A stretch of 64,000 nt of DNA, from NCBI RefSeq assembly GCF_900129505.1, contig NZ_LT670818.1, positions 2,480,001 to 2,544,000 of the forward strand, written 5' to 3'. Made by a program: the position numbers and the translations under genes. This document shows, piece after piece, positions 1 to 64,000 of this stretch (the first letter of the stretch is position 1; each line of letters opens with the position of its first letter). The notes below the pieces were generated by a model. That model searched no databases. It was given only the letters and a program-made list of their open reading frames with translations, and was not told where the DNA came from. This DNA comes from Bradyrhizobium erythrophlei. Its GTDB lineage: Bacteria; Pseudomonadota; Alphaproteobacteria; Rhizobiales; Xanthobacteraceae.

Positions 1-220
1 GCATTTCTTCGGGAATCTGCATCGCCGCAGTCCGTTTCCGATCGTCTACAATGTCGGCGACATGTGCGTGGGCTGGGAGACCGTCGAGCAGCTCGCGGGC
101 CATCCCGACCGCATCATCCCCGGACACGATCCGATCGTCAGCGACATCTATCCGCGCGCCAGCGACAGGGGCGATGCATTCGCGCTGCATTTACCGCCGT
201 CGCGCTCGTTCGTGAAATAG
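1..220 (+). CDS. MBL-fold hydrolase, C-terminal part (AHL-lactonase-like)
   Basis: The gene enters from the left edge; only the last 73 codons are present, reading from base 2 to a TAG at 218-220. The visible part contains a tryptophan/valine-rich strand (NVGDMCVGWETV), then HPDRIIPGHDPIV, whose GHD is the late metal-binding region of metallo-beta-lactamase-fold hydrolases. Proteins with this ending are usually annotated as N-acyl homoserine lactonase family hydrolases. The metal-binding HxHxDH motif would lie outside the window, so substrate cannot be judged. It is followed about 150 bases later by a RidA gene on the same strand. Confidence 0.6.
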   Translation, partial: HFFGNLHRRSPFPIVYNVGDMCVGWETVEQLAGHPDRIIPGHDPIVSDIYPRASDRGDAFALHLPPSRSFVK

Positions 221-376
221 CAACGCTTATTCGAGCGAAGCATGCCCCGGATGCGATCCGGGGCGCCAGCGTCGAGATCCGCCACGCCGGACTGATCGGC
301 AGGGTGTTGCAGGAAGCGAGCGATGCCGGACTCTAATTCCCGTGATCGCGAAGCATATCGATGGAGGTAAACAGCC

Positions 377-721
377 ATGATCAAACGCTTTCCCGGCCTG
401 ACGCCGACCCGCAGCCGCGCCGTCGTGCACGACGACCTCGTTTTCACCGTGGCGGTTGCGCCCGATCCGGTAACCGCCTCGATGTACGAGCAGAGCGTCA
501 AGGCGCTCCATCGCATCGACGAGAGCCTCGCTTTGTGCGGCACCGACAAGAGCAAGATACTCTCGGCGATCGTCTACATCGCCGACATGAAGCGGAAAAG
601 CGAGATGAACCGCGCCTGGGACGAATGGGTCGATACCGCCAACCCGCCAATGCGGGTTTGTATCGGCGTCGATCTCGAACCGCCGCATATCGTGGAAATC
701 GTGGTGACGGCCGCAAAGTGA
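377..721 (+). CDS. RidA family protein (YjgF/YER057c/UK114)
   Basis: This 114-residue protein has the size and pattern of RidA-like proteins, which form trimers and hydrolyse reactive enamine/imine intermediates or have diverged to related roles. Family-like segments are VHDDLVFTVAVAPD near the N-terminus, the helix with MYEQSVKALHRIDESL, ILSAIVYIADM, and the C-terminal NPPMRVCIGVDLEPPHIVEI. The Arg in PPMRVC corresponds to the substrate-carboxylate-binding Arg of active RidA. The ATG at 377 follows a GGAGG at 363-367. It lies just before an aromatic-degradation block and may deal with amino-acid-derived imines, which is an inference. Confidence 0.85.
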   Translation: MIKRFPGLTPTRSRAVVHDDLVFTVAVAPDPVTASMYEQSVKALHRIDESLALCGTDKSKILSAIVYIADMKRKSEMNRAWDEWVDTANPPMRVCIGVDLEPPHIVEIVVTAAK

Positions 722-747
722 GTGGTTGCGGGGACTGAAACGCTTCT

Positions 748-827
748 GTCATTCCGGGGCGATGCGCAGCATCGAACCCGGAATCTCGAGATTCCAGGTC
801 TGGTCCTGCGGACCATCCCGGAATGAC
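748..827. repeat. REP-like palindrome, family 1 (GTCATTCCGGG type)
   Basis: The element begins GTCATTCCGGGGCGATGCG and ends CATCCCGGAATGAC, so the ends are inverted copies that can form a long stem. Copies of the same family lie at 5853-5892 and 9662-9789. All three sit between genes in the chromosomal half. It may act as a transcription terminator or mRNA stabiliser between the RidA gene and the convergent MarR gene (inference). Confidence 0.75.
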
Positions 828-841
828 GGCAGTTGAAGCAA

Positions 842-1402
842 TCAATACTCCCCGGTCTTCCCGGCCTCCTTGCTGGTTTGCACCAGCCCGAGGCTCTTCT
901 CGATCTTGCCGAGCGCATTTGCGAATTGCCCGCGCTCCTGCACCGACAGGCAGGACAGGATCTCCTGCTCCCGGCGCAACAACCGCGGGATCAATTGCTG
1001 GTACAGCGCGCTCCCCTTCGGGGTCATCCGCAACTGGAACTCGCGGCGGTCGTCCTGGTTCTCGACGCGTTCGACGAGTTGACGGTTCATCAGCGTGGTG
1101 ACGGCGCGGCTGATGGTGGATTTGTGGGTTCGGGTGCAACGCGAAATGTATTGCGCGCTGCACGCTTCGTTGCGGAAGCCCAGCGTCGCCAGCACCCGCC
1201 ATTCCGGAATGTCGAGCCCGTAGCGCTCGCGGTACTCGCTCGACAGCGCGGCGGAGACCTCGGCCGCCAGCCGGTTCAGCCGGAAGGGCGCAAATTTGAA
1301 CAGGTCGAGGCTGGCGGCCGGTTTGGACGCGCTTTGCTGGCGCGAGCCAGTACCCACGCCAGATCGCCGTTCCGATCGCTTCTCCACCCGCTTCCCGGCC
1401 AT
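842..1402 (-). CDS. MarR family transcriptional regulator of the homogentisate/aromatic block
   Basis: The 186-residue product carries a winged helix-turn-helix: IPEWRVLATLGF, the recognition region RCTRTHKSTISRAVTTL, and the wing ENQDDRREFQLRMTPKG with the DxR signature of MarR proteins. These usually repress and are released by aromatic ligands. It diverges from the FAD monooxygenase gene, and the shared region has a large palindrome at 1471-1496. The ATG at 1402 was chosen because the longer alternative ATG at 1483 lies inside that palindrome and its N-terminal extension is low-complexity. The effector is probably a hydroxyaromatic acid such as homogentisate or a hydroxyphenylacetate (inference). 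Confidence 0.85.
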   Translation of the reverse strand: MAGKRVEKRSERRSGVGTGSRQQSASKPAASLDLFKFAPFRLNRLAAEVSAALSSEYRERYGLDIPEWRVLATLGFRNEACSAQYISRCTRTHKSTISRAVTTLMNRQLVERVENQDDRREFQLRMTPKGSALYQQLIPRLLRREQEILSCLSVQERGQFANALGKIEKSLGLVQTSKEAGKTGEY

Positions 1403-1470
1403 GCTCTCGCTTGAAACCACCCTTGGCAAAAAATCGCTCCAATTTGAGTTGACGGCGGATGCCGGTAGGC

Positions 1471-1516
1471 TAGATAGTTGCATATGCGACTATCTAGCGG
1501 AATGACTATCTAGCGG
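1471..1516. promoter_or_regulatory. Candidate MarR operator: palindrome plus third half-site
   Basis: Positions 1471-1496 form a 26-base palindrome, TAGATAGTTGCAT meeting ATGCGACTATCTA, with one mismatched pair. The right half, GACTATCTAGCGG (1488-1500), is repeated directly at 1504-1516, 16 bases on. It lies between the divergent MarR and FAD-monooxygenase genes, as expected for an autoregulated repressor controlling both. Confidence 0.8.
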
Positions 1517-1550
1517 GAACGGAGCCGCTTTGCCAGGGCAGACTGAGCGC

Positions 1551-3164
1551 ATGGCGCCATCCAAAATCCAGTTCGGCTATCGGCGCCACGCCGATCAGGA
1601 TCGGGCCGGCGCCGATATCGCCGAGCATCCGGTGGTCGTGGTCGGCGCCGGACCGGTTGGGCTGTCGTTCGCGATCGATCTGGCGCAGCGCGGCCAGCCC
1701 GTATTGCTGCTCGACGACGCGGACCGGATCGGCGAAGGCTCGCGCGCGATCTGCTTTTCCAAGCGTTCGCTGGAGTATTGGGACCGGCTCGGCATCGGCC
1801 AGCGCATGGTCGACAAGGGCGTGGTGTGGAGCGTCGGCAAGATCTTTCACGGCGCTTCGCTGCTCTACCAGTTCAACCTGTTGCCGGAACAGGGACACAA
1901 GCGGCCCGCCTTCATCAACCTGCAGCAGTTCTATGCCGAAGCCTATCTGGTCGACCGGGTGCGCGAGCTTCCCGCGATCGACCTGCGCTGGCGCAACAAG
2001 GTGACGGCGCTGGAGCAGCGCAACGACCTCGCGGTGCTGACGATCGAAACCCCGGACGGGCCCTATCGGGTCGCTGCGAAATATGTGATCGCCTGCGATG
2101 GCGCGCGGTCGTCGCTGCGGCAATTGGTGGGGGCGGAATTTTCCGGCAAGGTGTTCGAGGATCAGTTCCTGATCGCCGACGTCAGGATGACGGCGGAATT
2201 TCCGACCGAGCGCTGGTTCTGGTTCGATCCGCCGTTTCATGCCGGCCGCTCCGCGCTCTTGCACAAGCAGCCCGACAACATCTGGCGGATCGACCTGCAG
2301 CTTCATCCCGACGCGGACCCTGTGGTCGAGAAGCGGCCGGAGAACGTGCGGCCGCGGATCGCGCGCATGCTCGGGCATGACAAGTTCGATTTCGAATGGA
2401 TCTCGCTCTATAAATTCCGGTGCCGCCGCATGGATAAATTCATCCACGGCCGCGTGATCTTTGCCGGCGATTCCGCGCATCAGGTCTCGCCGTTCGGCGC
2501 CCGCGGCGCCAATTCGGGCCTCGAAGATGCCGAGAATTTGGCGTGGAAGCTCGATCGCGTGCTGAAAAACCTTTCGCCGGAGGCCCTGCTCGAGAGCTAC
2601 CACGCCGAGCGCAGTGCGGCGGCCGACGAGAACATAAGGGAATCGACCCGCTCGACCGATTTCATGGCGCCGGTGTCCCGCCAGGAAGCGCGGCTGCGCA
2701 GAGCGGTGCTGTCGCTCGCCAGGGAGACCGAATTCGGCAAGCGCATGATCAATGGCGGTCGGCTGTCGGTGCCGTCGATCTATCAATCGCCGCTGTCCAG
2801 TGCCGATGCCGAGATCTGGCGCGGCGGCCCGCAGCCGGGTACCTCGATGCCGGATGCACCGGTTGCCGCGCGCGCCGGCGATGCCATGTTCCTGACGGAT
2901 GCTTTCGTGAAAGCGGGGACGCGGTTCACTCTGCTGGCGTTTTCCAATGGCGCTGCGGTCGATCCGCCCGACGGCGTCGGCGTGATCCGGATCGGGGGTG
3001 ATGATGGCCTTTCGGATCCGCAAGGGTTGGCCACCAGGCGTTACGACGCCGAGCCCGGCACGGCCTATCTGTTGCGGCCCGACGGTTATGTCGCCGCGCG
3101 TTTTAAATACCCGACGCGATCAGCGCTCGACGCCGCCCTGGCGCGCGCATGCGGCATGAATTGA
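1551..3164 (+). CDS. FAD-dependent aromatic monooxygenase (MhpA/MhaA-like)
   Basis: A class A flavoprotein hydroxylase of 537 residues. It has the dinucleotide-binding motif VVVGAGPVG near residue 32, the CDGARSSLR segment near 180, and the FAD ribityl-binding GDSAHQVSPFGARGANSG near 310. Such enzymes use NAD(P)H and O2 to hydroxylate phenolic acids. It precedes a DUF2783 gene by 8 bases and is followed by hmgA and fahA, so a product entering the homogentisate pathway is likely, for example hydroxylation of 3-hydroxyphenylacetate as by MhaAB (inference). A TTG at 1530 with a GGAG five bases upstream is an alternative start. Expression is probably controlled by the divergent MarR protein. Confidence 0.85.
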   Translation: MAPSKIQFGYRRHADQDRAGADIAEHPVVVVGAGPVGLSFAIDLAQRGQPVLLLDDADRIGEGSRAICFSKRSLEYWDRLGIGQRMVDKGVVWSVGKIFHGASLLYQFNLLPEQGHKRPAFINLQQFYAEAYLVDRVRELPAIDLRWRNKVTALEQRNDLAVLTIETPDGPYRVAAKYVIACDGARSSLRQLVGAEFSGKVFEDQFLIADVRMTAEFPTERWFWFDPPFHAGRSALLHKQPDNIWRIDLQLHPDADPVVEKRPENVRPRIARMLGHDKFDFEWISLYKFRCRRMDKFIHGRVIFAGDSAHQVSPFGARGANSGLEDAENLAWKLDRVLKNLSPEALLESYHAERSAAADENIRESTRSTDFMAPVSRQEARLRRAVLSLARETEFGKRMINGGRLSVPSIYQSPLSSADAEIWRGGPQPGTSMPDAPVAARAGDAMFLTDAFVKAGTRFTLLAFSNGAAVDPPDGVGVIRIGGDDGLSDPQGLATRRYDAEPGTAYLLRPDGYVAARFKYPTRSALDAALARACGMN

Positions 3165-3172
3165 GGCGCAAC

Positions 3173-3397
3173 ATGGCATTGTCGACCAGCTCGAATTTCG
3201 CCAAGCCGGACGACGCTTTTCGCGCCGTCGTCGAGGCGCATCGCGGCTTGAGCGACGAAGCGAGCGCCGATCTGGACGCGGCGCTAGTGCTGATCCTGGC
3301 CAATCATATCGGCGATCTCGACGTGCTGGAGGAGGCGATCGCGCTGGCGAAACGGCGGATGCTCGACGCCAGCCAGCAACAACAGCAGCAGCAGTGA
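3173..3397 (+). CDS. DUF2783 protein, putative coupling subunit of the FAD monooxygenase
   Basis: A 74-residue acidic, mostly helical protein ending in a run of six glutamines. The core (DAFRAVVEAHRGLSDE, then ALVLILANHIGDLDVLEEAI) matches the DUF2783 pattern of small proteins found beside flavin hydroxylases. The ATG at 3173 lies 8 bases after the monooxygenase stop with GAGG upstream, so the pair is almost certainly co-translated. In the MhaAB 3-hydroxyphenylacetate 6-hydroxylase a small second protein is needed for coupled activity. This gene could play that role, but homology to MhaB cannot be checked here. Confidence 0.75.
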   Translation: MALSTSSNFAKPDDAFRAVVEAHRGLSDEASADLDAALVLILANHIGDLDVLEEAIALAKRRMLDASQQQQQQQ

Positions 3398-3419
3398 AAA
3401 TATGCACATCATCAAAAGC

Positions 3420-3497
3420 GTCATTGCGAGCGAAGCGAAGCAATCCATAGACCAGGACAAAGCTGGATTGCTTCGTCGCTTCGCTCCTCGCAATAAC
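3420..3497. repeat. REP-like palindrome, family 2 (CATTGCGAGCGAAGCG type)
   Basis: It begins GTCATTGCGAGCGAAGCGAA and ends CGCTTCGCTCCTCGCAATAAC, with complementary arms around GCAATCCA / TGGATTGC. A near-identical copy lies at 7215-7298. It is intergenic, between the DUF2783 gene and the MBL-fold gene. Confidence 0.8.
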
Positions 3498-3535
3498 GAA
3501 GTGGGTTCAGGGTTATCGCAAAAGGACTGGAATTA

Positions 3536-4489
3536 ATGGCAAAAGGTTTCGCGTCAACGACCGACATGGCGGAGAAGAAAATCACCTTCTCCGAGATCGG
3601 CACCGATCTCTATGCCTTCACCGCCGAGGGCGATCCCAATTCGGCCGTGATCGTCGGCGACGACGGCTGCCTCGTGTTCGATGCGCAGGCGACGCCGGCG
3701 ATGGCCAACAAGGTGATCGAGCGGGTGCGCACCGTCACCGACAAGCCGATCAAATATGTAGTGCTGTCGCATTACCACGCCGTGCGCGTGCTCGGCGCGT
3801 CGGCCTATCACGCGCAGGGCATCGTCGCCTCGCAGGAAACCTACCGGCTGATCCTGGAACGCGGCCAGCAGGATTGGGATTCCGAATACGGCCGCTTTCC
3901 GCGGCTGTTCCAGGATGCCGAGAGCATTCCCGGCCTGACCTGGCCGACGCTGGCGTTCGAAGGCGAGATGTCGATCTATCTCGGCAAGCGCGAGGTGCGC
4001 CTGATGCAGCTCGGCGCCGGACACACCTCGGGTGATATCGTGGCCTGGGTGCCGGACGCGGAAGTGATGTTTTCCGGCGACCTGATCGAATATCATTCGG
4101 CCTGCTATTGCGGCGACGCCTATTTGCGCGAATGGCCGGCGACGCTGAACGAGATTCGTGCCTTCAATCCCAAGGCGATCGCGCCGGGGCGCGGCGATGC
4201 GCTCAAGGGTCTTGCGACCGGGCGCGATGCGATTGCGATGACGCGCGATTTCGTCAGTACCCTCTATGGCGCGGCGGAAGCCGCCGTCGCCAAGGGCCGC
4301 AATCTCAAGGATACGATGGCGGCGGCGCGCGCGGTGATGGACCCGAAGTTCTCGAATTTCGCCATCTACGAACACTGCCTGCCGTTCAACGTCTCGCGCG
4401 CGTTCGACGAAGCCTCGGGGATCGACGACCCCGTGATCTGGACCGCCGAACGCGATCGGGAAATGTGGGCTGCCCTGCAAGGAGGATGA
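3536..4489 (+). CDS. MBL-fold metallo-hydrolase of the homogentisate operon
   Basis: The 317-residue protein has the metallo-beta-lactamase fold: [13 protein letters not shown], then [13 protein letters not shown] where the first metal motif belongs, [12 protein letters not shown], and [10 protein letters not shown]. The usual HxHxDH is reduced to HYHAVR, so the Asp and last His of the second metal site are absent; one metal site may remain. It directly precedes hmgA, whose ribosome-binding site is inside its last codons. The family is often found in such operons, but I know no established reaction. A thioester or lactone hydrolase role is possible. Start at the ATG after AAAGGA. Confidence 0.8.
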
Positions 4490-4491
4490 CC

Positions 4492-5838
4492 ATGAATATC
4501 AATACCTCGCCTGACCTGATCGGTCGCAGCACCGTCGGTATCACGCCGGGCTACATGTCCGGCTTCGGCAACAGCTTTGAGACCGAGGCGCTGCCCGGCG
4601 CGCTGCCGGTCGGGCGCAACTCGCCGCAGCGCTGCGCCTATGGGCTCTATGCCGAACAGCTCTCCGGCTCGCCCTTCACGGCGCCGCGCGGCAGCAACGA
4701 GCGCTCCTGGCTCTATCGGATCCGGCCCTCGGTCAAACACTCCGGACGTTTTGCAAAAGTCGATGCGGGGCTGTGGCGCACCGCGCCGTGCCACGAGCAG
4801 GAGATCGTGGTCGAGCAATTGCGCTGGGACCCAACGCCGATTCCGAAAACGGAAATGACCTTCCTGCAGGGCGTGCAGACCATGACCACGGCGGGCGACG
4901 CCGGCACGCAAGCCGGCATGGCGGCGCATGTCTATCTCGTCACGAAGTCCATGGTCGACCAGCATTTCTACAATGCCGACGGCGAGATGATGTTCGTGCT
5001 GCAGCAGGGCAACCTTCGTCTGGTCACCGAGTTCGGCCGGATAGATGCCGAGCCGGGGGAGATCGTGGTGATCCCGCGCGGGGTAAAATTCCGCGTCGAG
5101 ATCCCGGGCGGCCCTGCACGCGGCTATCTTTGCGAAAATTACGGCGGAGCCTTCACGTTGCCGGAGCGCGGCCCGATCGGCGCCAATTGCCTCGCCAACG
5201 CGCGCGATTTCCTCACTCCCGTCGCGGCCTACGAAGACAAGGACACGCCGACCGAATTGTTCGTGAAATGGGGCGGCTCGCTGTTCAAGACCACGCTGCC
5301 GCATTCGCCTGTTGATGTCGTGGCGTGGCACGGCAATTACGCGCCGTATAAATACGATCTGCGCACCTTCTCGCCGGTCGGCGCCATCGGCTTCGACCAT
5401 CCCGATCCGTCGATCTTCACCGTGCTGACGGCGCCGTCGGAAACCGCCGGTACCGCCAATATCGATTTCGTCATCTTCCCGGAGCGCTGGATGGTGGCGG
5501 AAAACACTTTCCGTCCGCCCTGGTATCACATGAACATCATGTCGGAGTTCATGGGGCTGATCTACGGCGTCTACGACGCCAAGCCGCAGGGCTTCGTCCC
5601 CGGCGGCATTAGCCTGCACAACATGATGCTGCCGCACGGTCCGGACCGCGAGGCCTTCGACCACGCCACCAATTCGGAACTGAAGCCGGTCAAGCTGACC
5701 GGCACCATGGCCTTCATGTTCGAGACGCGCTTCCCCCAGCGCATCACCACGCATGCGGCGAAGTCCTCGACGCTGCAGGATGATTACGCCGATTGCTGGA
5801 AGGGGCTGGAAAAGCGGTTCGATCCGAACCGGCCGTAG
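4492..5838 (+). CDS. hmgA: Homogentisate 1,2-dioxygenase
   Basis: This cytosolic Fe(II) enzyme opens the homogentisate ring to give maleylacetoacetate, the central step of tyrosine and phenylalanine breakdown. The 448-residue length is typical. Recognised segments include [19 protein letters not shown] at the start, [11 protein letters not shown], the cupin-like [14 protein letters not shown], and the C-terminal metal site region [17 protein letters not shown] and [10 protein letters not shown]. The ATG at 4492 is preferred over that at 4486 because GGAGG at 4481-4485 then has a six-base spacer. It overlaps the MBL gene regulation region and precedes fahA. Confidence 0.97.
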
Positions 5839-5852
5839 GGATTGCTCTCGCC

Positions 5853-5892
5853 GTCATTCCGGGTTCATCGCTGCGCGATGCCCCGGAATGAC
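5853..5892. repeat. REP-like palindrome, family 1, short copy
   Basis: GTCATTCCGGG ... CCCGGAATGAC with an inner complementary pair ATCGC/GCGAT. It lies between hmgA and fahA, so it may set a transcript boundary or processing site within the operon. Confidence 0.7.
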
Positions 5893-5919
5893 AATGCACC
5901 ATAAGCAGGAGCAAAGAAT

Positions 5920-7191
5920 TTGCCCCATCCCAACGATCCCACCCTTCGCTCCTTCGTCGCCGTCGATCGCGCCTCCGACTTCCCGATCCAGAACCTGCCC
6001 TATGGCGTGTTTTCGACAGCGGCTTCGCCGACGCCGCGCGTTGGCGTGGCGATTGGCGACTATGTGCTCGATCTCTGGGAGCTCGAACAGGATTGCCGCA
6101 TCGTGGTTGGCGAGTTCGGCGTGTTCTCGGCGCCGACGCTCAATCCTTTCATGACGCTGGGCCCGAAAGTCTGGTCCCAGACGAGGGCGCGGATCAGCGA
6201 ATTGTTGCGCCAGGATCATCCGGAATTGCGCGACAATGAAAAGTTGAGAGCGCGCACTTTGGTGCCGATGGCGCAGACCAAACTGCATTTGCCGATCGCG
6301 GTCGCCGGCTATACCGATTTCTATTCGTCGAAGGAGCACGCTACCAATGTCGGCGTCATGTTCCGCGGCAAGGACAATGCCTTGCAGCCGAACTGGCTGC
6401 ATATGCCGATCGGCTACAACGGCCGTGCCTCGACCGTCGTCGTCAGTGGCACAAAGATACGGCGACCGCGCGGGCAACTAAAGCCGCCGAGCGCGGAGGT
6501 GCCGAGCTTTGGGCCGTGCAAGCGGCTCGACTTCGAACTGGAGATGGGCGTCGTGGTCGGGCAGCCCTCGGCGATGGGCGAGATGCTCAGCGAGCAGCAG
6601 GCCGAGGAGATGATCTTCGGCTTCGTGCTCCTGAACGACTGGAGCGCGCGCGACATCCAGCAGTGGGAATATGTGCCGCTCGGGCCGTTCCAGGCCAAGG
6701 CGTTCGCGACCTCGATCAGCCCGTGGGTGGTGACGCGCGAAGCGCTGGAGCCCTTCAGGGTAAATGGTCCAATGCAGGACCCGGCGCCGCTGCCGTATCT
6801 GAAGCAGGCGCAGCCGAACAATTTCGATCTTCAGCTCGACGTCGGCCTGCGCGCGGCACACATGAATGAGGGGCAGCGGATCTGCCGCACCAATTTCAAA
6901 TACATGTACTGGTCGTCGGTGCAGCAACTGGTGCATCACGCTGCTTGCGGCTGCGCCATGAATGTCGGCGATCTCTTAGGCAGCGGCACTATCTCGGGTC
7001 CGGAGAAGGACCAGCGCGGCAGCTTGCTGGAAATCTCCTGGAACGGCACCGAGCCGCTCGATCTGGCCGGCGGCATCAAGCGCACGTTCCTGGAGGACGG
7101 CGATTCGCTTGTGATGCGCGGCTGGTGCCAGGGCGACGGCTATCGCGTCGGTTTTGGTGAAGTTGAGGGGACCATTGTAGCGGCCGAATAG
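5920..7191 (+). CDS. fahA: Fumarylacetoacetase
   Basis: Hydrolyses fumarylacetoacetate to fumarate and acetoacetate, the last step of the pathway. The 423-residue length is normal for the family. The N-terminal SH3-like part (FPIQNLPYGVFS) is followed by the catalytic FAH domain: YTDFYSSKEHATNVG holds the catalytic His, FELEMGVVVG the metal-binding Glu residues, and FVLLNDWSARDIQQWEY the active-site Asp. GSGTISGPEKDQRGS is also typical. No suitable ATG exists; the TTG at 5920 lies 7 bases after AGGAGC. The isomerase that joins HmgA to this step is not in the window. Confidence 0.95.
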   Translation: MPHPNDPTLRSFVAVDRASDFPIQNLPYGVFSTAASPTPRVGVAIGDYVLDLWELEQDCRIVVGEFGVFSAPTLNPFMTLGPKVWSQTRARISELLRQDHPELRDNEKLRARTLVPMAQTKLHLPIAVAGYTDFYSSKEHATNVGVMFRGKDNALQPNWLHMPIGYNGRASTVVVSGTKIRRPRGQLKPPSAEVPSFGPCKRLDFELEMGVVVGQPSAMGEMLSEQQAEEMIFGFVLLNDWSARDIQQWEYVPLGPFQAKAFATSISPWVVTREALEPFRVNGPMQDPAPLPYLKQAQPNNFDLQLDVGLRAAHMNEGQRICRTNFKYMYWSSVQQLVHHAACGCAMNVGDLLGSGTISGPEKDQRGSLLEISWNGTEPLDLAGGIKRTFLEDGDSLVMRGWCQGDGYRVGFGEVEGTIVAAE

Positions 7192-7214
7192 ACTTCCGTA
7201 GCAGCCATTAATTC

Positions 7215-7298
7215 CGTCATTGCGAGCGAAGCGAAGCAATCCATCTCTCGTGCAAAGAAAGAATGGATTGCTTCGTCGCTTCGCTCCTCGCAATGACG
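7215..7298. repeat. REP-like palindrome, family 2, second copy
   Basis: CGTCATTGCGAGCGAAGCGA at the left and CGCTTCGCTCCTCGCAATGACG at the right are inverted copies; the arms also share GCAATCCAT/ATGGATTGC. It lies between fahA and the convergent DUF1272 gene and could terminate both. Confidence 0.8.
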
Positions 7299-7308
7299 GT
7301 GTAAGAGG

Positions 7309-7620
7309 TCACCGCTCCTGCGCCGGAATGTCCCTGATCCGCGCCGAATGCGCGGCGATGTCCTCAAGACTGTATTTCAGATGCACGCGCTTGTCCGACG
7401 GCAACTGCCGGCCGACGCAGGCGCCGGGGCGCCATTCATGGGCGGGGCGGATCGGCCGCGGCGCAAATCCGCCGCCGCAGTTCGGGCAGACATTGTGCAG
7501 CTTTGTCTCGACGCAGTCGGCGCAGAACGTGCATTCGTACGAGCAGATGCGCGCTTCCGTCGAGGTGGGCGGCAGGTCCTTGTCGCAATATTCGCAGTTC
7601 GGCCGGAGTTGCAGCGCCAT
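7309..7620 (-). CDS. DUF1272 domain protein (cysteine-rich, zinc-binding-like)
   Basis: A 103-residue protein whose first half is a compact double zinc-ribbon: LRPNCEYCDKDLPP, then YECTFCADCVETKL and NVCPNCGGGF, four CxxC pairs in all, as in DUF1272 proteins. The C-terminal half is basic and lacks obvious motifs. The ATG at 7620 gives the expected start of the domain; longer frames upstream run into a REP-like element and are not convincing. Function is unknown. The gene stands alone between the fahA and Lrp genes. Confidence 0.8.
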   Translation of the reverse strand: MALQLRPNCEYCDKDLPPTSTEARICSYECTFCADCVETKLHNVCPNCGGGFAPRPIRPAHEWRPGACVGRQLPSDKRVHLKYSLEDIAAHSARIRDIPAQER

Positions 7621-7680
7621 GGCGGTCACGTCGTTCGTAGCCGAGGCTAAATTTAGTTGCATCTTGTTCGAGCTTCGCAC

Positions 7681-7810
7681 CTCACCTCTCCCCTTGTTGT
7701 GGGAGAGGTCGGATCGCATCGTTAGATGCGATCCGGGTGAGGGGTTACGGTCCATCGATAGACCTGAACCCCTCACCTCACCCTCTCCCCGCCCGCAAGG
7801 GGAGAGGGAG
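7681..7810. repeat. REP-like palindrome, family 3 (CACCTCTCCCC/GGGGAGAGG type)
   Basis: The segment CTCACCTCTCCCCTTG, GGGAGAGGTCGGATCGCATC and GATGCGATCCGGGTGAGGGG, followed by CCCCTCACCTCACCCTCTCC and GGGGAGAGGG, makes several nested stems. A larger member of the family is at 17875-18011. It lies upstream of the DUF1272 gene. Confidence 0.75.
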
Positions 7811-7932
7811 CGCACTGCCGTTACCGAAACAGGGAGTCAATTCTCGCGAGCAGAGACGTGTGTCGATCGCAGACGATCATGGCAAACTGCGCGGCAAATT
7901 CGAATGCCGAATCTCCCTCGATTTCGGACACG

Positions 7933-8409
7933 CTAACGCGCCGCGCCCTTCAGCGGAAGTTTCGAACTCTCCTTCAGCCGGTCCAGCACGATCGATGAGC
8001 GCACATGCGCCACGCTCTGGTGCGGCATCAGCACATTGTTGACGATGTCGGACAGGCTCTTGAGGTCGCGCAGCGCCGCCTTCAGGAGATAATCGGCGTC
8101 GCCGGTCAGTGAATAGGCCTCCTGGATATCGTCGACGCGGTTGACCAATGCGCGGAACCGCTTGGCGTTGTCGGGCGAGTGGGTCGCGAGCGTGATGTGG
8201 ATGAAGGCGATGACGCCGAAGCCGAGCGCTTCGCTGGCGAGGTCGGCGTGATAGCCCGATATCACCTCGTCTTCCTCCAGCCGCATCCGCCGCCGCGAGC
8301 ATTGCGACGCCGACAGGCCGGCGATCTCCGCCAGCTGCTGGTTGGTGAGGCGGCCGTCATCCTGCAGCGCGCTCAATATTTTGAGGTCGAAGGCGTCGAC
8401 CGAGATCAT
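7933..8409 (-). CDS. Lrp/AsnC family transcriptional regulator beside hpd
   Basis: The 158-residue protein begins with the Lrp-type DNA-binding domain (LKILSALQDDGRLTNQQLAE, then SASQCSRRRMRLE as recognition helix) and continues with the RAM ligand-binding domain (VIAFIHITLATHSPDNAKRF, GDADYLLKAALRDL). Lrp-like proteins bind amino acids or related acids as octamers. It diverges from hpd across 120 bases holding inverted repeats, so it probably controls hpd and itself in response to tyrosine, phenylalanine or a keto acid (inference). The ATG at 8409 is the usual family start; one at 8433 would overlap the operator-like repeat. Confidence 0.88.
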   Translation of the reverse strand: MISVDAFDLKILSALQDDGRLTNQQLAEIAGLSASQCSRRRMRLEEDEVISGYHADLASEALGFGVIAFIHITLATHSPDNAKRFRALVNRVDDIQEAYSLTGDADYLLKAALRDLKSLSDIVNNVLMPHQSVAHVRSSIVLDRLKESSKLPLKGAAR

Positions 8410-8427
8410 GCGTAATACACCCGGATT

Positions 8428-8484
8428 ATGCACGAACCGTGCATGCGATGGCGGTAATGCCAGTCATTTGCACGCCCATTGTGC
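8428..8484. promoter_or_regulatory. Candidate Lrp-type operators between the regulator and hpd
   Basis: A perfect inverted repeat ATGCACG-AAC-CGTGCAT lies at 8428-8444. A weaker related one, GCAC-7-GTGC, lies at 8470-8484. The two are about 42 bases apart centre to centre, roughly four helical turns, which would suit a multimeric Lrp-type regulator. Confidence 0.65.
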
Positions 8485-8532
8485 GCCCAATGGCCGAAAC
8501 TGCAAGTCCGAAACAGGGAGAATTGGTCAGCC

Positions 8533-9651
8533 ATGGGTCCATTTCCGCACGACGCGCCGGCCGCGGTCATCAACTCCGACAATCCGATGGGCACCGACGG
8601 TTTCGAATTCGTCGAATACGCACATCCCGACCCGCAGGCGCTGCACGTGCTGTTCAAGCTGATGGGCTACGTGCCGGTCGCGCGGCACCGCGCCAAAAAG
8701 ATCACGGTCTATCGCCAGGGCGACATCAACTACCTCGTCAATGAGGAACCCGGCACCCATGGTTTTGACTTTGTCGCCGCCCACGGCCCGTGCGCGCCGT
8801 CGATCGCGTTCCGTGTCGTCGACGCCAAGGCGGCCTATGACCGCGCGTTGGCGCTCGGCGCGGAGCCGGCTGGCATTCCGCCTGCGCAACAGACGCTCGA
8901 CGTTCCCGCCATCAAAGGCATCGGCGGCAGCCTGCTCTATTTCGTCGACCGCTACGGCGCCAAGGGGTCTCCCTACGATTCCGGGTTCGAGTGGCTGGGC
9001 GCGAAAGACCCGCGGCCGGAGGGCGCCGGGCTCTATTACATCGATCACCTCACCCACAACGTCCATCGCGGCCGCATGGACGTCTGGACCGACTTCTACG
9101 AAAAGCTGTTCAATTTTCGACAGATCCGCTCTTTCGATATCGAGGGCCGCGCGTCCGGCCTGTTCTCGCGGGCGCTGACCAGCCCCGACGGCAAGATCCG
9201 GATTCCGATCAACGAGGATGCCGGCGAGAGCGGCCAGATCGAGGAATATCTGAAGGTGTATCGCGGCGAGGGCATCCAGCACATCGCCTGCGGCACCAAG
9301 GACGTCTACCGCGCGGTCGAAACCCTGCGCGACGCCGGCCTGCCGTTCATGCCGTCACCGCCCGACACCTATTTCGAGAAGATCGACGCGCGGCTGCCCG
9401 GTCATGGCGAGGAAATCGCGCGGCTCAAGCGCGACGGCATCCTGATCGACGGCGAAGGCGTGCTCGATGGCGGCCTCACCAAGGTGCTGCTGCAGATCTT
9501 TTCCGCCAACGCCATCGGGCCGATCTTCTTCGAATTCATCCAGCGCAAGGGCGACGACGGATTCGGCGAAGGCAATTTCAAGGCGCTGTTTGAATCGATC
9601 GAGGAAGACCAGATCCGCCGCGGCGTGCTGAAAGTGGACGACGCGGCGTAG
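8533..9651 (+). CDS. hpd: 4-hydroxyphenylpyruvate dioxygenase
   Basis: Converts 4-hydroxyphenylpyruvate and O2 to homogentisate and CO2, feeding HmgA. The 372-residue protein has two vicinal-oxygen-chelate halves. The Fe(II) ligands are visible: His in YIDHLTHNV, His in IQHIACGT and Glu in IFFEFIQRKG. The C-terminal GFGEGNFKALFESIE is the typical lid helix. The ATG at 8533 follows GGGAG by about a dozen bases. It is separated from hmgA/fahA by the DUF1272 and Lrp genes, so it is probably transcribed alone from the operator region. Confidence 0.96.
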   Translation: MGPFPHDAPAAVINSDNPMGTDGFEFVEYAHPDPQALHVLFKLMGYVPVARHRAKKITVYRQGDINYLVNEEPGTHGFDFVAAHGPCAPSIAFRVVDAKAAYDRALALGAEPAGIPPAQQTLDVPAIKGIGGSLLYFVDRYGAKGSPYDSGFEWLGAKDPRPEGAGLYYIDHLTHNVHRGRMDVWTDFYEKLFNFRQIRSFDIEGRASGLFSRALTSPDGKIRIPINEDAGESGQIEEYLKVYRGEGIQHIACGTKDVYRAVETLRDAGLPFMPSPPDTYFEKIDARLPGHGEEIARLKRDGILIDGEGVLDGGLTKVLLQIFSANAIGPIFFEFIQRKGDDGFGEGNFKALFESIEEDQIRRGVLKVDDAA

Positions 9652-9661
9652 GGGTTTTCTC

Positions 9662-9789
9662 GTCATTCCGGGGCGACGCCAACGGGTCCGCGCAAGCGCG
9701 GCCCGATGACAGGCTCCGCGTCGAACCCGGAATCTCGCAGCAACGACCTCTGGATTCCGGGTTCGCGCTAACGCGCGCCCCGGAATGAC
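9662..9789. repeat. REP-like palindrome, family 1, long copy
   Basis: Starts GTCATTCCGGGGCGACGC and ends GCGCCCCGGAATGAC; an inner CGAACCCGGAATCT faces TGGATTCCGGGTTCG. It lies between the convergent hpd and CaiB-family genes, a position where it could end both transcripts. Confidence 0.75.
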
Positions 9790-9797
9790 GCTGGAAT

Positions 9798-10910
9798 TTA
9801 CCTCGCCGCCTTCCACTGGCTCGTTAGCTCCGCAATATCCGCCATCACCGGTTCGCGGATCGCTGAGGGTGTGCGCGAAAAGCGCGGCGCGGGGGCGGGC
9901 TGGGTGACGCCGTGGCGGCTGACAAAAATCTTGCGGGCCGCCATGTGCGGATGATCGGGCGCTTCCGCCATAGTCAGGATCGGCGCGAAGCAGACGTCGG
10001 TGCCTTCCATGAGCTCGCACCACTCCTCGCGCGTCTTGCTCTTGAACACCTCGACCAGCTTTTGCCTGAGCGCGGGCCACGCTTTCGGATCCATCTGGGC
10101 GTCGAAACTGGAATCCGAGAGGCCGGCGATCTGGCGCAGCAACGCATAAAACTGCGGTTCGATCGAGCCGATCGAGATGAAGTTGCCGCAGCCGCATTCA
10201 TAGACGCCGTAGAAATGCGCGCCGCCGTCGAGGAAGTTGCGTTCGCGCCCGTCGGTCCAGCGGCCGATCGCGGTCATGTCGAAGAACATCGACATCAGCG
10301 AGGCCGCGCCGTCGCACATCGCGGCGTCCACCACCTGTCCCTTGCCGGATTTTTTCGCTTCCAGCAGGGCGGCGAGCACGCCGACCACGAGGTAGAGCGC
10401 GCCGCCGCCGAAATCGCCGACCAGGTTGAGCGGCGGCACCGGCCGCTCTTTCGGGCCAATCGCTGCGAGCGCGCCGGTGACGGAGATATAATTGATGTCA
10501 TGGCCGGCGGCCTGCGCCAGCGGGCCTTCCTGGCCCCAGCCCGTCATGCGGCCATAGACGAGGCGCGGATTGCGCGCCTGCACCACGTCCGGGCCCAGCC
10601 CCAGCCGCTCCATCACGCCGGGCCGAAAACCTTCGATCAGCGCGTCGGCGTTGGAAAGCAGGTCGAGCACTTGCGCGATCGCGGCCTTGTCCTTCAGATC
10701 GAGCTCGACGACCTTGCGGCCGCGCCCGGCCACCGATTTCATGTTCTTCCTGGCGCCAATGCGATCGAGCGTCACCACCTGGGCGCCCATGTCCGCCAGC
10801 ATCATGCAGGCGAAGGGCCCGGGTCCGATGCCGGCGAATTCGACGATGCGGAAACCGGTCAGCGGCCCGCTGGCGTGCTGCGTCGGGGCCTCGGGTGCGG
10901 GAGCTGTCAT
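9798..10910 (-). CDS. CaiB/BaiF family protein, likely alpha-methylacyl-CoA racemase
   Basis: The 370-residue family III protein contains FRIVEFAGIGPGPFACMMLA, a nucleotide/CoA-binding region VVELDLKDK, IEGFRPGVMERLGLGPD, and YGRMTGWGQEGPLAQAAGHD followed by INY. The GHDxNY segment is characteristic of alpha-methylacyl-CoA racemases and close CoA transferases, where the Asp takes part in catalysis. Racemases epimerise 2-methylacyl-CoA esters for beta-oxidation. The ATG at 10910 was chosen; a GTG at 10922 is possible. It stands between hpd and the CoxM-like gene on the same strand as the latter, with 280 bases between, and may be independent. Confidence 0.85.
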   Translation of the reverse strand: MTAPAPEAPTQHASGPLTGFRIVEFAGIGPGPFACMMLADMGAQVVTLDRIGARKNMKSVAGRGRKVVELDLKDKAAIAQVLDLLSNADALIEGFRPGVMERLGLGPDVVQARNPRLVYGRMTGWGQEGPLAQAAGHDINYISVTGALAAIGPKERPVPPLNLVGDFGGGALYLVVGVLAALLEAKKSGKGQVVDAAMCDGAASLMSMFFDMTAIGRWTDGRERNFLDGGAHFYGVYECGCGNFISIGSIEPQFYALLRQIAGLSDSSFDAQMDPKAWPALRQKLVEVFKSKTREEWCELMEGTDVCFAPILTMAEAPDHPHMAARKIFVSRHGVTQPAPAPRFSRTPSAIREPVMADIAELTSQWKAAR

Positions 10911-11197
10911 GGTCTCGGTCACGTCAAAAATCCATTCCTGGTGTTTCGAGGTCTTATTGGTTCACGGTTGCTTTGGGACTGACTTCGTCGCCCTCATTCC
11001 ACGGCCGCGGCAGCTGATGCACGCAGAAAATGCCGAATTTCATGGGCGCCCCCGCGGGATATTCTAGTTAATCGATTAGCTAAATTGTCTCGCCTTAAGC
11101 CGAGCGTGGCAAGCGCCTTTTGGCGCGAATGTCTCTAAATGCAGTGCGGCGCGCTTGGCTAGCGCGCCGCACGCATGGTTTGAGGCGGAATGCGCGA

Positions 11198-11998
11198 TCA
11201 GCCGGCGTCGGCAACCGCGCGTTGCGCCATCACCTTGATCAGGTTGGCGCGATAATCCGGCGAGCCCTGAATATCGCCCAACAGGCCGTCGGCGGAAATC
11301 TTGACGCTGTCGATTGCGCCTGCCGACCAGTTGGCCGTCAGGGCCGCTTCGATCGCCGGCACCCGCATGACGCCGCTCTGCGACGCACCGGTGGCGGCGA
11401 CGCGGACGTCGCCGGCCTTGGTCTTCACGACGAACACGCCGGTCAGGGCGAAGCGCGACGCCGGATGCGGAAACTTGGAATAGCCCGCCTTGGCCGGAAT
11501 CGGGAATGAGACCTGGGTGATGATCTCGCCGTCGGCAAGGGCGGTAGAGAACAGGCCCTTGAAGAAATCATCCGCCGATATCGAGCGCTTGTTGGTCTTG
11601 ATCGTCGCGCCGAGCGCGAGCACCGCCGCCGGATAGTCCGCCGCAGGGTCGTTATTGGCGATCGAGCCGCCGATGGTGCCGCGGTGGCGGACGGCCGGAT
11701 CGCCGATCAGGGAAGCGAGATAGGCAAGCGCGGGAATCGCCTTTTGCGCCGGCCCGCTGGTGGCGACGTCGCAATGCGTTGTTGCCGCCTTGATCGTCAC
11801 CGCGTCAGCGGAGACCTCAATGCCGATCAGGTCCTTGATCTTGCCGAGATCGATCACGTCGGATGGCGAGGCCAGCCGCTGCTTCATTACCGGAAGGAGC
11901 GTGTGGCCGCCGGCGAGATATTTCGCCTCCGAGCCTTTTGCAAACAAGGCCGCGGCTTCGTCGACCGAGGAGGGACGATGGTAAGTTGTCTCGTACAT
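11198..11998 (-). CDS. coxM: FAD-binding medium subunit of a CoxSLM-type molybdenum hydroxylase
   Basis: The 266-residue subunit has the two FAD-binding segments of the family, KYLAGGHTLLPVMKQRLA near residue 31 and TIGGSIANNDPAADYPAAV near 102, plus the C-terminal domain (GDIQGSPDYRANLIKVMAQR). It passes electrons from the iron-sulfur subunit to its acceptor. It is the last gene of a coxS-coxL-coxM order on the minus strand, beginning 14 bases after the large-subunit stop. The symbol describes homology; the substrate need not be carbon monoxide. Confidence 0.88.
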   Translation of the reverse strand: MYETTYHRPSSVDEAAALFAKGSEAKYLAGGHTLLPVMKQRLASPSDVIDLGKIKDLIGIEVSADAVTIKAATTHCDVATSGPAQKAIPALAYLASLIGDPAVRHRGTIGGSIANNDPAADYPAAVLALGATIKTNKRSISADDFFKGLFSTALADGEIITQVSFPIPAKAGYSKFPHPASRFALTGVFVVKTKAGDVRVAATGASQSGVMRVPAIEAALTANWSAGAIDSVKISADGLLGDIQGSPDYRANLIKVMAQRAVADAG

Positions 11999-12012
11999 GA
12001 GTTTTCTCCCTC

Positions 12013-14352
12013 TCAACCGTGAATGGCGTGCCACACCCGATCGGGCGTGGCCGGCATTTCAAGCTTGTTGTTACCGATCGCATCCGTGATGGCGTTGATC
12101 ACGGCGGCCGAAGCGCCGATCGCGCCGGCCTCGCCGCAACCCTTGACGCCGAGTGGATTTCCCGGGCACAGCGTCGTGGTGTGGTTCAGCTTGAACGACG
12201 GCAAATCGTCGGCGCGGGGCATCGTGTAATCCATGAACGACGCGGTCACGAGCTGGCCGCTACTGTCATAGATCGCGCCTTCGAGCAGGGCCTGGCCGAT
12301 GCCCTGGGCGAGGCCGCCATGGACCTGGCCCTCGACGATCATCGGGTTGATCAGCCGGCCGAAATCGTCGGCCGCGACGAAGTTGACGAAGGAGGTCTTG
12401 CCGGTGCCGGAATCGACCTCGAGTTCGCAGATATAGGCGCCTGCCGGGAAGGTGAAGTTGGTGGGATCGTAGAAGGCGCTCTCCTTCAGGCCGGGCTCCA
12501 TGCCGTCAGGCAGATTGTGCGCGGTGTAGGCGGCGAGCGCGACCATCGGCAGCGCGATCGACTTGTCGGTGCCGGTAACCTTGAACTCGCCGTTCTCGAT
12601 GACGATGTCGCCTTCCGACGCCTCGAGCTGATGCGCGGCGATCTTCTTGGCCTTGGATTCCATCTTCTCCATCGCCTTGAGGATCGCGGTCAGGCCGACC
12701 GCCGCCGAGCGCGAGCCATAGGTGCCCATGCCGAACTGCACCTTGTCGGTGTCGCCATGCACGATCTGCACCTGGCTGATGGGAACGCCGAGGCGCTCGG
12801 CGACCAGCTGGCAGAAGGTGGTTTCATGGCCCTGGCCGTGGCTGTGCGAACCCGTCAGGATTTCGATGGTGCCGACCGGATTGACGCGGACCTCGGCGGA
12901 TTCCCACAGGCCGACACCAGCGCCCAGGCTGCCGACCGCCTTCGAGGGCGCGATGCCGCAGGCCTCGATGTAGCAGGACAGGCCGATGCCGCGCAGCTTG
13001 CCTTCGGACTTCGCCTTGGCCTTGCGGGCGGGGAAGCCGGCATAGTCGATCGCCTTCATGGCGGCGTCGAGCGAGGCGCCGAAATCGCCGACGTCATAGG
13101 CCATGATGACCGGGGTCTGATGCGGGAATTGCGTGATGAAATTCTTGCGGCGCAATTCGGCGGCATCGACCTTCAATTGCCGCGCCGCGGTCTCCATCAG
13201 CCGTTCCACCACGAAACTGGCTTCGGGCCGGCCGGCGCCGCGATAGGCATCGACCGGGACGGTGTTGGTATAAACGCTGATCACCTCGGCGAAGATGTTG
13301 GGAATGTTGTACTGGCCCGACAGCAGCGTCGCGTAGAGGTAGGTCGGCACCGAGGAGGAGAACAGCGACATATAGGCGCCGAGATTGGCGTAGGTTTTGA
13401 CGCGCAGCCCGGTGACCTTGTTGTCCTTGTCGAAGGCCATTTCGGCCTTGGTGAGGTGGTCGCGGCCATGGGCGTCGGTGAGGAAGGCTTCCGAACGGTC
13501 GCCCGTCCACTTCACCGGGCGCCGGACCCTCTTGGAGGCCCACAACGCCACCATCTCCTCGGGATAGATGAAGATCTTGGAGCCGAAACCGCCGCCGACG
13601 TCGGGCGCGATCACCCGAAGCTTGTGCTCCGGGGCGATATTGTAGAAGGCCGACAGCACCAGCCGCGCGACGTGGGGATTCTGCGACGTCGTATAGAGGG
13701 TAAAGTGCTCCTCGGCCTCGTTATAGTCGCCGATCGCCGCGCGCGGTTCCATCGCATTCGGCACCAGCCGGTTGTTGGTGATGTCGAGCGACACCACATT
13801 GGCCGCCGATTTGAAGGCGGCGTCCGTCGCGCCCTCGTCGCCGATGGTCCAGTCATAGATCACATTGCCCGGCGCTTCCGGGTGAAGCTGCGGCGCGCCC
13901 GGCTTGATCGCCGCGCGGATGTCGGGGGCGGCCGGCATTTCCTCGTAATCGACGACCACGGCTTCCGCCGCGTCGCGCGCCTGGTTCTTGGTCTCGGCGA
14001 TGACGACTGCGACCGCCTGTCCGACAAAGCGCACGGTCTCCGGCGCCATCGCCGGCCATGCGCCCATCTTCATCGGCGAGCCGTCCTTGGAGGTGATCGC
14101 CCAGCCGCAGATCAGGTTGCCGACCTTGTCGTCGACGATCTGTTTGCCGGTGAGGACGTCGACCACGCCCGGCATCTCCATCGCCGCCGCGATATCGATG
14201 CTCTTCACCTTGGCATGCGCATGCGGGCTGCGGACGAAATGGGCAAAGGTCATGCCCTGCAGTTTGATGTCGTCGACGTAGCGGCCCTTGCCGGTGATGA
14301 AACGCCGATCTTCCTTGCGCACGACGCTGGCGCCAATACCTTCAACACCCAT
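12013..14352 (-). CDS. coxL: Molybdopterin-binding large subunit, form II CoxL type
   Basis: The 779-residue subunit belongs to the xanthine oxidase/CO dehydrogenase family: [18 protein letters not shown] at the start, [11 protein letters not shown] for the molybdopterin region, and the catalytic Glu in [13 protein letters not shown] near the C-terminus. The active-site loop near residue 367 reads AYRGAGRPE. True (form I) CO dehydrogenase has AYXCSFR with the Cys that binds copper, which is missing here. This is therefore a form II or other aromatic/aldehyde hydroxylase. A much longer antisense frame over this gene is a high-GC shadow. The ATG at 14352 gives the standard N-terminus. Confidence 0.9.
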
Positions 14353-14441
14353 AATCCTGGTCTCCCTGCCGGAGTTCTGTTTTCCGCCATTTCCATCGAA
14401 ATTCGGCGGTCTTTGATTTGGCGATCGGTGATCCGCGGACG

Positions 14442-14927
14442 CTATTCCGCGGCCTGCGCGACCTTCATGCGGCCGGCGGCGTCGAGCACCGATTTGACGA
14501 TATTGTGGTAGCCGGTGCAGCGGCAGATATTGCCCTCCAGCTCGTGGCGGACGGTGTCCTCGTCGAGCTTTCCGCCATGGCGGTTGACGATGTCGATCGC
14601 CGACATGATCATGCCCGGCGTGCAATAGCCGCACTGCAGCCCGTGATTATCGCGGAACGCGGCCTGCATCGGATGCAGCTCGTCACCCTTCGAGATACCC
14701 TCGATGGTGGTGACATTGGCGCCATCGGCCTGCCCGACCAGCACCGTGCACGACTTCACCGCCTTGCCGTCGATATGGACCATGCAGGCGCCGCACTGGC
14801 TGGTATCGCAGCCGACATGGGTGCCGGTCAGGTTCAGATGTTCGCGCAGGAGATGGACAAGAAGGGTCCGGTCCTCGACCTCGGCCGAGACCGCCTTACC
14901 GTTTACCGTCAATTTGACTGTAGACAC
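14442..14927 (-). CDS. coxS: [2Fe-2S] small subunit of the CoxSLM-type hydroxylase
   Basis: The 161-residue subunit binds two [2Fe-2S] clusters. The plant-ferredoxin-like motif is [16 protein letters not shown] with the fourth Cys in VKSCTVL; the helical domain has [11 protein letters not shown] and ICRCTGYHN. It carries electrons from the molybdenum site to FAD. The GTG start at 14927 is preceded by GGGGAGG about eight bases upstream. It opens the minus-strand operon coxS-coxL-coxM and diverges from the chemoreceptor gene. Confidence 0.93.
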
Positions 14928-15275
14928 GCCTGATACCTCCCCGATGTTTTAATTACTCCGATTAGAAGCACCGGAGCAGGACTTTGCAACTGGGAATTTG
15001 GCCGCAGAAGTCATTGTGATGTCTTCTTCGTCTCAAGGGGGCGCCCGGCGAGTCGCGGGCCACGCGCCGCCGGCGCGCGCTTGAGCCGCCTGGCCACGCT
15101 TGGGGCCGGTCCCTGTAGACCAGCCGCAAGGGGTCGGCTTTTCCCCTGGCCTCAAATAGGCGCATCGGCTGCGAATTTACCGCCCCTTATTCATTCTGCT
15201 CTAATTTCGCGCAACGAGCCGGAAGCTCGCGCTTCCGGGCGCGTCTTTCGTTGGAAAAGCGGCTGGGAGGTTGGG

Positions 15276-17303
15276 GTGGGTTCGCAATTGGCATCGTCAA
15301 GGCTCCCAGGCCTGCGCTTTCGCGGCAAAGTCACCCTCGGTTTCGCCGTCGTACTCGCCATTACGGCGGTCAGCATGGGCACCGCCTATTACGGATTCGA
15401 GCGGGTCTCCTCGGGTGTTGCGACCTACCGCGGCAGCGTCTCGGAAGCCGATCTCGCCCGCAATATCGACCGTGAGCTGATCTCGTACCGGGCCGTGGCG
15501 CGCTATTATGTGGCGACCGGCAAGGAAGACGACGCCACGGCGGCGCTGGCGGCCGAAGCAAGCCTGAAAGAGGCCATCGATCAGTCGATGAAGGGCACCA
15601 GCAATCCGGCGCGCCGCGATCAGGTGACGCGCCTTGCCGGCGAATTCGGCACCTTCACCAGGATCTTCGCCGACATCCTCAAGGTCAAGCGCGACAGCGC
15701 GCTGCTGACGCAGAACCAGCTGGCGAAAAGCGGCAACATGCTGCGCTACAAGCTTGACGATCTCCCCAGCAACGCCGACGATGCGGAGCTGCAGCAGATC
15801 CAGTTCGGCGCGAAAAAAGTCACCGAGCAATTCCAGGCAGTGACGGCGCTCGCCAATACGTTCGTCATCAACTCCGACCAGACCGTGGCCAACAGCGCGC
15901 TGGCGCGGCTGAAATTCGTCGAGAACTCGATGCAGGCGATCCCCTCGAAGGACGAAAAGATCGTGGCGGGCCTCAAGGAGGCCAGCGAACTGCTCGGAGA
16001 TTACCGGCAGGCGCTGACCAAGCTGGTCGAGAATTCGAAATCGGTCGAAAAACTCGTCGCCGAAATGAACGAATCGGCGGCGGCGATCGTCAAGGGCGCG
16101 AGCGCGCTGAAGGCGGACCTGTCTTCCGACCAGCAAAGGCTTGAAAACGAGTCGGATGCGACGATCGGGGAGACCGAGCACCTGATCGTGATGCTCGCGG
16201 CCGGCGGCTTCGTGCTCGGCGCGATCCTGGCGCTGCTGTTGGGCAAGGGGATTTCGCGGCCGATGATCGAGATGTGCAAGGCGATGCGCGAACTCGCCGG
16301 CGGCAATTTCGATGTCGTGCTGCCGGGCCTCGGGCGCCGCGACGAAATCGGCGAAATGGCCGGCGCGGTCGAGGAATTCAAGATGCAGGCAATCGCCAAG
16401 GCCGAGCGCGACGCGGCGGCCCAGGATGCCCAGAACAAGGCGGCGGGGGCGGCGCGGCGCGGCGAGCTCATTCGCTTTGCCGATGAATTCGAGGCGGCGG
16501 TGGGCGCGATCGTCTCCAACGTATCGGCTTCCGCCGTTCAGCTCGAACAGGCGGCCGGCATGCTGACGCGGACCGCGGAGACCACCCAGAGCCTGTCGAG
16601 CCAGGTCGCCGGCGCCTCGGAAGAGGCCTCCAGCAACATGCAATCGGTCGCCACCGCGACCGAGGAACTATCGACCTCGGTCGACGAGATCGGCCGGCGG
16701 GTGCGCGATTCCAACAAGATCGCCGACGCCGCCGTGCGGCAGGCGCAGGAGACCGACGGCCGCATCGGCAAATTGTCGCGCGCCGCCCAGGAGATCGGCG
16801 ACGTGGTCAAGCTGATCACGGCGATCGCCGAGCAGACCAATCTGCTGGCGCTGAACGCGACCATCGAAGCCGCCCGCGCCGGCGACGCCGGCCGCGGTTT
16901 CGCGGTCGTCGCGTCCGAGGTCAAGTCGCTGGCGAGCCAGACCGCGAAGGCGACCGACGAGATATCAACCCATATCGCGGGCATGCAGGGCGCGACGCAG
17001 GAATCGGTCGCGGCGATCAAGGAGATCGGCGGCACCATCGGCCAGATCTCCTCCATTGCGTCGGCGATTGCGAGCGCGGTCGAGCAGCAGAGCTCGGCCA
17101 CCCAGGAGATCGCGCGCAACGTTCAGAACGTCGCGCGAGGCACAGAGGAAGCCGCCGCCAACATCATGCAGGTCAATCGCGGCGCCACCGAAACCGGCTC
17201 GGCTTCCGAGGAAGTGCTGCACTCGGCCAAGACCCTTTCCAGCGAAAGCGCCCGGCTGCGCGAGGAACTGGATCGCTTCATGGCCAATATCAGGGCGGCG
17301 TAG
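15276..17303 (+). CDS. Methyl-accepting chemotaxis protein with long helical periplasmic domain
   Basis: A 675-residue membrane chemoreceptor. A first membrane helix (about residues 16-38) is followed by a long all-helical periplasmic domain of about 270 residues resembling helical bimodular (HBM) sensors. A second membrane helix ([18 protein letters not shown]) leads to a HAMP domain and the signalling domain, whose hairpin tip is [19 protein letters not shown] followed by [14 protein letters not shown]. The GTG at 15276 has GGGAGG five bases upstream, and its product starts just before the first membrane helix. The ligand cannot be told. No che genes are nearby, so it works with remote chemotaxis proteins. 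Confidence 0.9.
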
Positions 17304-18212
17304 CCGCGCCGCCGGGGCGCAAAGCACCGCGTAGGTGCTGGCCCGGGGGATCGCGGCGGGTGCGAATTTGGCGATGCGCCAACGGGTATACGCCCCAAAA
17401 TAATATTTCTGAATTTCAGAAATTGTGCTTGCCGCCGCACCCAAATCAGTTCTATATCCGCGTCGTCCCGTCCCACAGAGGGGCGGCTCGCGATCGTCAC
17501 GGACGCGGGACGGGATGCGGTGGCCGCGTTGGCGCTCTTGACGAACAGCGCCGGATGCGGACGGCAAAATCGTGTGGTCCTGACGCCTCGACGCCGGCGT
17601 CAAGTTTGCGGGTTCATTCGCAAGCGACGGTGACAAGAAAGCCCGATCGCCGGGGAGAGTACGACATAAGCCGTAAAACCATTGCGCGGGGAATGCCGGG
17701 TGTTTCCCGGTGTGACCTGACAACGCGTGTGCGTTCTACCACACTCATTGCACACGCGGCTATCGGGCGCATCGGACGCCCGGCATTCCCTGCGCCCTCT
17801 GAACGGAGAGGGCGGAACGAGCAGGCAAGACTCGCGCGAAACATGCGGCGAGATCGTGAAAGTGTGGCTGGCTTCACCTCGCCCCGCGTGCGGGGAGAGG
17901 TCGGCGCAAAGCGCCGGGTGAGGGGGACTCTCAGCGAGTCGGGCTTGCAGAGAGTCCCCCTCACCCGCTCGCAAGATGCTCGCGACCTCTCCCCGCAAGC
18001 GGGGCGAGGTGAGAACGACGTTCTGCTGTTTGACATGTAAATCGGGAGCAAATCATTTGCGCACGCACGTTCGCCACCCGAACCCACCCTGCGCACCAGC
18101 CCGTCAGCAGTCGTCGCCCGGCTTGACCGCGCGATCCAGTATTCCAGAGATGTTGGCGACAGAACCGAGAAGCCGCGGCGTACTGGATACCCGCCTTCGC
18201 CGATATGACAAT
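17304..18212. other. Long intergenic region with a family-3 repeat
   Basis: About 900 bases between the chemoreceptor and the DUF3175 gene. Apart from the large palindrome at 17875-18011 I see no convincing gene. Short frames here follow the repeats and lack ribosome-binding sites. Confidence 0.5.
17875..18011. repeat. Large inverted repeat, REP family 3
   Basis: CACCTCGCCCCGCGTGCGGG (from 17875) pairs with CCCGCAAGCGGGGCGAGGTG (ending 18011). An inner pair GAGGGGGACTCTC / GAGAGTCCCCCTC surrounds a short loop near 17933-17949. The whole can fold into one hairpin of about 137 bases. It is the largest member of the family in the window. Confidence 0.85.
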
Positions 18213-18590
18213 TCACTCTCTCCCGAACTGCCGCTTCAATTCGCCCTTGGCCCGCTCCAGCCGGTCGCGTTGCGTCTTCGGCAGGCCCTTGCCGGCACGG
18301 TTGATATAGAAGGTCAGCATCGACAGCGCCGAGCGATAGGCGCCGGCCTTGCGGCGCGAACTCCGTTCCGCCGAGCGCTTTAGTGATGCCGCGATCTTCT
18401 TCGGATTGGTCAGCTTGAAGACGCCTTGCTTGAGATCGAGCGCATCGCTTTGCGCGGTGACGCGCTGCGACCAGCGTTTTGACGATGTCCTTTTGGCCGC
18501 CGTTTTTCTGCCCGCTGAACCGGCCCTCCGCGTCAGTCGTTTCGAGCTTCTTCGTGCAGTGGTTTTGCGCGCGGTCTTCCTTTCAGCCAT
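18213..18590 (-). CDS. DUF3175 protein, basic and probably nucleic-acid-associated
   Basis: The 125-residue product has a Lys/Arg/Ser/Thr-rich N-terminal tail (about 40 residues) and then the DUF3175 domain: RWSQRVTAQSDALDL, FKLTNPKKIAASLKRSAE, and the C-terminal SALSMLTFYINRAGKGLP. The strongly basic tail suggests DNA or RNA contact, as in histone-like tails, but the family role is unknown. The ATG at 18590 lies six bases after AAGGAG; an adjacent ATG at 18593 is possible. It is divergent from the MFS transporter gene. Confidence 0.8.
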   Translation of the reverse strand: MAERKTARKTTARRSSKRLTRRAGSAGRKTAAKRTSSKRWSQRVTAQSDALDLKQGVFKLTNPKKIAASLKRSAERSSRRKAGAYRSALSMLTFYINRAGKGLPKTQRDRLERAKGELKRQFGRE

Positions 18591-18763
18591 CATCGACTCC
18601 TTTCCGTTTGAGCCAAAACGGCAGCAGGCCCAAATCGGTTCCTTTGCCGCCATGCGGGAACCCGGTTGTCCTTGCGGCGTTGACCCCGTGGCAGATAGGC
18701 CGCATTCACGCTTGAGAGCCCCGGAATGCAGCAATCCCGGGCGTTTCCTCATTGGTCCGATCG

Positions 18764-20269
18764 ATGGATTTGCAGCTCAGCCCGGCGGTCGATGATAGCG
18801 CGCCCGACAATGCTCACATGTCGGCGCCGGGGAGGCGTAACGGCGATCGCGTCATCGAAACCAGCATTCCCGCGCGTCTCGACGGTTTGCGCTGGAGCGG
18901 CTTTCACACCCGTGTCGTGCTGGCGCTCGGCATCACCTGGATCCTGGATGGGCTCGAGGTCACGCTGGCGGGCGCGCTTTCGGGCGCGCTGAAACAGAGC
19001 CCGGTTTTGCAATTCTCCAATTTCGACGTTGGCCTCGCCAACAGCGCCTATCTGGCGGGCGCGGTATGCGGGGCGCTGGGCTTCGGCTGGCTCACCGACC
19101 GGATCGGGCGCAAGAAACTGTTTTTCATCACGCTCGCGCTCTATCTCGCCGCGACCGCGGCCACCGCTTTGTCCTGGGGCGTCGCGAGCTACGCGCTGTT
19201 TCGGTTTCTCACCGGCGCGGGCATCGGCGGCGAATATACCGCGATCAATTCCACGATCCAGGAGCTGGTGCCGGCGCGCTATCGCGGCTGGACCGACCTC
19301 GTCATCAACGGCAGCTTCTGGATCGGCGCGGCGATGGGCGCGACCTCCGCGATCGTGCTGCTCGATCCGCTGCTGATCGGCCCGGATCTCGGCTGGCGGC
19401 TGGCGTACCTCACTGGCGCCTGTCTCGGCCTCGTCGTCTTCGTGATGCGGATGTGGATTCCCGAAAGTCCGCGCTGGTTGATGATCCACAGCCATCCCGA
19501 ACAGGCGCATGCGGTGGTGGAAGACATCGAACGCTCCGTCAAGGGACACGCGCAGGACCCAGGTCGGCACGCTTGGCCGAAGATAAAACTGCGGATGCGC
19601 GACCACACGCCGCTGCGCGAAGTGGCGCACACGCTGTTTTCGACCTATCGCCGGCGTTCGCTGGTCGGACTGGCGCTGATGATCGCCCAGGCGTTCTTCT
19701 ACAACGCGATCTTCTTCACCTTCGCGCTGGTCCTTACCGACTTCTACGGCATCGCCGCGGACCAGGTCGGATGGTACATCCTCCCCTTCGCCGCGGGTAA
19801 TTTCCTCGGGCCGCTGTTGCTCGGCCGCCTGTTCGACACGCTCGGCCGCCGCGCCATGATCACGCTCACCTATGGCGTGTCCGGCGCGCTCTTGGCGCTG
19901 TCCGGCTATCTGTTCTCGATCGGCGCGTTGAGCGCGCAAGGCCAGACTATTGCATGGATGGTCATCTTTTTCTTCGCTTCCCCGGCCGCAAGCGCGGCCT
20001 ATCTCACCGTGAGCGAAACCTTTCCGCTGGAAGTGCGGGCGCTGGCGATTGCGGTGTTTTATTCGATCGGAACCGGAATTGGAGGCGTGGCCGGCCCGGC
20101 TCTGTTCGGCGCGCTGATCGATACCGGATCGCGCAACAGCGTTTTTGCGGGCTACCTGCTGGGGTCGGCCCTGATGATCGCGGCGGCCGTCATCGCCTGG
20201 CGTTACGCGGTCGCGGCCGAGCGGCAGCCCCTCGAATCGGTTGCACGCCCGCTGGCCTTTGTGGAGTAG
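18764..20269 (+). CDS. MFS transporter (sugar/aromatic acid porter type)
   Basis: A 12-helix major facilitator of about 501 residues. The motif GWLTDRIGRKK follows helix 2, RFLTGAGIGGEYTAI is the helix 4/5 signature, and WIPESPRWLM ends the first half; the central loop is longer than usual. LFDTLGRRAMI repeats the first motif in the second half. Such porters move sugars or organic acids with protons. The ATG at 18764 was chosen over a TTG at 18752. The stop is 6 bases before otsB, so it is likely co-transcribed with the trehalose genes, which hints at a sugar-related or osmotic role (inference). Confidence 0.85.
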   Translation: MDLQLSPAVDDSAPDNAHMSAPGRRNGDRVIETSIPARLDGLRWSGFHTRVVLALGITWILDGLEVTLAGALSGALKQSPVLQFSNFDVGLANSAYLAGAVCGALGFGWLTDRIGRKKLFFITLALYLAATAATALSWGVASYALFRFLTGAGIGGEYTAINSTIQELVPARYRGWTDLVINGSFWIGAAMGATSAIVLLDPLLIGPDLGWRLAYLTGACLGLVVFVMRMWIPESPRWLMIHSHPEQAHAVVEDIERSVKGHAQDPGRHAWPKIKLRMRDHTPLREVAHTLFSTYRRRSLVGLALMIAQAFFYNAIFFTFALVLTDFYGIAADQVGWYILPFAAGNFLGPLLLGRLFDTLGRRAMITLTYGVSGALLALSGYLFSIGALSAQGQTIAWMVIFFFASPAASAAYLTVSETFPLEVRALAIAVFYSIGTGIGGVAGPALFGALIDTGSRNSVFAGYLLGSALMIAAAVIAWRYAVAAERQPLESVARPLAFVE

Positions 20270-20275
20270 AGTGAG

Positions 20276-21118
20276 ATGAACCGGGATTTGGTAGACCAGG
20301 ATGTGGCCGAGGTGCCGTTGCAACAGGATATGCCATCGCCCGACGAAGTGCCGGCGAACTTGACCGCGAGCGAACTGTCACGGCGGCTGGACGAATTCGC
20401 CGTCCTGCTCGATATCGACGGCACGCTGCTCGATCTGGCGCCGACGCCGCGCGAGGTGTGGGTGCCGCCGGGACTCGCGAAAACCCTCAACCGGCTGCTC
20501 GAAAAGACCTCGGGCGCGCTGGCGCTGGTCAGCGGGCGTTCGCTCAACGATATCGACCTGATCTTCGCCCCCGAACAGTTTCCGGCCGTCGGCGGCCACG
20601 GCGCGGAAATGCGACTCATGACGGACAGCGAATCGGTCGCGACCCACGCCCCGCCGATGGACAAGGAATTGAAGCGGCGGCTGGCGGCGATCGCCAAACT
20701 CAGCCCCGGAATCCTGCTGGAGGACAAGGGTTACTCGCTGGCGCTGCATTACCGACTCGCCCCGCACGCCGAAAAGGCGATCTTCGAGGCGGTATCGCTG
20801 ATCAGGGCCGACCTGCCGAACGCGCCGATCGAGGTGTTGCCCGGCAAATGCGTCTGCGAGATCAAGCATTCCGGCTTCAACAAGGCATCGGGCGTCATCG
20901 AACTGATGACGCATCAGCCTTTCAAGGGGCGTCGGCCGATATTCATCGGCGACGACGTCACCGACGAGAGCGTGTTTGCGATCATGCCTGATTTCGACGG
21001 CCTGGCATTTTCCGTCGGCCGGCGCGCGCAAGGCGTCGCCCGCCATTTCGACGAACCGCGCGACGTGCGCGAATGGCTCGCGCGTCTCAGCGGTGGCGAT
21101 ACTGCGGCCGAACGGTGA
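20276..21118 (+). CDS. otsB: Trehalose-6-phosphate phosphatase
   Basis: Removes phosphate from trehalose 6-phosphate to give trehalose. The 280-residue HAD-family protein has the nucleophile motif LLDIDGTLLDLAP (DxDGT at residues 46-50), ALVSGRSLNDID as motif II, and the C-terminal acidic motif FIGDDVTDE. Cap-domain residues (GHGAEMR and KGYSLALHYR) match the OtsB family. It follows the MFS gene by six bases and precedes otsA by about 190 bases; together they form the standard OtsAB route from UDP-glucose and glucose 6-phosphate used in osmotic and desiccation tolerance. Confidence 0.95.
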   Translation: MNRDLVDQDVAEVPLQQDMPSPDEVPANLTASELSRRLDEFAVLLDIDGTLLDLAPTPREVWVPPGLAKTLNRLLEKTSGALALVSGRSLNDIDLIFAPEQFPAVGGHGAEMRLMTDSESVATHAPPMDKELKRRLAAIAKLSPGILLEDKGYSLALHYRLAPHAEKAIFEAVSLIRADLPNAPIEVLPGKCVCEIKHSGFNKASGVIELMTHQPFKGRRPIFIGDDVTDESVFAIMPDFDGLAFSVGRRAQGVARHFDEPRDVREWLARLSGGDTAAER

Positions 21119-21309
21119 AACGGAACTCGAAGAAACGACTCGAGGCGATATCAGTCACCCAAGCTGTCATTAATCCAATGTCGTTTCGTGGTGGAACGGC
21201 CGGGTTCCGCCGCGGCTCAGCCTGAATTTGGTTTCATTTCGTTGAAAGGGTGACGAGGAACCATATTGATGAATGCCAGTTAAATACGCGAGCCATTCAG
21301 GAGGGACCG

Positions 21310-22770
21310 GTGAACCTCGTCGTCGTTTCAAATCGCGTATCCCGGGGCAAGGCCAATGAGCCCATGACAGGTGGGCTTGCCGCTGCGCTTCTGCCGGTGG
21401 TGGAAAAATCCGGCGCGATTTGGGTGGGCTCCTCCGGTCGCGTCCGCGATGGTTCCCAGAAGGAACCGTTTGCCGAAATTGAAGCACTCGGCGCCGGCGC
21501 GCTAGCGATGCTGGATCTGCCGGCAGCGCATTACGGCGGATATTATGAAGGCTTTGCGAATTCGGCATTGTGGCCGGCGTTGCATTCCCGCTCCGACCTG
21601 ATCCGCGCCTCGCAGGAAGATTATCTCAGCTATCGCGAAGTGAACGCCTTCATGGCGCGCGCACTGCTGCGCTTTCAGAAGCCCGACAGCGCGTTCTGGG
21701 TCCAGGATTATCATTTCCTTGCGCTGGGCGCGGAATTGCGCGATCTCGGCGTCACCCAGCCGCTCGGCTTCTTCCTGCATACGCCGTGGCCCGCGCGCGC
21801 CGTCATTGAAGGCGTGCCGCATCATCGCGAATTGATCGAGGCGATGCTGGCCTACGATCTGATCGGATTCCAGACCGGCGATGACTGCGAGAATTTCCTC
21901 GACTATCTCCAATCGGAACTCGCTCTCGAGGTCGCAGACGGCTGCGTCGCCTCGCGCTTCGGCACAACCCGGGTTGCGGTATTTCCGATCGGGATCGATC
22001 CCGAGAAATTCGCACAGCAGGCCGCCAAGGCGCTGTCGCATCCCGACGTGTCGCGGTTGCGGCGCAGCCTGCACGGCGAGAAGCTCGCGATCGGCGTCGA
22101 TCGGCTGGATTATTCCAAGGGGCTGATCAACCGCATCAACGCGTTCGACCGAATGTGGACCACCCAGCCGCAGCTAGCACGTACCGTTTCGCTGCTGCAG
22201 ATCGCAACGCCCTCGCGCGGCGCGATCGAGGCTTACGGCAATTTGCAGAGTGAGCTCGCCAAGCTCGTCAGCGACGTCAACGGCCGCCATGGCGAGGCCG
22301 ACTGGACCCCGATCCGCTATCTCAACAAGGGATTTAGCCAGACCGTCCTGGCGGGGCTTTATCGAACCGCCCAGGTCGGCGTCGTCACGCCGCTGCATGA
22401 CGGCATGAATCTGGTCGCCAAGGAATATGTCGCGGCCCAAAATCCGGCCGATCCCGGCGTGCTGGTGCTGTCGAAATTCGCCGGTGCCGCCAACGAACTG
22501 GACACCGCACTTCTGGTCAATCCCAACGACATCGACGGCATGGCGCGGACCATCGCCACCGCGCTCTCGATGCCCCTGATGGAGCGGTGCATGCGCTGGG
22601 AAGCGATGATGGAGAAGCTCCACGCCAGCACCATCCAGGGATGGTTCGCCGATTTCGTCGACGCCTTGCAGCAGACCCAGAGCGACCCCTGCGGACCAGA
22701 GCCATTGCCCGCGGAGCCGCCTGCGCCGTGGCCGCTGCGCTCGGTCAACAGCGGCGTTCGGTATCACTAG
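21310..22770 (+). CDS. otsA: Trehalose-6-phosphate synthase
   Basis: A GT20 glycosyltransferase of 486 residues that joins glucose from UDP-glucose to glucose 6-phosphate. Recognised segments are VVVSNRVSRGK at the start, TGGLAAALLP, DYHFLALGAELRDLG, FFLHTPWPA, GVDRLDYSKGLINRI with the substrate Arg/Asp, and PLHDGMNLVAKEYVAAQ. The GTG at 21310 has AGGAGGGA six bases upstream, which decides the start against an ATG at 21250. It forms a pathway pair with otsB. Confidence 0.96.
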   Translation: MNLVVVSNRVSRGKANEPMTGGLAAALLPVVEKSGAIWVGSSGRVRDGSQKEPFAEIEALGAGALAMLDLPAAHYGGYYEGFANSALWPALHSRSDLIRASQEDYLSYREVNAFMARALLRFQKPDSAFWVQDYHFLALGAELRDLGVTQPLGFFLHTPWPARAVIEGVPHHRELIEAMLAYDLIGFQTGDDCENFLDYLQSELALEVADGCVASRFGTTRVAVFPIGIDPEKFAQQAAKALSHPDVSRLRRSLHGEKLAIGVDRLDYSKGLINRINAFDRMWTTQPQLARTVSLLQIATPSRGAIEAYGNLQSELAKLVSDVNGRHGEADWTPIRYLNKGFSQTVLAGLYRTAQVGVVTPLHDGMNLVAKEYVAAQNPADPGVLVLSKFAGAANELDTALLVNPNDIDGMARTIATALSMPLMERCMRWEAMMEKLHASTIQGWFADFVDALQQTQSDPCGPEPLPAEPPAPWPLRSVNSGVRYH

Positions 22771-22785
22771 CGTTAGAAAGTCCGG

Positions 22786-23130
22786 CTAATAACAATACGC
22801 GACGCCATTGAGCACAGGGCACCGCGCCTTGTCGGGCGCGCTCGGATTGTCCAGCGGCACAACGCCCTTGCCCTGGCCGACGAACACGCCCTGTCCGACG
22901 ACGACGGAGGATTTATTGCCGATGATGACGCTCGGATGCGGCGACGTCAGGCTGGAGCGGGTGCCGTCGGCCCAGATGATAGCCTGCCCGGAAAAGATCC
23001 CGCGCCGGCCGTCGTCGCAGATGACGTCGGTACCCTGACGGGTACAGGCCTGCGCCAGCGCGGGCGCGGCGCTGCCCGCCAGCATCGCCGACATCAGGAC
23101 CGAAAACGCCAGCGCCCGATCGATGGTCAT
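22786..23130 (-). CDS. Small secreted protein of unknown function
   Basis: The 114-residue product starts with a clear signal peptide (hydrophobic core AFSVLMSAMLAGSAAPALA, cleavage after ALA or AQA). The mature part of about 88 residues has four Cys residues in two pairs, at its start (CTRQGTDVIC) and end (CPVLNGVAYC), likely disulfide-bonded in the periplasm. Glycine/valine-rich SVVVGQGVFVGQG in between suggests beta structure. Convergent with otsA, no recognised domain. Confidence 0.75.
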   Translation of the reverse strand: MTIDRALAFSVLMSAMLAGSAAPALAQACTRQGTDVICDDGRRGIFSGQAIIWADGTRSSLTSPHPSVIIGNKSSVVVGQGVFVGQGKGVVPLDNPSAPDKARCPVLNGVAYCY

Positions 23131-23317
23131 ATTGTCCCTCCGCCCGTTGAATCGCGGCCATATTCTATCGTCGCCGGTAACCGGGTTTCGGTTCAGCCCC
23201 GCGCAAGTTCAAATCCTGGAAAAATTACACAATTTATTCAATAGGTTGCTGAAATATCGACGATCCCGGCCGCACTCACTTGCAAAAGTCGCCATGGCCC
23301 TTCAAGAGGGGGCATCC

Positions 23318-23407
23318 GGAGAGATGGCCGAGTGGCTTAAGGCGCACGCTTGGAAAGCGTGTGTGCGGGAAACCGTACCGTGGGTTCGAATCCCACTCTC
23401 TCCGCCA
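23318..23407 (+). tRNA. tRNA-Ser(GGA)
   Basis: A 90-base class II tRNA. The acceptor stem GGAGAGA pairs with TCTCTCC, followed by G and an encoded CCA. The anticodon arm is CACGC-TTGGAAA-GCGTG, giving anticodon GGA. The long variable arm (GTGCGGGAAACCGTACC) and TTCGAAT T-loop fit tRNA-Ser. Its 3' end is the point at which gene style changes sharply. Confidence 0.97.
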
Positions 23408-24116
23408 GATAAATGTATAAGTACTTGATTTTACGACGTAATTATAAAAAATTCGGTCCAGACGCACAGCCTGACGTACAAACCCAGTAGATTTTTTGTG
23501 GTTCGCCGCCCCACGACAACAAGTGGTCTGAAGCATGTTGTGACTATGTGGTACCTCCGGGCAGCCTGTGCCGTGACAGGGTAGTACACCCCTTTGCCCA
23601 AGCTTGTCGCACGAGGTTGCGACATTGTTGTCGCCATTAATGAACCTTCACTTAATCATCACTTCTCCCCTCATTCCCCCTTCACAGAAAGAATGACGGA
23701 GTTGAAGCTCGGCAATGATCCCGTGGGGGTTGCGAGTTCTCATGAGTTCGATTTCCACCCCGATGATAAGACGAGGAGTGGCAACAATCCATTCCAACCC
23801 CCTCGGACGATGCCAACAGACCGCAGAACAAATTCGATCTGTAACGACCGTGCAGAGGGGGCCGGCAGATTAGCTCGGGCTGAAGCGAGCTCACCCGTCG
23901 TGCCCGGGTCGCGCGGCGATCGGCCGTTGTCATTGCCACCTATGTCACCGGCCACGTCGAGCCTCCCAAGGGCGACTTGGTGCTGTTCTCAGCGAACACT
24001 GGCAGCGGCAAGAAGCTCCGAGGTGATGTTCACTCAAGGCGAGCTTGCGGTCGCTGATCTCTCGCTCGACAGCGCAGCAGCGATCCCGCTGACGTTGTCG
24101 CTAGTCGATCCTGACG

Positions 24117-24215
24117 GGCAGGGGGGGCCAAAACCTTCGCCCCGAAGGACCGGGACCGGTAGCTTAGAAACCTATTTTTTTACGCAAAATTCTCAAACTT
24201 ATTTTTTTGGTGTAC
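24117..24215 (+). repeat. Degenerate AT-tract repeat, copy 1
   Basis: Pattern GGGGGGGCCAAAAC, GGACCGGTAGCTTAGAAACC, then TTTTTTTACGCAAAATTCTC and AAACTTATTTTTTTGGTG. The TTTTTTTACGCAAAATTCTC block and what follows recur almost exactly in the copy at 24705-24850. Further weak copies are near 24270-24330, 24434-24530 and 30625-30720. Confidence 0.7.
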
Positions 24216-24704
24216 CGCGGTTTCGACCGGTCACGACGCCAGGTGGGGCCGTCAAAACTGTATAAAAATATGGTTCGGGACCCGGCTGGTTCGCACGCAA
24301 AATCTCCTATTTTCTAAACCAAAAAACCAACTTGAGTGAGTTGCCTCACCGCCCGCGTCCCCATCTGCGCCGCCGCCGGACCAGCTACCGGCCCTCGACT
24401 TGGCAGCTAGATACGAAGAAGATGCAGGCGGTGGGGGGTGGTCCAATCTCTGGCGAACTGCCGCCTTGCGCACCGGCCCTACTGCCACTCAGGGATTTTT
24501 TTCATAGGCGTAGATTTTTAAGGCCAATTTGGCACTTACGACCAACGGGCTTGGACGATCTCGCCATCACGCGCTTTGCCTGGCAACAGAACCGCAACGA
24601 GCTCAGTGTGTTGTCGGTATTCGGTCGGGTCGGCAAGCTCGTTGCTCTTGCGCTGCTCATGATGCGGCTCAGTTTCGAAGCATTATTTTTCCGCGCATCT
24701 GGTC

Positions 24705-24850
24705 CAGTGAGGGGGATACAAAAACTTAGCGAGGAAGGGCTCGCACCGGCAGGTTAGAACCTCATTTTTTTACGCAAAATTCTCAAACTTATTTTTTTGT
24801 GTGCTTTGGTCCGTCTAGTCAAATCCATGTGGGGGGTGGCCAAAACGCCC
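24705..24850 (+). repeat. Degenerate AT-tract repeat, copy 2
   Basis: Shares with copy 1 the order G-run, CAAAAACTT, GCACCGGCAGGTTAGAACCT, TTTTTTTACGCAAAATTCTC and AAACTTATTTTTTTG, and ends with GGGGGGTGGCCAAAACGCCC. The spacing of blocks is preserved, so this is a true duplication rather than chance AT tracts. Confidence 0.7.
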
Positions 24851-24854
24851 ACAA

Positions 24855-25526
24855 CTATCCTTTGAACAGCACAATATCAAACATCACCACTTTTGAGTCG
24901 GGATCGAACTCTGGAGATGGGTCCAGTAGCCTTGTTATCAGTAATTCCTTCCTTCCTGCACTGTTCAGGATTGGATCCTTCTCATTGTAGGGATCGTTTT
25001 CAAAATACATTTGCGTCACGAGCCTGTCGTGCCGACCGCTCACCTGGAAGTGGATGTGTGCCGGACGGATCAGGTCAGGTCCAGCAGGATAGGCTGCCGG
25101 CTTGATTGTCTTGAATCGATAGCGGCCTTGCGGGTCGGTGGCCAGCACGGCAGAGCCCACGAAGTTCGGGTCGAGCGGTGCCGGATTGGTGTCGTTCGGA
25201 TGTGTGTAGCGCCCGTAAGCATTGGCTTGCCAAACTTCGACCTTCGCGTTGCGAACGGGCTTTCCCGCGAGGTTCAGCACGCGCCCCATCACGTTGAGCA
25301 CCTGTCCATCTGCGTGGCCAGTCCGACCCGGTACTCTGGTCAGATCGAAGTTTCTAGTCAGCTTATTAAGCGGATAGAAGGGCCCAAGGATTTGAGCCGG
25401 TGTCCGCCGCAACGCCACTTCCGCAGCGGTAAGATTGGTTGAAAAGGCCACGCTGGAGCCGGCGAGTACAATGGACATCTTTAGGATCTCGCGGCGGCTG
25501 AGATCACCGATTGAGTAGCTGCCCAT
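24855..25526 (-). CDS. Exported intradiol ring-cleavage dioxygenase-like protein
   Basis: The 223-residue protein has a Tat-like leader (LSRREILKMSIVLAGSSVAF) followed by an intradiol dioxygenase domain. Likely Fe(III) ligands are Tyr104 or Tyr107 in ANAYGRYTHP, Tyr146 in PAAYPAGP, and His157 and His159 in RPAHIHFQVSG. Family members cleave catechols between the hydroxyls; cytosolic ones act in the beta-ketoadipate pathway, while exported versions are poorly understood. All the ligands are present, so it may be active in the periplasm. It stands alone in the island with no transport or muconate-pathway genes. Confidence 0.85.
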   Translation of the reverse strand: MGSYSIGDLSRREILKMSIVLAGSSVAFSTNLTAAEVALRRTPAQILGPFYPLNKLTRNFDLTRVPGRTGHADGQVLNVMGRVLNLAGKPVRNAKVEVWQANAYGRYTHPNDTNPAPLDPNFVGSAVLATDPQGRYRFKTIKPAAYPAGPDLIRPAHIHFQVSGRHDRLVTQMYFENDPYNEKDPILNSAGRKELLITRLLDPSPEFDPDSKVVMFDIVLFKG

Positions 25527-25995
25527 CTGCTCCTCCGAGAAAATTCGACCGATTTTTTCAGGGTGACGCGGTGAACAATAGCATTCCGTGGGGGCTTTCG
25601 GAAATGAAAGCGGCAGGCTCCGCTCGGCATTCTGCCCTCACTCTTCACAACCGCCATGTCCGAATGCACGAAACGGACATGCCGGAGCGGCCTGACGATG
25701 TCTGCTGTTGAGGGTAGAACGGACGTGCCGCGCGAGCCCTGCCACTTCCGATTTTGACCCCCAACGGACATTGGATAATTTTATTATTGCTTCGGTTTGA
25801 ATTTTGGCGGCCACGGCGTTGGCAGCGGTTTGTCTGTTTCCACGACGTAGATGGCAAGCACTTTCGTGCTCTGGTCCCCGACCCCCAACTTCGTGCACAG
25901 CGCCGCGGGTACCGAAATCTAAAGCATAATTTAGTGGCACCGGCGGATTGCGAACCCATGTGAGTGTTACGGCTTCGCCGTTCCAGTGAATCATA
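25527..25995. other. Intergenic region with GTCCG/CGGAC repeat
   Basis: Near 25658-25735 the sequence has GTCCGAATGCACGAAACGGAC and a second arm GTCTGCTGTTGAGGGTAGAA with CGGACGT after it. The latter matches 30541-30570 and weaker forms near 26727-26765. GTCCGAATGCACGAA recurs exactly at 35868-35882. No gene is supported here. Confidence 0.5.
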
Positions 25996-26007
25996 GTGGC
26001 GCTCCCC

Positions 26008-26499
26008 ATGTCTAACACCTCCGCAAAAGTCGCTATCGCATTGTTCATGGTCTTGACCCCACCTGCCGCATCATTTGCGCGAGGGGGCGGACACGGAGGC
26101 GGACACGCGGGGTTTGCGGCAATGGGAGCATTTTCGCGACCCGCCGGTTCGGCGGGTACGGGAAATGTGCCGATCAGTGGTATTCCGCGCGGTCCTGGGA
26201 ACGCTGGTGGAATAAACAATTCTACGGTCGATCCAAGTGGCATAAGCAACGCTGCCAGGATGACAACGCTGCCGCAGCCGCTCATAGAGGCCCCGACGCA
26301 GCCGGGTGGTTCGCGAATTCCGGCCGAACCTCCGGCGATGAACGTACAACAGCAAGCGCTGGGGGAAGAATCCGGGGGACATTCCCAGCCGCGCGGCGAT
26401 CAAGTGCCATCGGAGAAAAACCTGATGAATCCGAACGATCCGGTCAACAAGGAGAACGCGGCGCTCGACCGCAAGCTCGACATTTGCCGTGGTTGCTAA
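26008..26499 (+). CDS. Small secreted Gly/Pro/Asn-rich protein
   Basis: The product of about 163 residues has a signal peptide (KVAIALFMVLTPPAASFA) and a mature part starting with a His/Gly stretch (RGGGHGGGHAG). The rest is rich in Gly, Pro, Asn and Gln and looks disordered, ending in LDRKLDICRGC. No domain is recognised. Starts at 25996 and 26008 are both possible. Codon choice is plausible but less GC-rich than the chromosomal half, which lowers certainty. Confidence 0.5.
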   Translation: MSNTSAKVAIALFMVLTPPAASFARGGGHGGGHAGFAAMGAFSRPAGSAGTGNVPISGIPRGPGNAGGINNSTVDPSGISNAARMTTLPQPLIEAPTQPGGSRIPAEPPAMNVQQQALGEESGGHSQPRGDQVPSEKNLMNPNDPVNKENAALDRKLDICRGC

Positions 26500-26501
26500 A
26501 T

Positions 26502-26678
26502 ATCCGCTCCGCCATCCGGCGCGATCAAATTGGGCGAGATGCAGAAGCTAGAAAGACGGTGGCCCAGCTCCTTGAGATTGAGCCCGATTTCCGAAAATCT
26601 CAATGGGTAGCTCCCAGTGGTCAATGGCAGGCTCAGATGTTTATCGACGGTCTCCGCAAAGCAGGACTTCCAGAGTGA
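26502..26678 (+). pseudogene. C-terminal remnant of an adenylate-cyclase/TPR-type protein
   Basis: Only about 58 codons survive. The reading DAEARKTVAQLLEIEPDF, then FIDGLRKAGLPE before the stop matches the usual tail of rhizobial adenylate/guanylate cyclase proteins with TPR repeats (AAVxxLLEIxPxF ... LRKAGLPE). No catalytic domain or start precedes it. A GTCCG/CGGAC-type repeat follows it at 26727-26765, as after the other module remnants. Confidence 0.6.
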
Positions 26679-26790
26679 GGTTGCCGGACTTCCGGTGTTG
26701 GCATTTTCGGACCTCGCGCGATGTCCGTTCTTAGGTGGCTTTCGGGGGGAAAGCGGACGTAGCACGGGCATCGCATTTTTGTAGCGAATG

Positions 26791-28487
26791 ACCCAGACTG
26801 TGTGAAAACCTGACCGATGCTATGATTCCCTTGCTGAATCGCGGGGGGATGATGAAGGGTTTCGTTCAAGGGGCGGATCGCCAGCAACGACACTGTTACC
26901 GGAATGCCTTGATGATTGGGTGGACGAGAGCAATCCTGTTCGCGCGGTCGATGTGTTCGTCGATGCGCTGGAACTGCGCGAGCTGGGGTTCGATGGCGTC
27001 AACCCGGCGGCGACCGGCCGGCCCGCGTATCATCCTTCGGCGATGCTCAAGCTTTATATCTATGGCTATCTCAACCGGGTCCAATCGAGCCGGCGGCTGG
27101 AGCGTGAGGCTGGCCGCAATCTGGAAGTGATGTGGCTGACGGGACGGCTCGTTCCGGATCACAAAACCATCGCCGATTTCCGCAAAGACAACGGCCCCGC
27201 CATCAAGAAGGTCTGCGCGCAATTCGTTGCCTTGTGCCGCAAGATGGGTCTGCTGGCGAAAGCGAGCGTTGCGATCGACGGCAGCAAGTTCAAGGCGGTT
27301 AACTCGCGCGACAACAACTTCACGAAGGGAAAGATGGAGCGGCGTCTGGCGCAGATCGAGGAGAGCGTTGCGCGCTATCTGAGCCAACTTGACACAGCCG
27401 ATCGCCAGACAGCTGCCGGTGAGGTGCCGTCGGAGGAGCTTGTGGCCAGGACCACGCGGCTCAAGGAGAAGCTGATCAAGCTCGAAGAGGAGGTCAAGCG
27501 CCTCAAAGCGATTGAGAAGGAGATGCTTGCCGCGCCCGATCAGCAGGTCTCCTTCACCGATCCTGATTCCCGCTCGATGGCGACCAGCGGGCGCGGCTCT
27601 GGGATGGTCGGCTATAACGTACAAGCGGCCGTTGATACGACGAACCATCTGATCGTCGCGCATGAGGTGACCAACGTCGGCACCGACAAGTCGCATCTTG
27701 CGAACATGGCCAACCAAGCGAAGGCGGCATTGGAGGCAGAAAACCTCGAAGCCTTCGCCGATCGCGGCTACTTCAAAGGCGAGGAGATCCTCGCATGCGA
27801 AGAGGCTGGCATCACGGTCACGCTGCCAAAACCGCAGACATCGGGGGCAAAGTCCGAAGGCCGCTTCGGCAAGCAGGATTTCCGCTATGTGGCCGAAGAG
27901 GACATTTACGTTTGTCCAGCCGGTGAGACGCTCATCCACCGCTTCGCGAACGAGGAAAATGGATTGGTCCTGCACCGCTATTGGAGTAACACGTGCCGGA
28001 CCTGCGCGCTGAAGGCTCAGTGCACGAAGGGACCGCAACGCCGCATCACGCGTTGGGAACACGAGCACGTTGTCGATGCTGTGCAGGCCCGCCTGGACAA
28101 GAATCCGGACGCGATGCGTACTCGCCGCGAGACAGTCGAGCATCCGTTCGGCACGCTGAAGATGCGGATGGGGGCGACGCACTTTTTGATGAAGACGCTG
28201 CCCAAAGTGGCGACTGAGATGGCGCTGCACGTGCTCGCCTACAACCTCACGCGCGTGATGAACATCGTCGGTATCAAACCGTTCCTCGCAGCGATCCGGG
28301 CTTGAAGAGCGTGTCATGGTGCGCGCCGTGAGACCGCTAAGGTCGCTCAGCACGGCCCGAGGCTGCGCCCGGATTGACTCCAGACTCGATACAGCAAAAA
28401 TAGGCTCAGCCGGTCGCGTCGAGGTCCGTCACGCCCGGTTGCTTGCAGTTATTGGGGTACGAAAAACGTTTCCACACGGCCTGGACC
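26791..28487 (+). mobile_element. IS1182-family insertion sequence, 5' frameshifted
   Basis: About 1.7 kb containing one transposase gene. Imperfect terminal inverted repeats are ACCCAGACTGTGTGAAAAC at 26791-26809 and its counterpart GTTTCCACACGGCCTGG at about 28468-28484 (inverse CCAGGCCGTGTGGAAAC). A target duplication is not obvious. The size and protein fit IS1182-type elements. Confidence 0.75.
26920..28305 (+). CDS. IS1182-family transposase, N-terminus out of frame
   Basis: The 461-residue frame has the DDE core typical of IS1182: DGVNPAATGRPAYHPSAMLK, KTIADFRKDN, the first Asp in SVAIDGSKFKAVNSRD, the second in FADRGYFKGEEIL, and the final Glu in RETVEHPFGTLKMRMG. A Cys cluster (CRTCALKAQC) lies before the last part. 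The natural start is the ATG at 26852 (MKGFVQGADRQQ), but a single missing base near 26892 shifts frame; the correct continuation TLLPECLDDWVDESN lies in the frame of the main gene. It can start only at a GTG (26920), losing about 24 residues, so it is probably crippled unless frameshifting occurs. Confidence 0.85.
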   Translation: MDESNPVRAVDVFVDALELRELGFDGVNPAATGRPAYHPSAMLKLYIYGYLNRVQSSRRLEREAGRNLEVMWLTGRLVPDHKTIADFRKDNGPAIKKVCAQFVALCRKMGLLAKASVAIDGSKFKAVNSRDNNFTKGKMERRLAQIEESVARYLSQLDTADRQTAAGEVPSEELVARTTRLKEKLIKLEEEVKRLKAIEKEMLAAPDQQVSFTDPDSRSMATSGRGSGMVGYNVQAAVDTTNHLIVAHEVTNVGTDKSHLANMANQAKAALEAENLEAFADRGYFKGEEILACEEAGITVTLPKPQTSGAKSEGRFGKQDFRYVAEEDIYVCPAGETLIHRFANEENGLVLHRYWSNTCRTCALKAQCTKGPQRRITRWEHEHVVDAVQARLDKNPDAMRTRRETVEHPFGTLKMRMGATHFLMKTLPKVATEMALHVLAYNLTRVMNIVGIKPFLAAIRA

Positions 28488-28623
28488 CGGAGCTGACTTT
28501 AGCGCCGGGGAAGATCGTCGAATTTGCACTTCCTGAGCGTGACCCATTTTACGTACACCCCGGAAACGATCTGCTATTATTTTGGAATACACAAAGGATG
28601 ATCCTCCAGGCTTGGCTGGTCAC

Positions 28624-29607
28624 ATGAAGCGTCGCCATTTCATCACGCTTCTGGGCGGTGCGGCAGTTTTATCGCCGCTTGCGGCACGCGCGCAACAGCA
28701 GGCGGTGCCGATGATTGGATATCTTAGTGTCGGCTCGCCCGAGTCTGCCGCAAGCAACGTGGCCGCGTTCCGCGAAGGCCTCAAGGAAGCCGGCTATGTC
28801 GAAGGCAAGAACCTGCTGATCGAATATCGCTGGGGCGAAGGCCAAAATAATCGACTCCCGGCGCTAGCGACCGAGTTAGTTCGCCGTCGGGTAGCAGTCA
28901 TTGTTTCGGCAAGCGGGACCCCATCAGTACTCGCAGCAAAGGCCGCGACAGCAACAATTCCGATAGTGTTTTCGGTCGGCACGGACCCGATCGCATTTGG
29001 GCTTGTCGCCAGCCTAAACAAACCGGGCGGCAATCTCACGGGCGTGACCTCATTGTTCGACGAGGTAGCATCGAAGCGGCTGGAGCTGGCGCACGAACTG
29101 ATGCCCGCGGCGACGATCATTGCCTTGCTTGTCAACCCGACCAACCCCAATTCCGAGACGCAATCGAGAGACCTGCAGGAAGCCGCCCGGAAGCTTGCGC
29201 TGCAACTGCATATCCTGCGCGCCAGTACCGAACGCGATCTCGATGCGGTCTTTGCAACCGTTGCCCAATTGCGCGCAGGGGTGCTCCTAATCGGCGGCGA
29301 TGCTTTCTTCGGGAGCCGGAGCGGGCAAATTGCTGCACTGGCGGTGCGGCATGCGATTCCGACGATTTCCTTTTTGCGTAGTTTCGCGACAGCCGGGGGA
29401 TTGATGAGCTACGGAGGCAGTCTTACCGACGCGGACCGGCTGGTCGGCGTCTACACCGGCCGAATTCTCAAAGGCGAGAAGCCCGCCGACCTGCCTGTCC
29501 AGCAGTCCACGAAGGTCGAGCTGATCATCAATCTTAAGACCGCGAAGATGCTTGGGATCGCTGTGCCGCCCAATTTGCTCGTCGGTGCCGATGAGGTAAT
29601 CGAATGA
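28624..29607 (+). CDS. ABC transporter substrate-binding protein (TrpX/PF04392 type)
   Basis: The 327-residue protein begins with a Tat-type leader (MKRRHFITLLGGAAVLSPLA) and then the ABC_sub_bind domain: IGYLSVGSPESAASNVAAF, GYVEGKNLLIEYRWGEG, PIVFSVGTDPIAFGLVASL, NKPGGNLTGVT, and the standard ending GIAVPPNLLVGADEVIE. Members bind small ligands in the periplasm, and rhizobial genomes hold many orphan copies. No permease or ATPase gene is adjacent. The ATG at 28624 is placed exactly before the leader. A truncated sister copy survives at 30442. Confidence 0.9.
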   Translation: MKRRHFITLLGGAAVLSPLAARAQQQAVPMIGYLSVGSPESAASNVAAFREGLKEAGYVEGKNLLIEYRWGEGQNNRLPALATELVRRRVAVIVSASGTPSVLAAKAATATIPIVFSVGTDPIAFGLVASLNKPGGNLTGVTSLFDEVASKRLELAHELMPAATIIALLVNPTNPNSETQSRDLQEAARKLALQLHILRASTERDLDAVFATVAQLRAGVLLIGGDAFFGSRSGQIAALAVRHAIPTISFLRSFATAGGLMSYGGSLTDADRLVGVYTGRILKGEKPADLPVQQSTKVELIINLKTAKMLGIAVPPNLLVGADEVIE

Positions 29608-29877
29608 CGGTGCTGAGAGTCTGGAATGCGCACCAAAGCGGACATCCGCCGACCACTCTGAATCTATGGGTTCACGCCCTAGCTTAGCTAGGTTGGCTTA
29701 GCCGGGGCCTACCGGTGTTCAATTATCCGAGGATAAAGCACCTATTGCAGTCGATAGGAGTGATATTGGCCTCCTAACTATGCAGAATCCGTTGTTCCGT
29801 TAAGAGAGGCATAGCGATTTGCCTCGCGGAACTTGGAACGCATTGATCGCCTTCGCTTTGACTCAGCGGAGGATTTC

Positions 29878-30438
29878 ATGGCCCGCGTTTGGAACACACC
29901 TGTTTTCATCCTTGCCACCGTGTATTTCATTGTCGACGGTGTATTTTCTCACGTCACGCAACCGGTGACCGTTTGGATTGCTAAAAAGAAGATTTTCGAG
30001 GGAACGCGACTCTGGATCGTTTCTTTGCGGCCGTATCCTTCGCTCGCGCTTTTCGCCGTGCCGGTTATCATTCTGGAGCCGGCAAAGCCTTTAGCGGGGT
30101 ATTTGATTGGGACCGGTCATTTTTTCGCCGGCGCCGTTATCTTTATCGCAGCGGAAGTTTTGAAGCTCACACTCGTCGAGCAGCTGTTTCAACTAAATCG
30201 AGAAAAGCTCCTGTCGATCCCAGCTTTTGCTTGGGGATATCAATATTGGCGCCGCATGATGGACGCGGTCCAATCGATGGAAGTTTGGAGGGCTTCACGA
30301 CGACTGGCGGCCAATGCCGCATACTTAGTGCGGATTCGTTGGCTTCAATTTAAACACGCACAAAGATCCCATCCGTTCCGTTTCGCGCGGTCAGAACCAA
30401 ACGTCCGTAGGCGCCATGCCGTCCGCCACCACAATTAG
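29878..30438 (+). CDS. Conserved-looking membrane protein of unknown function
   Basis: A product of about 186 residues with two or three membrane helices: FILATVYFIVDGVFSHVTQ, SLALFAVPVIILEPAKPLAG and GHFFAGAVIFIAAEVLKL, followed by a basic cytoplasmic tail. The ATG at 29878 has GGAGG about five bases upstream; a TTG at 29833 is less likely. Base use is more AT-rich than in the chromosomal half. No family is recognised. Confidence 0.65.
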   Translation: MARVWNTPVFILATVYFIVDGVFSHVTQPVTVWIAKKKIFEGTRLWIVSLRPYPSLALFAVPVIILEPAKPLAGYLIGTGHFFAGAVIFIAAEVLKLTLVEQLFQLNREKLLSIPAFAWGYQYWRRMMDAVQSMEVWRASRRLAANAAYLVRIRWLQFKHAQRSHPFRFARSEPNVRRRHAVRHHN

Positions 30439-30441
30439 GGA

Positions 30442-30486
30442 AACGCGCCGGACCTGCCGGTCGCTCCCGACGAGGTGATTGAGTAA
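30442..30486 (+). pseudogene. Tail fragment of a second TrpX-type binding protein
   Basis: Fifteen codons read NAPDLPVAPDEVIE then stop. This joins the ADLPV and ADEVIE parts of the intact gene's C-terminus, with about 25 residues deleted between them. A GTCCG...GCAGACGT repeat follows at 30541-30570. It indicates a deleted second copy of the module. Confidence 0.6.
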
Positions 30487-30624
30487 AGCTTTTCACTTCC
30501 GGTAATGGCACAAAGCTGACGTAACCGCCCCTTTGGTGAATGTCCGTTGTTGAGGGAAGAGCAGACGTCAAAGATTTGCTGCTTGAGGTCTACTTCAACC
30601 GGAACTAGGCGCGTCGTCAGACTT

Positions 30625-30720
30625 TCGGGGGGGTGGTCAATTCTCTGGCGCGACGAGGATGCGGACCGGTGGGACTCATTCATACGCAAAAAATCGGAAT
30701 TGAATAGAAAAAGCCCACCT
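30625..30720 (+). repeat. Degenerate AT-tract repeat, distant copy
   Basis: GGGGGGGTGGTCAATTCTCT followed by GCGGACCGGTGGGACTC and TACGCAAAAAATC. The first block resembles GGGGGGTGGTCCAATCTCT at 24434, the rest resembles the copies at 24117 and 24705. It lies 6 kb from them, just past the ABC remnant. Confidence 0.5.
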
Positions 30721-30781
30721 GGGTTCGGCAAGCCAGCATTATCGAAGTTGAGGCTTTCGAATTTGTGGTTTGGAAATTCAA

Positions 30782-32975
30782 TCATGCTGCCCACTCAGCC
30801 GATAACGCCTCAGCCTGCTGCAATACGTTTTGGACCGCAGCGTCCTGCAAATCAGGTGGAAATCCATACTGCGTAGCAGCCTTTCACGTGCAGCCGAATG
30901 TTGGCGCGGGCACTGTCTCGATGCATCCAATCCAACGACACATTGCCTTTGATGACGGTCACAAGCTCATGGGCTATTACCCTCAACGTTGGTTCGCCCA
31001 TCACCTGCCGCGCGCTGTCATTTTCCGCAAGCGCGTCGTAGAAGGCGATTTCTCCGTCGCTAAGGCCCGTCCTCGCCTCGGGCGCGTACGGCTCGGATAT
31101 CCTTTGCAAGCCTTATCAGCTCTTCCAGGACCTCCGCCGTCGTGATGGCGTTCGTGTGATAACGGGCGATTGCCGCTTCCAGTCTCTCCGAAAACATCTT
31201 GGACTGCGTGACATTGCGCTTTGACTGCGATCTCACGTTCCCATTGATCAGCTTCTTTAATGCCTCTTTAGCGAAATTCTTTTTGTCGCTATTTCGTACC
31301 TCGGCGAGGAACTCGTCGGACAGGATCGAGATATCTGGGCTTTCCAGTCCTGCCGCCTTCATGATGTCAACAATCTCAGTCGAGACGACAGCACGGCTTA
31401 CCAGTTGCTGAATAGCCAGTTCCCGTTCGGCGCTGCTTTTCTTGCCATCCCCCGGCAAATTCTTAACAAGCGCGGCCCGAATGGCTTGAAAGAAACCTAC
31501 CTCCTCCCTAATAGCTCGCGCTTCTTCACTTGTTGCTGCCAAGGCAAAAGCCTTGGACAACGCCGCCACGCCATCAGCAAAGCGTCGGTGTGCTCGCTTC
31601 TTGGTTTCGTCACTGGTTTCCTTCGCGGCATCAGCTTGCTGAGCCGTTAGGACCCAATCGATTGCTCCAGCTATAATTGAAAGGCGCGTCTGGGCCGTGG
31701 AAGAGCTAGCCAGAGCGGGACGATAATCGAACCCGCCCTTGGTGTCGGGACGAAACATTGCCCTCACGATCTCATACTTCTCCAACAGGACCCGAATGGC
31801 CTCCGCCTCATTGATGCCGACCTGATCACCGCCGTGACCCGCATATTGCCCAAGCGCGCTTTGAAGGTTCTGCGCGACGCCGATGTAGTCCACGACCAGA
31901 CCGGCTGGCTTGTCCCGGAACACTCGGTTGACGCGGGCAATGGCCTGCATCAGGCCGTGGCCCTTCAAGATCATCGCGGTCGGCAGCTTGTTGCGGAGTT
32001 TGCCGCAGCAGGTCTTTGCACATGCTAAAGGTGCTGAACAACTGATCATCGAGATCGTTGCGGTCGGTCAGCACGATTAGGGGGGAATCTGCATCGCCGG
32101 GTGCTTGACGATCTGTCTCGCATAGAACGCCATCAGCAGGCTCTTGCCTGAGCCTTGCGTGTGCCAGATCACTCCCGCCTTGCGGTCGCCCTGCGGCGCG
32201 CTCGCCGCCAGCGTGCGCGTCACCGCATGACGCACGGCGTGGAATTGGTGATAACCCGCGAGTATCTTTGCGACGTCGCTGCCGGTATCGCCAAAGACAA
32301 TGAAGTCCTTGATCAAATCGAGAAAGCGGCGGCGGTCGATCACACCCTTGAGAACGGTCTCAAGTTCCGGGGTGCCCTTGGATGCAATATCCTCACCTGT
32401 CACCGTCCGCCACGGCATGAAGCGCTCGCGGTCAGCGGTCAGCGGTCAGCGACCCTATGCGGGCCGCAATGCCATCAGAGATCAGTAGAGCGGCATTTGT
32501 GCGGAACAGGGATGGTATTTGCAACTGGTTGAAGGCACCATCAAGCGTCGCGTTCTCGTCGCCGGGGTTCTTGAGTTCGATCACGCCAAGCGACAAGCCG
32601 TTGACGAAGATCACCACGTCTGGGCGACGGTTCGCCTTGTTCTCGATCACTGTGTATTGATTTACCGCCAGCCAGTCGTTCGCGTCGGGGTCGTCGAAGT
32701 CTATCAGGCGGACCAATTTGCCGCCGATCGAGCCGTCCGCGCGGCGGACATCAACTGGTACGCCGTCGATCATCTAGCCATGCAGGCGGCGATTCTCCGG
32801 CACCAGCGACGGCGTATCGGCCTGCATCAACTTGGCAAACACTTCGGCTCGCGTCTCGCCCGACAGTTACGGATTGAGCGTGGCGATCGCAGCATGAACG
32901 CGAGCGGCTAATGGTACGTCGCCATAGCTGCTACGTTCAGGCGTTGGGCCGTCAGGGCCGATATCATTCCCATTT
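30782..32975 (-). pseudogene. hsdR: Type I restriction enzyme R subunit, decayed
   Basis: HsdR would cut DNA far from its recognition site using an ATP-driven motor. Pieces in order on the minus strand: NGNDIGPDGPTPERSSYGD; the nuclease domain [17 protein letters not shown] with [17 protein letters not shown]; the Walker [30 protein letters not shown]; then after a large deletion of the helicase middle, [17 protein letters not shown]; and the C-terminus GNVSLDWMHRDSARANI with PPDLQDAAVQ. There are stops at 32867-32869 and 32774-32776, a shift at a 7-bp triplication (32430-32450), a shift near 32085 and one near 30880. The 5' end is also truncated. No hsdM or hsdS is seen. Confidence 0.9.
32430..32450. 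repeat. 7-bp tandem triplication inside hsdR
   Basis: GGTCAGC occurs three times in a row. With two copies the hsdR frame would run unbroken from IGSLTADR into ERFMPWRTV; the third copy shifts it. This is a clear slippage mutation. Confidence 0.9.
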
Positions 32976-33155
32976 ATCGTCGTGTATATGACATTCCACT
33001 TTGAGCGTATGAGCGCGCTTTTTAAATTCCTGATTTATGTCGCAAACCACAATTTCCAATTAGTTCTTTCTGACGATCAACACGACCTTGGGAAATCCGT
33101 TCCGGAAGAAACGTCTGATTCGGCATCCCAGATCAACGAGCACACGGCGGGTAAA

Positions 33156-33661
33156 ATGGACCTAGAAAGGATCGAGAAAAAACTGCGAGAAGCTCAATTC
33201 TTTTTGGACAAAATGAGGGACCAAGAGAGCAGAGCCGTCGGCGACAGAGACCCGTTCGATTTCTACCTCAGCGCTTGTCTCAGTGCGGCAAGGACCGTCG
33301 ATTATCGATTAAAGCACGAACAGCCGACCTACAATGGCTGGCGCAAAAATTGGGATGCAAGCTTGAGTCCGTCAGAAGCAGGTCTGGTCAAATTCATGAT
33401 CGATGATCGAAATGTCGAAGTCCACGAGAGTGGTTCTTCTCGCACCGTTAAGACCGAGGAAATTAAAATCGTCGGCGACACCTATTCTGATAAATCCGGC
33501 ACTTTCTATGTGAGCGGACCACCCGGCTGCCGGCACCAATCATCTATAAACCTGGCTACTTCTTCACGGTAGATGGGATTGAGCAGAAGGCTACCGAGGC
33601 GTGCGCCGAATACGTGGCACGACTAGATCGGGTGCTCGCAAAGTTTAAAGGAACACCCTGA
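33156..33661 (+). pseudogene. Hypothetical protein gene with a 3' frameshift
   Basis: The frame begins with MDLERIEKKLREAQFFLDKM, a charged helix, and runs through FYLSACLSAARTVDYRL and SEAGLVKFMIDDRNVEVHES. Near 33525 it breaks: the open frame ends at 33572 with unrelated sequence, while another frame continues naturally as PAPIIYKPGYFFTVDGIEQ and ends DRVLAKFKGTP at 33661. One indel in GGACCACCCGGCTGCCGG explains this. The frame is also open upstream to 32982, but that part looks unlike coding sequence. Family unknown; it lies beside the hsdR remnant, divergent from it. Confidence 0.6.
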
Positions 33662-33679
33662 TTTAGGATGCGTCGATGC

Positions 33680-33850
33680 TCATGCAGCATTGAGGCCGAC
33701 GCCTTGCGGCGATCCCTCCAACTCGACTTCCAAATCTAGGACGATATCGTGGAGCAAACGTGCCGCGAGCGGATCAGTGGTCTCTTGCTCCATCGCTCGA
33801 TAGCGAGCCACCTGATTTCTGCGCTCCTTCCAACTTTCGCTGTCAGTCAT
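33680..33850 (-). CDS. Small conserved-type hypothetical protein
   Basis: A 56-codon gene on the minus strand. The product (MTDSESWKERRNQVARYRAM, then ETTDPLAARLLHDIVLDLE) is charged and helical; short proteins with RYRAME..TTDPLAA..L.DI are common in Bradyrhizobium. The function is unknown. Its coding pattern and similarity to that type support it despite its size. Confidence 0.55.
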   Translation of the reverse strand: MTDSESWKERRNQVARYRAMEQETTDPLAARLLHDIVLDLEVELEGSPQGVGLNAA

Positions 33851-33909
33851 GGTGATGTCCCCCCATGCTCTGATCCCCCAGCGGCGACATTAAAACAAAT
33901 CATCCGGGG

Positions 33910-33958
33910 CGTCCGTCTAGTAACGGACATAGTTCGTCGGTCTAGTAACGGACATAGT
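33910..33958. repeat. 25-bp tandem repeat with internal palindrome
   Basis: CGTCCGTCTAGTAACGGACA and TAGT after it (33910-33933) is repeated at 33935-33958 with one change (CGTCGG). GTCCGT...ACGGAC makes each unit a small hairpin, similar to the GTCCG/CGGAC elements elsewhere in the island. Confidence 0.7.
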
Positions 33959-34081
33959 GTCCAGGACCCTGACCCGCTCGGCAAGGGCCTCGCGCGCCGC
34001 GATAGCTTGATCCGCGCAGCCGCTTCTAGGGAGCTTGGCATTGACGAATGCGGCGAGAGATTCAAAAAACTTTGGATAGAA

Positions 34082-34864
34082 TTATGGGAAGCGCATCTTC
34101 GTCAAAGCGGCAAGATCGCTAAGACTTCGTACGTCTTTGCCCATAATCGCTCCCGTGCTCCTTGGTACGCCGGCGGCTATATCCTGAAAAATCGGACCGT
34201 GGCTCTGGATGATTCCCAGGTATGGACATGCGGGAAGCGTTATATTCTTCCTGTGGAAGCGAAACTTGTTTCTCAAAGATCTACGACTGTAAAAAACAAA
34301 AAAATCCGCGAGCTGGATTGCCCTACTATGAGATTTCGGAACGATGCTTATTGAGCGCAGCGTGCCTTCAAAAACGGGCATCTTCGCCATTCTGTGAAAG
34401 TACTGCTCTATTTCGGAATTATTGGTATTTCCCGTTTCCAGCAGAAAGGAAATTCCCTCTTGTTTAATCGCAGGGGCGACGGCTGGGTTAGTCAGTAACC
34501 TCGTCATTATGGCGGCGAATGCCACACCAATCGGCGACATCCTGTCGAACGCCCCCGGCTGAAGCTTCTTTCCTTTTTTCAACCCTTCTTTTTCAACGGC
34601 AATGCTAATCCCCGCCAATGCCAGATGGGATGCGGAAAAAACCTCATCGGTAAAGCTTAGCTTTCTGACCTTACTCCAGCCCGCGAAAGGCTGGTCGGTG
34701 TCATGAAATTGCTTGGCATGGAAAACTTCCACGCCATGACCATTCATCGCAGCGTCTAGCTTCGGCTCTGCCTTCTCCCATTGGTTCATATGAGCCAGAA
34801 AGCCACCAAGCGTGACAATTGGCAGTCCGCTAGTCCCACTGTCATCTAGATAGCATTGAAACAC
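34082..34864 (-). CDS. DUF3800 domain protein
   Basis: The 260-residue protein has the DUF3800 pattern: MFQCYLDDSGTSGLP at the start with the paired Asp residues, GGFLAHMNQW, EVFHAKQFHD, and toward the end HSRAIQLADFFVFYSRR. The fold is related to RNase H, with acidic residues near the N-terminus and in QLADF. Members are common in accessory regions and are suspected of roles in defence or mobile elements, but none is established. The reading frame is intact, in contrast to the neighbouring hsdR and hypothetical genes. Confidence 0.75.
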   Translation of the reverse strand: MFQCYLDDSGTSGLPIVTLGGFLAHMNQWEKAEPKLDAAMNGHGVEVFHAKQFHDTDQPFAGWSKVRKLSFTDEVFSASHLALAGISIAVEKEGLKKGKKLQPGAFDRMSPIGVAFAAIMTRLLTNPAVAPAIKQEGISFLLETGNTNNSEIEQYFHRMAKMPVFEGTLRSISIVPKSHSRAIQLADFFVFYSRRSLRNKFRFHRKNITLPACPYLGIIQSHGPIFQDIAAGVPRSTGAIMGKDVRSLSDLAALTKMRFP

Positions 34865-35267
34865 GGATACCGGCCTTTCGGCGGGTGATCCGCCGAAGCC
34901 TGAGGCTCCCCGGACCCGATAGAACGACTCACCCGCGCGCTACCCACCGTAGCACGCAAAGTATAAAATCGCCGTCACTTGGCGGGACAACTAACCTCGC
35001 CTCCGCTTCCAAATAAGGCGGCGGATGGAACCATCCACTCCGCTCGCGCTTAACGCCACCGGGTCACATTTCACATGCAGATCCGTGTCCGGCAGGGTCA
35101 TAGCGTTTGGCGTCGACAAATGGTTGAGAGGTTCGCTTCCCCGCAGGTTTTCATCCAGCGATAAACCAAACGCCAGCAACGTTGAGAAATAGCCTCACGC
35201 ATGTGTCAAGGCTTGTTACGACATCGTAAGTTGGCGTTCAGAGGGAGCAGGTTAGACTTGGGCAACC
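34865..35267. other. Intergenic region, nothing recognised
   Basis: About 400 bases between the DUF3800 gene and a small gene. Short frames exist but none has a ribosome-binding site or a recognisable product. Confidence 0.4.
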
Positions 35268-35282
35268 ATGATGGGTAGCTCA

Positions 35283-35456
35283 ATGTACTCAACCGAGGAA
35301 TTTGCGGCGTTGGAAATCATGTGCCGTGATCGGGCTACGCTTGCCAAAAAAGAAATGGAATTTGCAGAAGCGGAATACTGGCTGGCAGAAGCAGAGGAAT
35401 GGAAGCAACTCAAGAACGCGCATGCTTGGCGCACCCTCATCGATCACGCATCCTGA
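35283..35456 (+). CDS. Small charged hypothetical protein
   Basis: About 57 codons from the ATG at 35283 (or 62 from 35268). The product, beginning MYSTEEFAALEIMCRDRATL, continues with AKKEMEFAEAEYWLAEAEEW, a single amphipathic helix rich in Glu, Ala and Lys. Similar short helical proteins occur in Bradyrhizobium genomes, which is the main support. Function is unknown. Confidence 0.5.
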   Translation: MYSTEEFAALEIMCRDRATLAKKEMEFAEAEYWLAEAEEWKQLKNAHAWRTLIDHAS

Positions 35457-36106
35457 CTCGACGGAGCCATCGGCCGCCGAAAAGCGGCCCTGGCCCTCTT
35501 GATTGTCCTCAATGACGAAGGGCTTGCGATCCAATGCTGACGGTGAAGCCTACAGCGACGAGGACCGACTTGCACGAATCGATCAATCGGAGCCGCGCCA
35601 CGAGTTCTTCCTGAGTGGTGATCTCGTCGTTGATATGCGCGGCGCAGTCGATCAAGTCGGAAGCGGTATCCTCAAAGCAGCGATACGACAGTCCGAGCTG
35701 ATGGTGCGGCAACTTGCCCTCCTGCCAAAGCACCCGCGTCAGAACAACGCTGACGGAGTCAACGTCAAAAACATTCCCAAAATGATTGCCTGCAGCGCGG
35801 TCATTTGCGGTCACTCGGGAAAAGAACCGGCTTACAATCGAATTGTGGAATTTCGGGAAAGTACAGTCCGAATGCACGAATTGCGTCGCGCTTGTTGACG
35901 TAGTTTCACCTCCCCAAAACGCACCAACCCGCGCGCCGCAGGCGCACAAATGAACCGCGCGCTCGGCACGAGTGTGATGTTTCGTGATTGAGCAATGTTG
36001 ACCACGCACTCAGTCTGAATTGAAGCAGGATGCCCCCATCACCCCCGTGCCAAGGCATTGGTGACTGAGAGTTGTTGCGCCCGCGCCCAACCAAGGGAAC
36101 CGTGTT
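35457..36106. other. Region with two overlapping open frames, neither convincing
   Basis: A plus frame (35503-35898) and a minus frame (35509-36009) cover the same bases. The minus one includes the more protein-like CFEDTASDLIDCAAHINDEI with TTQEELVARL, but no clear start. GTCCGAATGCACGAA at 35868 repeats 25659. I make no gene call. Confidence 0.35.
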
Positions 36107-36292
36107 ATGCTCAATCGTTCCGCCCCCTCGTTTTTCCATGGCAAAGCTTCCAGTGAGCGTCCGTTCTGTGCGGACTGCGAGTCTCCAATGATCCTTTCGC
36201 GTCTTCAACCGGATAAGCCCGGCTTCGATTTGCGCACTTACGTCTGCCTGATGTGTGCCGCGACCGAAAGCATCGTCGTCACCATTTCATGA
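36107..36292 (+). CDS. Small zinc-ribbon-like protein
   Basis: The 61-residue protein has two CxxC pairs: FCADCESPMILSRLQPDKPG, then YVCLMCAATESIV. The spacing of about 26 residues and the PDKPGFDLRTY linker match a common type of short rhizobial zinc-ribbon protein. It may bind zinc and contact nucleic acid or protein, but the role is unknown. It is intact and surrounded by other small island genes. Confidence 0.65.
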   Translation: MLNRSAPSFFHGKASSERPFCADCESPMILSRLQPDKPGFDLRTYVCLMCAATESIVVTIS

Positions 36293-36333
36293 GCTGCGAG
36301 AATCTGGCCTCGCCCTCCACATAGGAAGCTGCC

Positions 36334-36720
36334 ATGCCGTCTGTTGCTCGTGTGACGTACATACCGCTGAAGGCCTTGGCGACTAATGTGATCGCGATTT
36401 TCTCGCGTTCGCGCCGTAAAAGGCGCAAGCGCGATTCAATGACACCCGTCCCGCTCGTCAAGCCTCTGTACACCCTCGATGAACTTGCGGAGCTGCGGCG
36501 CACCATGCTGCGCTACGCTCGTTCTTTTCCGCTGGGAAACGAGCGCAACCAACACCTGCAGATAGCTTTCTCGCTGCGTAGGCTTTTCAGGAACGAGAAG
36601 TGGGCGGCCGCGCACATCATCAAGGGTTCGCAGTCGGATTCAATGTCGGCAAGCCGCAGCGCCTTCACGCGCTGGCGCTTGCGCAGGCCCGCGTTCTTTA
36701 GCCGCGACCGCGCGGCCTAG
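36334..36720 (+). CDS. Hypothetical basic protein
   Basis: The 128-residue product starts with a hydrophobic/basic stretch (LKALATNVIAIFSRSRRKRR), then a helical segment LYTLDELAELRRTMLRYARS and ERNQHLQIAFSLRRLFRNEK that resembles helical domains of small Bradyrhizobium proteins. The last 30 residues are low-complexity basic. It starts 42 bases after the zinc-ribbon gene, on the same strand. Unknown function. Confidence 0.45.
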   Translation: MPSVARVTYIPLKALATNVIAIFSRSRRKRRKRDSMTPVPLVKPLYTLDELAELRRTMLRYARSFPLGNERNQHLQIAFSLRRLFRNEKWAAAHIIKGSQSDSMSASRSAFTRWRLRRPAFFSRDRAA

Positions 36721-37021
36721 ACCTCGTATCGCAGTGACAAGAAAACACGAGCAATTAGGGGATACACTTCGCGCCTGCTGGTGCAACTCCTCAGGCATCC
36801 TGACTCGGCGGGGCCATCGGTCGCCCGCGATTCAATTTCGAACAAGGCTTCGGACGATGCCGTGGCACGAGTGCCGCGCGGAAAACTGTTCCGAATCGGC
36901 TGTTTGTGACAGTCCGATCACGGTTTCATGAACGGCCAGCCGGACGGATTCTGATTCTTTCGAAAAGCCAACGCGTGGTATGGTTCTGTTCGTTTAATCA
37001 CAAAAAAAGGGAGGACTTCCG

Positions 37022-37240
37022 ATGGCACAAGCACCGAAGCATCCCGCGCATCCGGCGCAGGAGCATCATCACTCAGCCGCTGCTCACCACCATGCCGCCG
37101 CGCATCATCACCATCAAGCTGAGCACCATCACGCTGTTGGCGAGCACACGGAGGCAAAGCAACATGCAGCTGCGGCTCACGAGCATAGTGAACTAGCTCA
37201 CAAACATACGGCAACTGCTCACACACATTCTAATAAATGA
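37022..37240 (+). CDS. Histidine/alanine-rich small protein
   Basis: The 72-residue protein contains about 23 His residues, many in clusters (QEHHHSAAAHHHAAAHHHH), with Ala, Glu and Lys between them. Such proteins could bind nickel, zinc or copper or buffer protons. No signal peptide is present. GGAGG lies seven bases before the ATG at 37022, a strong ribosome-binding site, which supports expression. The family is common in rhizobia but uncharacterised to my knowledge. Confidence 0.7.
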   Translation: MAQAPKHPAHPAQEHHHSAAAHHHAAAHHHHQAEHHHAVGEHTEAKQHAAAAHEHSELAHKHTATAHTHSNK

Positions 37241-37456
37241 CGACTAGACCGCGTTGCTGGCGCTGGCCGTCGAATACGAGCGCCAGTTAGCCTTGGATTT
37301 GTTCCACGATCATAGCTGATCTTCCTTGCATCCGACCCCTAGCGAGATCTGTTCGCTAGGCTGGCGCAGCACTTGAACGTGCTGGCGTCGGAAGTCGCGC
37401 GCGCGACGTCAGCGAAAAGAGCCGACGACGCTTCTTAGTTTGTTGCGAAAATCGCC

Positions 37457-37795
37457 TCATTGTAGAAAACGTCTTATCAAATAAATTGCGATCCGGGCGA
37501 TGAGCCAGAGCCAGCCAATTTCTGCTACTGCGACCGCGATCAGATAGACAGCGGAAAAAATTCCATAGTCTCGCTGCGGCTTTATCTCGCCGCACACTGA
37601 GTTGCCGAAATCAAGATCAAAGGGCTTATCGGATACGGAACATGTTCCTGCGAGGCTCGCTTCCCAGGCTTTTAGATCAGACTGTGATCGCTTAGCCTGT
37701 GAGGCGCTGCTGGCTATAGCCGCTCGCCCTCTAAGAGAAAAAGTGCGCCGAAGACCGGGATGCAGCAAAAGACGAGCAGAGACGTTATTGGACAT
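37457..37795 (-). CDS. Putative small membrane protein
   Basis: From the ATG at 37795 the product is 112 residues. The N-terminal part is basic and polar; the last 35 residues form one or two membrane helices (FSAVYLIAVAVAEIGWLWLI, then ARIAIYLIRRFL). The positively charged end is natural for an inner-membrane protein. No family is recognised, and the start is uncertain. Confidence 0.35.
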   Translation of the reverse strand: MSNNVSARLLLHPGLRRTFSLRGRAAIASSASQAKRSQSDLKAWEASLAGTCSVSDKPFDLDFGNSVCGEIKPQRDYGIFSAVYLIAVAVAEIGWLWLIARIAIYLIRRFLQ

Positions 37796-38056
37796 AGGAT
37801 CACCCGGTACAAAGGATAATTCACGGTTTTCCATTCCTCGTTTTCATGAGCGGTCTCCGGCCGTCCGCTCCTGTAAGCATCCCCCGTTCGTGGCGGGATT
37901 GTTGTTGCTGATGAACATAGGCGCGGAGACGCAACAACTCCCTATATCGGGCGTGAAGATTTCCAACTTTGTCCTCGGTGCTGAGTAATTTGATCGGCTT
38001 CAACTATCGCTCCCGCCATCTATCAAAGACGAATCGGCGCAACCGGTTGCCGGTTG

Positions 38057-38683
38057 TCAGGCGACGGCGAACGCTCTTTCTTTCTTGCGACGGCTGGTAA
38101 GCCAGCCAAAGCCACCGAGACCGATCAGCATCATTGTCCAGGTGGGCGGCAAGGGCGTGGCGCTGGCTTCCACCTTTTCGACGCCCCAACCTTCATCACC
38201 AAGGCCCTGAAAACCGGCGTGGTCGCCGGTCAAACTCAGGTAGGAAAAGGTGAGAGTATTCAAACCGACATTCAGCGGTAGACCGGCGAAGGTGAAAGTT
38301 TCTTTCCCACCGTTCCAGCCGATGCCCGTACCGTTGTTCGTGGGGTTAGAGAGGCTCGCTCCGAACGGATTAGAATAAACGTTAGCTTGCGATCCGCTGT
38401 TGCTGCCGCCACCGAGATTGAACGTGCCCAGAAAGACTTGCTTGTCGTTTAACTTCAACGAAAAATCATCTTCGTAGGCGTTTTTCCCGTCGAGGCTCCC
38501 GTATCCATCCAAGATGAAGGAAAGCTCCGATGTGGAAGCCCCCGAATTGAAATTCAGCGTGAAGGATTGATCGGTTGCCATAGCGGCGGAGGGCCCGTCG
38601 TAAATTATGGTGGCTTGTGCGGAGGAGACCACCAGCACCGCACACGCCAATCCAGCAATCGTCGAACGAGCTAGAAAACGCAT
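38057..38683 (-). CDS. PEP-CTERM-like surface protein
   Basis: The 208-residue protein has a signal peptide (LARSTIAGLACAVLVVSSAQA), a mature beta-rich, Gly/Asn/Ser-rich domain (FTLNFNSGASTSELSFILDG, LGTFNLGGGSNSGSQ), and a C-terminal sorting-type signal: PLPPTWTMMLIGLGGFGWL followed by the basic cluster TSRRKKER. This matches PEP-CTERM proteins, which are cut and anchored by exosortase and usually encoded with exopolysaccharide loci. GGGGAG lies seven bases before the ATG. No exosortase gene is in the window. Confidence 0.8.
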   Translation of the reverse strand: MRFLARSTIAGLACAVLVVSSAQATIIYDGPSAAMATDQSFTLNFNSGASTSELSFILDGYGSLDGKNAYEDDFSLKLNDKQVFLGTFNLGGGSNSGSQANVYSNPFGASLSNPTNNGTGIGWNGGKETFTFAGLPLNVGLNTLTFSYLSLTGDHAGFQGLGDEGWGVEKVEASATPLPPTWTMMLIGLGGFGWLTSRRKKERAFAVA

Positions 38684-39090
38684 CACATGCTCCCCCTGAT
38701 CAAAGAGATCGAACCGAATGTGATGCAATGCGGAAGATGGCAGGAGGGTACCAAACTGTAAATGAGTTTTTTTAAGCAAGCTGGACTGAAGCGAAGCGTT
38801 GCCTATCAGACCTAGGAACTCTGAATATTCTTCAGCCACCGTGTGAAGTGGCAAATAGTGCAGATATTTGCGGGTAAAAGCGGCAAGGACCGCCAGATAT
38901 TATTGGGCGACCTGCGATAGATCTGCGCAAAAGATCATCGACGGTGAGCGCTAAGTTGGCATCGCGCGCCCAAAATTGTTGCGGCGAAGGAAGCAACTCC
39001 TCGCTCGCGAGAAAGTTAACTGCGAACCAGCAAAACGCCTTAAATAGCTGGCGTGATGGGTTCGGACAATAGAATTAAGGAGAAGCGCTT
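38684..39090. other. Intergenic region upstream of the PEP-CTERM-like gene
   Basis: About 400 AT-richer bases. It should hold the promoter of the minus-strand PEP-CTERM-like gene, but I see no clear consensus. No gene supported. Confidence 0.35.
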
Positions 39091-39372
39091 ATGGGACCGG
39101 CGCTGGACGAAAGAGTTTTCGACGGATTCACAAAGCTAGACGGACCCGGGCATGAACCAGAGGCGTTACAGCACCTCCGAAAGGAATTGAAGCACATTCG
39201 GCTAGAGTTGGGAGAGCTTAAACGCACCGGGTCCCAAGTGGGACTGGTTAAATTGACTTCCGATGCACTCGCGCTTTCGATGCGGATAAAGCGCCTCGAA
39301 ACATCGTGTAATCTCCGTCGCCGCTTTCGCGTTGCCCAGACCTATTGTTCAACTCGCTATAAGGACAATTGA
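39091..39372 (+). CDS. Hypothetical protein
   Basis: A 93-residue product with a helical middle (EALQHLRKELKHIRLELGEL and SDALALSMRIKRLET). AAGGAGAAG lies just upstream of the ATG, a good ribosome-binding site. No family recognised. The last 20 residues look random, so the original end may have been altered. Confidence 0.45.
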   Translation: MGPALDERVFDGFTKLDGPGHEPEALQHLRKELKHIRLELGELKRTGSQVGLVKLTSDALALSMRIKRLETSCNLRRRFRVAQTYCSTRYKDN

Positions 39373-39561
39373 CCTCGCCACTTCGTAAATGCCGAAGCCG
39401 ATGACCGCCGGCAGCGCAAGCACGAGGGCGACCCCGATTGAAAAACGAAGATCGGCTTTGGCGCTCAGCTTTTGGGTCGAAGTCGTTCGATGCCTCTCCG
39501 AGGAATCCGTCGGTGTACGCTGGATGCAATGCGGATGATGCTTGGCATCCAAAAATCTCAT
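39349..39561 (-). CDS. Putative small membrane protein
   Basis: A 70-residue frame convergent with the preceding gene, overlapping it by 24 bases. The C-terminal half is a good membrane helix (FSIGVALVLALPAVIGFGIY). The N-terminal part is polar. Only this helix supports the call. Confidence 0.35.
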   Translation of the reverse strand: MRFLDAKHHPHCIQRTPTDSSERHRTTSTQKLSAKADLRFSIGVALVLALPAVIGFGIYEVARSIVLIAS

Positions 39562-39878
39562 CGGCTGGATTGCCGAAGTTTGACACGATCACCGGTGTCC
39601 AGTTCGACCGACGCTGATTGATCATTGATCTCTCCGAATTGCCAGACACATTGGCACAACGGAAAGCGTCGGATTCCGTTCCGGGACATCCCAATTCGAT
39701 ACTATCGTCTCTCCGGTTGCAGAGTTAAATCCAAACCGTATAAATCGCCAGCATTCGCCTAATAAACCAGCATATGGAATTGCATTAATCGAACGCGGAA
39801 GTTTGACCCTGGCTGAGTTTCATCTTATAATTGCGGCATGGCGGCAGGATTTGCTTTGAAGGTTCGGAAAATTAGATC

Positions 39879-40103
39879 ATGAAAAACGCTTTCCGTGTTT
39901 TACCTGCGATAGCTTTGGCCGCCGCGTTGGCGTTTCTTCCGCAGCCTTCTCTTGCCAATTGTGGTATTGACAAGGACGTGGGCAATGGCTGCGCAAAGGG
40001 CGCTCCGGCTCCTCTCCTTGGCGCTGGTCTTCCCGGTCTTGCGGCAGGCATAGGTTATGGCGCTTATTGGTTAGTGCGGCGTCGCCGCCGCAACATTGGC
40101 TAA
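39879..40103 (+). CDS. Small secreted protein with PEP-CTERM-like end
   Basis: The 74-residue protein has a signal peptide (VLPAIALAAALAFLPQPSLA), a very short mature part (NCGIDKDVGNGCAKG) with two Cys, and then PAPLLGAGLPGLAAGIGYGA with a terminal RRRRR. The Pro motif, hydrophobic helix and Arg cluster in that order form a tripartite sorting signal like the GAGLPGL variant seen on many Bradyrhizobium PEP-CTERM-like proteins. Almost nothing would remain after processing, so it may be a peptide or a pilin-like item. A strong terminator follows. Confidence 0.7.
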   Translation: MKNAFRVLPAIALAAALAFLPQPSLANCGIDKDVGNGCAKGAPAPLLGAGLPGLAAGIGYGAYWLVRRRRRNIG

Positions 40104-40119
40104 AGCAGTTTTGATTTGA

Positions 40120-40149
40120 GAGGCCGCCTTACATTGCGGCCTCTTTTTT
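40120..40149 (+). terminator. Rho-independent terminator
   Basis: GAGGCCGC (40120-40127) and GCGGCCTC (40136-40143) form a perfect 8-bp stem with an 8-base loop, followed by TTTTTTA. It lies 17 bases after the stop of the small PEP-CTERM-like gene. Confidence 0.9.
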
Positions 40150-40740
40150 ATTTCGTGCTGATGTCGCCGGTCACGGGCTCCGCTTAGCATTAAACGTGCA
40201 TCGCCTTACCATCCGAAAAGTGCCGGTGCCAAAGGGCTGGGGTTGGTCGAACCCCTCAGCACCGGCCTCGCGTCGCGCTCCCAACAGCAGCGCCAGCGTC
40301 GCAATCGCGAACGATGGAAATATCAACAAAAAGTCCGATCATCAGGGCCGCCAGCATTACGTGCTGCTGGTGACCGAAGGATCAACCGTGCTTTCCGCAG
40401 TCTTGACGGCCGCCGTTGTTGCAGCTGCGCCAAGGGTCGGATGAATGGTTTTGCGATCCTTGTCCTTGATCAAGGTGAACGTTCCGACCACCGGGTCCTA
40501 TCATCCAGGGATTTTTTTCTTTCGCCCCAGATTTTTGACAGACGCCATTCGATCGCGATATGGATGCTGGCCGCGAGCGGAAGAAAAGCGGCTGCTGTTT
40601 CAGATACTTAGCGGAGCGAAAAATTCGTTGGCTCGCAATCGCTGCGGCCATAGCAGGCAATTTGGGGCATTTATTTTCTGCTTTCGTCAGAGCTGGCTAG
40701 TACCTCGACACAGAGGTTTTGACTCGTTGAAATTGGCCTG
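40150..40740. other. Intergenic region, nothing recognised
   Basis: About 590 bases between the terminator and the IS630 remnant. Open frames exist on the plus strand (40196-40444, 40243-40611) but lack ribosome-binding sites or recognisable products. Confidence 0.35.
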
Positions 40741-41085
40741 ATTTGGCTGAGGGCCTTGGATAGGCGCGCGCCATTTTGGCGCGAGCCTTTTCGGTTGTGA
40801 ACATCCATTTGATGCGGGCGCGGTCGGCATTGCGCCGTTTCTCCCAGGCGACGGTCTCGGCGACGAGGCGGACGAAACTGTCGATGCGCCGATCGAGGCA
40901 TTGGCGGGCGAGAACGCCGATCTCGATCTCGACCATGTTCAGCCAGCTGGCGTGCTTTGGGACGTAGTGGAACTCCAATCGGCGCCGTACCCGCCGTGCT
41001 TCGTCGGCCGGAAAGGCCTGGTAGAGCGCCCCGGCCGAATGGGTTGAGAGATTGTCGAGCACCAGGCGGATCCAAATATGGAGCA
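40741..41085 (-). pseudogene. IS630-family transposase, C-terminal fragment
   Basis: The minus strand reads IRLVLDNLSTHSAGALYQAF (the second catalytic Asp is in LDN), FHYVPKHASWLNMVEIEIGV (with the catalytic Glu), and FTTEKARAKMARAYP, the typical end of IS630/Tc1-like transposases. The N-terminal half, including the first Asp, is absent and replaced by unrelated sequence upstream of about 41085. The element is therefore dead. Confidence 0.85.
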
Positions 41086-41344
41086 CAGAGGCGTCCCATA
41101 TAGCGTAGTTCAGATCCTTAGCCCGCCGGGCTATAGGTGGATCGTACATATCGATGCGGATCGAACAAAAACTGGCGTGGCAATAAGCCGACCTGGAGCC
41201 ATCCGCTTGGCTGAAGTGACGATCGAGAAAATCATTCGAGCGAAATTCAACGAGGCTTCGAACCCGTGCGTTGGAAACTCGGGGCCATCGACTGCTGGAA
41301 ATCATGAACGAGGATGTCGTGGTGTCGATCGAATTGCAAAATGA

Positions 41345-41633
41345 TGTTCAATGGGACGGGGAGTGCCGCGCTCGCGCAGCTCTTCGAATATCTGGATCAG
41401 CGTGAATTGTTCACGGGCCGGCGCATTGCCGCCCGCAGCGTGCCGAGCTCGCTCGTCCACCGGCCAAGTTTTCGTCGCGGCTGTGCACCTTCCGTTCATA
41501 TTTCAAACGAGTCTCGCCCGACCTCAGCAGCTTTGCGGACCGTATTGCTAGGAACCCTCAGGTCGCGGGCGATCTCCGTGGTCGTATTGCCCTTGATAAG
41601 GTGCTCGCGTCGAATCCGCGCAATCGACTCCAC
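41345..41633 (-). pseudogene. IS21-family IstA, N-terminal fragment, frameshifted
   Basis: From a GTG at 41633 the minus strand reads VESIARIRREHLIKGNTTTE and IARDLRVPSNTVRKAAEVG, the helix-turn-helix of IstA. After a stop, shifted frames give RRKLGRWTSELGTLRAA and then FTLIQIFEELRERG. This order is the usual IstA N-terminal region. At least two frameshifts occur and the catalytic core is missing. It abuts the IS630 fragment, suggesting one element inserted near or into the other. Confidence 0.75.
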
Positions 41634-41640
41634 AGCCCAT

Positions 41641-42295
41641 CACACCTGCTTTCCTCGAAAGGACGTAGCGCAACAGGCCAACCTATGCGGGCAAATTTTG
41701 GACGGCGATCCCCGAGACTCAGGGTCAAGAAACACAAATTCACCTTATAGCTTGAGCGAGCTACGGCTTGGAGGGGCGATGACCGCACTGGCGCGTAGCG
41801 GACGTACGCCAAAGCGCCCCCGTCGGCTAAGTGCCAAAAGCCAGGACCGCCTTCACCTCACCCTGGATAATCTGCAGAATTCACCGTTGATGCTCAGCAC
41901 GTTGAGCGCCCGACCGTGATCATTGTCATCAGATCGGCATGGCTGGTGCTCGTCCCGCTGGATCGGTCCACCAGGAGCACTCTAGCCAAGGGTACTCTAC
42001 GCGATCTTTGAGTCACATCCTTCGAATGCACGATGCCGACGCATGCCGACAGACTAACCTTGGAATCCGCTAAGGTTTGGAGCGCCATGACATCGCCGGC
42101 TCGACCCAGGGCATCGTCGGTTCTGCCCTGCGTTCAGCCCCGCTATAGCTGACCACCGAGCGCCGCCCTGCGCGCGGTGTCGCCAGAGATCCGGCCGAGA
42201 GACCGGCAGCTTTCGCGGTCACTGTACGCTGTACACTAATGTGGCGACGATAGGCAAATAGCTGGCTCGATCTGCGCGAAGGAGGTAGTACCGCA
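41641..42295. other. Intergenic region before the polysaccharide locus
   Basis: About 650 bases with no gene I can support. A 64-codon minus frame (41894-42088) is open but lacks a ribosome-binding site. The region probably holds the promoter of the methyltransferase gene; AAGGAGG lies just before the ATG at 42296. Confidence 0.4.
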
Positions 42296-42976
42296 ATGAA
42301 TAACGAAGAAGTCGACCGCATCAGATCAGTTTATGCACGCTGGGAGCCGACATACGATTGTAGCAATGCCGGCTACTTAAGGTCCCTCGGTGAGCGGGAC
42401 GACCGTTTAAGAGGCCTTCTCAGTAGGCTTCCCCACAACCTGACGCGATGCCGGGTGCTCGACGTCGGGTGCGGTTACGGCAGCCTGCTCAATCTGTTTC
42501 ATGAGCAGGGAGTTCCCGCGGATGGTTTGTTCGGCATCGACTTGCTGCTAAATCGGATCCAAGTCGCCCGGAAGAGATATCCTTCTTTCACCTTAAAGGA
42601 GGGAAATGCCGAACAAATTGACTTTCCCGACAAGCGGTTTGACGTGGTGACTGTCTTCACAGTTTTTTCGTCGATCTTAGATCGTGGGATGGCCGAAAAC
42701 GTCGCGCTTAGTATTGCCCGCGTTCTTGCGAGCGGGGGCACTATCATCTGGTACGACATGAGATACCCGAACCCGTGGAACCGGAACGTTAGACCGATCA
42801 CCAAGCGTCGGATACGAGAGCTGTTTCCATCTTTTGAATTGCAGCTTGAATCGCTCACGTTGCTGCCACCCCTGGCGCGTCATCTGGGGCCTGCCACGAA
42901 TTGTATCTACCCGCTGCTCGTCAAGGTGCCGGTTCTTCGCTCGCACTATTTGGGCCTGCTCCGCTCCGCGGCCTAG
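42296..42976 (+). CDS. Class I SAM-dependent methyltransferase
   Basis: The 226-residue protein has motif I RVLDVGCGYGSLLNLF (SAM binding), LFGIDLLLNRIQVARKRYPS as motif II, EGNAEQIDFPDKRFDVVTVF, and LASGGTIIWYDMRYPN. The length and motifs fit methyltransferase types 11/25 acting on small molecules or sugars. It is the first gene of the polysaccharide region, transcribed alone toward the second methyltransferase. It may methylate a sugar of the repeat unit (inference). GGAGG upstream of the ATG is a good ribosome-binding site. Confidence 0.85.
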   Translation: MNNEEVDRIRSVYARWEPTYDCSNAGYLRSLGERDDRLRGLLSRLPHNLTRCRVLDVGCGYGSLLNLFHEQGVPADGLFGIDLLLNRIQVARKRYPSFTLKEGNAEQIDFPDKRFDVVTVFTVFSSILDRGMAENVALSIARVLASGGTIIWYDMRYPNPWNRNVRPITKRRIRELFPSFELQLESLTLLPPLARHLGPATNCIYPLLVKVPVLRSHYLGLLRSAA

Positions 42977-43146
42977 CCGGCTTGGCCATAAACATGGCGC
43001 CGTTTTTGCAGGAGGTGAGAGCAGCGCGAACAGAAACCCAGAGCCAGCTCTCGATGATAGGCCGACCGGTACCTTCGTCCGGTCAGGCCGCTCGTCGAGC
43101 AAAATCCGCAGGACAATGCCAACGGGGTGGAACATTGGCAATACTC

Positions 43147-43872
43147 CTATCGCTTCTTCGCGACGACAAGGAATTGCTGGGCAAATCGCGCGGGGATTTT
43201 GATGGAGCTTGCGATCCGCTCAACCGGTTCAATCCATGCTTCGCAGAGTTTCGGTAGCAACCGACCCGGCCGCGGAAGATAGCCGTAGGGTGTGACCTTC
43301 TCGATCGCAAATCCACCCGCCGTCAACAAGGTACTTAGTTCATCGATGCTCATCGTATTTCGTACTTGGGACCATGGAAGTCGGCTCACCATGCGCGAAG
43401 CAATCCCGAATGGTGAAGTAGCATTCATCTGCATGTTGCAAATGAGCCATCCCGCCTCGTTCAAGTGCTCCCGGATCGCTTGCAGCGCTTCCTTTCGCAA
43501 ACGTTCGTCCGCGTTGAGAAAAAAACGGAAGGCTGTGACGGCGTCAAAGGTTTCACCCAACGCTTCGCTTGTAATATCTATCCGATGCAGTTGGACATTG
43601 TTCGGTACGCTTGCGCAGGCGAGCATGGGCAAAGACACATCGACGCCCACGACCTTCCCAAAGCATTCGGCCGCAACGTTCGTGATGCGGCCCGTGCCGC
43701 ATGCGAAATCGAGACACGTTTTGTGCGGTCCGCCCAACGCGCCCAAAGTCGCCTCGACCAGGGGCTTTTCGATTTTGATCCAGAGCGCGGCATAGTAACC
43801 CGCGTCATAGGTCTTGTTGTAATGTTCTCCTGCGCCGGGCGCCGCATGGCTGACGCGATAATCATCGCTCAT
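43147..43872 (-). CDS. Class I SAM-dependent methyltransferase
   Basis: From the ATG at 43872 the product is 241 residues (a longer start at 43947 is possible). Motif I is CLDFACGTGRITNVAA, followed by VVGVDVSLPMLACASV, FDAVTAFRFFLNADE and HLNEAGWLICNMQ. The C-terminal part (FAIEKVTPYGYLPRPGRLLP) may recognise the substrate. It is convergent with the other methyltransferase and lies downstream of the kinase-flippase gene, likely the last gene of the minus-strand operon. Confidence 0.85.
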   Translation of the reverse strand: MSDDYRVSHAAPGAGEHYNKTYDAGYYAALWIKIEKPLVEATLGALGGPHKTCLDFACGTGRITNVAAECFGKVVGVDVSLPMLACASVPNNVQLHRIDITSEALGETFDAVTAFRFFLNADERLRKEALQAIREHLNEAGWLICNMQMNATSPFGIASRMVSRLPWSQVRNTMSIDELSTLLTAGGFAIEKVTPYGYLPRPGRLLPKLCEAWIEPVERIASSIKIPARFAQQFLVVAKKR

Positions 43873-44043
43873 TGGAAGCCCGCTGCTACTCGTCGTCGCT
43901 GCTGGCCGGTGGCGAAATTGTGTCCGTTTCGAGTTGTACCAGTCCATCGTGCACTCCGCGGTCCAGATAAATCATTCGGGGCGGCTGGCTTCGCCAACCG
44001 GCGTTGCGTCGTCCGTCCTTTTCATTCCTCCAATGGTGGAGGC

Positions 44044-46314
44044 CTATCTCAACACGTTCAGAGTTGTTTCACCCGCTCGCTGTTGGGGCGCTGTCATTGT
44101 TTGCTGGCGCCCGGTCCAAAATGCGGTAACGGCCAACACAAGGCCGGGTTTGATTCCGAGGCACCGCTTAATGTGAATTGCCATCGCCACATTCCAGGCG
44201 ACTAGCGTTCCCGAGGTCACAACTGCCGCTCCCATTGCGCCGTAGTGAATTGTCGTGATTGCACATCCCGCGATCGTCAGAGCCGCGAACACTAGCATAA
44301 TCGCTGCCGCCGATCGTTCATGGCCGGTCATCGTCAGCAGGTTTTGCTGCGGACCGCCAGCCGCGGCGAGGAATTGTCCCATCACCAACGTTTGGGCGAT
44401 GTGAGTATCGCCGGCAAAGTCTTGCCCGAACAAATTCAGCAGCGGGCCTGTAAGAATCAAAACAGGAAGCGCTAGCATGGCGCCACCTGCCAGCGACAGG
44501 ACGGTGGCGCGGGCGAACAGGTACTGGAGGTCAGGGAAATCACCGCGTTCGTACACCGCGGACGCAGTAGGAGAAAAGTAGATGCTGACCGCGGCCCGCG
44601 ACAGTTGGATCAGCATTGCCAGATTGAAGGCCAGCGCAAAGAGGCCCGCTTCGGAAATCCGTCCACTCCAGCCAAGCACCAGCACCCCAGTACGCGCCAT
44701 GAGGATTTCAAGACCCATCATCATCATGACCGGAAGTGCGAATGACCACCATTCACGCGGCAGATAAGTCGGCTCAATTCCCTTGATCTGCTCCGGCCAC
44801 AGCCTGATGGCGACGTAGATGACAAACACAAGCGTGGCGGCAGTACTGACAAACGACGCGACTAGGACCATCTGTGTATCCAGGGGCCAGAATTGACCCC
44901 AGGCGGCAAAGCCGACCGTCGCCAGCAGCAACCCATCACGGAACACTCGTTCGGGGAGGATGGCTGCGATGAAGCCGCCGAACACCCGAATGATGCCCGC
45001 GCCGACCAGATGCAAGGTGATCAGCGGGATAGTCGCGATGCCAATCGCCAGGCTGATCGCGAAGTTTGGCTCCAGTTCGTTCCACCGAAGCCACAGGATG
45101 ACGAGGCCTGCGATCGATGCCATTACTGCCGCCGCAAGTGCACGGCTGATCGCGAAGCGGATACTACCATACATGAGGGACCATTCGTCGGACGCTCGGT
45201 AAGCCGACGTAAAGCGCAGGACGAACGTAACCAAACCCAGCGTCGTGACATACGACAGCAGCGAAACCCAAGCCCAAACATACGAATAGATCCCATACCC
45301 ATGGGCGTGGAGCAGACGTGCGACCAAAAATTGCACGGCACAGGTCAGACCCGCACCGCAAATATAGGTGGCCAATGCCAAAATGGTGGCCCGCGTGAAA
45401 TGGTCACCTCTCCTGCCTGTGCATCGGTCCGATGCCAGTCGGGCTCCAACCGCTGCCGCTGTGGGCGGGACTGGAAACGCAAGGGCTTCGACGCTGTTGT
45501 CACATGTTTGGATGCTATCGTCACATATCATGCATCGTTGGTCAGCCTGAGTGGCGCCCGCAACTGCATGCCCTACAGCGTTTGACTTGCCTTCAAGTCT
45601 CGTGAGAATTTCCCGCTCTATCTTATCGACAACATGATCGATGGACGACGGCTCGTCGAGCTGGACGACAACCACTGGCCGTCCGTGCTTCTGCAGCAAC
45701 GCATTTACGCTCTCGATGATTGGAGCGAATTGCAGATTCGTGCTCTCCCCGGCCTCGAAGAAGCGCGCGATCACCGGCTCACTCCGCTTGCGATTGCGAA
45801 GACGGGCCTCCTGCACATCTGGATCGACCCTTACATAGACCGCAACGTCGGATTTTGGGATAAGCTTCAGAGCGCGCAGGAATACTGCCTCGTCTACGGT
45901 TCGACTGAATACTGACAGTGAGCAAACAGCCTGAATAAAGGCTTGATCGAAGACGATGATTGGATCGACATCGGATGACTGACGCCAAATCTCCGATAGC
46001 CGCAGGATATATTGGCTGACCCGAATGAACCAGACCGGGTTCCTCGGCGGCAACATGTACACCAATCGGGCTACGGCGCTGAACGCATGGCTGTGGGTGA
46101 TCGGGTGGAACGTCATCGCAACAACGCCAACGATGGCTTGACCTATCCGGCCCAAAGCATATCCTAGGCCGCCCGGATCGAAGAGGGATACTTTGTCGGG
46201 CTGGTGCACAAGGGCAATCTTGGTCGTATAGCCGCGCTCACGCAAACGACACAAAAGTGCACGAGCAAGGGTTGTTTTGCCAGCACCGGGTGGCCCGAAA
46301 AACTCGACGATCAT
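44044..46314 (-). CDS. Fusion of P-loop (thymidylate-kinase-like) kinase and Wzx-type flippase
   Basis: One 756-residue frame holds two domains. Residues 1-240 are a P-loop kinase: FFGPPGAGKTTLARALLCRL at the N-terminus, IIVFDQAFIQAVCSLSVF, DVAVYVRVDPDVQEARLRNR. Residues about 305-740 are a MOP-superfamily flippase with 12 or so membrane helices (ILALATYICGAGLTCAVQFL, WWSFALPVMMMMGLEILMAR, LLNLFGQDFAGDTHIAQTLV), which would flip lipid-linked repeat units. A linker of about 65 residues has no domain. An ATG at 45531 inside the linker could start the flippase separately, but no stop separates them. Joining these functions is unusual. Confidence 0.85.
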   Translation of the reverse strand: MIVEFFGPPGAGKTTLARALLCRLRERGYTTKIALVHQPDKVSLFDPGGLGYALGRIGQAIVGVVAMTFHPITHSHAFSAVARLVYMLPPRNPVWFIRVSQYILRLSEIWRQSSDVDPIIVFDQAFIQAVCSLSVFSRTVDEAVFLRALKLIPKSDVAVYVRVDPDVQEARLRNRKRSEPVIARFFEAGESTNLQFAPIIESVNALLQKHGRPVVVVQLDEPSSIDHVVDKIEREILTRLEGKSNAVGHAVAGATQADQRCMICDDSIQTCDNSVEALAFPVPPTAAAVGARLASDRCTGRRGDHFTRATILALATYICGAGLTCAVQFLVARLLHAHGYGIYSYVWAWVSLLSYVTTLGLVTFVLRFTSAYRASDEWSLMYGSIRFAISRALAAAVMASIAGLVILWLRWNELEPNFAISLAIGIATIPLITLHLVGAGIIRVFGGFIAAILPERVFRDGLLLATVGFAAWGQFWPLDTQMVLVASFVSTAATLVFVIYVAIRLWPEQIKGIEPTYLPREWWSFALPVMMMMGLEILMARTGVLVLGWSGRISEAGLFALAFNLAMLIQLSRAAVSIYFSPTASAVYERGDFPDLQYLFARATVLSLAGGAMLALPVLILTGPLLNLFGQDFAGDTHIAQTLVMGQFLAAAGGPQQNLLTMTGHERSAAAIMLVFAALTIAGCAITTIHYGAMGAAVVTSGTLVAWNVAMAIHIKRCLGIKPGLVLAVTAFWTGRQQTMTAPQQRAGETTLNVLR

Positions 46315-46414
46315 CAGCTCGGCTCCGTTGTGGAGCTATCGCGCAGACAGGTCCGGACGAGCTGCTGCGGCGCGGCGACGTTACGGGGGAATTGGTCGCT
46401 GTGGAATGCCATTG

Positions 46415-48589
46415 TCATGACTTCGGCTTGCTCAAGAAATCGCCGTGATCGGCAAAGCGATAGCGCGCGTGTTGGCGGAGATCCACGTCCGTCAAGACGG
46501 AGACTATCTTGTTCGGATCATTTGGATCATATTGGTCCGCCGACTGAATGAGCTGGATAGCGCTAACGGCAGTTTCACGGGGCGTAGTACCCCAACGCAC
46601 AGCGAACAGTATCTTGTCCGCTTTACTGACGAGCAGCCTCACTTCGCTGCTATCGAATATTGACGGGGCATCGACGATCACGAGATCATAGGTATCGCGG
46701 ACCTGCTCGATCAAGCTTGCAAACCCCGGGTTTGCAAGCACCGGAAGTAATTTGTTCTCGCTGCCGAAAGGCAGAAAACTAATGCAGGATCTGCCAATCG
46801 ACCCAGCGGCCGAAGCGATCGGACTTCGTTTTGCCATGACATCGGTTAAAGTGGCAACCGGAGATCGAAACTCGAGCAAACTCATTGCCTGCGTGCGAAG
46901 CGGAGAAGCTTGACCGCCCGCTTCTAGCACCAGAACCTTCCATTGAAGCTGAGCAGCGAGTAGTGCCAAACTCCAGGCGAGAGTGGTTTTCCCTTCGCCC
47001 GGAATACTTGAGGTTATCACGAAGATCTTGTGCTCCGGACCATTTCGGAATATCGGGACGCTCCCGGTAAATATCGAGCGCACCGCCTTGGAATATGGCG
47101 CGCCGGGGTGTTCGCGCAGCAGATGCGGGATTGAGTGTGCCTCGCGCGGCATCAGCCGCGGTACTAAGCCAGCACATGGAATGTGCAGGGCTTCGGCCGT
47201 CTCCCGCTCTCCGCGCAAGGTGTGATCGAGACGATCCAGAGTCAGCGAAATCATGCAGCCGAACAGGATAAATGCGACGAGCGCAGGTGGGATGAGAAAT
47301 AGTCTGTTAAACGAGGTTGGATGAATGGGTGGTTCGGCTAAGGCGAGGATCCTTATGTCGGGTTCCGCAAGTTTGCCGCGTTCGATCAGATCCTGGCGTT
47401 CTCGAAGAAGACTTTCGTAGAGCTGACCGAGCGCGGAAGCCTTGCGTTCAAGCGCTCGCAATCCAATAGTATCGTCGGTTGCCTCGGCGGCGGCATGACG
47501 GAGGAGCTCCAACCTGCTCTCGATAGATTGGATTTGAGATTGGTAGGTGCGCTGCTCTAGCTCCAGTCGAGATGTACTCGCGACGATCTCATTATCGATC
47601 GCCCGAAGAAGATCAGGTAACGGCGGATCTGCTGCATCCGAACGGCCGCGCAGTTTTCTGGCCGCGATGTTCGCCAACTCGGTCAACCGCGGCGAATCAA
47701 GCACCTTGGCTAAGTCGAGGATCGATCCGCCACCACGGCGTAAATTGCGGAACTCGTCGAGCCGCTTTTGTCCTGCATCGGTGTCGGATCTGAGCAGCGC
47801 AAGTTGGCGAGCCGTTTGCGTTATCTGCTGTTCCGTTTGATCCGGACCTGCCGCCTCATTGGCGACGTGGACCTGACGAAAAGTGTGCATCTCGGTTTCT
47901 GCACGCGCTACCTCGTCGCGTACATCGCCCAGACGCTGACTGAACCGGCTCACGGCGAGCGCGGCAGTGTCGCGCTTTTCGCGCCGAAGGGAGTTCACAT
48001 AAACCCGCGCGACGGCGTTCGCAATCTGCGCCGCTTGGTTAGGATCGCGATCATTGTAGCCAACGCTGATAATCCTGGATCGACGCTCCTGTCCAACCTT
48101 GAGCCCGCGCCGTAGCCGAGTAAGCGCGGCATTCTCTTTGAGAATTGCTGGCTTGTCTGCTCTCCCGACATCCTTCTCGTCGAGAGACCCGAGCGCTTGC
48201 AAGGCCTGCCGGAGGTTGGCGTCCGACGTTAGCGTGGTGATGTGGGTATCAATGGCAGAGTCTTCGGCGACCTGTGAGACGGCGATGGGAGCGCCAGTCA
48301 TGCCCTGGTTACTAATATCGGGCCGCTGCAAGTCAATAATGAGCTGCGCCGTGGCCAGGTACGAGGGCCCGAAGATGATCGAAGCGAGCAAAGCCAGAAT
48401 GCCGCCGGCGGCCACCGTGTAAACAATCACGCGGCGACGGCGTTGTAACGTATTGAAGATGCGCTTGATAGCCTCGGCACCGTCTACTGGCTCGGCGGCG
48501 CGTGCGATCCGGGCCGCGGCTTCGAGTTGCCTGATTTCTTGCGCCGCAAGAAGTTGCGATCTTCTGTGCTCATCACTGAATGCGTCCAA
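46415..48589 (-). CDS. Wzc/GumC-like chain-length protein with degenerate kinase domain
   Basis: The 724-residue inner-membrane protein has a first helix (residues 54-73), a periplasmic Wzz domain and coiled coil (about 215-400), and a second helix (430-450). The cytosolic BY-kinase-like domain has Walker A SSIPGEGKTT (527-536) and Walker B DLVIVDAP (635-642). Walker A' reads KVLVLEAGGQ (551-560) where active kinases have VLLIDxDxR, and the C-terminus lacks a tyrosine cluster (ends ADHGDFLSKPKS). It should set polymer length with the ExoF-like partner, but probably without tyrosine autophosphorylation. Six bases after asnB. Confidence 0.87.
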   Translation of the reverse strand: MDAFSDEHRRSQLLAAQEIRQLEAAARIARAAEPVDGAEAIKRIFNTLQRRRRVIVYTVAAGGILALLASIIFGPSYLATAQLIIDLQRPDISNQGMTGAPIAVSQVAEDSAIDTHITTLTSDANLRQALQALGSLDEKDVGRADKPAILKENAALTRLRRGLKVGQERRSRIISVGYNDRDPNQAAQIANAVARVYVNSLRREKRDTAALAVSRFSQRLGDVRDEVARAETEMHTFRQVHVANEAAGPDQTEQQITQTARQLALLRSDTDAGQKRLDEFRNLRRGGGSILDLAKVLDSPRLTELANIAARKLRGRSDAADPPLPDLLRAIDNEIVASTSRLELEQRTYQSQIQSIESRLELLRHAAAEATDDTIGLRALERKASALGQLYESLLRERQDLIERGKLAEPDIRILALAEPPIHPTSFNRLFLIPPALVAFILFGCMISLTLDRLDHTLRGERETAEALHIPCAGLVPRLMPREAHSIPHLLREHPGAPYSKAVRSIFTGSVPIFRNGPEHKIFVITSSIPGEGKTTLAWSLALLAAQLQWKVLVLEAGGQASPLRTQAMSLLEFRSPVATLTDVMAKRSPIASAAGSIGRSCISFLPFGSENKLLPVLANPGFASLIEQVRDTYDLVIVDAPSIFDSSEVRLLVSKADKILFAVRWGTTPRETAVSAIQLIQSADQYDPNDPNKIVSVLTDVDLRQHARYRFADHGDFLSKPKS

Positions 48590-48595
48590 GATTCG

Positions 48596-50611
48596 CTACC
48601 CCTGATGCATGTTGAAAGTTTGTGTCGGGAGCGGGCGTGGCAATGCGGCAAGGGAGTCCGTTGGCGATGCGGCAACAGAGTCCAGCCAAGCCTGCAGCAT
48701 GAGAGCTGCCCACAGCACGCGTGAGTGGTCGCGTGTCCCATTGAGATGATCGCGCCAACATGACTTGACGAGAGAGACGTCAAGCAGCCCCTGTTTGCGC
48801 AGGCGTGTCTCGGAGAGAAGATCGGATGCCCACGCGCGCAGTGGTCCCTTGAGCCACGCGCCGATCGGAACATTAAATCCCTGCTTCGGCCGTTCGAACT
48901 GGTGCCGCGGCAAGTAGCGAGCGAGGACCTGGCGCAGAATCCATTTGCCTTGGCCATTCCGTATCTTGGTGTTGGTGGGCAGTCGCCATGCAAACTCGAT
49001 CACTCTGTGATCGAGCATCGGGCACCGAGCTTCCAGGCTCGTGGACATGCTGGCACGATCGAGCTTTACGAGAATATCGCTCGGCAGGTATTCGGCCATA
49101 TCACGGAACAGAAATTGCGACAGCGGCTCGTCGAGCTCTGGCCCGTCATTGCCGGTCTCAGGCTCGCCAGACAGGGCCAGCGAAAGCTCCGAAAGTCGAG
49201 TCATTTCGTCATAAATGGCCCGCTCATCGCTCGCGGCCAGAATCTTTGCGAAGCGACTGACCCGGGCGGTTTGCAACAGGGGGGAGCCGAGACTCGGAAG
49301 CGTTACGACATTAGCAAATCTGGCGTATGTACCGCTAGCCACTCGAGCCGCGAGTTTTGCGGCCGTCCGCCGGAGCGATCGATTGGAACCGAGGAGGTGG
49401 GCTACGCGAGCCATGACAACGTGCCGGGTATATCCTGCAAAGCATTCGTCGCCGCCGTCGCCGCTCAGAGCCACCGTTACGTGTTTTTGTGCCTCGCGCG
49501 AAATCAGCAAGGTTGGGATTTGAGATTCGTCGGCGAAAGGTTCGTCCCATATCGCAGGCAGTGATGGAATGACATCGAGGGCGTCGGCTGAGGTCAAGCG
49601 CACTTCCGTATGATCGGTCCCGAAGTGGCGGGCAACGGACGCGGCGTAGGACGATTCGTCATATGCCTGTTCATCAAAGGCGACGGTAAATGTTCGGACC
49701 GGCTGCGAAGATTGAGCCTGCATCAGAGCAACCACAGTGGAGCTATCAAGTCCGCCTGATAAAAATGCTCCGACAGGCACATCCGCCACCATGCGCTCGC
49801 GGACAGCGGCGCGAAGCACCTCATCGAGTTTGACTATGAGGTCGGCATCCGGGTCCGGGAGAGGGTCCATCCGCGACCTCTGCGCCAACCCGCTCAACGA
49901 CCACCATGTCCGAATGTTGCAATGTATTTTATCGAGGTCGACCTGATCCGAGAGATCTTCCGGCCGTAGTGAGAGCAGCCCGGCGGGCGGGAGCTTGAAG
50001 ACGTTCGACCAGATGCAGTGTTCGTCGGGAACTCTGCCGCGCGAGAGCAGGGCAGCGACGGCGGGCAAACTTAGATCGGAGTCGGCCGCAGAGCACGCAT
50101 GGATGGCTTTCAGCTCCGAGGCAAATACAACGCCCGATGGGATCTTGGCCACGTAGAGCGGCTTTTTTCCCATGCGATCTCGAGCCAAATGGAGGATGCG
50201 GGTGTTCCGATCCCAGAGAGCCATCGCAAACATTCCGTTGCTGCGCTTAAGAGCGGACTCGAGGCCCCAGCACTCGATGGCGCACAGCAGTACTTCGGTG
50301 TCACTGCCGCCCCGAAATCGATAGCCGAGATCCACCAGTTGTTGGCGCAGTGTTCGGAAATTGTATATTTCGCCGTTAAAAGTGATCACGAACCGTCCAG
50401 TGGACGAATGCATCGGCTGGTGTCCGGCGTCGGTCAGGTCAATGATGGCAAGACGGCGATGCCCCAAAGTGATGCCAGCTTCGCGATCGCTCCAGAATCC
50501 TTCACCGTTTGGGCCGCGGTGGCGCATAGCATCTGTCATCCGGACAATCGCACGCGGGTCAGTCGCGCCGAGATAGCGCTGAGACGACAGGATACCTGCG
50601 ATGCCGCACAT
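48596..50611 (-). CDS. asnB: Asparagine synthase (glutamine-hydrolysing) of the polysaccharide locus
   Basis: The 671-residue protein begins MCGIAGILSS with the N-terminal nucleophile Cys of class II glutamine amidotransferases, then FNGEIYNFRTLRQQL and RGGSDTEVLL. The C-terminal synthetase has GAFLSGGLDSSTVVALM, the ATP-binding motif, and VALSGDGGDECFAGYTRHV. The reaction amidates Asp using Gln and ATP. Copies in polysaccharide loci are thought to amidate sugar carboxylates or tailor precursors. It lies one base after the O-antigen ligase gene's stop, so translation is coupled. Confidence 0.92.
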   Translation of the reverse strand: MCGIAGILSSQRYLGATDPRAIVRMTDAMRHRGPNGEGFWSDREAGITLGHRRLAIIDLTDAGHQPMHSSTGRFVITFNGEIYNFRTLRQQLVDLGYRFRGGSDTEVLLCAIECWGLESALKRSNGMFAMALWDRNTRILHLARDRMGKKPLYVAKIPSGVVFASELKAIHACSAADSDLSLPAVAALLSRGRVPDEHCIWSNVFKLPPAGLLSLRPEDLSDQVDLDKIHCNIRTWWSLSGLAQRSRMDPLPDPDADLIVKLDEVLRAAVRERMVADVPVGAFLSGGLDSSTVVALMQAQSSQPVRTFTVAFDEQAYDESSYAASVARHFGTDHTEVRLTSADALDVIPSLPAIWDEPFADESQIPTLLISREAQKHVTVALSGDGGDECFAGYTRHVVMARVAHLLGSNRSLRRTAAKLAARVASGTYARFANVVTLPSLGSPLLQTARVSRFAKILAASDERAIYDEMTRLSELSLALSGEPETGNDGPELDEPLSQFLFRDMAEYLPSDILVKLDRASMSTSLEARCPMLDHRVIEFAWRLPTNTKIRNGQGKWILRQVLARYLPRHQFERPKQGFNVPIGAWLKGPLRAWASDLLSETRLRKQGLLDVSLVKSCWRDHLNGTRDHSRVLWAALMLQAWLDSVAASPTDSLAALPRPLPTQTFNMHQG

Positions 50612-50612
50612 C

Positions 50613-51866
50613 TCATCTCCTCGTGTTTAGCGCCGGCGATAAACGAAGCTGAGCGCATCCCGTGGATACGCAAAGGGCCATTGCAAACCAGACAATGGGA
50701 TGTCGGATGATCAAGTGGGCGGTACTGAAGATCGTGACGGCGATCACTAGTACGAGGAGCGCATCAAGTTTCGCGCGGTATAGCAGCAGGGCGGTACTCG
50801 CAACTAGCCCAGCGAGGGCGCCCAACCCGATGATGCCCCCCTGGAGAAAGACGTCGAGAGGCGTGTTGTGAGCCTCGAACGGGTTGTCGCGGTTATGGAC
50901 AACGTCGGGCGGATCGAGATGTGGCCCAGGTCCCAGGCCGAGCGAGCCAGAGCGCGCACCGAGCTCGATCGCTTGCTCCCATAGGTGAAGCCGGAGGTCC
51001 AATGTGCGCTCTGAGGCCGCTCCTCCCTTGTCCTTGGCCAAACTTAATGCAAAATCTTCAGCATCGCTGGCGCCCGCTTTCGCGAATGGCCACAGGGACA
51101 CGGCCGCCGGAACGACGAATATCAACGCGAGAAGTACGAACGCGTAACGAAGACCGGAGCGAGAGCTGGCAGTCGAGACCGAGCGACGCAACTGCAGTCC
51201 GACCAGGAGCGCGCCCGAAAAGATCATCACGGAAATGAACGTGTCGCTCTTCGAAAGGCGGCCGGCGACAAGCGGTCCCACCGCGGCCAGGAGCCCGAAA
51301 AGACAGCCGAATCCCGTTGACGTTGACGCCAGATGGACCGCTAGCAAAGTGGTGACGCAACACACTATCGCTAGCTGATTGGGATTTTCTGCCCATCCGC
51401 GAAAGCGGTCCCAATACCATGGCTCTACGGACGGAAGGTGAATGATCTCCCAGCCTGCAGCAATCTGGGCGGCAATACCAATATTCCAAAACAGCATCAA
51501 CAGCCACGCCGCACGACGAAAGTGCACGGGCTCATCGGCGATGGCTACAGCAAGGCAGGTCATCGTCGCCATCAGCAGGTACGCGAAAGTGTCGTGCAGT
51601 GACAAGTCGGTGGCGACGCGGTATTCGACGATGAAACCAACGAGGGCCCCGATGCTCAAGGCGAATGCAAAGAGGCCCCAGAACGTGGCGAGCCGATAGA
51701 GTGCCGCAACATGCGTTGAGCTGCGGCGGGCGAGCAAGTCGAAGACACAAATTAGGATCCACAGAACGATCAATAAATCGCCGAGACCGAGAGGCAAACC
51801 GGAAAACCGCCACTGCGTTGCCGATGACAGAGAAATGCCGAGAGCAAGAAGCGCGTCCCGCGTCAT
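50613..51866 (-). CDS. O-antigen ligase/Wzy-like polymerase
   Basis: A 417-residue inner-membrane protein with about ten helices (LGDLLIVLWILICVFDLLA, LALIFVVPAAVSLWPFA, LGALAGLVASTALLLYRAKL). The large periplasmic loop near the C-terminus includes GLGPGPHLDPPDVVHNRDNP followed by FEAHNTPLDVFLQGGIIGLG, the Wzy_C/WaaL signature with the His in AHNT. It should polymerise or ligate lipid-linked repeat units. Its start overlaps the GT4 stop by four bases and its stop precedes asnB by one base. Confidence 0.88.
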   Translation of the reverse strand: MTRDALLALGISLSSATQWRFSGLPLGLGDLLIVLWILICVFDLLARRSSTHVAALYRLATFWGLFAFALSIGALVGFIVEYRVATDLSLHDTFAYLLMATMTCLAVAIADEPVHFRRAAWLLMLFWNIGIAAQIAAGWEIIHLPSVEPWYWDRFRGWAENPNQLAIVCCVTTLLAVHLASTSTGFGCLFGLLAAVGPLVAGRLSKSDTFISVMIFSGALLVGLQLRRSVSTASSRSGLRYAFVLLALIFVVPAAVSLWPFAKAGASDAEDFALSLAKDKGGAASERTLDLRLHLWEQAIELGARSGSLGLGPGPHLDPPDVVHNRDNPFEAHNTPLDVFLQGGIIGLGALAGLVASTALLLYRAKLDALLVLVIAVTIFSTAHLIIRHPIVWFAMALCVSTGCAQLRLSPALNTRR

Positions 51867-53077
51867 GACATGCCGCCAGTATCAATAGTGGAATGGCTGG
51901 ACGAGGTGAGTTGGAGTTCACCTTCGCTTCCAGTCCTGTCGCCCGCAATGTGGCATTTCACGACTCGTTCGTAGATGCGGGCATACTGGCCCACGATGGT
52001 GTCCAGGCTAAACTTGCGCCGCACTAGGGATATTGAACGCTGACCCATGACCGCGGCGGTGGTCTGTTCATGCAGCAGATCCAGGATGCGTCTGGCCAGG
52101 CGCTGTGGGTCGCGCGGTGGTACGAGATACCCGTTCCAGCCATCGGTCACTACATCGGCACAACCCGGCATCCGCGTCGTCACGATCGGCAGGCCGGCAA
52201 GTCCTGCTTCAAGCAGCACACGTGGAATGCCTTCGCGATATTCGGACGGGAAAGCGAAGACGTCAGCCTGCCGTAGTAACGCTGGCACGTCGGTCCGCAC
52301 CCCGAGCGCAGTTACATAGGGTCTGCGACGCTCGATCTCTTCCTGCGGCACTGCAAACGGGCCCTCGCTCTCCCGCGGACCGACGAGGATAAAGCGCACT
52401 TCGGGAAGTGCGGTGTGAACGATATCGGCCGCCCGTAGAAGAGTGAGTATGCCTTTCTGTTTTGTCAGCCGACTTACGGTTATGACAACGCCAGCGTCGC
52501 TAGCTCTGCGTCTCTCCCGTCCGGCTGCGTCGGAAGGGGCGGCGGTTGGAAACGCGTCGATTTCTATGCCCGATCCGCCGATCAAGTATCCCGGGCTGTG
52601 TCCCAGCAGCCTATATCGCTCGAAGAATTTCTTGTCGTCTCGGTTCTGAAAAACTGTACCAGCGGTCCAGCGCGCGGCGACGCGCTGAAGTGCGCAATAG
52701 ATTGGGCGCAGAGCAAGGGTGTACAAACTGGTGGATGAGAAAACCCAACCCATGCCGTTGATCGTGCGAAGGATTGGGGCTGCATGCCTGACAGCAAATG
52801 GAACCAATAGGTTAGGTTTCGTATCAAAAGCTTGAATGAGGTCCGGCTGTACGTCACGCACGAGTCGGGCGAGACAGCGCAGTTCCGAGCGGGGAAAGGT
52901 ATGCGCATCAAATCGATCAAACTGGTATTGACGGTACTCTATCTCGGCACGAGAAAAAGGTGACGGATCGCCGGTACCCGCCGCGGTAACGCGAAAACCG
53001 CGCTGCCTCAAGGCAATCAGAAAGGGAATGCGGAGATGGTGATCCTCGCCTCCGACGCAGAATAGATGGGGCTTCAT
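51863..53077 (-). CDS. GT4 family glycosyltransferase
   Basis: The 404-residue cytosolic protein has a GT-B fold. The N-terminal half starts HLFCVGGEDHHLRIPFLIAL and has LIQAFDTKPNLLVPFAVRHA; the donor-binding half has VITVSRLTKQKGILTLLRAA, FILVGPRESEGP, and the motif FAFPSEYREGIPRVLLEAGL with the two Glu residues of GT4 retaining enzymes. It resembles glycosyltransferases such as PglA/WcaL-type enzymes of repeat-unit assembly. First gene of the minus-strand operon. Confidence 0.9.
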   Translation of the reverse strand: MKPHLFCVGGEDHHLRIPFLIALRQRGFRVTAAGTGDPSPFSRAEIEYRQYQFDRFDAHTFPRSELRCLARLVRDVQPDLIQAFDTKPNLLVPFAVRHAAPILRTINGMGWVFSSTSLYTLALRPIYCALQRVAARWTAGTVFQNRDDKKFFERYRLLGHSPGYLIGGSGIEIDAFPTAAPSDAAGRERRRASDAGVVITVSRLTKQKGILTLLRAADIVHTALPEVRFILVGPRESEGPFAVPQEEIERRRPYVTALGVRTDVPALLRQADVFAFPSEYREGIPRVLLEAGLAGLPIVTTRMPGCADVVTDGWNGYLVPPRDPQRLARRILDLLHEQTTAAVMGQRSISLVRRKFSLDTIVGQYARIYERVVKCHIAGDRTGSEGELQLTSSSHSTIDTGGMS

Positions 53078-53414
53078 GCTGCTTCTCTCGGTCGTGGCCG
53101 GGGTTTAAAAAATCGGCTTCAGGCCGCAAAATGATGCCTTCGCGTTTTAGTAGGTCCGCACGACCTCGCGCAGGTAGCCTTTGCGAAGCCCAGCAGGTTC
53201 GGGCGCAACAATGACGGGAGAGTAGCGAGGGCGGACATCTACGTCTTCATTCGTTCACATGACGCTTAAGCGAACCGGCCAGAACGACGCCTGCTCAAGC
53301 AGTTCGAATTTCCGTTAACGCCCTGGTGAACAAAGCTGGACGTTACGTCGGGTGGCAGGCGCAAATGCTTGTCGGTTTTCGCCCGCGCGTTGCAGATGTG
53401 CGAGTTTGCTCCGA
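53078..53414. other. Intergenic region, polysaccharide operon leader
   Basis: About 340 bases between the LuxR-type gene and the GT4 gene, both on the minus strand, probably with the promoter of the GT4-ligase-asnB operon. No motif is certain. Confidence 0.35.
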
Positions 53415-54092
53415 TCACGGTAGGACGGCGATCCGGGCAAGCAGGGCAACGAGCGCGGCCTGCCGCTTGGTGTTGGTTTTGGAAAATATTGCCCCCAACT
53501 GTGATCCGATCGTCGCGCGGCTTACCCGCAGAATTTTGGCAATTTCTTTCGGCGTCCTGCCCTGTGCGAGATGAAACGCCAGGCGAGCTTCAGCAAACGT
53601 CAAGCCGAACAATCGTTTGAGCGTGGTAGGATTGGGCGCGGGAAAGATATCTAGGTCTAGCAGAGCGATAGTGGTCGCTTGATCCATTGAAAAATTATTG
53701 AACTGACCCAACAGCACAGCGATGCCACGATTGCAGGATGTCGCAAGCCAGATCAGGGAACCCAATTTAAGTTCGAGTCCGCTGCGATCGATCAGCTCGC
53801 GAAGAGCGTATTGGTATCGAGAGGATTTCTGGTCGGCTACTGCATCTGCGCGATCAAGCATTGTCTGAGCAGCGGCGTCAATTTGGATGATTCTTCGATG
53901 CTTGTCGACGACAACGCATCCGCAACCCAGGCGCTCAATCAGATTCGAGATGGCGAAATGCAGATGGGGAACCGACCGGGGAACCGAGGGAGACAAAGGA
54001 ATATTGTCGTAGCGAAACACATCCGGGTCTTGTATCGGACCCCGAACACTCGCCGCTACGTCCCCTAAAACCTGGGTACTTTCTGTTTGCAT
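53415..54092 (-). CDS. LuxR-type transcriptional regulator with PAS-like sensor half
   Basis: The 225-residue protein ends in a LuxR/GerE helix-turn-helix: FGLTFAEARLAFHLAQGRTP and KEIAKILRVSRATIGSQLGA. The N-terminal part, with GCGCVVVDKHRRIIQIDAAA, looks like a PAS-type sensor; no phosphorylation site is visible. It could respond to a small ligand and control the nearby polysaccharide operons (inference). It is divergent from the response regulator gene at 54389. Confidence 0.8.
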   Translation of the reverse strand: MQTESTQVLGDVAASVRGPIQDPDVFRYDNIPLSPSVPRSVPHLHFAISNLIERLGCGCVVVDKHRRIIQIDAAAQTMLDRADAVADQKSSRYQYALRELIDRSGLELKLGSLIWLATSCNRGIAVLLGQFNNFSMDQATTIALLDLDIFPAPNPTTLKRLFGLTFAEARLAFHLAQGRTPKEIAKILRVSRATIGSQLGAIFSKTNTKRQAALVALLARIAVLP

Positions 54093-54388
54093 GGTTCCCT
54101 CCGGATTGGGTTCCCTCTCTCGAATGATGGGCTCATCCTCTAAGCCTTCGCACTGGGAGAATTGGCCGTTTTTTGAATGGACGTAAATTCCTACGAGAAA
54201 GTACTACGAGGAAGTACCACGAAAGACGTACCATGCTCTCTCGCAGTGCGGGACGGTACGATGATGTCAGGGCCGCGTTACGCGGCGGTCGAGCGCATCA
54301 GATATCGAGGAGACCACCGTTTGGATTAGGTGGCGAAAACCTTCGGAATGTCCTAAAGCTAACGAAAGGCAGGCGATTGGAGCGGCCT

Positions 54389-55060
54389 ATGCCTCGCATC
54401 CTTATCGCAGATGATCACGGGCTTTACCGCCGTGGGCTGCGGATGACTTTGCAGAGCACGCTTCCAGATTTAGATGTTATAGAAGCCGACAGCATGGACG
54501 CTGCGATCGCGCGGCTGGAGGACTCAAACCGGATCGATCTTGTCATGATCGATCTTAGGATGGATGGAGAGCTTTCCTTTAATATTCTCAGAGAGATCCG
54601 CGCCAGCTACCCGAACACACGGTTCGTAATTATTTCGGCATCGGAAGCTCGCGCTGACATACTTCGGGCGCTGGAGTGGGGTCTCCACGGTTATATTTCA
54701 AAGAGCCAATCAGATGCCGAAATCATAACAGCGACCTCCGACGTGCTGTCCGGCCGCATCTACGTTCCCGCGATGATCGCAGAATTCAAATTGGACACCG
54801 CGACCGGAAATTGCGTGCCACTGTTCCCTGGAAATGCAGAACCGCAGATCGCAGAACTTCAAAGGTTGACCGCGCGTCAACGCGATGTCCTCATCTTGAT
54901 AGCGGAAGGCCGTTCAAATAAAGAGATAGCGCGAGCACTTAGTATTGCGGAGGCCACGACCAAAATTCATGTCGCAGCCCTCATGCGGATACTTGGCGTT
55001 CGCAACCGCACAGAGGCAGCAGTGCGCGCGGGCTCCTGGCTGAAGGAAGCGAAAGCTTGA
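54389..55060 (+). CDS. NarL/LuxR family response regulator
   Basis: The 223-residue protein has an intact receiver: acidic pair D8/D9 (LIADDHGLYRRGL), phosphoacceptor D55 (LVMIDLRMDG), S83 (VIISASEA) and K105 (GYISKSQSDA). The C-terminal helix-turn-helix is LTARQRDVLILIAEGRSNKE and IARALSIAEATTKIHVAAL. The ATG at 54389 is the standard start. No intact histidine kinase is nearby; a broken DUF4118 sensor lies just downstream on the other strand. Likely controls part of the polysaccharide region (inference). Confidence 0.9.
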   Translation: MPRILIADDHGLYRRGLRMTLQSTLPDLDVIEADSMDAAIARLEDSNRIDLVMIDLRMDGELSFNILREIRASYPNTRFVIISASEARADILRALEWGLHGYISKSQSDAEIITATSDVLSGRIYVPAMIAEFKLDTATGNCVPLFPGNAEPQIAELQRLTARQRDVLILIAEGRSNKEIARALSIAEATTKIHVAALMRILGVRNRTEAAVRAGSWLKEAKA

Positions 55061-55087
55061 TCTTCGCGTTTGCCCAGCGGCGCGGGC

Positions 55088-55453
55088 TCACCGTTTGCCT
55101 GAGTCCTGCTCGACGAGGCCCGCCCTGGCCGCCCTCGAACCGTAAAAGACGATCGGGTTGCTGCCGTAGGCCGACGCCTGATGCCCAACATGCGAGAGTC
55201 CGAGCACACTGGATAGAAAGATTGCTAGGAACGTCGGGAACCTTCCTCCCGCGAAGGCCGATAGGATGATGGCCGGGAGATAGATGATGAATTACCGGCT
55301 GATGGCCCAGAAGATGGCTCAGAGCGGCCCGCGCGGCAAAGCTCGCCGCAATTGCAAGGCCAGCCAGTAATAGCCCCGCTTGTAGTCGTGGCGCCAATGC
55401 TCGGGCGTGTGGGCCTCCGCCTCGGCCAAGACTGGCTTATTATCATTTTGCAT
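55088..55453 (-). pseudogene. DUF4118-type sensor fragment, frameshifted
   Basis: From an ATG at 55453 the minus strand starts MQNDNKPVLAEAEAHTPEHW with HDYKRGYYWLA, then another frame gives GLAIAASFAARAALSHLLGH, and a third FIIYLPAIILSAFAGGRFPT with FLAIFLSSVLGLSHVGHQAS. These fit consecutive membrane helices of the KdpD-like DUF4118 region found at the start of sensor kinases. At least two frameshifts occur and no kinase domain follows before the stop at 55088. It may be the relic of the partner of one of the flanking response regulators. Confidence 0.55.
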
Positions 55454-55591
55454 GGATAAGGCAAAATTATAGGCATTTCGATCTAGTCCGTTATTAGTAG
55501 TGCGGATGCACATGCCGCCTGCCGCAACAATCTTCATGCAATTGTCTTAATAGTGTCATCTCAAGTTCAGTTTCAGTCTCGGTTGCTTGTC

Positions 55592-56278
55592 ATGCACAGC
55601 GTGATCTCAGCGGTTGTTATTTCCCCGGATTCACTCTTCACGTATGGCCTTGTGCACTTGCTGCGTACGGCGAACTACTATCGTTTGGCCGGCGTCGCCC
55701 CGAGTCCCAAGGAATTCCACATCTCACCCGGAGAACACGAGCCGGAAATTGTCATTCTCGTACTGGAGGATGACGAGGCCAACTTGGCGGCAATCACGCA
55801 TGTCCGGGGACAGTTGAAGACCGCCAAGATTGTCGTTCTCGGCGATTGCATCAATCCAGTTACCTGCGCGGAGGTGATACGCGCCGGAGCGGATGCCTAT
55901 CTGTCGAGGTCGATAAGCAAGGATGCCTTCGTGCAATGGCTTGATCTCGTTGTCGCTGGTGAGGTCGTCATCTCGTCGGCATTGCTGGCTCCAAAGCTTG
56001 ACGAAGGCGTTGATACCATGGCCGGCCGAGACGGCGGAGTCCATTCGTTCGACGAGCCTGTGAGTCGCCTGTCGCCTAGGGAAGCCGAAATCCTCGAATG
56101 CATCGTCGACGGCGCGTCCAACAAACAGATCAGCCGACGTTTCGATATCACAGAGGCGACGGTCAAAGTGCACGTCAAATCTATCCTGCGCAAGATCAAC
56201 GCTCACAATCGAACCCAGGCCGCGATATGGGCTTTGTATCACGGCATGCGCCAATCGATATCAGCAATTTCGACGTAA
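55592..56278 (+). CDS. LuxR family regulator with degenerate receiver domain
   Basis: The protein of about 228 residues has a receiver-like domain without the usual residues: the acidic pair region reads VVISPDSLFTYGL, the phosphoacceptor position is V57 (IVILVLEDDEAN), and the conserved Lys is Arg (AYLSRSISKD). The C-terminal helix-turn-helix is intact (LSPREAEILECIVDGASNKQ, ITEATVKVHVKSILRKI). It therefore probably acts without phosphorylation, perhaps by ligand or protein binding. A GTG at 55553 is an alternative start. It precedes the plus-strand polysaccharide operon by 560 bases. Confidence 0.85.
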   Translation: MHSVISAVVISPDSLFTYGLVHLLRTANYYRLAGVAPSPKEFHISPGEHEPEIVILVLEDDEANLAAITHVRGQLKTAKIVVLGDCINPVTCAEVIRAGADAYLSRSISKDAFVQWLDLVVAGEVVISSALLAPKLDEGVDTMAGRDGGVHSFDEPVSRLSPREAEILECIVDGASNKQISRRFDITEATVKVHVKSILRKINAHNRTQAAIWALYHGMRQSISAIST

Positions 56279-56838
56279 CCTGAGGCGGCGAAGCATCTGC
56301 CGGAGCCGGAAAACAATCTGCCGGGAGCTCGCGCCCCCTGTGCTCAAGGCCTGGCGCCCTCCGAGGGTCTTGTCGCGGCCCCAAAAAGCCGACGGCCATC
56401 TCTCGCCGAGCTTACCCGCTGATCCAGTTTTGCTCCTTTACCGATCGCTCGGCCGCGTCCGGTTCATGCGACGCAGTCAAAGCCGCGATGAAGCAGACCA
56501 CGCGGCATGACCGCGCGTTTTTCCATAACGTCTTGCGCCAGCTCTCTAGGCTCGACCCTACCTGCAGGGATGGGTTTGCGTGGCGACATCAGAATCCGAT
56601 GTCACTGCCGGATCCGAAAGCACGTCATAGTGCAAACGCATGAAGACAACACAGCAGCATGCCGGTATCAATGCGTAAATGCTTAAGCGAGCAGATTTGT
56701 TAGAGTGCGCACTCGAGGGTTCATTTCGGCCGCATCGATCCGAGTAGCCGACATTCCTTTCAGGTCGTCGCGGAAGATGCGCGGGCGGGCTAGCCAGATG
56801 ATGCTTTGTTATGGCGGCCGATTGGAAGGGAGTTCGAG
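56279..56838. other. Upstream region of the plus-strand polysaccharide operon
   Basis: About 560 bases without a supported gene. It should carry the operon promoter and binding sites for the nearby LuxR-type regulators, but no specific site is evident by eye. Confidence 0.4.
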
Positions 56839-57558
56839 ATGAAAGCGGTCATTCAATGTGGTGGAAGAGGCATGCGCTTGCGGCCTTACACGTCAATTTT
56901 GCCAAAGCCACTTATGCCCATTGGGTCGAGACCGGTACTAGAACTCCTCCTGAAGTGGCTCCGTCGTAACGGTATCCATGAAGTCTTTATCACCACCGGC
57001 TATCTCGGAAATTTGATCCGCAGTTTTTGCAGCGATGGCCACCAATGGAACATTGAAATCACCTACACGCAGGAAATTGAGCCGCTCGGCACGATCGGGC
57101 CGCTTTCGCTGCTGCGCGACCAATTGAACGAACCGTTTCTAGTGCTCAATGGCGATATACTAACCGACCTCAATCTTAATCAGTTCGTAAAGAGCCATCG
57201 ACTTCACGGGACTCAGTTGACGATCGCGTCAGCTGTTCGTCACTCCAAAATGGAGTTCGGCGTCCTTGAGGAGACGGATGGAACAGTGACTGGTTTCCGC
57301 GAGAAGCCGATGCTAGCCAGCCGTGTGAGCATGGGTCTTTATTGCATGAACCCTGAGATCATGAACTACGTCCCTACGGGCGTTCCGTTCGGATTCGATG
57401 ATTTGGTGTTGCAGATGCTCGAGCACGGCACGCCGATTCACACTTTCAGGCATGACGGGCTTTGGCTCGACATTGGTCGGGCCGAGGACTTCCATAAAGC
57501 CCAGGACATCGCATGGGACGAACAGTCGCCGGCGCTGCCTGTTGAAGCCGCCGCCTAA
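56839..57558 (+). CDS. Sugar-1-phosphate nucleotidyltransferase
   Basis: The 239-residue protein activates a sugar phosphate with an NTP. The signature reads QCGGRGMRLRPYTSILPKPL, with Met at the usual Thr position of GGxGTRL, then VFITTGYLGNLI, NGDILTDLNLNQF with the metal Asp, and FREKPMLASRVSMGLYCMNP. The ATG at 56839 lies six bases after AAGGGAG; an upstream start at 56806 is unlikely. It leads the operon with the aminotransferase and 4,6-dehydratase, so it likely makes the nucleotide sugar they use. Confidence 0.88.
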   Translation: MKAVIQCGGRGMRLRPYTSILPKPLMPIGSRPVLELLLKWLRRNGIHEVFITTGYLGNLIRSFCSDGHQWNIEITYTQEIEPLGTIGPLSLLRDQLNEPFLVLNGDILTDLNLNQFVKSHRLHGTQLTIASAVRHSKMEFGVLEETDGTVTGFREKPMLASRVSMGLYCMNPEIMNYVPTGVPFGFDDLVLQMLEHGTPIHTFRHDGLWLDIGRAEDFHKAQDIAWDEQSPALPVEAAA

Positions 57559-57618
57559 CGGCATCAGGCTTGGCCGGAGCCGGCGCTTAAACCTGGCCCG
57601 GCGAGTGGGAGGAGTCCC

Positions 57619-58755
57619 GTGCTGTTAGTGTCGAAACCCATTCTCGGTATGGAAGAAAAAGCCGCTCTCTCTGAAGTGGTCGACAGTGGTTGGATCACGA
57701 TGGGCGAGAGGGTGCGTGAATTTGAGTTAGCCTTCGCGCGTCTACACAAGGCAGAGGATTCGCTCGCCGTAAGTTCCTGTACCGCGGCATTGCATTTGAT
57801 TCTGCATGCTTTGGAGATCGGCCCCGGTGATGAGGTCTTGGTCCCTTCGATGACATTCGTGGCAACGGCTAACTGCATTCTTTACGTCGGTGCGACCCCT
57901 GTTTTTGTCGACATTGAGTCGGATCATGTCCCACTCATCTCAATCGAGGATGCTGAAGCTAAGTGTACATCGCGGACCAGGGCCGTCATCTTGATGCACT
58001 ATGCGGGATATCTGGCGGACCGGGGTGCCTGGCAAGCCTTTGCGCGTCGGAGAGGTTTGTTCTTAATCGAAGATGCCGCTCATGCGCCCGGGCGAGTAGA
58101 AGTAGGCACCTATGGAGTAGCTGCCGCGTTCAGCTTCTACGGCAACAAGAACTTGACCACGGCGGAGGGTGGAGCCGTCATCGCGAGCGATCGCACCTTG
58201 CTGGAAACCATGCGGCAGATGCGCGGGCACGGCATGACGAGCGGGACTTATCAGAGGCTCACAAGCCGCAATCCGAACTATGACGTGACTATGCTCGGGT
58301 TCAACTATCGAATGGACGAACTCCGGGCCGCCGTCGGATTGGTGCAGTTAAGGAAACTGACGGACTGGAACGACACCAGAGGCCGCCTCACTGAGCTTTA
58401 CCGCCGCCTGATCGCCGAACGTTGTCCTTCGGTCAGCATTCCGTTCGGAGAACCCAGGATCTCGACGTACCACATCATGCCAGTTCTGCTTCCGGAGGCG
58501 GCGATACGGAGTACCGTAATCGATCAGCTCCGCCAACGCGGAATTCAGACGACGATCCACTACCCGCCGGTGCATCGGCTGAGTTTTTTCCGAACAAAGT
58601 GTCCCAATACGGACTTGCCGTGCACCGAGGATTTTGCGCACCGAGAATTGACACTTCCTCTCCACCCCGACTTGCAACCGGAGGCCGTCGAAACCGTGGT
58701 GATGCGCCTAGCCGCCGCCGTTGGATCACCTCGGAATTTGTTGGCTGCCGAATGA
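57619..58755 (+). CDS. DegT/DnrJ/EryC1 family sugar aminotransferase
   Basis: The 378-residue PLP enzyme transfers an amino group to a keto-sugar nucleotide. It has SSCTAALHLILHALEIGPGD, VPSMTFVATANCILYVGATP, LIEDAAHAPG, and the PLP Lys177 in FYGNKNLTTAEGG. GFNYRMDELRAAVGLVQL is the dimer-interface motif. The GTG at 57619 follows GGAGG. With the LegB-like dehydratase downstream it would give a 4-amino-4,6-dideoxy sugar (inference). The stop overlaps the next start (ATGA). Confidence 0.92.
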   Translation: MLLVSKPILGMEEKAALSEVVDSGWITMGERVREFELAFARLHKAEDSLAVSSCTAALHLILHALEIGPGDEVLVPSMTFVATANCILYVGATPVFVDIESDHVPLISIEDAEAKCTSRTRAVILMHYAGYLADRGAWQAFARRRGLFLIEDAAHAPGRVEVGTYGVAAAFSFYGNKNLTTAEGGAVIASDRTLLETMRQMRGHGMTSGTYQRLTSRNPNYDVTMLGFNYRMDELRAAVGLVQLRKLTDWNDTRGRLTELYRRLIAERCPSVSIPFGEPRISTYHIMPVLLPEAAIRSTVIDQLRQRGIQTTIHYPPVHRLSFFRTKCPNTDLPCTEDFAHRELTLPLHPDLQPEAVETVVMRLAAAVGSPRNLLAAE

Positions 58756-59483
58756 GCCGCGAGGACCCCCAACTTGCGGATGGCGCGGGCGTCGCTTGCT
58801 GCGAGGCCCCAATGCAACGTGCCTTCGATCTCTGCTTCGCTTCGGTGACGTTGATCCTCCTCGCTCCTGTCATGCTGTTGATCGCTCTTTTCATATGGGT
58901 GCACTCTGGCCGCCCGATTTATTTTTCGCAGCTCCGGCTAGGACGCCGCGGGCAGCTATTCTATCTCTACAAATTCCGGAAATTCTACGCAGACTGTGAT
59001 GTGAATGGCACTCCACTAACGCTGCGAGACGATCATCGACTCACGGCGATCGGCAGAATTCTGGCGCTGACCAAGGCCGATGAACTGCCACAGTTCTGGA
59101 ACGTGATCAAAGGCGAGATGTCGATTGTCGGACCTCGGCCCGAGTCCCTTGTATTCGCTGACTGCTTCAGAAACGGTTTCGAGCGGGTGCTTGATTGCAG
59201 GCCAGGGCTGTTCGGTCCTTCTCAGGCGTTGTTTCGTCACGAAGACCAGTTCTTTCCGACGAATGCCGATCCGGTGGAGTTTTACCGCGCATTCCTGTTT
59301 CCGGCGAAAGCCAAGATCGATATCGACTATTTCTCGCGGCGTTCTCTCTTCGGGGACATTGGCTGGATCATTCGCTGTCTGTTGGCCGTCATCGGGCTGA
59401 ATTCATCAGTTCGTCTGGGAGGCGGCGAATTGGGCTTCACTCAAGCAATAGCGCCACAGAAACTCGATGGAGTAGGGTCGTGA
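58752..59483 (+). CDS. Phosphoglycosyl transferase (undecaprenyl-phosphate sugar transferase)
   Basis: The 243-residue membrane-associated enzyme starts repeat-unit assembly by moving a sugar phosphate to undecaprenyl phosphate. One N-terminal helix (LCFASVTLILLAPVMLLIAL) is followed by the catalytic part: YLYKFRKFYADCD, LTKADELPQFWNVIKGEMSI and VGPRPES. The C-terminal part (PGLFGPSQALFRHEDQFF) resembles monotopic bacterial sugar transferases of the ExoY/PglC class. The ATG overlaps the aminotransferase stop by four bases. Its partner sugar is probably the product of the flanking genes. Confidence 0.92.
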   Translation: MSREDPQLADGAGVACCEAPMQRAFDLCFASVTLILLAPVMLLIALFIWVHSGRPIYFSQLRLGRRGQLFYLYKFRKFYADCDVNGTPLTLRDDHRLTAIGRILALTKADELPQFWNVIKGEMSIVGPRPESLVFADCFRNGFERVLDCRPGLFGPSQALFRHEDQFFPTNADPVEFYRAFLFPAKAKIDIDYFSRRSLFGDIGWIIRCLLAVIGLNSSVRLGGGELGFTQAIAPQKLDGVGS

Positions 59484-60487
59484 GATACGTGGGGGCCAGG
59501 GCGCTGGTGACAGGCGCAGACGGATTCATCGGATCTCATCTGACAGAGGCGCTTGTTCAAGGTGGGGCCGACGTTACCGCTCTCGCACTTTATAATTCGT
59601 TCGACAGCTTTGGCTGGCTCGACGATTTGTCTGACGAGATCAGGGCGAAAATCAAGCTGGTCCGGGGGGATGTTCGCGATTCCGCTCTCGTCGACCGGAT
59701 CGTGGAAGGCCAGGATATCGTATTCCACCTGGCTGCGTTGATCGCCATCCCCTATTCATACGCTGCGCCGCAGGCGTATGTTGAAACCAATATCCTCGGA
59801 ACCTTGAACGTTCTGGAGGCGGCGCGCCGGCATGGGACGAGGCGCGTCATTCACACCTCTACAAGTGAAGTGTATGGCACGGCATTAACAATGCCTATCG
59901 ACGAAACTCATCCCCTTCAGGGGCAGTCTCCGTATTCGGCGTCCAAGATCGGCGCGGACATGATGGCGGAGGCCTTTGCCAGGTCTTTCGGAGTACCGGT
60001 GGTCATCCTGAGGCCATTCAATACCTACGGGCCGCGGCAGAGCGAGCGCGCTATCGTTCCGGCGCTGCTGCGCCAAATCCTAGATGCGCGATGCACGTCG
60101 GTTATGGTTGGGGACACGACAACCGTGCGCGACCTGACGTTTGTCAACGACACGGTTAGGGCCTTCATGGCCGCAGGCTCGGCAAACGAGATCGAGTACG
60201 GCGGCGCGTACAATGCCGGCAGTCAGAGGTCGATCAAGGTGGCGGAACTCGTCGACATTGCGATGGAGCTGACGTCCTGCAAGAAACCGGTGAGAAGGGA
60301 CGGTGCACGATTGCGCCCCCCCAACTCGGAAGTAAGAGCGCTGCTTGCTAACGCGCGTCACTTTCAGCAAGCGACAGGATGGGAGCCGCGTATTCCTTTA
60401 CGAGAAGGCCTTCAGCATACGATCGCCTGGTGGCAAGCCCGGCTGTCGGGAGGAGTCGTACGCCGACACAAGGATCTTGTGACTTGA
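59480..60487 (+). CDS. LegB-like NAD-dependent nucleotide-sugar 4,6-dehydratase
   Basis: The 335-residue short-chain dehydrogenase has VTGADGFIGSHLTEALVQGG (Rossmann), LYNSFDSFGWLDDL, VFHLAALIAIPYSYAAPQAY, and the catalytic YSASK. The LYNSF..GWLD segment after strand 2 is typical of the LegB (UDP-GlcNAc 4,6-dehydratase) subgroup. It would make the 4-keto-6-deoxy sugar for the aminotransferase two genes upstream. The GTG at 59480 overlaps the previous stop as GTGA. No legionaminate synthase (LegI-type) gene is seen, so the end product is likely a 4-amino sugar, not legionaminate. Confidence 0.9.
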   Translation: MRYVGARALVTGADGFIGSHLTEALVQGGADVTALALYNSFDSFGWLDDLSDEIRAKIKLVRGDVRDSALVDRIVEGQDIVFHLAALIAIPYSYAAPQAYVETNILGTLNVLEAARRHGTRRVIHTSTSEVYGTALTMPIDETHPLQGQSPYSASKIGADMMAEAFARSFGVPVVILRPFNTYGPRQSERAIVPALLRQILDARCTSVMVGDTTTVRDLTFVNDTVRAFMAAGSANEIEYGGAYNAGSQRSIKVAELVDIAMELTSCKKPVRRDGARLRPPNSEVRALLANARHFQQATGWEPRIPLREGLQHTIAWWQARLSGGVVRRHKDLVT

Positions 60488-61758
60488 AACCGGCAGTCGC
60501 CAAAGTCGCTTTGATTATCGGCCTGATACCCTTGTTCAGTTCGCCGGCATGGGTGGCCTCGATCGAGCCGGACGCCGGCGGCCTCATCATTCAGGCCCCA
60601 TTCATGTCACTCCCGGCCTATCTAACGCCGACGGCTGATCCGGTCTCCGGGTATACGATGGTGAGAGTAACTAATCCCGGCGCGGGATCCAACTCCAAGG
60701 AAAATTGCGGCAACGCGTATTGCACCCACCGCTATTCGAGCTCGCAAGCTTGGAATGCGGACCAAACGTTGCTGCTGATTTCGAACGGTTGCGGGGGGAT
60801 GTGCTTTATCGATGGCCAAACCTACGTTCCGCTATTTCGCAGGCAGAGGCGCGGGGAGTGCGAATGGCATCCGAGGAGACCGGACGTCATGATCTGTGTA
60901 GCAGCACAATCCATTTCGCTCTGGTCGCCGCGAAATGACCGCTCGGAGCTGATCTTCTCGACCACTGCATACCGCGAGCTGCGGTTCGGTCCGTCAAAGG
61001 GCAATCCGACGCTGGACGGGAGTCGCATTGTTGTCCGAGGCGCCACTTACGACGGCAAATTCGATGCCTTTGTCTTTGACATAGGCGCGCGCCGCGCGCT
61101 GCCGGCAATTCATCTTGCTGAGCTTCCAGGAGAGAACGGCTTCTGCTCGATTTCGCCGCTTGGCACCTATGTCGTGTGTATTCAGAAGCTGCCTGGCGAT
61201 ATCGAAAATACCTTTATCCTCTCGCCGGAAGGGCACATTGTGCAGAGTTGGACCGAGCACCACCGGCCCGGCCACGGTGACATGACGGTCGATGACGCTG
61301 GTGATGAGGTCTACGTAGGCATTAGTAAATCCGCACCCGACCCCTATCAAGTCATAAAACGTCGGTTGAAAGATGGTGTGGTCACGTCGCTTTCCGCTTA
61401 CGGCGAAGGCCAGCACGTTTCGCTGCGAGCCTCGACGCGGCCGCAGTGGGCATTCGTAAGCTACGCGGGCTACGCGGCCGAAGTGGCTAAGCACCCGGAA
61501 TGGGCGCCGTTCGCGCAAGAAGTCGTTGCGCTGCCAATCGACGGCGGTGAATTGCCACGCCTCATCGCTCAAACGCGAAATGTGCCTCACGATTACTGGA
61601 GCGAGACCCATGCATCGCCCTCACCCGATGGGTCGCAGGTGATCTGGTCGAGCAACTGGGGCACGCCGGGTGGCCCGGTTTTCGATTTTGTCTCGCGTCT
61701 AGCGACGCCGGGCCCGGTTCAGAATAGGACCGTCAGGGGAAATCCCGACAAGAGGTAG
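60484..61758 (+). CDS. Secreted propeller-like protein of the polysaccharide operon
   Basis: The 424-residue protein begins with a signal peptide (VAKVALIIGLIPLFSSPAWV). The mature part has repeated WD40/TolB-like blades: SSSQAWNADQTLLLISNGCG, ATYDGKFDAFVFDIGARRAL, FCSISPLGTYVVCIQKLPGD, and YWSETHASPSPDGSQVIWSS. Four or five Cys residues suggest disulfides. No catalytic motif is seen; it may bind or modify the polymer in the periplasm or outside. The start is a TTG overlapping the dehydratase stop (TTGA). It lies 5 bases before the ExoF-like gene. Confidence 0.75.
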   Translation: MKPAVAKVALIIGLIPLFSSPAWVASIEPDAGGLIIQAPFMSLPAYLTPTADPVSGYTMVRVTNPGAGSNSKENCGNAYCTHRYSSSQAWNADQTLLLISNGCGGMCFIDGQTYVPLFRRQRRGECEWHPRRPDVMICVAAQSISLWSPRNDRSELIFSTTAYRELRFGPSKGNPTLDGSRIVVRGATYDGKFDAFVFDIGARRALPAIHLAELPGENGFCSISPLGTYVVCIQKLPGDIENTFILSPEGHIVQSWTEHHRPGHGDMTVDDAGDEVYVGISKSAPDPYQVIKRRLKDGVVTSLSAYGEGQHVSLRASTRPQWAFVSYAGYAAEVAKHPEWAPFAQEVVALPIDGGELPRLIAQTRNVPHDYWSETHASPSPDGSQVIWSSNWGTPGGPVFDFVSRLATPGPVQNRTVRGNPDKR

Positions 61759-61763
61759 CTTCC

Positions 61764-63029
61764 ATGCGTGTCCAAGCGCCACGATATCTTCGTCATTCAA
61801 TCAAGGTTTATAGTTTCGTTGCGGGCGTGTCGCTTGCCGTTAGCCAAACAGCGCTAGCAGAGTACCGGCTCGCGCCTGGCGACACGGTCGAGGTCGCGGT
61901 AGCTGGCATCCCCGATCAACGTTATCGCGCTTTGGTTCAGCTCGACGGCAGCATCAGCTTGCCGGGCGTGGGTCCGGTTGTCATAGAAGGCATGACGCAA
62001 GCGGCTCTTCAGGCGCGAATGGAAACATTGCTGCCTACGAAGATTATTCGCTATCGAACGCCGGATGGGCAAGAGCGTTCGGTGGTTCTCAAGCCCGCCG
62101 ACGTGACGGCTTCCATCGCCGAATACAGGCCGGTCTACATCTCCGGGGACGTTCTTACGCCTGGACAGCAAGCTTATAGACCTCTGATGACGGTCCGCCA
62201 GCTCGTCGCGGTGGCCGGAGGGTACAGCATGTTGCGCTCGCGCGCGATGCAGGCAGGAGCCGATCCGGTTGAATTGCAACGCGATTACGAGGCGGCGTCG
62301 GTCGAATACGCAAAGGACTTTTTTCACGCCGTCCGTCTCCAGGCTGAGCTTCAGAATAAGACAGCTTTCCAACCGCAAACGCCGCTCGGCGCGTCGGTAG
62401 AGAGTGCGATAAGCTCCGCAATGATCAAGTCAGAAACCGAATCGTTACGTATTGCCCAAGACGACTTCCGAGCCGAGCAGGCCTTTCTTGAGGACAGCAT
62501 CAAAAAAGGGGGCGTGCAACTGGAAGTCTTGAAGACGCAGGAGCAGGAGGAAGCCAAGGGAGTGGAGTCGGACGCCCAGGATCTCGACCGTGTTGGCAAA
62601 TTGTTCAACTCGGGAACCGTGATAAGCCCCCGACTGACGGAGGCCCGACGAGCTTTGTTGCTGTCCTCAACGCGACATCTGCAGACCTCGGTCGAGGTGA
62701 TGCGATTGCAACGTCAGCAGGATGATCAGCGACGTCAGCTTGAAAGGCTAGAAGCCCAGCGCAAAGTAAAACTTCTTGCAGAATTAAATGATACTAACGT
62801 TCGTTTGGCGGTGCTGTCGGCTCGGCTGCATGCTACGGGGCAACGACTACAGCCGCTCGGCGCGGGAGGCCCCGTGCCAGCCGGCGCGGACAATCTTAAG
62901 CCGGACGTAGTGATTATGCGCAAAGTCGAGCAAAAATGGACGCGGATAGGAGCCGCGCCCGACGCGGAGGTCGAGCCGGGGGACGTTGTCGAAGTAGTGC
63001 TGCGCGCGGAGGTACTTCCAAGCCAATAG
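61764..63029 (+). CDS. Polysaccharide export protein, ExoF-like
   Basis: The 421-residue periplasmic protein has a signal peptide (SFVAGVSLAVSQTALA) then the Poly_export domain YRLAPGDTVEVAVAGIPDQR and LDGSISLPGVGPVVIEG, and an SLBB-like segment PVYISGDVLTPGQQAYRPLM. The remaining 230 residues are coiled coil (LEVLKTQEQEEAKGVESDAQ, LQRQQDDQRRQLERLEAQRK) with a final SLBB-like PDAEVEPGDVVEVVLR. Size and layout match ExoF of succinoglycan export in Sinorhizobium. It should work with the Wzc/GumC-like protein of the other operon. Confidence 0.88.
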   Translation: MRVQAPRYLRHSIKVYSFVAGVSLAVSQTALAEYRLAPGDTVEVAVAGIPDQRYRALVQLDGSISLPGVGPVVIEGMTQAALQARMETLLPTKIIRYRTPDGQERSVVLKPADVTASIAEYRPVYISGDVLTPGQQAYRPLMTVRQLVAVAGGYSMLRSRAMQAGADPVELQRDYEAASVEYAKDFFHAVRLQAELQNKTAFQPQTPLGASVESAISSAMIKSETESLRIAQDDFRAEQAFLEDSIKKGGVQLEVLKTQEQEEAKGVESDAQDLDRVGKLFNSGTVISPRLTEARRALLLSSTRHLQTSVEVMRLQRQQDDQRRQLERLEAQRKVKLLAELNDTNVRLAVLSARLHATGQRLQPLGAGGPVPAGADNLKPDVVIMRKVEQKWTRIGAAPDAEVEPGDVVEVVLRAEVLPSQ

Positions 63030-63075
63030 CATGGACCTCATTCTCGATCCGATGCCCAAGTGATCAGACTGACCG

Positions 63076-63174
63076 ATGGCGCAGGCCGCTCCCGCTTTTT
63101 ACGTGCCGGTCACTCAAGGCGACAAGGTGGTTGATGGGCTAGCCTATGAACCTGATCCGGAGGGCGGTTGGTGA
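63076..63174 (+). CDS. Possible short peptide gene
   Basis: Thirty-two codons read MAQAAPAFYVPVTQGDKVVD and GLAYEPDPEGGW. The composition is protein-like, but the frame is very short and has no clear ribosome-binding site; it could be a remnant of a longer gene. Low support. Confidence 0.2.
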   Translation: MAQAAPAFYVPVTQGDKVVDGLAYEPDPEGGW

Positions 63175-63427
63175 CACTTGAGCGAGGTAAGTTCCGCGTG
63201 CTCGTGTCAGCGAGCTGCCAGACACTGCAGCACGCGGCGGCTCGTCACTTATGCCCGACAATCGGGCAGTCATGGCGGCCGATACTATTCGGCAAACTGG
63301 GCGACGAACGAAAGAGGTCGCGAACCGAGCCGGCCTTGTCCAGGGACTCAGCGATCTGAATTTGACCATCATCTGATGCGAGCTTTTGAACCAGCAGGAG
63401 GGATCATGATCTTTTTCAGGAGGGACC

Positions 63428-63730
63428 ATGACCTTTGATCTTCACGGCCGGCACCGTTGGCTAGCCATGTTGGCTGTCGCCGGGCTGATACTGATTGGTG
63501 CGGGGGCCACTGGCCACATTACACTCGCTAGCCTTGCTGCCGGAATGGTCGCGTGGGCCAGCGGAGAATTGGCTCATTACCAGCATGGAAGAGCCGGCCC
63601 TAGCGCTGACCTCCAACGAGTGGCGAGTGGCCTTGGCGTCGCACTCAATCTTTTCGGACTCGCCCTGGTTGCGCTGGCGTTCTACCGATTTTGGAAATAC
63701 GGGTACTGGCCGGTATCTGAAATATTGTGA
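63428..63730 (+). CDS. Small membrane protein
   Basis: The 100-residue product has three likely membrane helices: WLAMLAVAGLILIGAGA, HITLASLAAGMVAWASG and GLGVALNLFGLALVALAFY. CAGGAGGGACC directly upstream of the ATG is a strong ribosome-binding site. It lies about 400 bases after the ExoF-like gene on the same strand and could be part of the locus. No family recognised. Confidence 0.65.
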   Translation: MTFDLHGRHRWLAMLAVAGLILIGAGATGHITLASLAAGMVAWASGELAHYQHGRAGPSADLQRVASGLGVALNLFGLALVALAFYRFWKYGYWPVSEIL

Positions 63731-64000
63731 GGACGAGGTGCTCGGGTGCTGGTGTGAGCGCGGCTTTAGGTACGCACCACACCGCCCAAGCAGAGTATAA
63801 TCGCGGCGGTGTTGATCACGTAGTGGGTTCCTCAAATTCCCCAGCAGTGATTATTTCCGCACGAGAAGAGCCAAATTTCAAGGGCGAATAGCCGCTCCCC
63901 GGAATCCTCGCGGAGCAATGCCCCATTGGACGGATGGATCGAGGAACTTGGAGCAACGCAGGCTGGAGAACTGGTTGCTCGCCTGCATTCGAATTGAATA
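63731..64000. other. Right end of the window, nothing recognised
   Basis: About 270 bases with no supported gene or signal. Confidence 0.3.

What the first reader, a model, noticed from the sequence alone, without database searches (positions are those of the whole stretch)
44044..46314. Single-polypeptide P-loop kinase and Wzx-type flippase
A thymidylate-kinase-like domain with a complete GPPGAGKTT motif is fused in frame to a full flippase. I know of no described system that joins a kinase to a lipid-linked oligosaccharide flippase. It could phosphorylate a sugar, a lipid carrier or a nucleotide at the site of flipping, or use ATP to gate transport. This is the best candidate for an undescribed system in the window.
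Basis: partly seen in the sequence, partly recalled or inferred. Interest (0 to 1): 0.8.

Follow-up and report, generated by a model that had tools for sequence, protein, structure and literature searches.

The report
Kinase fused to a sugar flippase
A soil bacterium carries one protein that joins a sugar-carrier flipping pump to a kinase-like enzyme; relatives carry the same two parts fused or as neighbouring genes, which suggests the exported sugar unit is phosphorylated just before it crosses the membrane.

The parts
44044..46314 (-). fused gene: P-loop kinase - linker - MOP/Wzx flippase, 756 aa
45595..46314 (-). kinase domain, residues 1-240, thymidylate-kinase fold
46270..46296 (-). Walker A / P-loop GPPGAGKTT, residues 7-15
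   Evidence: G7, G12, K13 in 62 of 62 rows, T14 and T15 in 61 of 62
45931..45948 (-). D123-Q124 ... Q128 motif, where thymidylate kinases carry Asp-Arg
   Evidence: D123 62 of 62; 124 is Q in 55 and E in 7, never R; Q128 in 56; own tmk reads DR there (placed by eye)
45415..45582 (-). linker, residues 245-300, predicted disordered, variable
   Evidence: pLDDT mostly about 30; mean column identity 0.30 against 0.61 kinase and 0.66 flippase; dN/dS 0.31-1.35 in 7 pairs of relatives
44080..45414 (-). flippase domain, residues 301-745
   Evidence: Pfam Polysacc_synt 29.6 bits, cut-off 28.2; Foldseek: MATE, WzxE, MurJ
46415..48589 (-). Wzz/Wzc-like chain-length protein with BY-kinase-type ATPase domain
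   Evidence: Pfam Wzz 29.0 (cut-off 25.5), AAA_31 29.0 bits (cut-off 27)
48596..50611 (-). AsnB-type glutamine amidotransferase
   Evidence: Pfam Asn_synthase 388.5 bits
50613..51866 (-). Wzy polymerase / O-antigen ligase type
   Evidence: Pfam Wzy_C 43.3 bits, cut-off 31.7
51863..53077 (-). GT4 glycosyltransferase
   Evidence: Pfam Glyco_trans_1_4 113.9 bits
43147..43947 (-). SAM-dependent methyltransferase next to the fusion
   Evidence: Pfam Methyltransf_25 46 bits
58422..59483 (+). initiating sugar-phosphate transferase (Bac_transf)
   Evidence: Pfam 153.9 bits
61764..63029 (+). outer-membrane export protein (Poly_export/SLBB)
   Evidence: Poly_export 51.8 bits, cut-off 28; SLBB 20.2, below its cut-off
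56806..60487 (+). nucleotide-sugar genes: NTP_transferase, DegT aminotransferase, SDR dehydratase (LegB/PseC-like), around the Bac_transf gene
   Evidence: the LegB and PseC models score below their cut-offs

Best explanation
This is the Wzx-type flippase of a Wzx/Wzy-dependent exopolysaccharide locus, carrying at its N terminus a small-molecule P-loop kinase of thymidylate-kinase fold. The most likely working: the kinase uses ATP to phosphorylate a hydroxyl of the undecaprenyl-diphosphate-linked repeat unit, or of a substituent on it, at the inner face. The tethered flippase then takes up the phosphorylated unit and flips it for Wzy polymerisation, so that decoration is coupled to export. SHOWN by sequence: the fusion, its conservation as a fusion or adjacent gene pair, purifying selection on both domains in relatives, conserved ATP-site residues, the EPS locus; by prediction: the fold. 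INFERRED: catalytic activity, the nature of the acceptor, the cytoplasmic side (from the N-in topology of MOP flippases, recalled), and any selectivity of the flippase for phosphorylated units.
For: Linkage: 14 fused and 14 directly downstream among 32 kinase-found loci; the same 16 of 265 genomes hold this kinase and this flippase clade, flippase scores 522 bits or more against 238.5 for the next best (the profile was built largely from kinase-linked flippases, so the size of the gap is partly by construction). On the kinase tree the change between fused and split needs 3 steps if only true adjacent pairs count as split, 4 if every non-fused locus does, so the pair stays together through repeated fusion or fission. 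Kinase dN/dS 0.10-0.19 in 7 of 7 pairs of fused relatives. G7, G12, K13, R56, W110, D123, R175 in 62 of 62 rows; the two loci without a flippase nearby have EE for DQ and lack Q101, Y102, R105. Loss of Asp-Arg argues for an acceptor other than a nucleoside monophosphate. Fifteen of 32 loci also carry a protein family (8 copies scanned) with a weak NTP_transf_5 match in 6 and a C-terminal P-loop domain with a DR motif in 8, which would fit phospho-decoration chemistry. Precedent: the MOP flippase TacF checks the phosphocholine on its substrate through the phosphate groups (PMC13385700, abstract and passages).
Against: No acceptor identified and no measured activity. No polysaccharide structure from these organisms was looked for. 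The transmembrane-charge test is weak: net +1.79 in 43 kinase-linked against +1.14 in 29 unlinked flippases, p 0.003, but rows are not independent, the linked set has fewer K/R (5.1 against 5.8), and the unlinked set has conserved charges of its own that the linked set lacks. Two of 32 loci have the kinase without a flippase in the stretch (L091, L092; a diverged branch), and L036 and L090 pair it with another flippase type. L035, a fused copy, has an altered P-loop, GKAV; L080, linked, also lacks Q101, R105 and Q128. Gene X is absent from the window's locus, and its genome has no PF14907 match.
Confidence: 0.4

Rival explanations
1. The kinase makes a soluble phosphorylated precursor (a sugar 1-phosphate or a substituent phosphate) that is later activated and transferred. 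The fusion serves co-expression or local supply, and the flippase does not see the phosphate.
For: TMK-fold kinases act on small soluble substrates (family knowledge, recalled). 15 of 32 loci hold a putative NTase-kinase gene within 6 kb. A diverged kinase branch exists away from any flippase.
Against: A soluble-precursor enzyme has no need to be fused to, or directly upstream of, the flippase in 28 of 32 loci; a place beside sugar-nucleotide genes would serve as well.
Confidence: 0.27
2. ATP binding or hydrolysis by the P-loop domain gates or energises the flippase, with no small-molecule acceptor.
For: Fusion and tight linkage; P-loop conserved.
Against: Residues outside the P-loop (R56, W110, D123, R175) are as conserved as the P-loop lysine, and the predicted fold is a phosphotransferase fold. 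MOP flippases work without an ATPase (recalled).
Confidence: 0.13
3. The kinase phosphorylates the carrier lipid (undecaprenol or its phosphate) at the flippase.
For: It sits at the flippase; an NMP-kinase-fold enzyme that acts on an isoprenoid phosphate is known (phosphomevalonate kinase, recalled).
Against: Carrier recycling would be wanted in every Wzx locus, yet no kinase of this family was found in 249 of 265 genus genomes (10 candidates scored per genome). Whether the model could hold a lipid was not tested.
Confidence: 0.08
4. It is a nucleotide kinase (dTMP or UMP to diphosphate) supplying or recycling nucleotides for sugar activation.
Against: A normal tmk, 166 bits, lies elsewhere in the genome; dTMP_kinase model 18.8 bits against cut-off 83.25; no Arg after D123 in 62 of 62.
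Confidence: 0.07
5. Chance in-frame joining of two neighbouring operon genes, without functional coupling.
For: In the 14 split pairs the genes overlap or lie within 58 bp, so a joined frame is easily made.
Against: 32 of 36 other hits are full-length fusions, and the pair persists through at least 3 changes between fused and split.
Confidence: 0.05

Closest known systems
MOP-superfamily lipid flippases (Wzx, WzxE, MurJ)
   Same: Fold of residues 301-745: WzxE 9g9n TM-score 0.74 on the target, plus MATE and MurJ; Pfam Polysacc_synt over cut-off; sits in a Wzx/Wzy locus.
   Different: Carries a 240-aa kinase domain and linker in front. R391, R456 and R541 are conserved in 86-100% of 43 linked flippases and in 0, 0 and 10% of 29 unlinked ones.
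TacF of Streptococcus pneumoniae (gatekeeper flippase) with LicA/LicC/LicD
   Same: A MOP flippase whose substrate bears a phospho-decoration made on the cytoplasmic side by a kinase-started pathway (PMC13385700, abstract and passages).
   Different: There the kinase LicA is a separate protein with a protein-kinase-like fold (PMC4364537, search-listing abstract) and phosphorylates choline; here the kinase is TMK-fold and fused or adjacent.
Thymidylate kinase and deoxynucleoside kinases
   Same: Predicted fold and P-loop.
   Different: Asp-Arg replaced by Asp-Gln/Glu; below both curated thymidylate-kinase cut-offs; distinct housekeeping tmk present.
WbdD of E. coli O9a (kinase-methyltransferase)
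   Same: A kinase that phosphorylates a polyprenol-linked glycan, with a methyltransferase (PMC3482155, abstract).
   Different: Eukaryotic-type kinase, ABC-transporter pathway. Here the methyltransferase next to the fusion recurs within 6 kb in 1 of the 31 other loci (L091) and farther off in L081.

Membership tests
MOP/Wzx flippase | Polysacc_synt sequence profile | tested here: met
   29.6 bits over cut-off 28.2
MOP/Wzx flippase | MATE/MurJ/Wzx fold | tested here: met
   49 of the 50 Foldseek rows listed are named MATE, WzxE, MurJ or other MOP; one is named only 'protein A'
MOP/Wzx flippase | moves lipid-linked oligosaccharide across the membrane | not testable with these tools
   needs complementation or transport assay
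Wzx/Wzy-dependent EPS locus | initiating transferase, flippase, Wzy, PCP and OPX together | tested here: met
   Bac_transf, Polysacc_synt, Wzy_C, Wzz/AAA_31, Poly_export all over Pfam cut-offs in the window
Thymidylate kinase | overall fold | tested here: met
Thymidylate kinase | curated sequence model | tested here: not met
   TIGR00041 18.8 of 83.25 bits; PF02223 22.5 of 27 bits
Thymidylate kinase | Asp-Arg motif that binds the nucleotide phosphate | tested here: not met
   R at 124 in 0 of 62 rows; own tmk has DR; equivalence placed by eye, role of the Arg recalled
P-loop small-molecule kinase | Walker A and catalytic Asp intact | tested here: met
   62 of 62 for G7, G12, K13, D123; T14 and T15 61 of 62; that D123 is catalytic is inferred from the fold
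TacF-like phosphate gatekeeper | flippase rejects substrate lacking the phospho-group | not testable with these tools
   TM-charge comparison weak and not decisive
WbdD-like kinase-methyltransferase | eukaryotic-type kinase domain joined to methyltransferase | tested here: not met
   kinase predicted with TMK fold; the rest of the polypeptide is linker and flippase

The most novel reading that the evidence does not exclude
A kinase-coupled flippase: one polypeptide phosphorylates the lipid-linked sugar repeat and flips only the phosphorylated form, making phosphorylation an export licence built into the transporter. In the papers searched here no such quality control is described for Wzx/Wzy systems; the kinase would be a new TMK-fold family of Hyphomicrobiales.
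Probability: 0.33. Interest if true: 0.78.

Novelty: new variant of a known kind. Interest (0 to 1): 0.6.

Why it matters
How Wzx flippases select their cargo, and whether they check for finished decoration, is an open question. A flippase that carries its own kinase, with natural fused and split versions in relatives, gives a direct test: mutate one lysine and ask whether unphosphorylated units still cross. It also marks a kinase family without a described function and, if the reading is right, predicts phosphorylated exopolysaccharides in Bradyrhizobium, Tardiphaga, Mesorhizobium and relatives.

Tried and rejected
Housekeeping thymidylate kinase: rejected. Assembly error joining two genes: rejected. 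WbdD-type phospho-methyl cap as the general mechanism: the methyltransferase next to the fusion recurs within 6 kb in 1 of 31 other loci and farther off in L081. Charge of the transmembrane core as proof of anionic cargo: weak; the linked set held 28 loci and 15 of the 32 database fusions, rows not independent. Spread beyond the order: class sample 1 of 385 genomes, the window's own (only 6 candidates per genome were scored, so distant members can be missed). Named organisms in the hit lists are Bradyrhizobium, Tardiphaga, Mesorhizobium, Chelatococcus, Rhodoblastus, Labrys, a Hyphomicrobiales MAG and one MAG named only Pseudomonadota; I looked up the lineage of Tardiphaga alone. Plasmids: the Chelatococcus daeguensis match spans an annotated AAA ATPase and an annotated oligosaccharide flippase; Mesorhizobium AR07 has a kinase match near one end and a flippase match at the other, listed on opposite strands, not resolved (no region fetched). 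HHalign of the kinase alignment to the own tmk aligns P-loop and lid but misplaces the Asp-Arg stretch; I placed that by eye. PDB by sequence gave only P-loop-sized matches. Ten paper searches were made; seven were aimed at the fusion and the listed titles and abstract starts show nothing on it (one search lists 20 of 71). Passages of PMC12419801 on flippase and kinase do not describe it. The library lacks most subscription journals.

Full report
WHAT IS THERE. The frame at 44044..46314 (-) starts with ATG, has 756 codons and no stop. It is unbroken in the source genome, a single 9.18-Mb contig. The genus is Bradyrhizobium by this chain: protein P0032, named by its source as Bradyrhizobium sp. 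CB3481, is read exactly from locus L079 of genome G258, which shares the window's genus.

CONSERVED AS A FUSION. A search of 5.8 billion proteins gave 37 hits, one of them the window's own. Of the other 36, 32 cover 96-99% of the query and are 689-795 aa long, 39-70% identical to the window protein. Four shorter ones (P0014, P0015, P0017, P0037) were left out of the alignment. Sources name some of the fusions 'O-antigen/teichoic acid export membrane protein/thymidylate kinase' or 'oligosaccharide flippase family protein'; I take these as automatic names.

SPLIT VERSIONS AND LINKAGE. With the kinase domain alone as query, 125 proteins of 133-349 aa were found (120 listed; some lie on contigs so short that they may be cut pieces of fusions). 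A profile of 56 rows found the kinase in 16 of 265 genomes of the genus, 11 of 397 in an order sample, two of them already in the genus, 1 of 385 in a class sample, the window's own, and 2 of 151 in the family of G564; 6 to 17 candidates per genome were scored, so these are lower bounds. I fetched 27 stretches of up to 20 kb and used the named loci L032-L036; without L032, a duplicate of L084, and with the window, this makes 32 loci. In 14 the flippase is fused; in 14 it is the next gene on the same strand, from 130 bp overlap to 58 bp gap with ORFs taken from their first start codon; in L090 a flippase of another type (Polysacc_synt_3) follows after 235 bp; in L036 a flippase lies about 6 kb upstream in the same locus; L091 and L092 show none in the stretch. 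Within the genus, 5 of the 16 are fused and 11 split. A flippase profile (12 of its 14 rows are split-locus flippases, one is the window's) searched in the same 265 genomes gives exactly these 16 at 522 bits or more, and the next best is 238.5 bits; the gap is partly by construction, and co-inheritance in one locus is not a set of independent events.

EVOLUTION. On a tree of 64 kinase domains (32 loci, 32 database fusions), fused against not fused needs 4 changes, also when only strongly supported branches count. Four of the rows called split there (L036, L090, L091, L092) have no adjacent flippase of this type; without them 3 changes remain. Direction is open. NG86 dN/dS in 7 pairs of fused genes: kinase 0.10-0.19, flippase 0.07-0.22, linker 0.31-1.35. 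None of the pairs includes the window gene.

ACTIVE SITE. Among 62 rows (64 less L091 and L092): G7, G12, K13, R56, W110, D123 and R175 in 62; T14 and T15 in 61; position 124 is Q in 55 and E in 7, never R; Q101 in 60; R105 in 55; R171 in 57. L035 is the P-loop exception, and L080 lacks Q101, R105 and Q128. L091 and L092 have EE for DQ and lack Q101, Y102 and R105. The own tmk reads DR at the equivalent place (by eye).

LOCUS. In the window: initiating transferase, nucleotide-sugar genes, OPX protein, GT4, Wzy, AsnB-type amidotransferase, Wzz/Wzc-like protein, fusion, methyltransferase. Within 6 kb of the kinase in the 32 loci: Wzc-like 27, Wzy 26, GT4 22, gene X 15, AsnB-type 14. Eight of the 15 copies of gene X were scanned: six show a weak NTP_transf_5 match (16-30 bits, cut-off 31.2), L036 and L085 none; all eight align and share a C-terminal P-loop and a DR motif. 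X is directly upstream of the kinase in 12 and downstream of the flippase in 3. X and the AsnB-type gene occur together only in L066 and both are missing in 4 loci, so they look like alternatives. The window's genome has no PF14907 match.

MECHANISM. The stable pairing of one kinase clade with one flippase clade suggests that the kinase product is what the flippase handles. TacF shows that a MOP flippase can read phospho-decoration through phosphate groups (PMC13385700, abstract and passages); Wzx of P. aeruginosa has a cationic lumen for anionic units (PMC3412221, abstract). A test of core charge here is weak. I therefore hold phosphorylation of the lipid-linked unit at the inner face, coupled to flipping, as the most likely working (0.4), ahead of a soluble-precursor role (0.27).

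NOVELTY. The parts are of known kinds; their union does not appear in the listings of the seven searches aimed at it. Hence a new variant of a known kind, with a possible new coupling principle.

Noticed in passing
L066:7868-9403 and relatives in 15 of 32 loci: Gene X: an NTP_transf_5-like region (weak match in 6 of 8 copies scanned) joined to a second P-loop domain with a DR motif, mostly directly upstream of the kinase-flippase pair, nearly exclusive with the AsnB-type gene.
   Followed up: partly
window 38057-38854 (-): PEP-CTERM protein near the exopolysaccharide locus (22.9 bits, cut-off 20.7); the only exosortase match in the genome lies elsewhere, G000:C1:5334652-5335410.
   Followed up: partly
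window 39879-40103 (+): 74-aa ORF with signal-like start and a C-terminal hydrophobic stretch followed by RRRRR, resembling a sorting tail.
   Followed up: no
L032:12240-15008, L082:5348-8233, L083, L092:2359-5115: A single-module protein with AMP-binding and thioesterase domains (scanned in L032 and L092; weak carrier-domain match in L032), directly downstream of the fusion in L032/L084, L082 and L083, near the kinase in L092.
   Followed up: no
L091, L092 (and L065): A diverged kinase branch without flippase, with EE for DQ; L091 sits beside a homolog of the window's methyltransferase, with a kinase fragment nearby.
   Followed up: partly
window 40697-41305 (-): DDE_3 transposase piece at the edge of the exopolysaccharide region.
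   Followed up: no
L035: A fused copy whose P-loop reads GKAV instead of GKTT, possibly a degenerating kinase.
   Followed up: no
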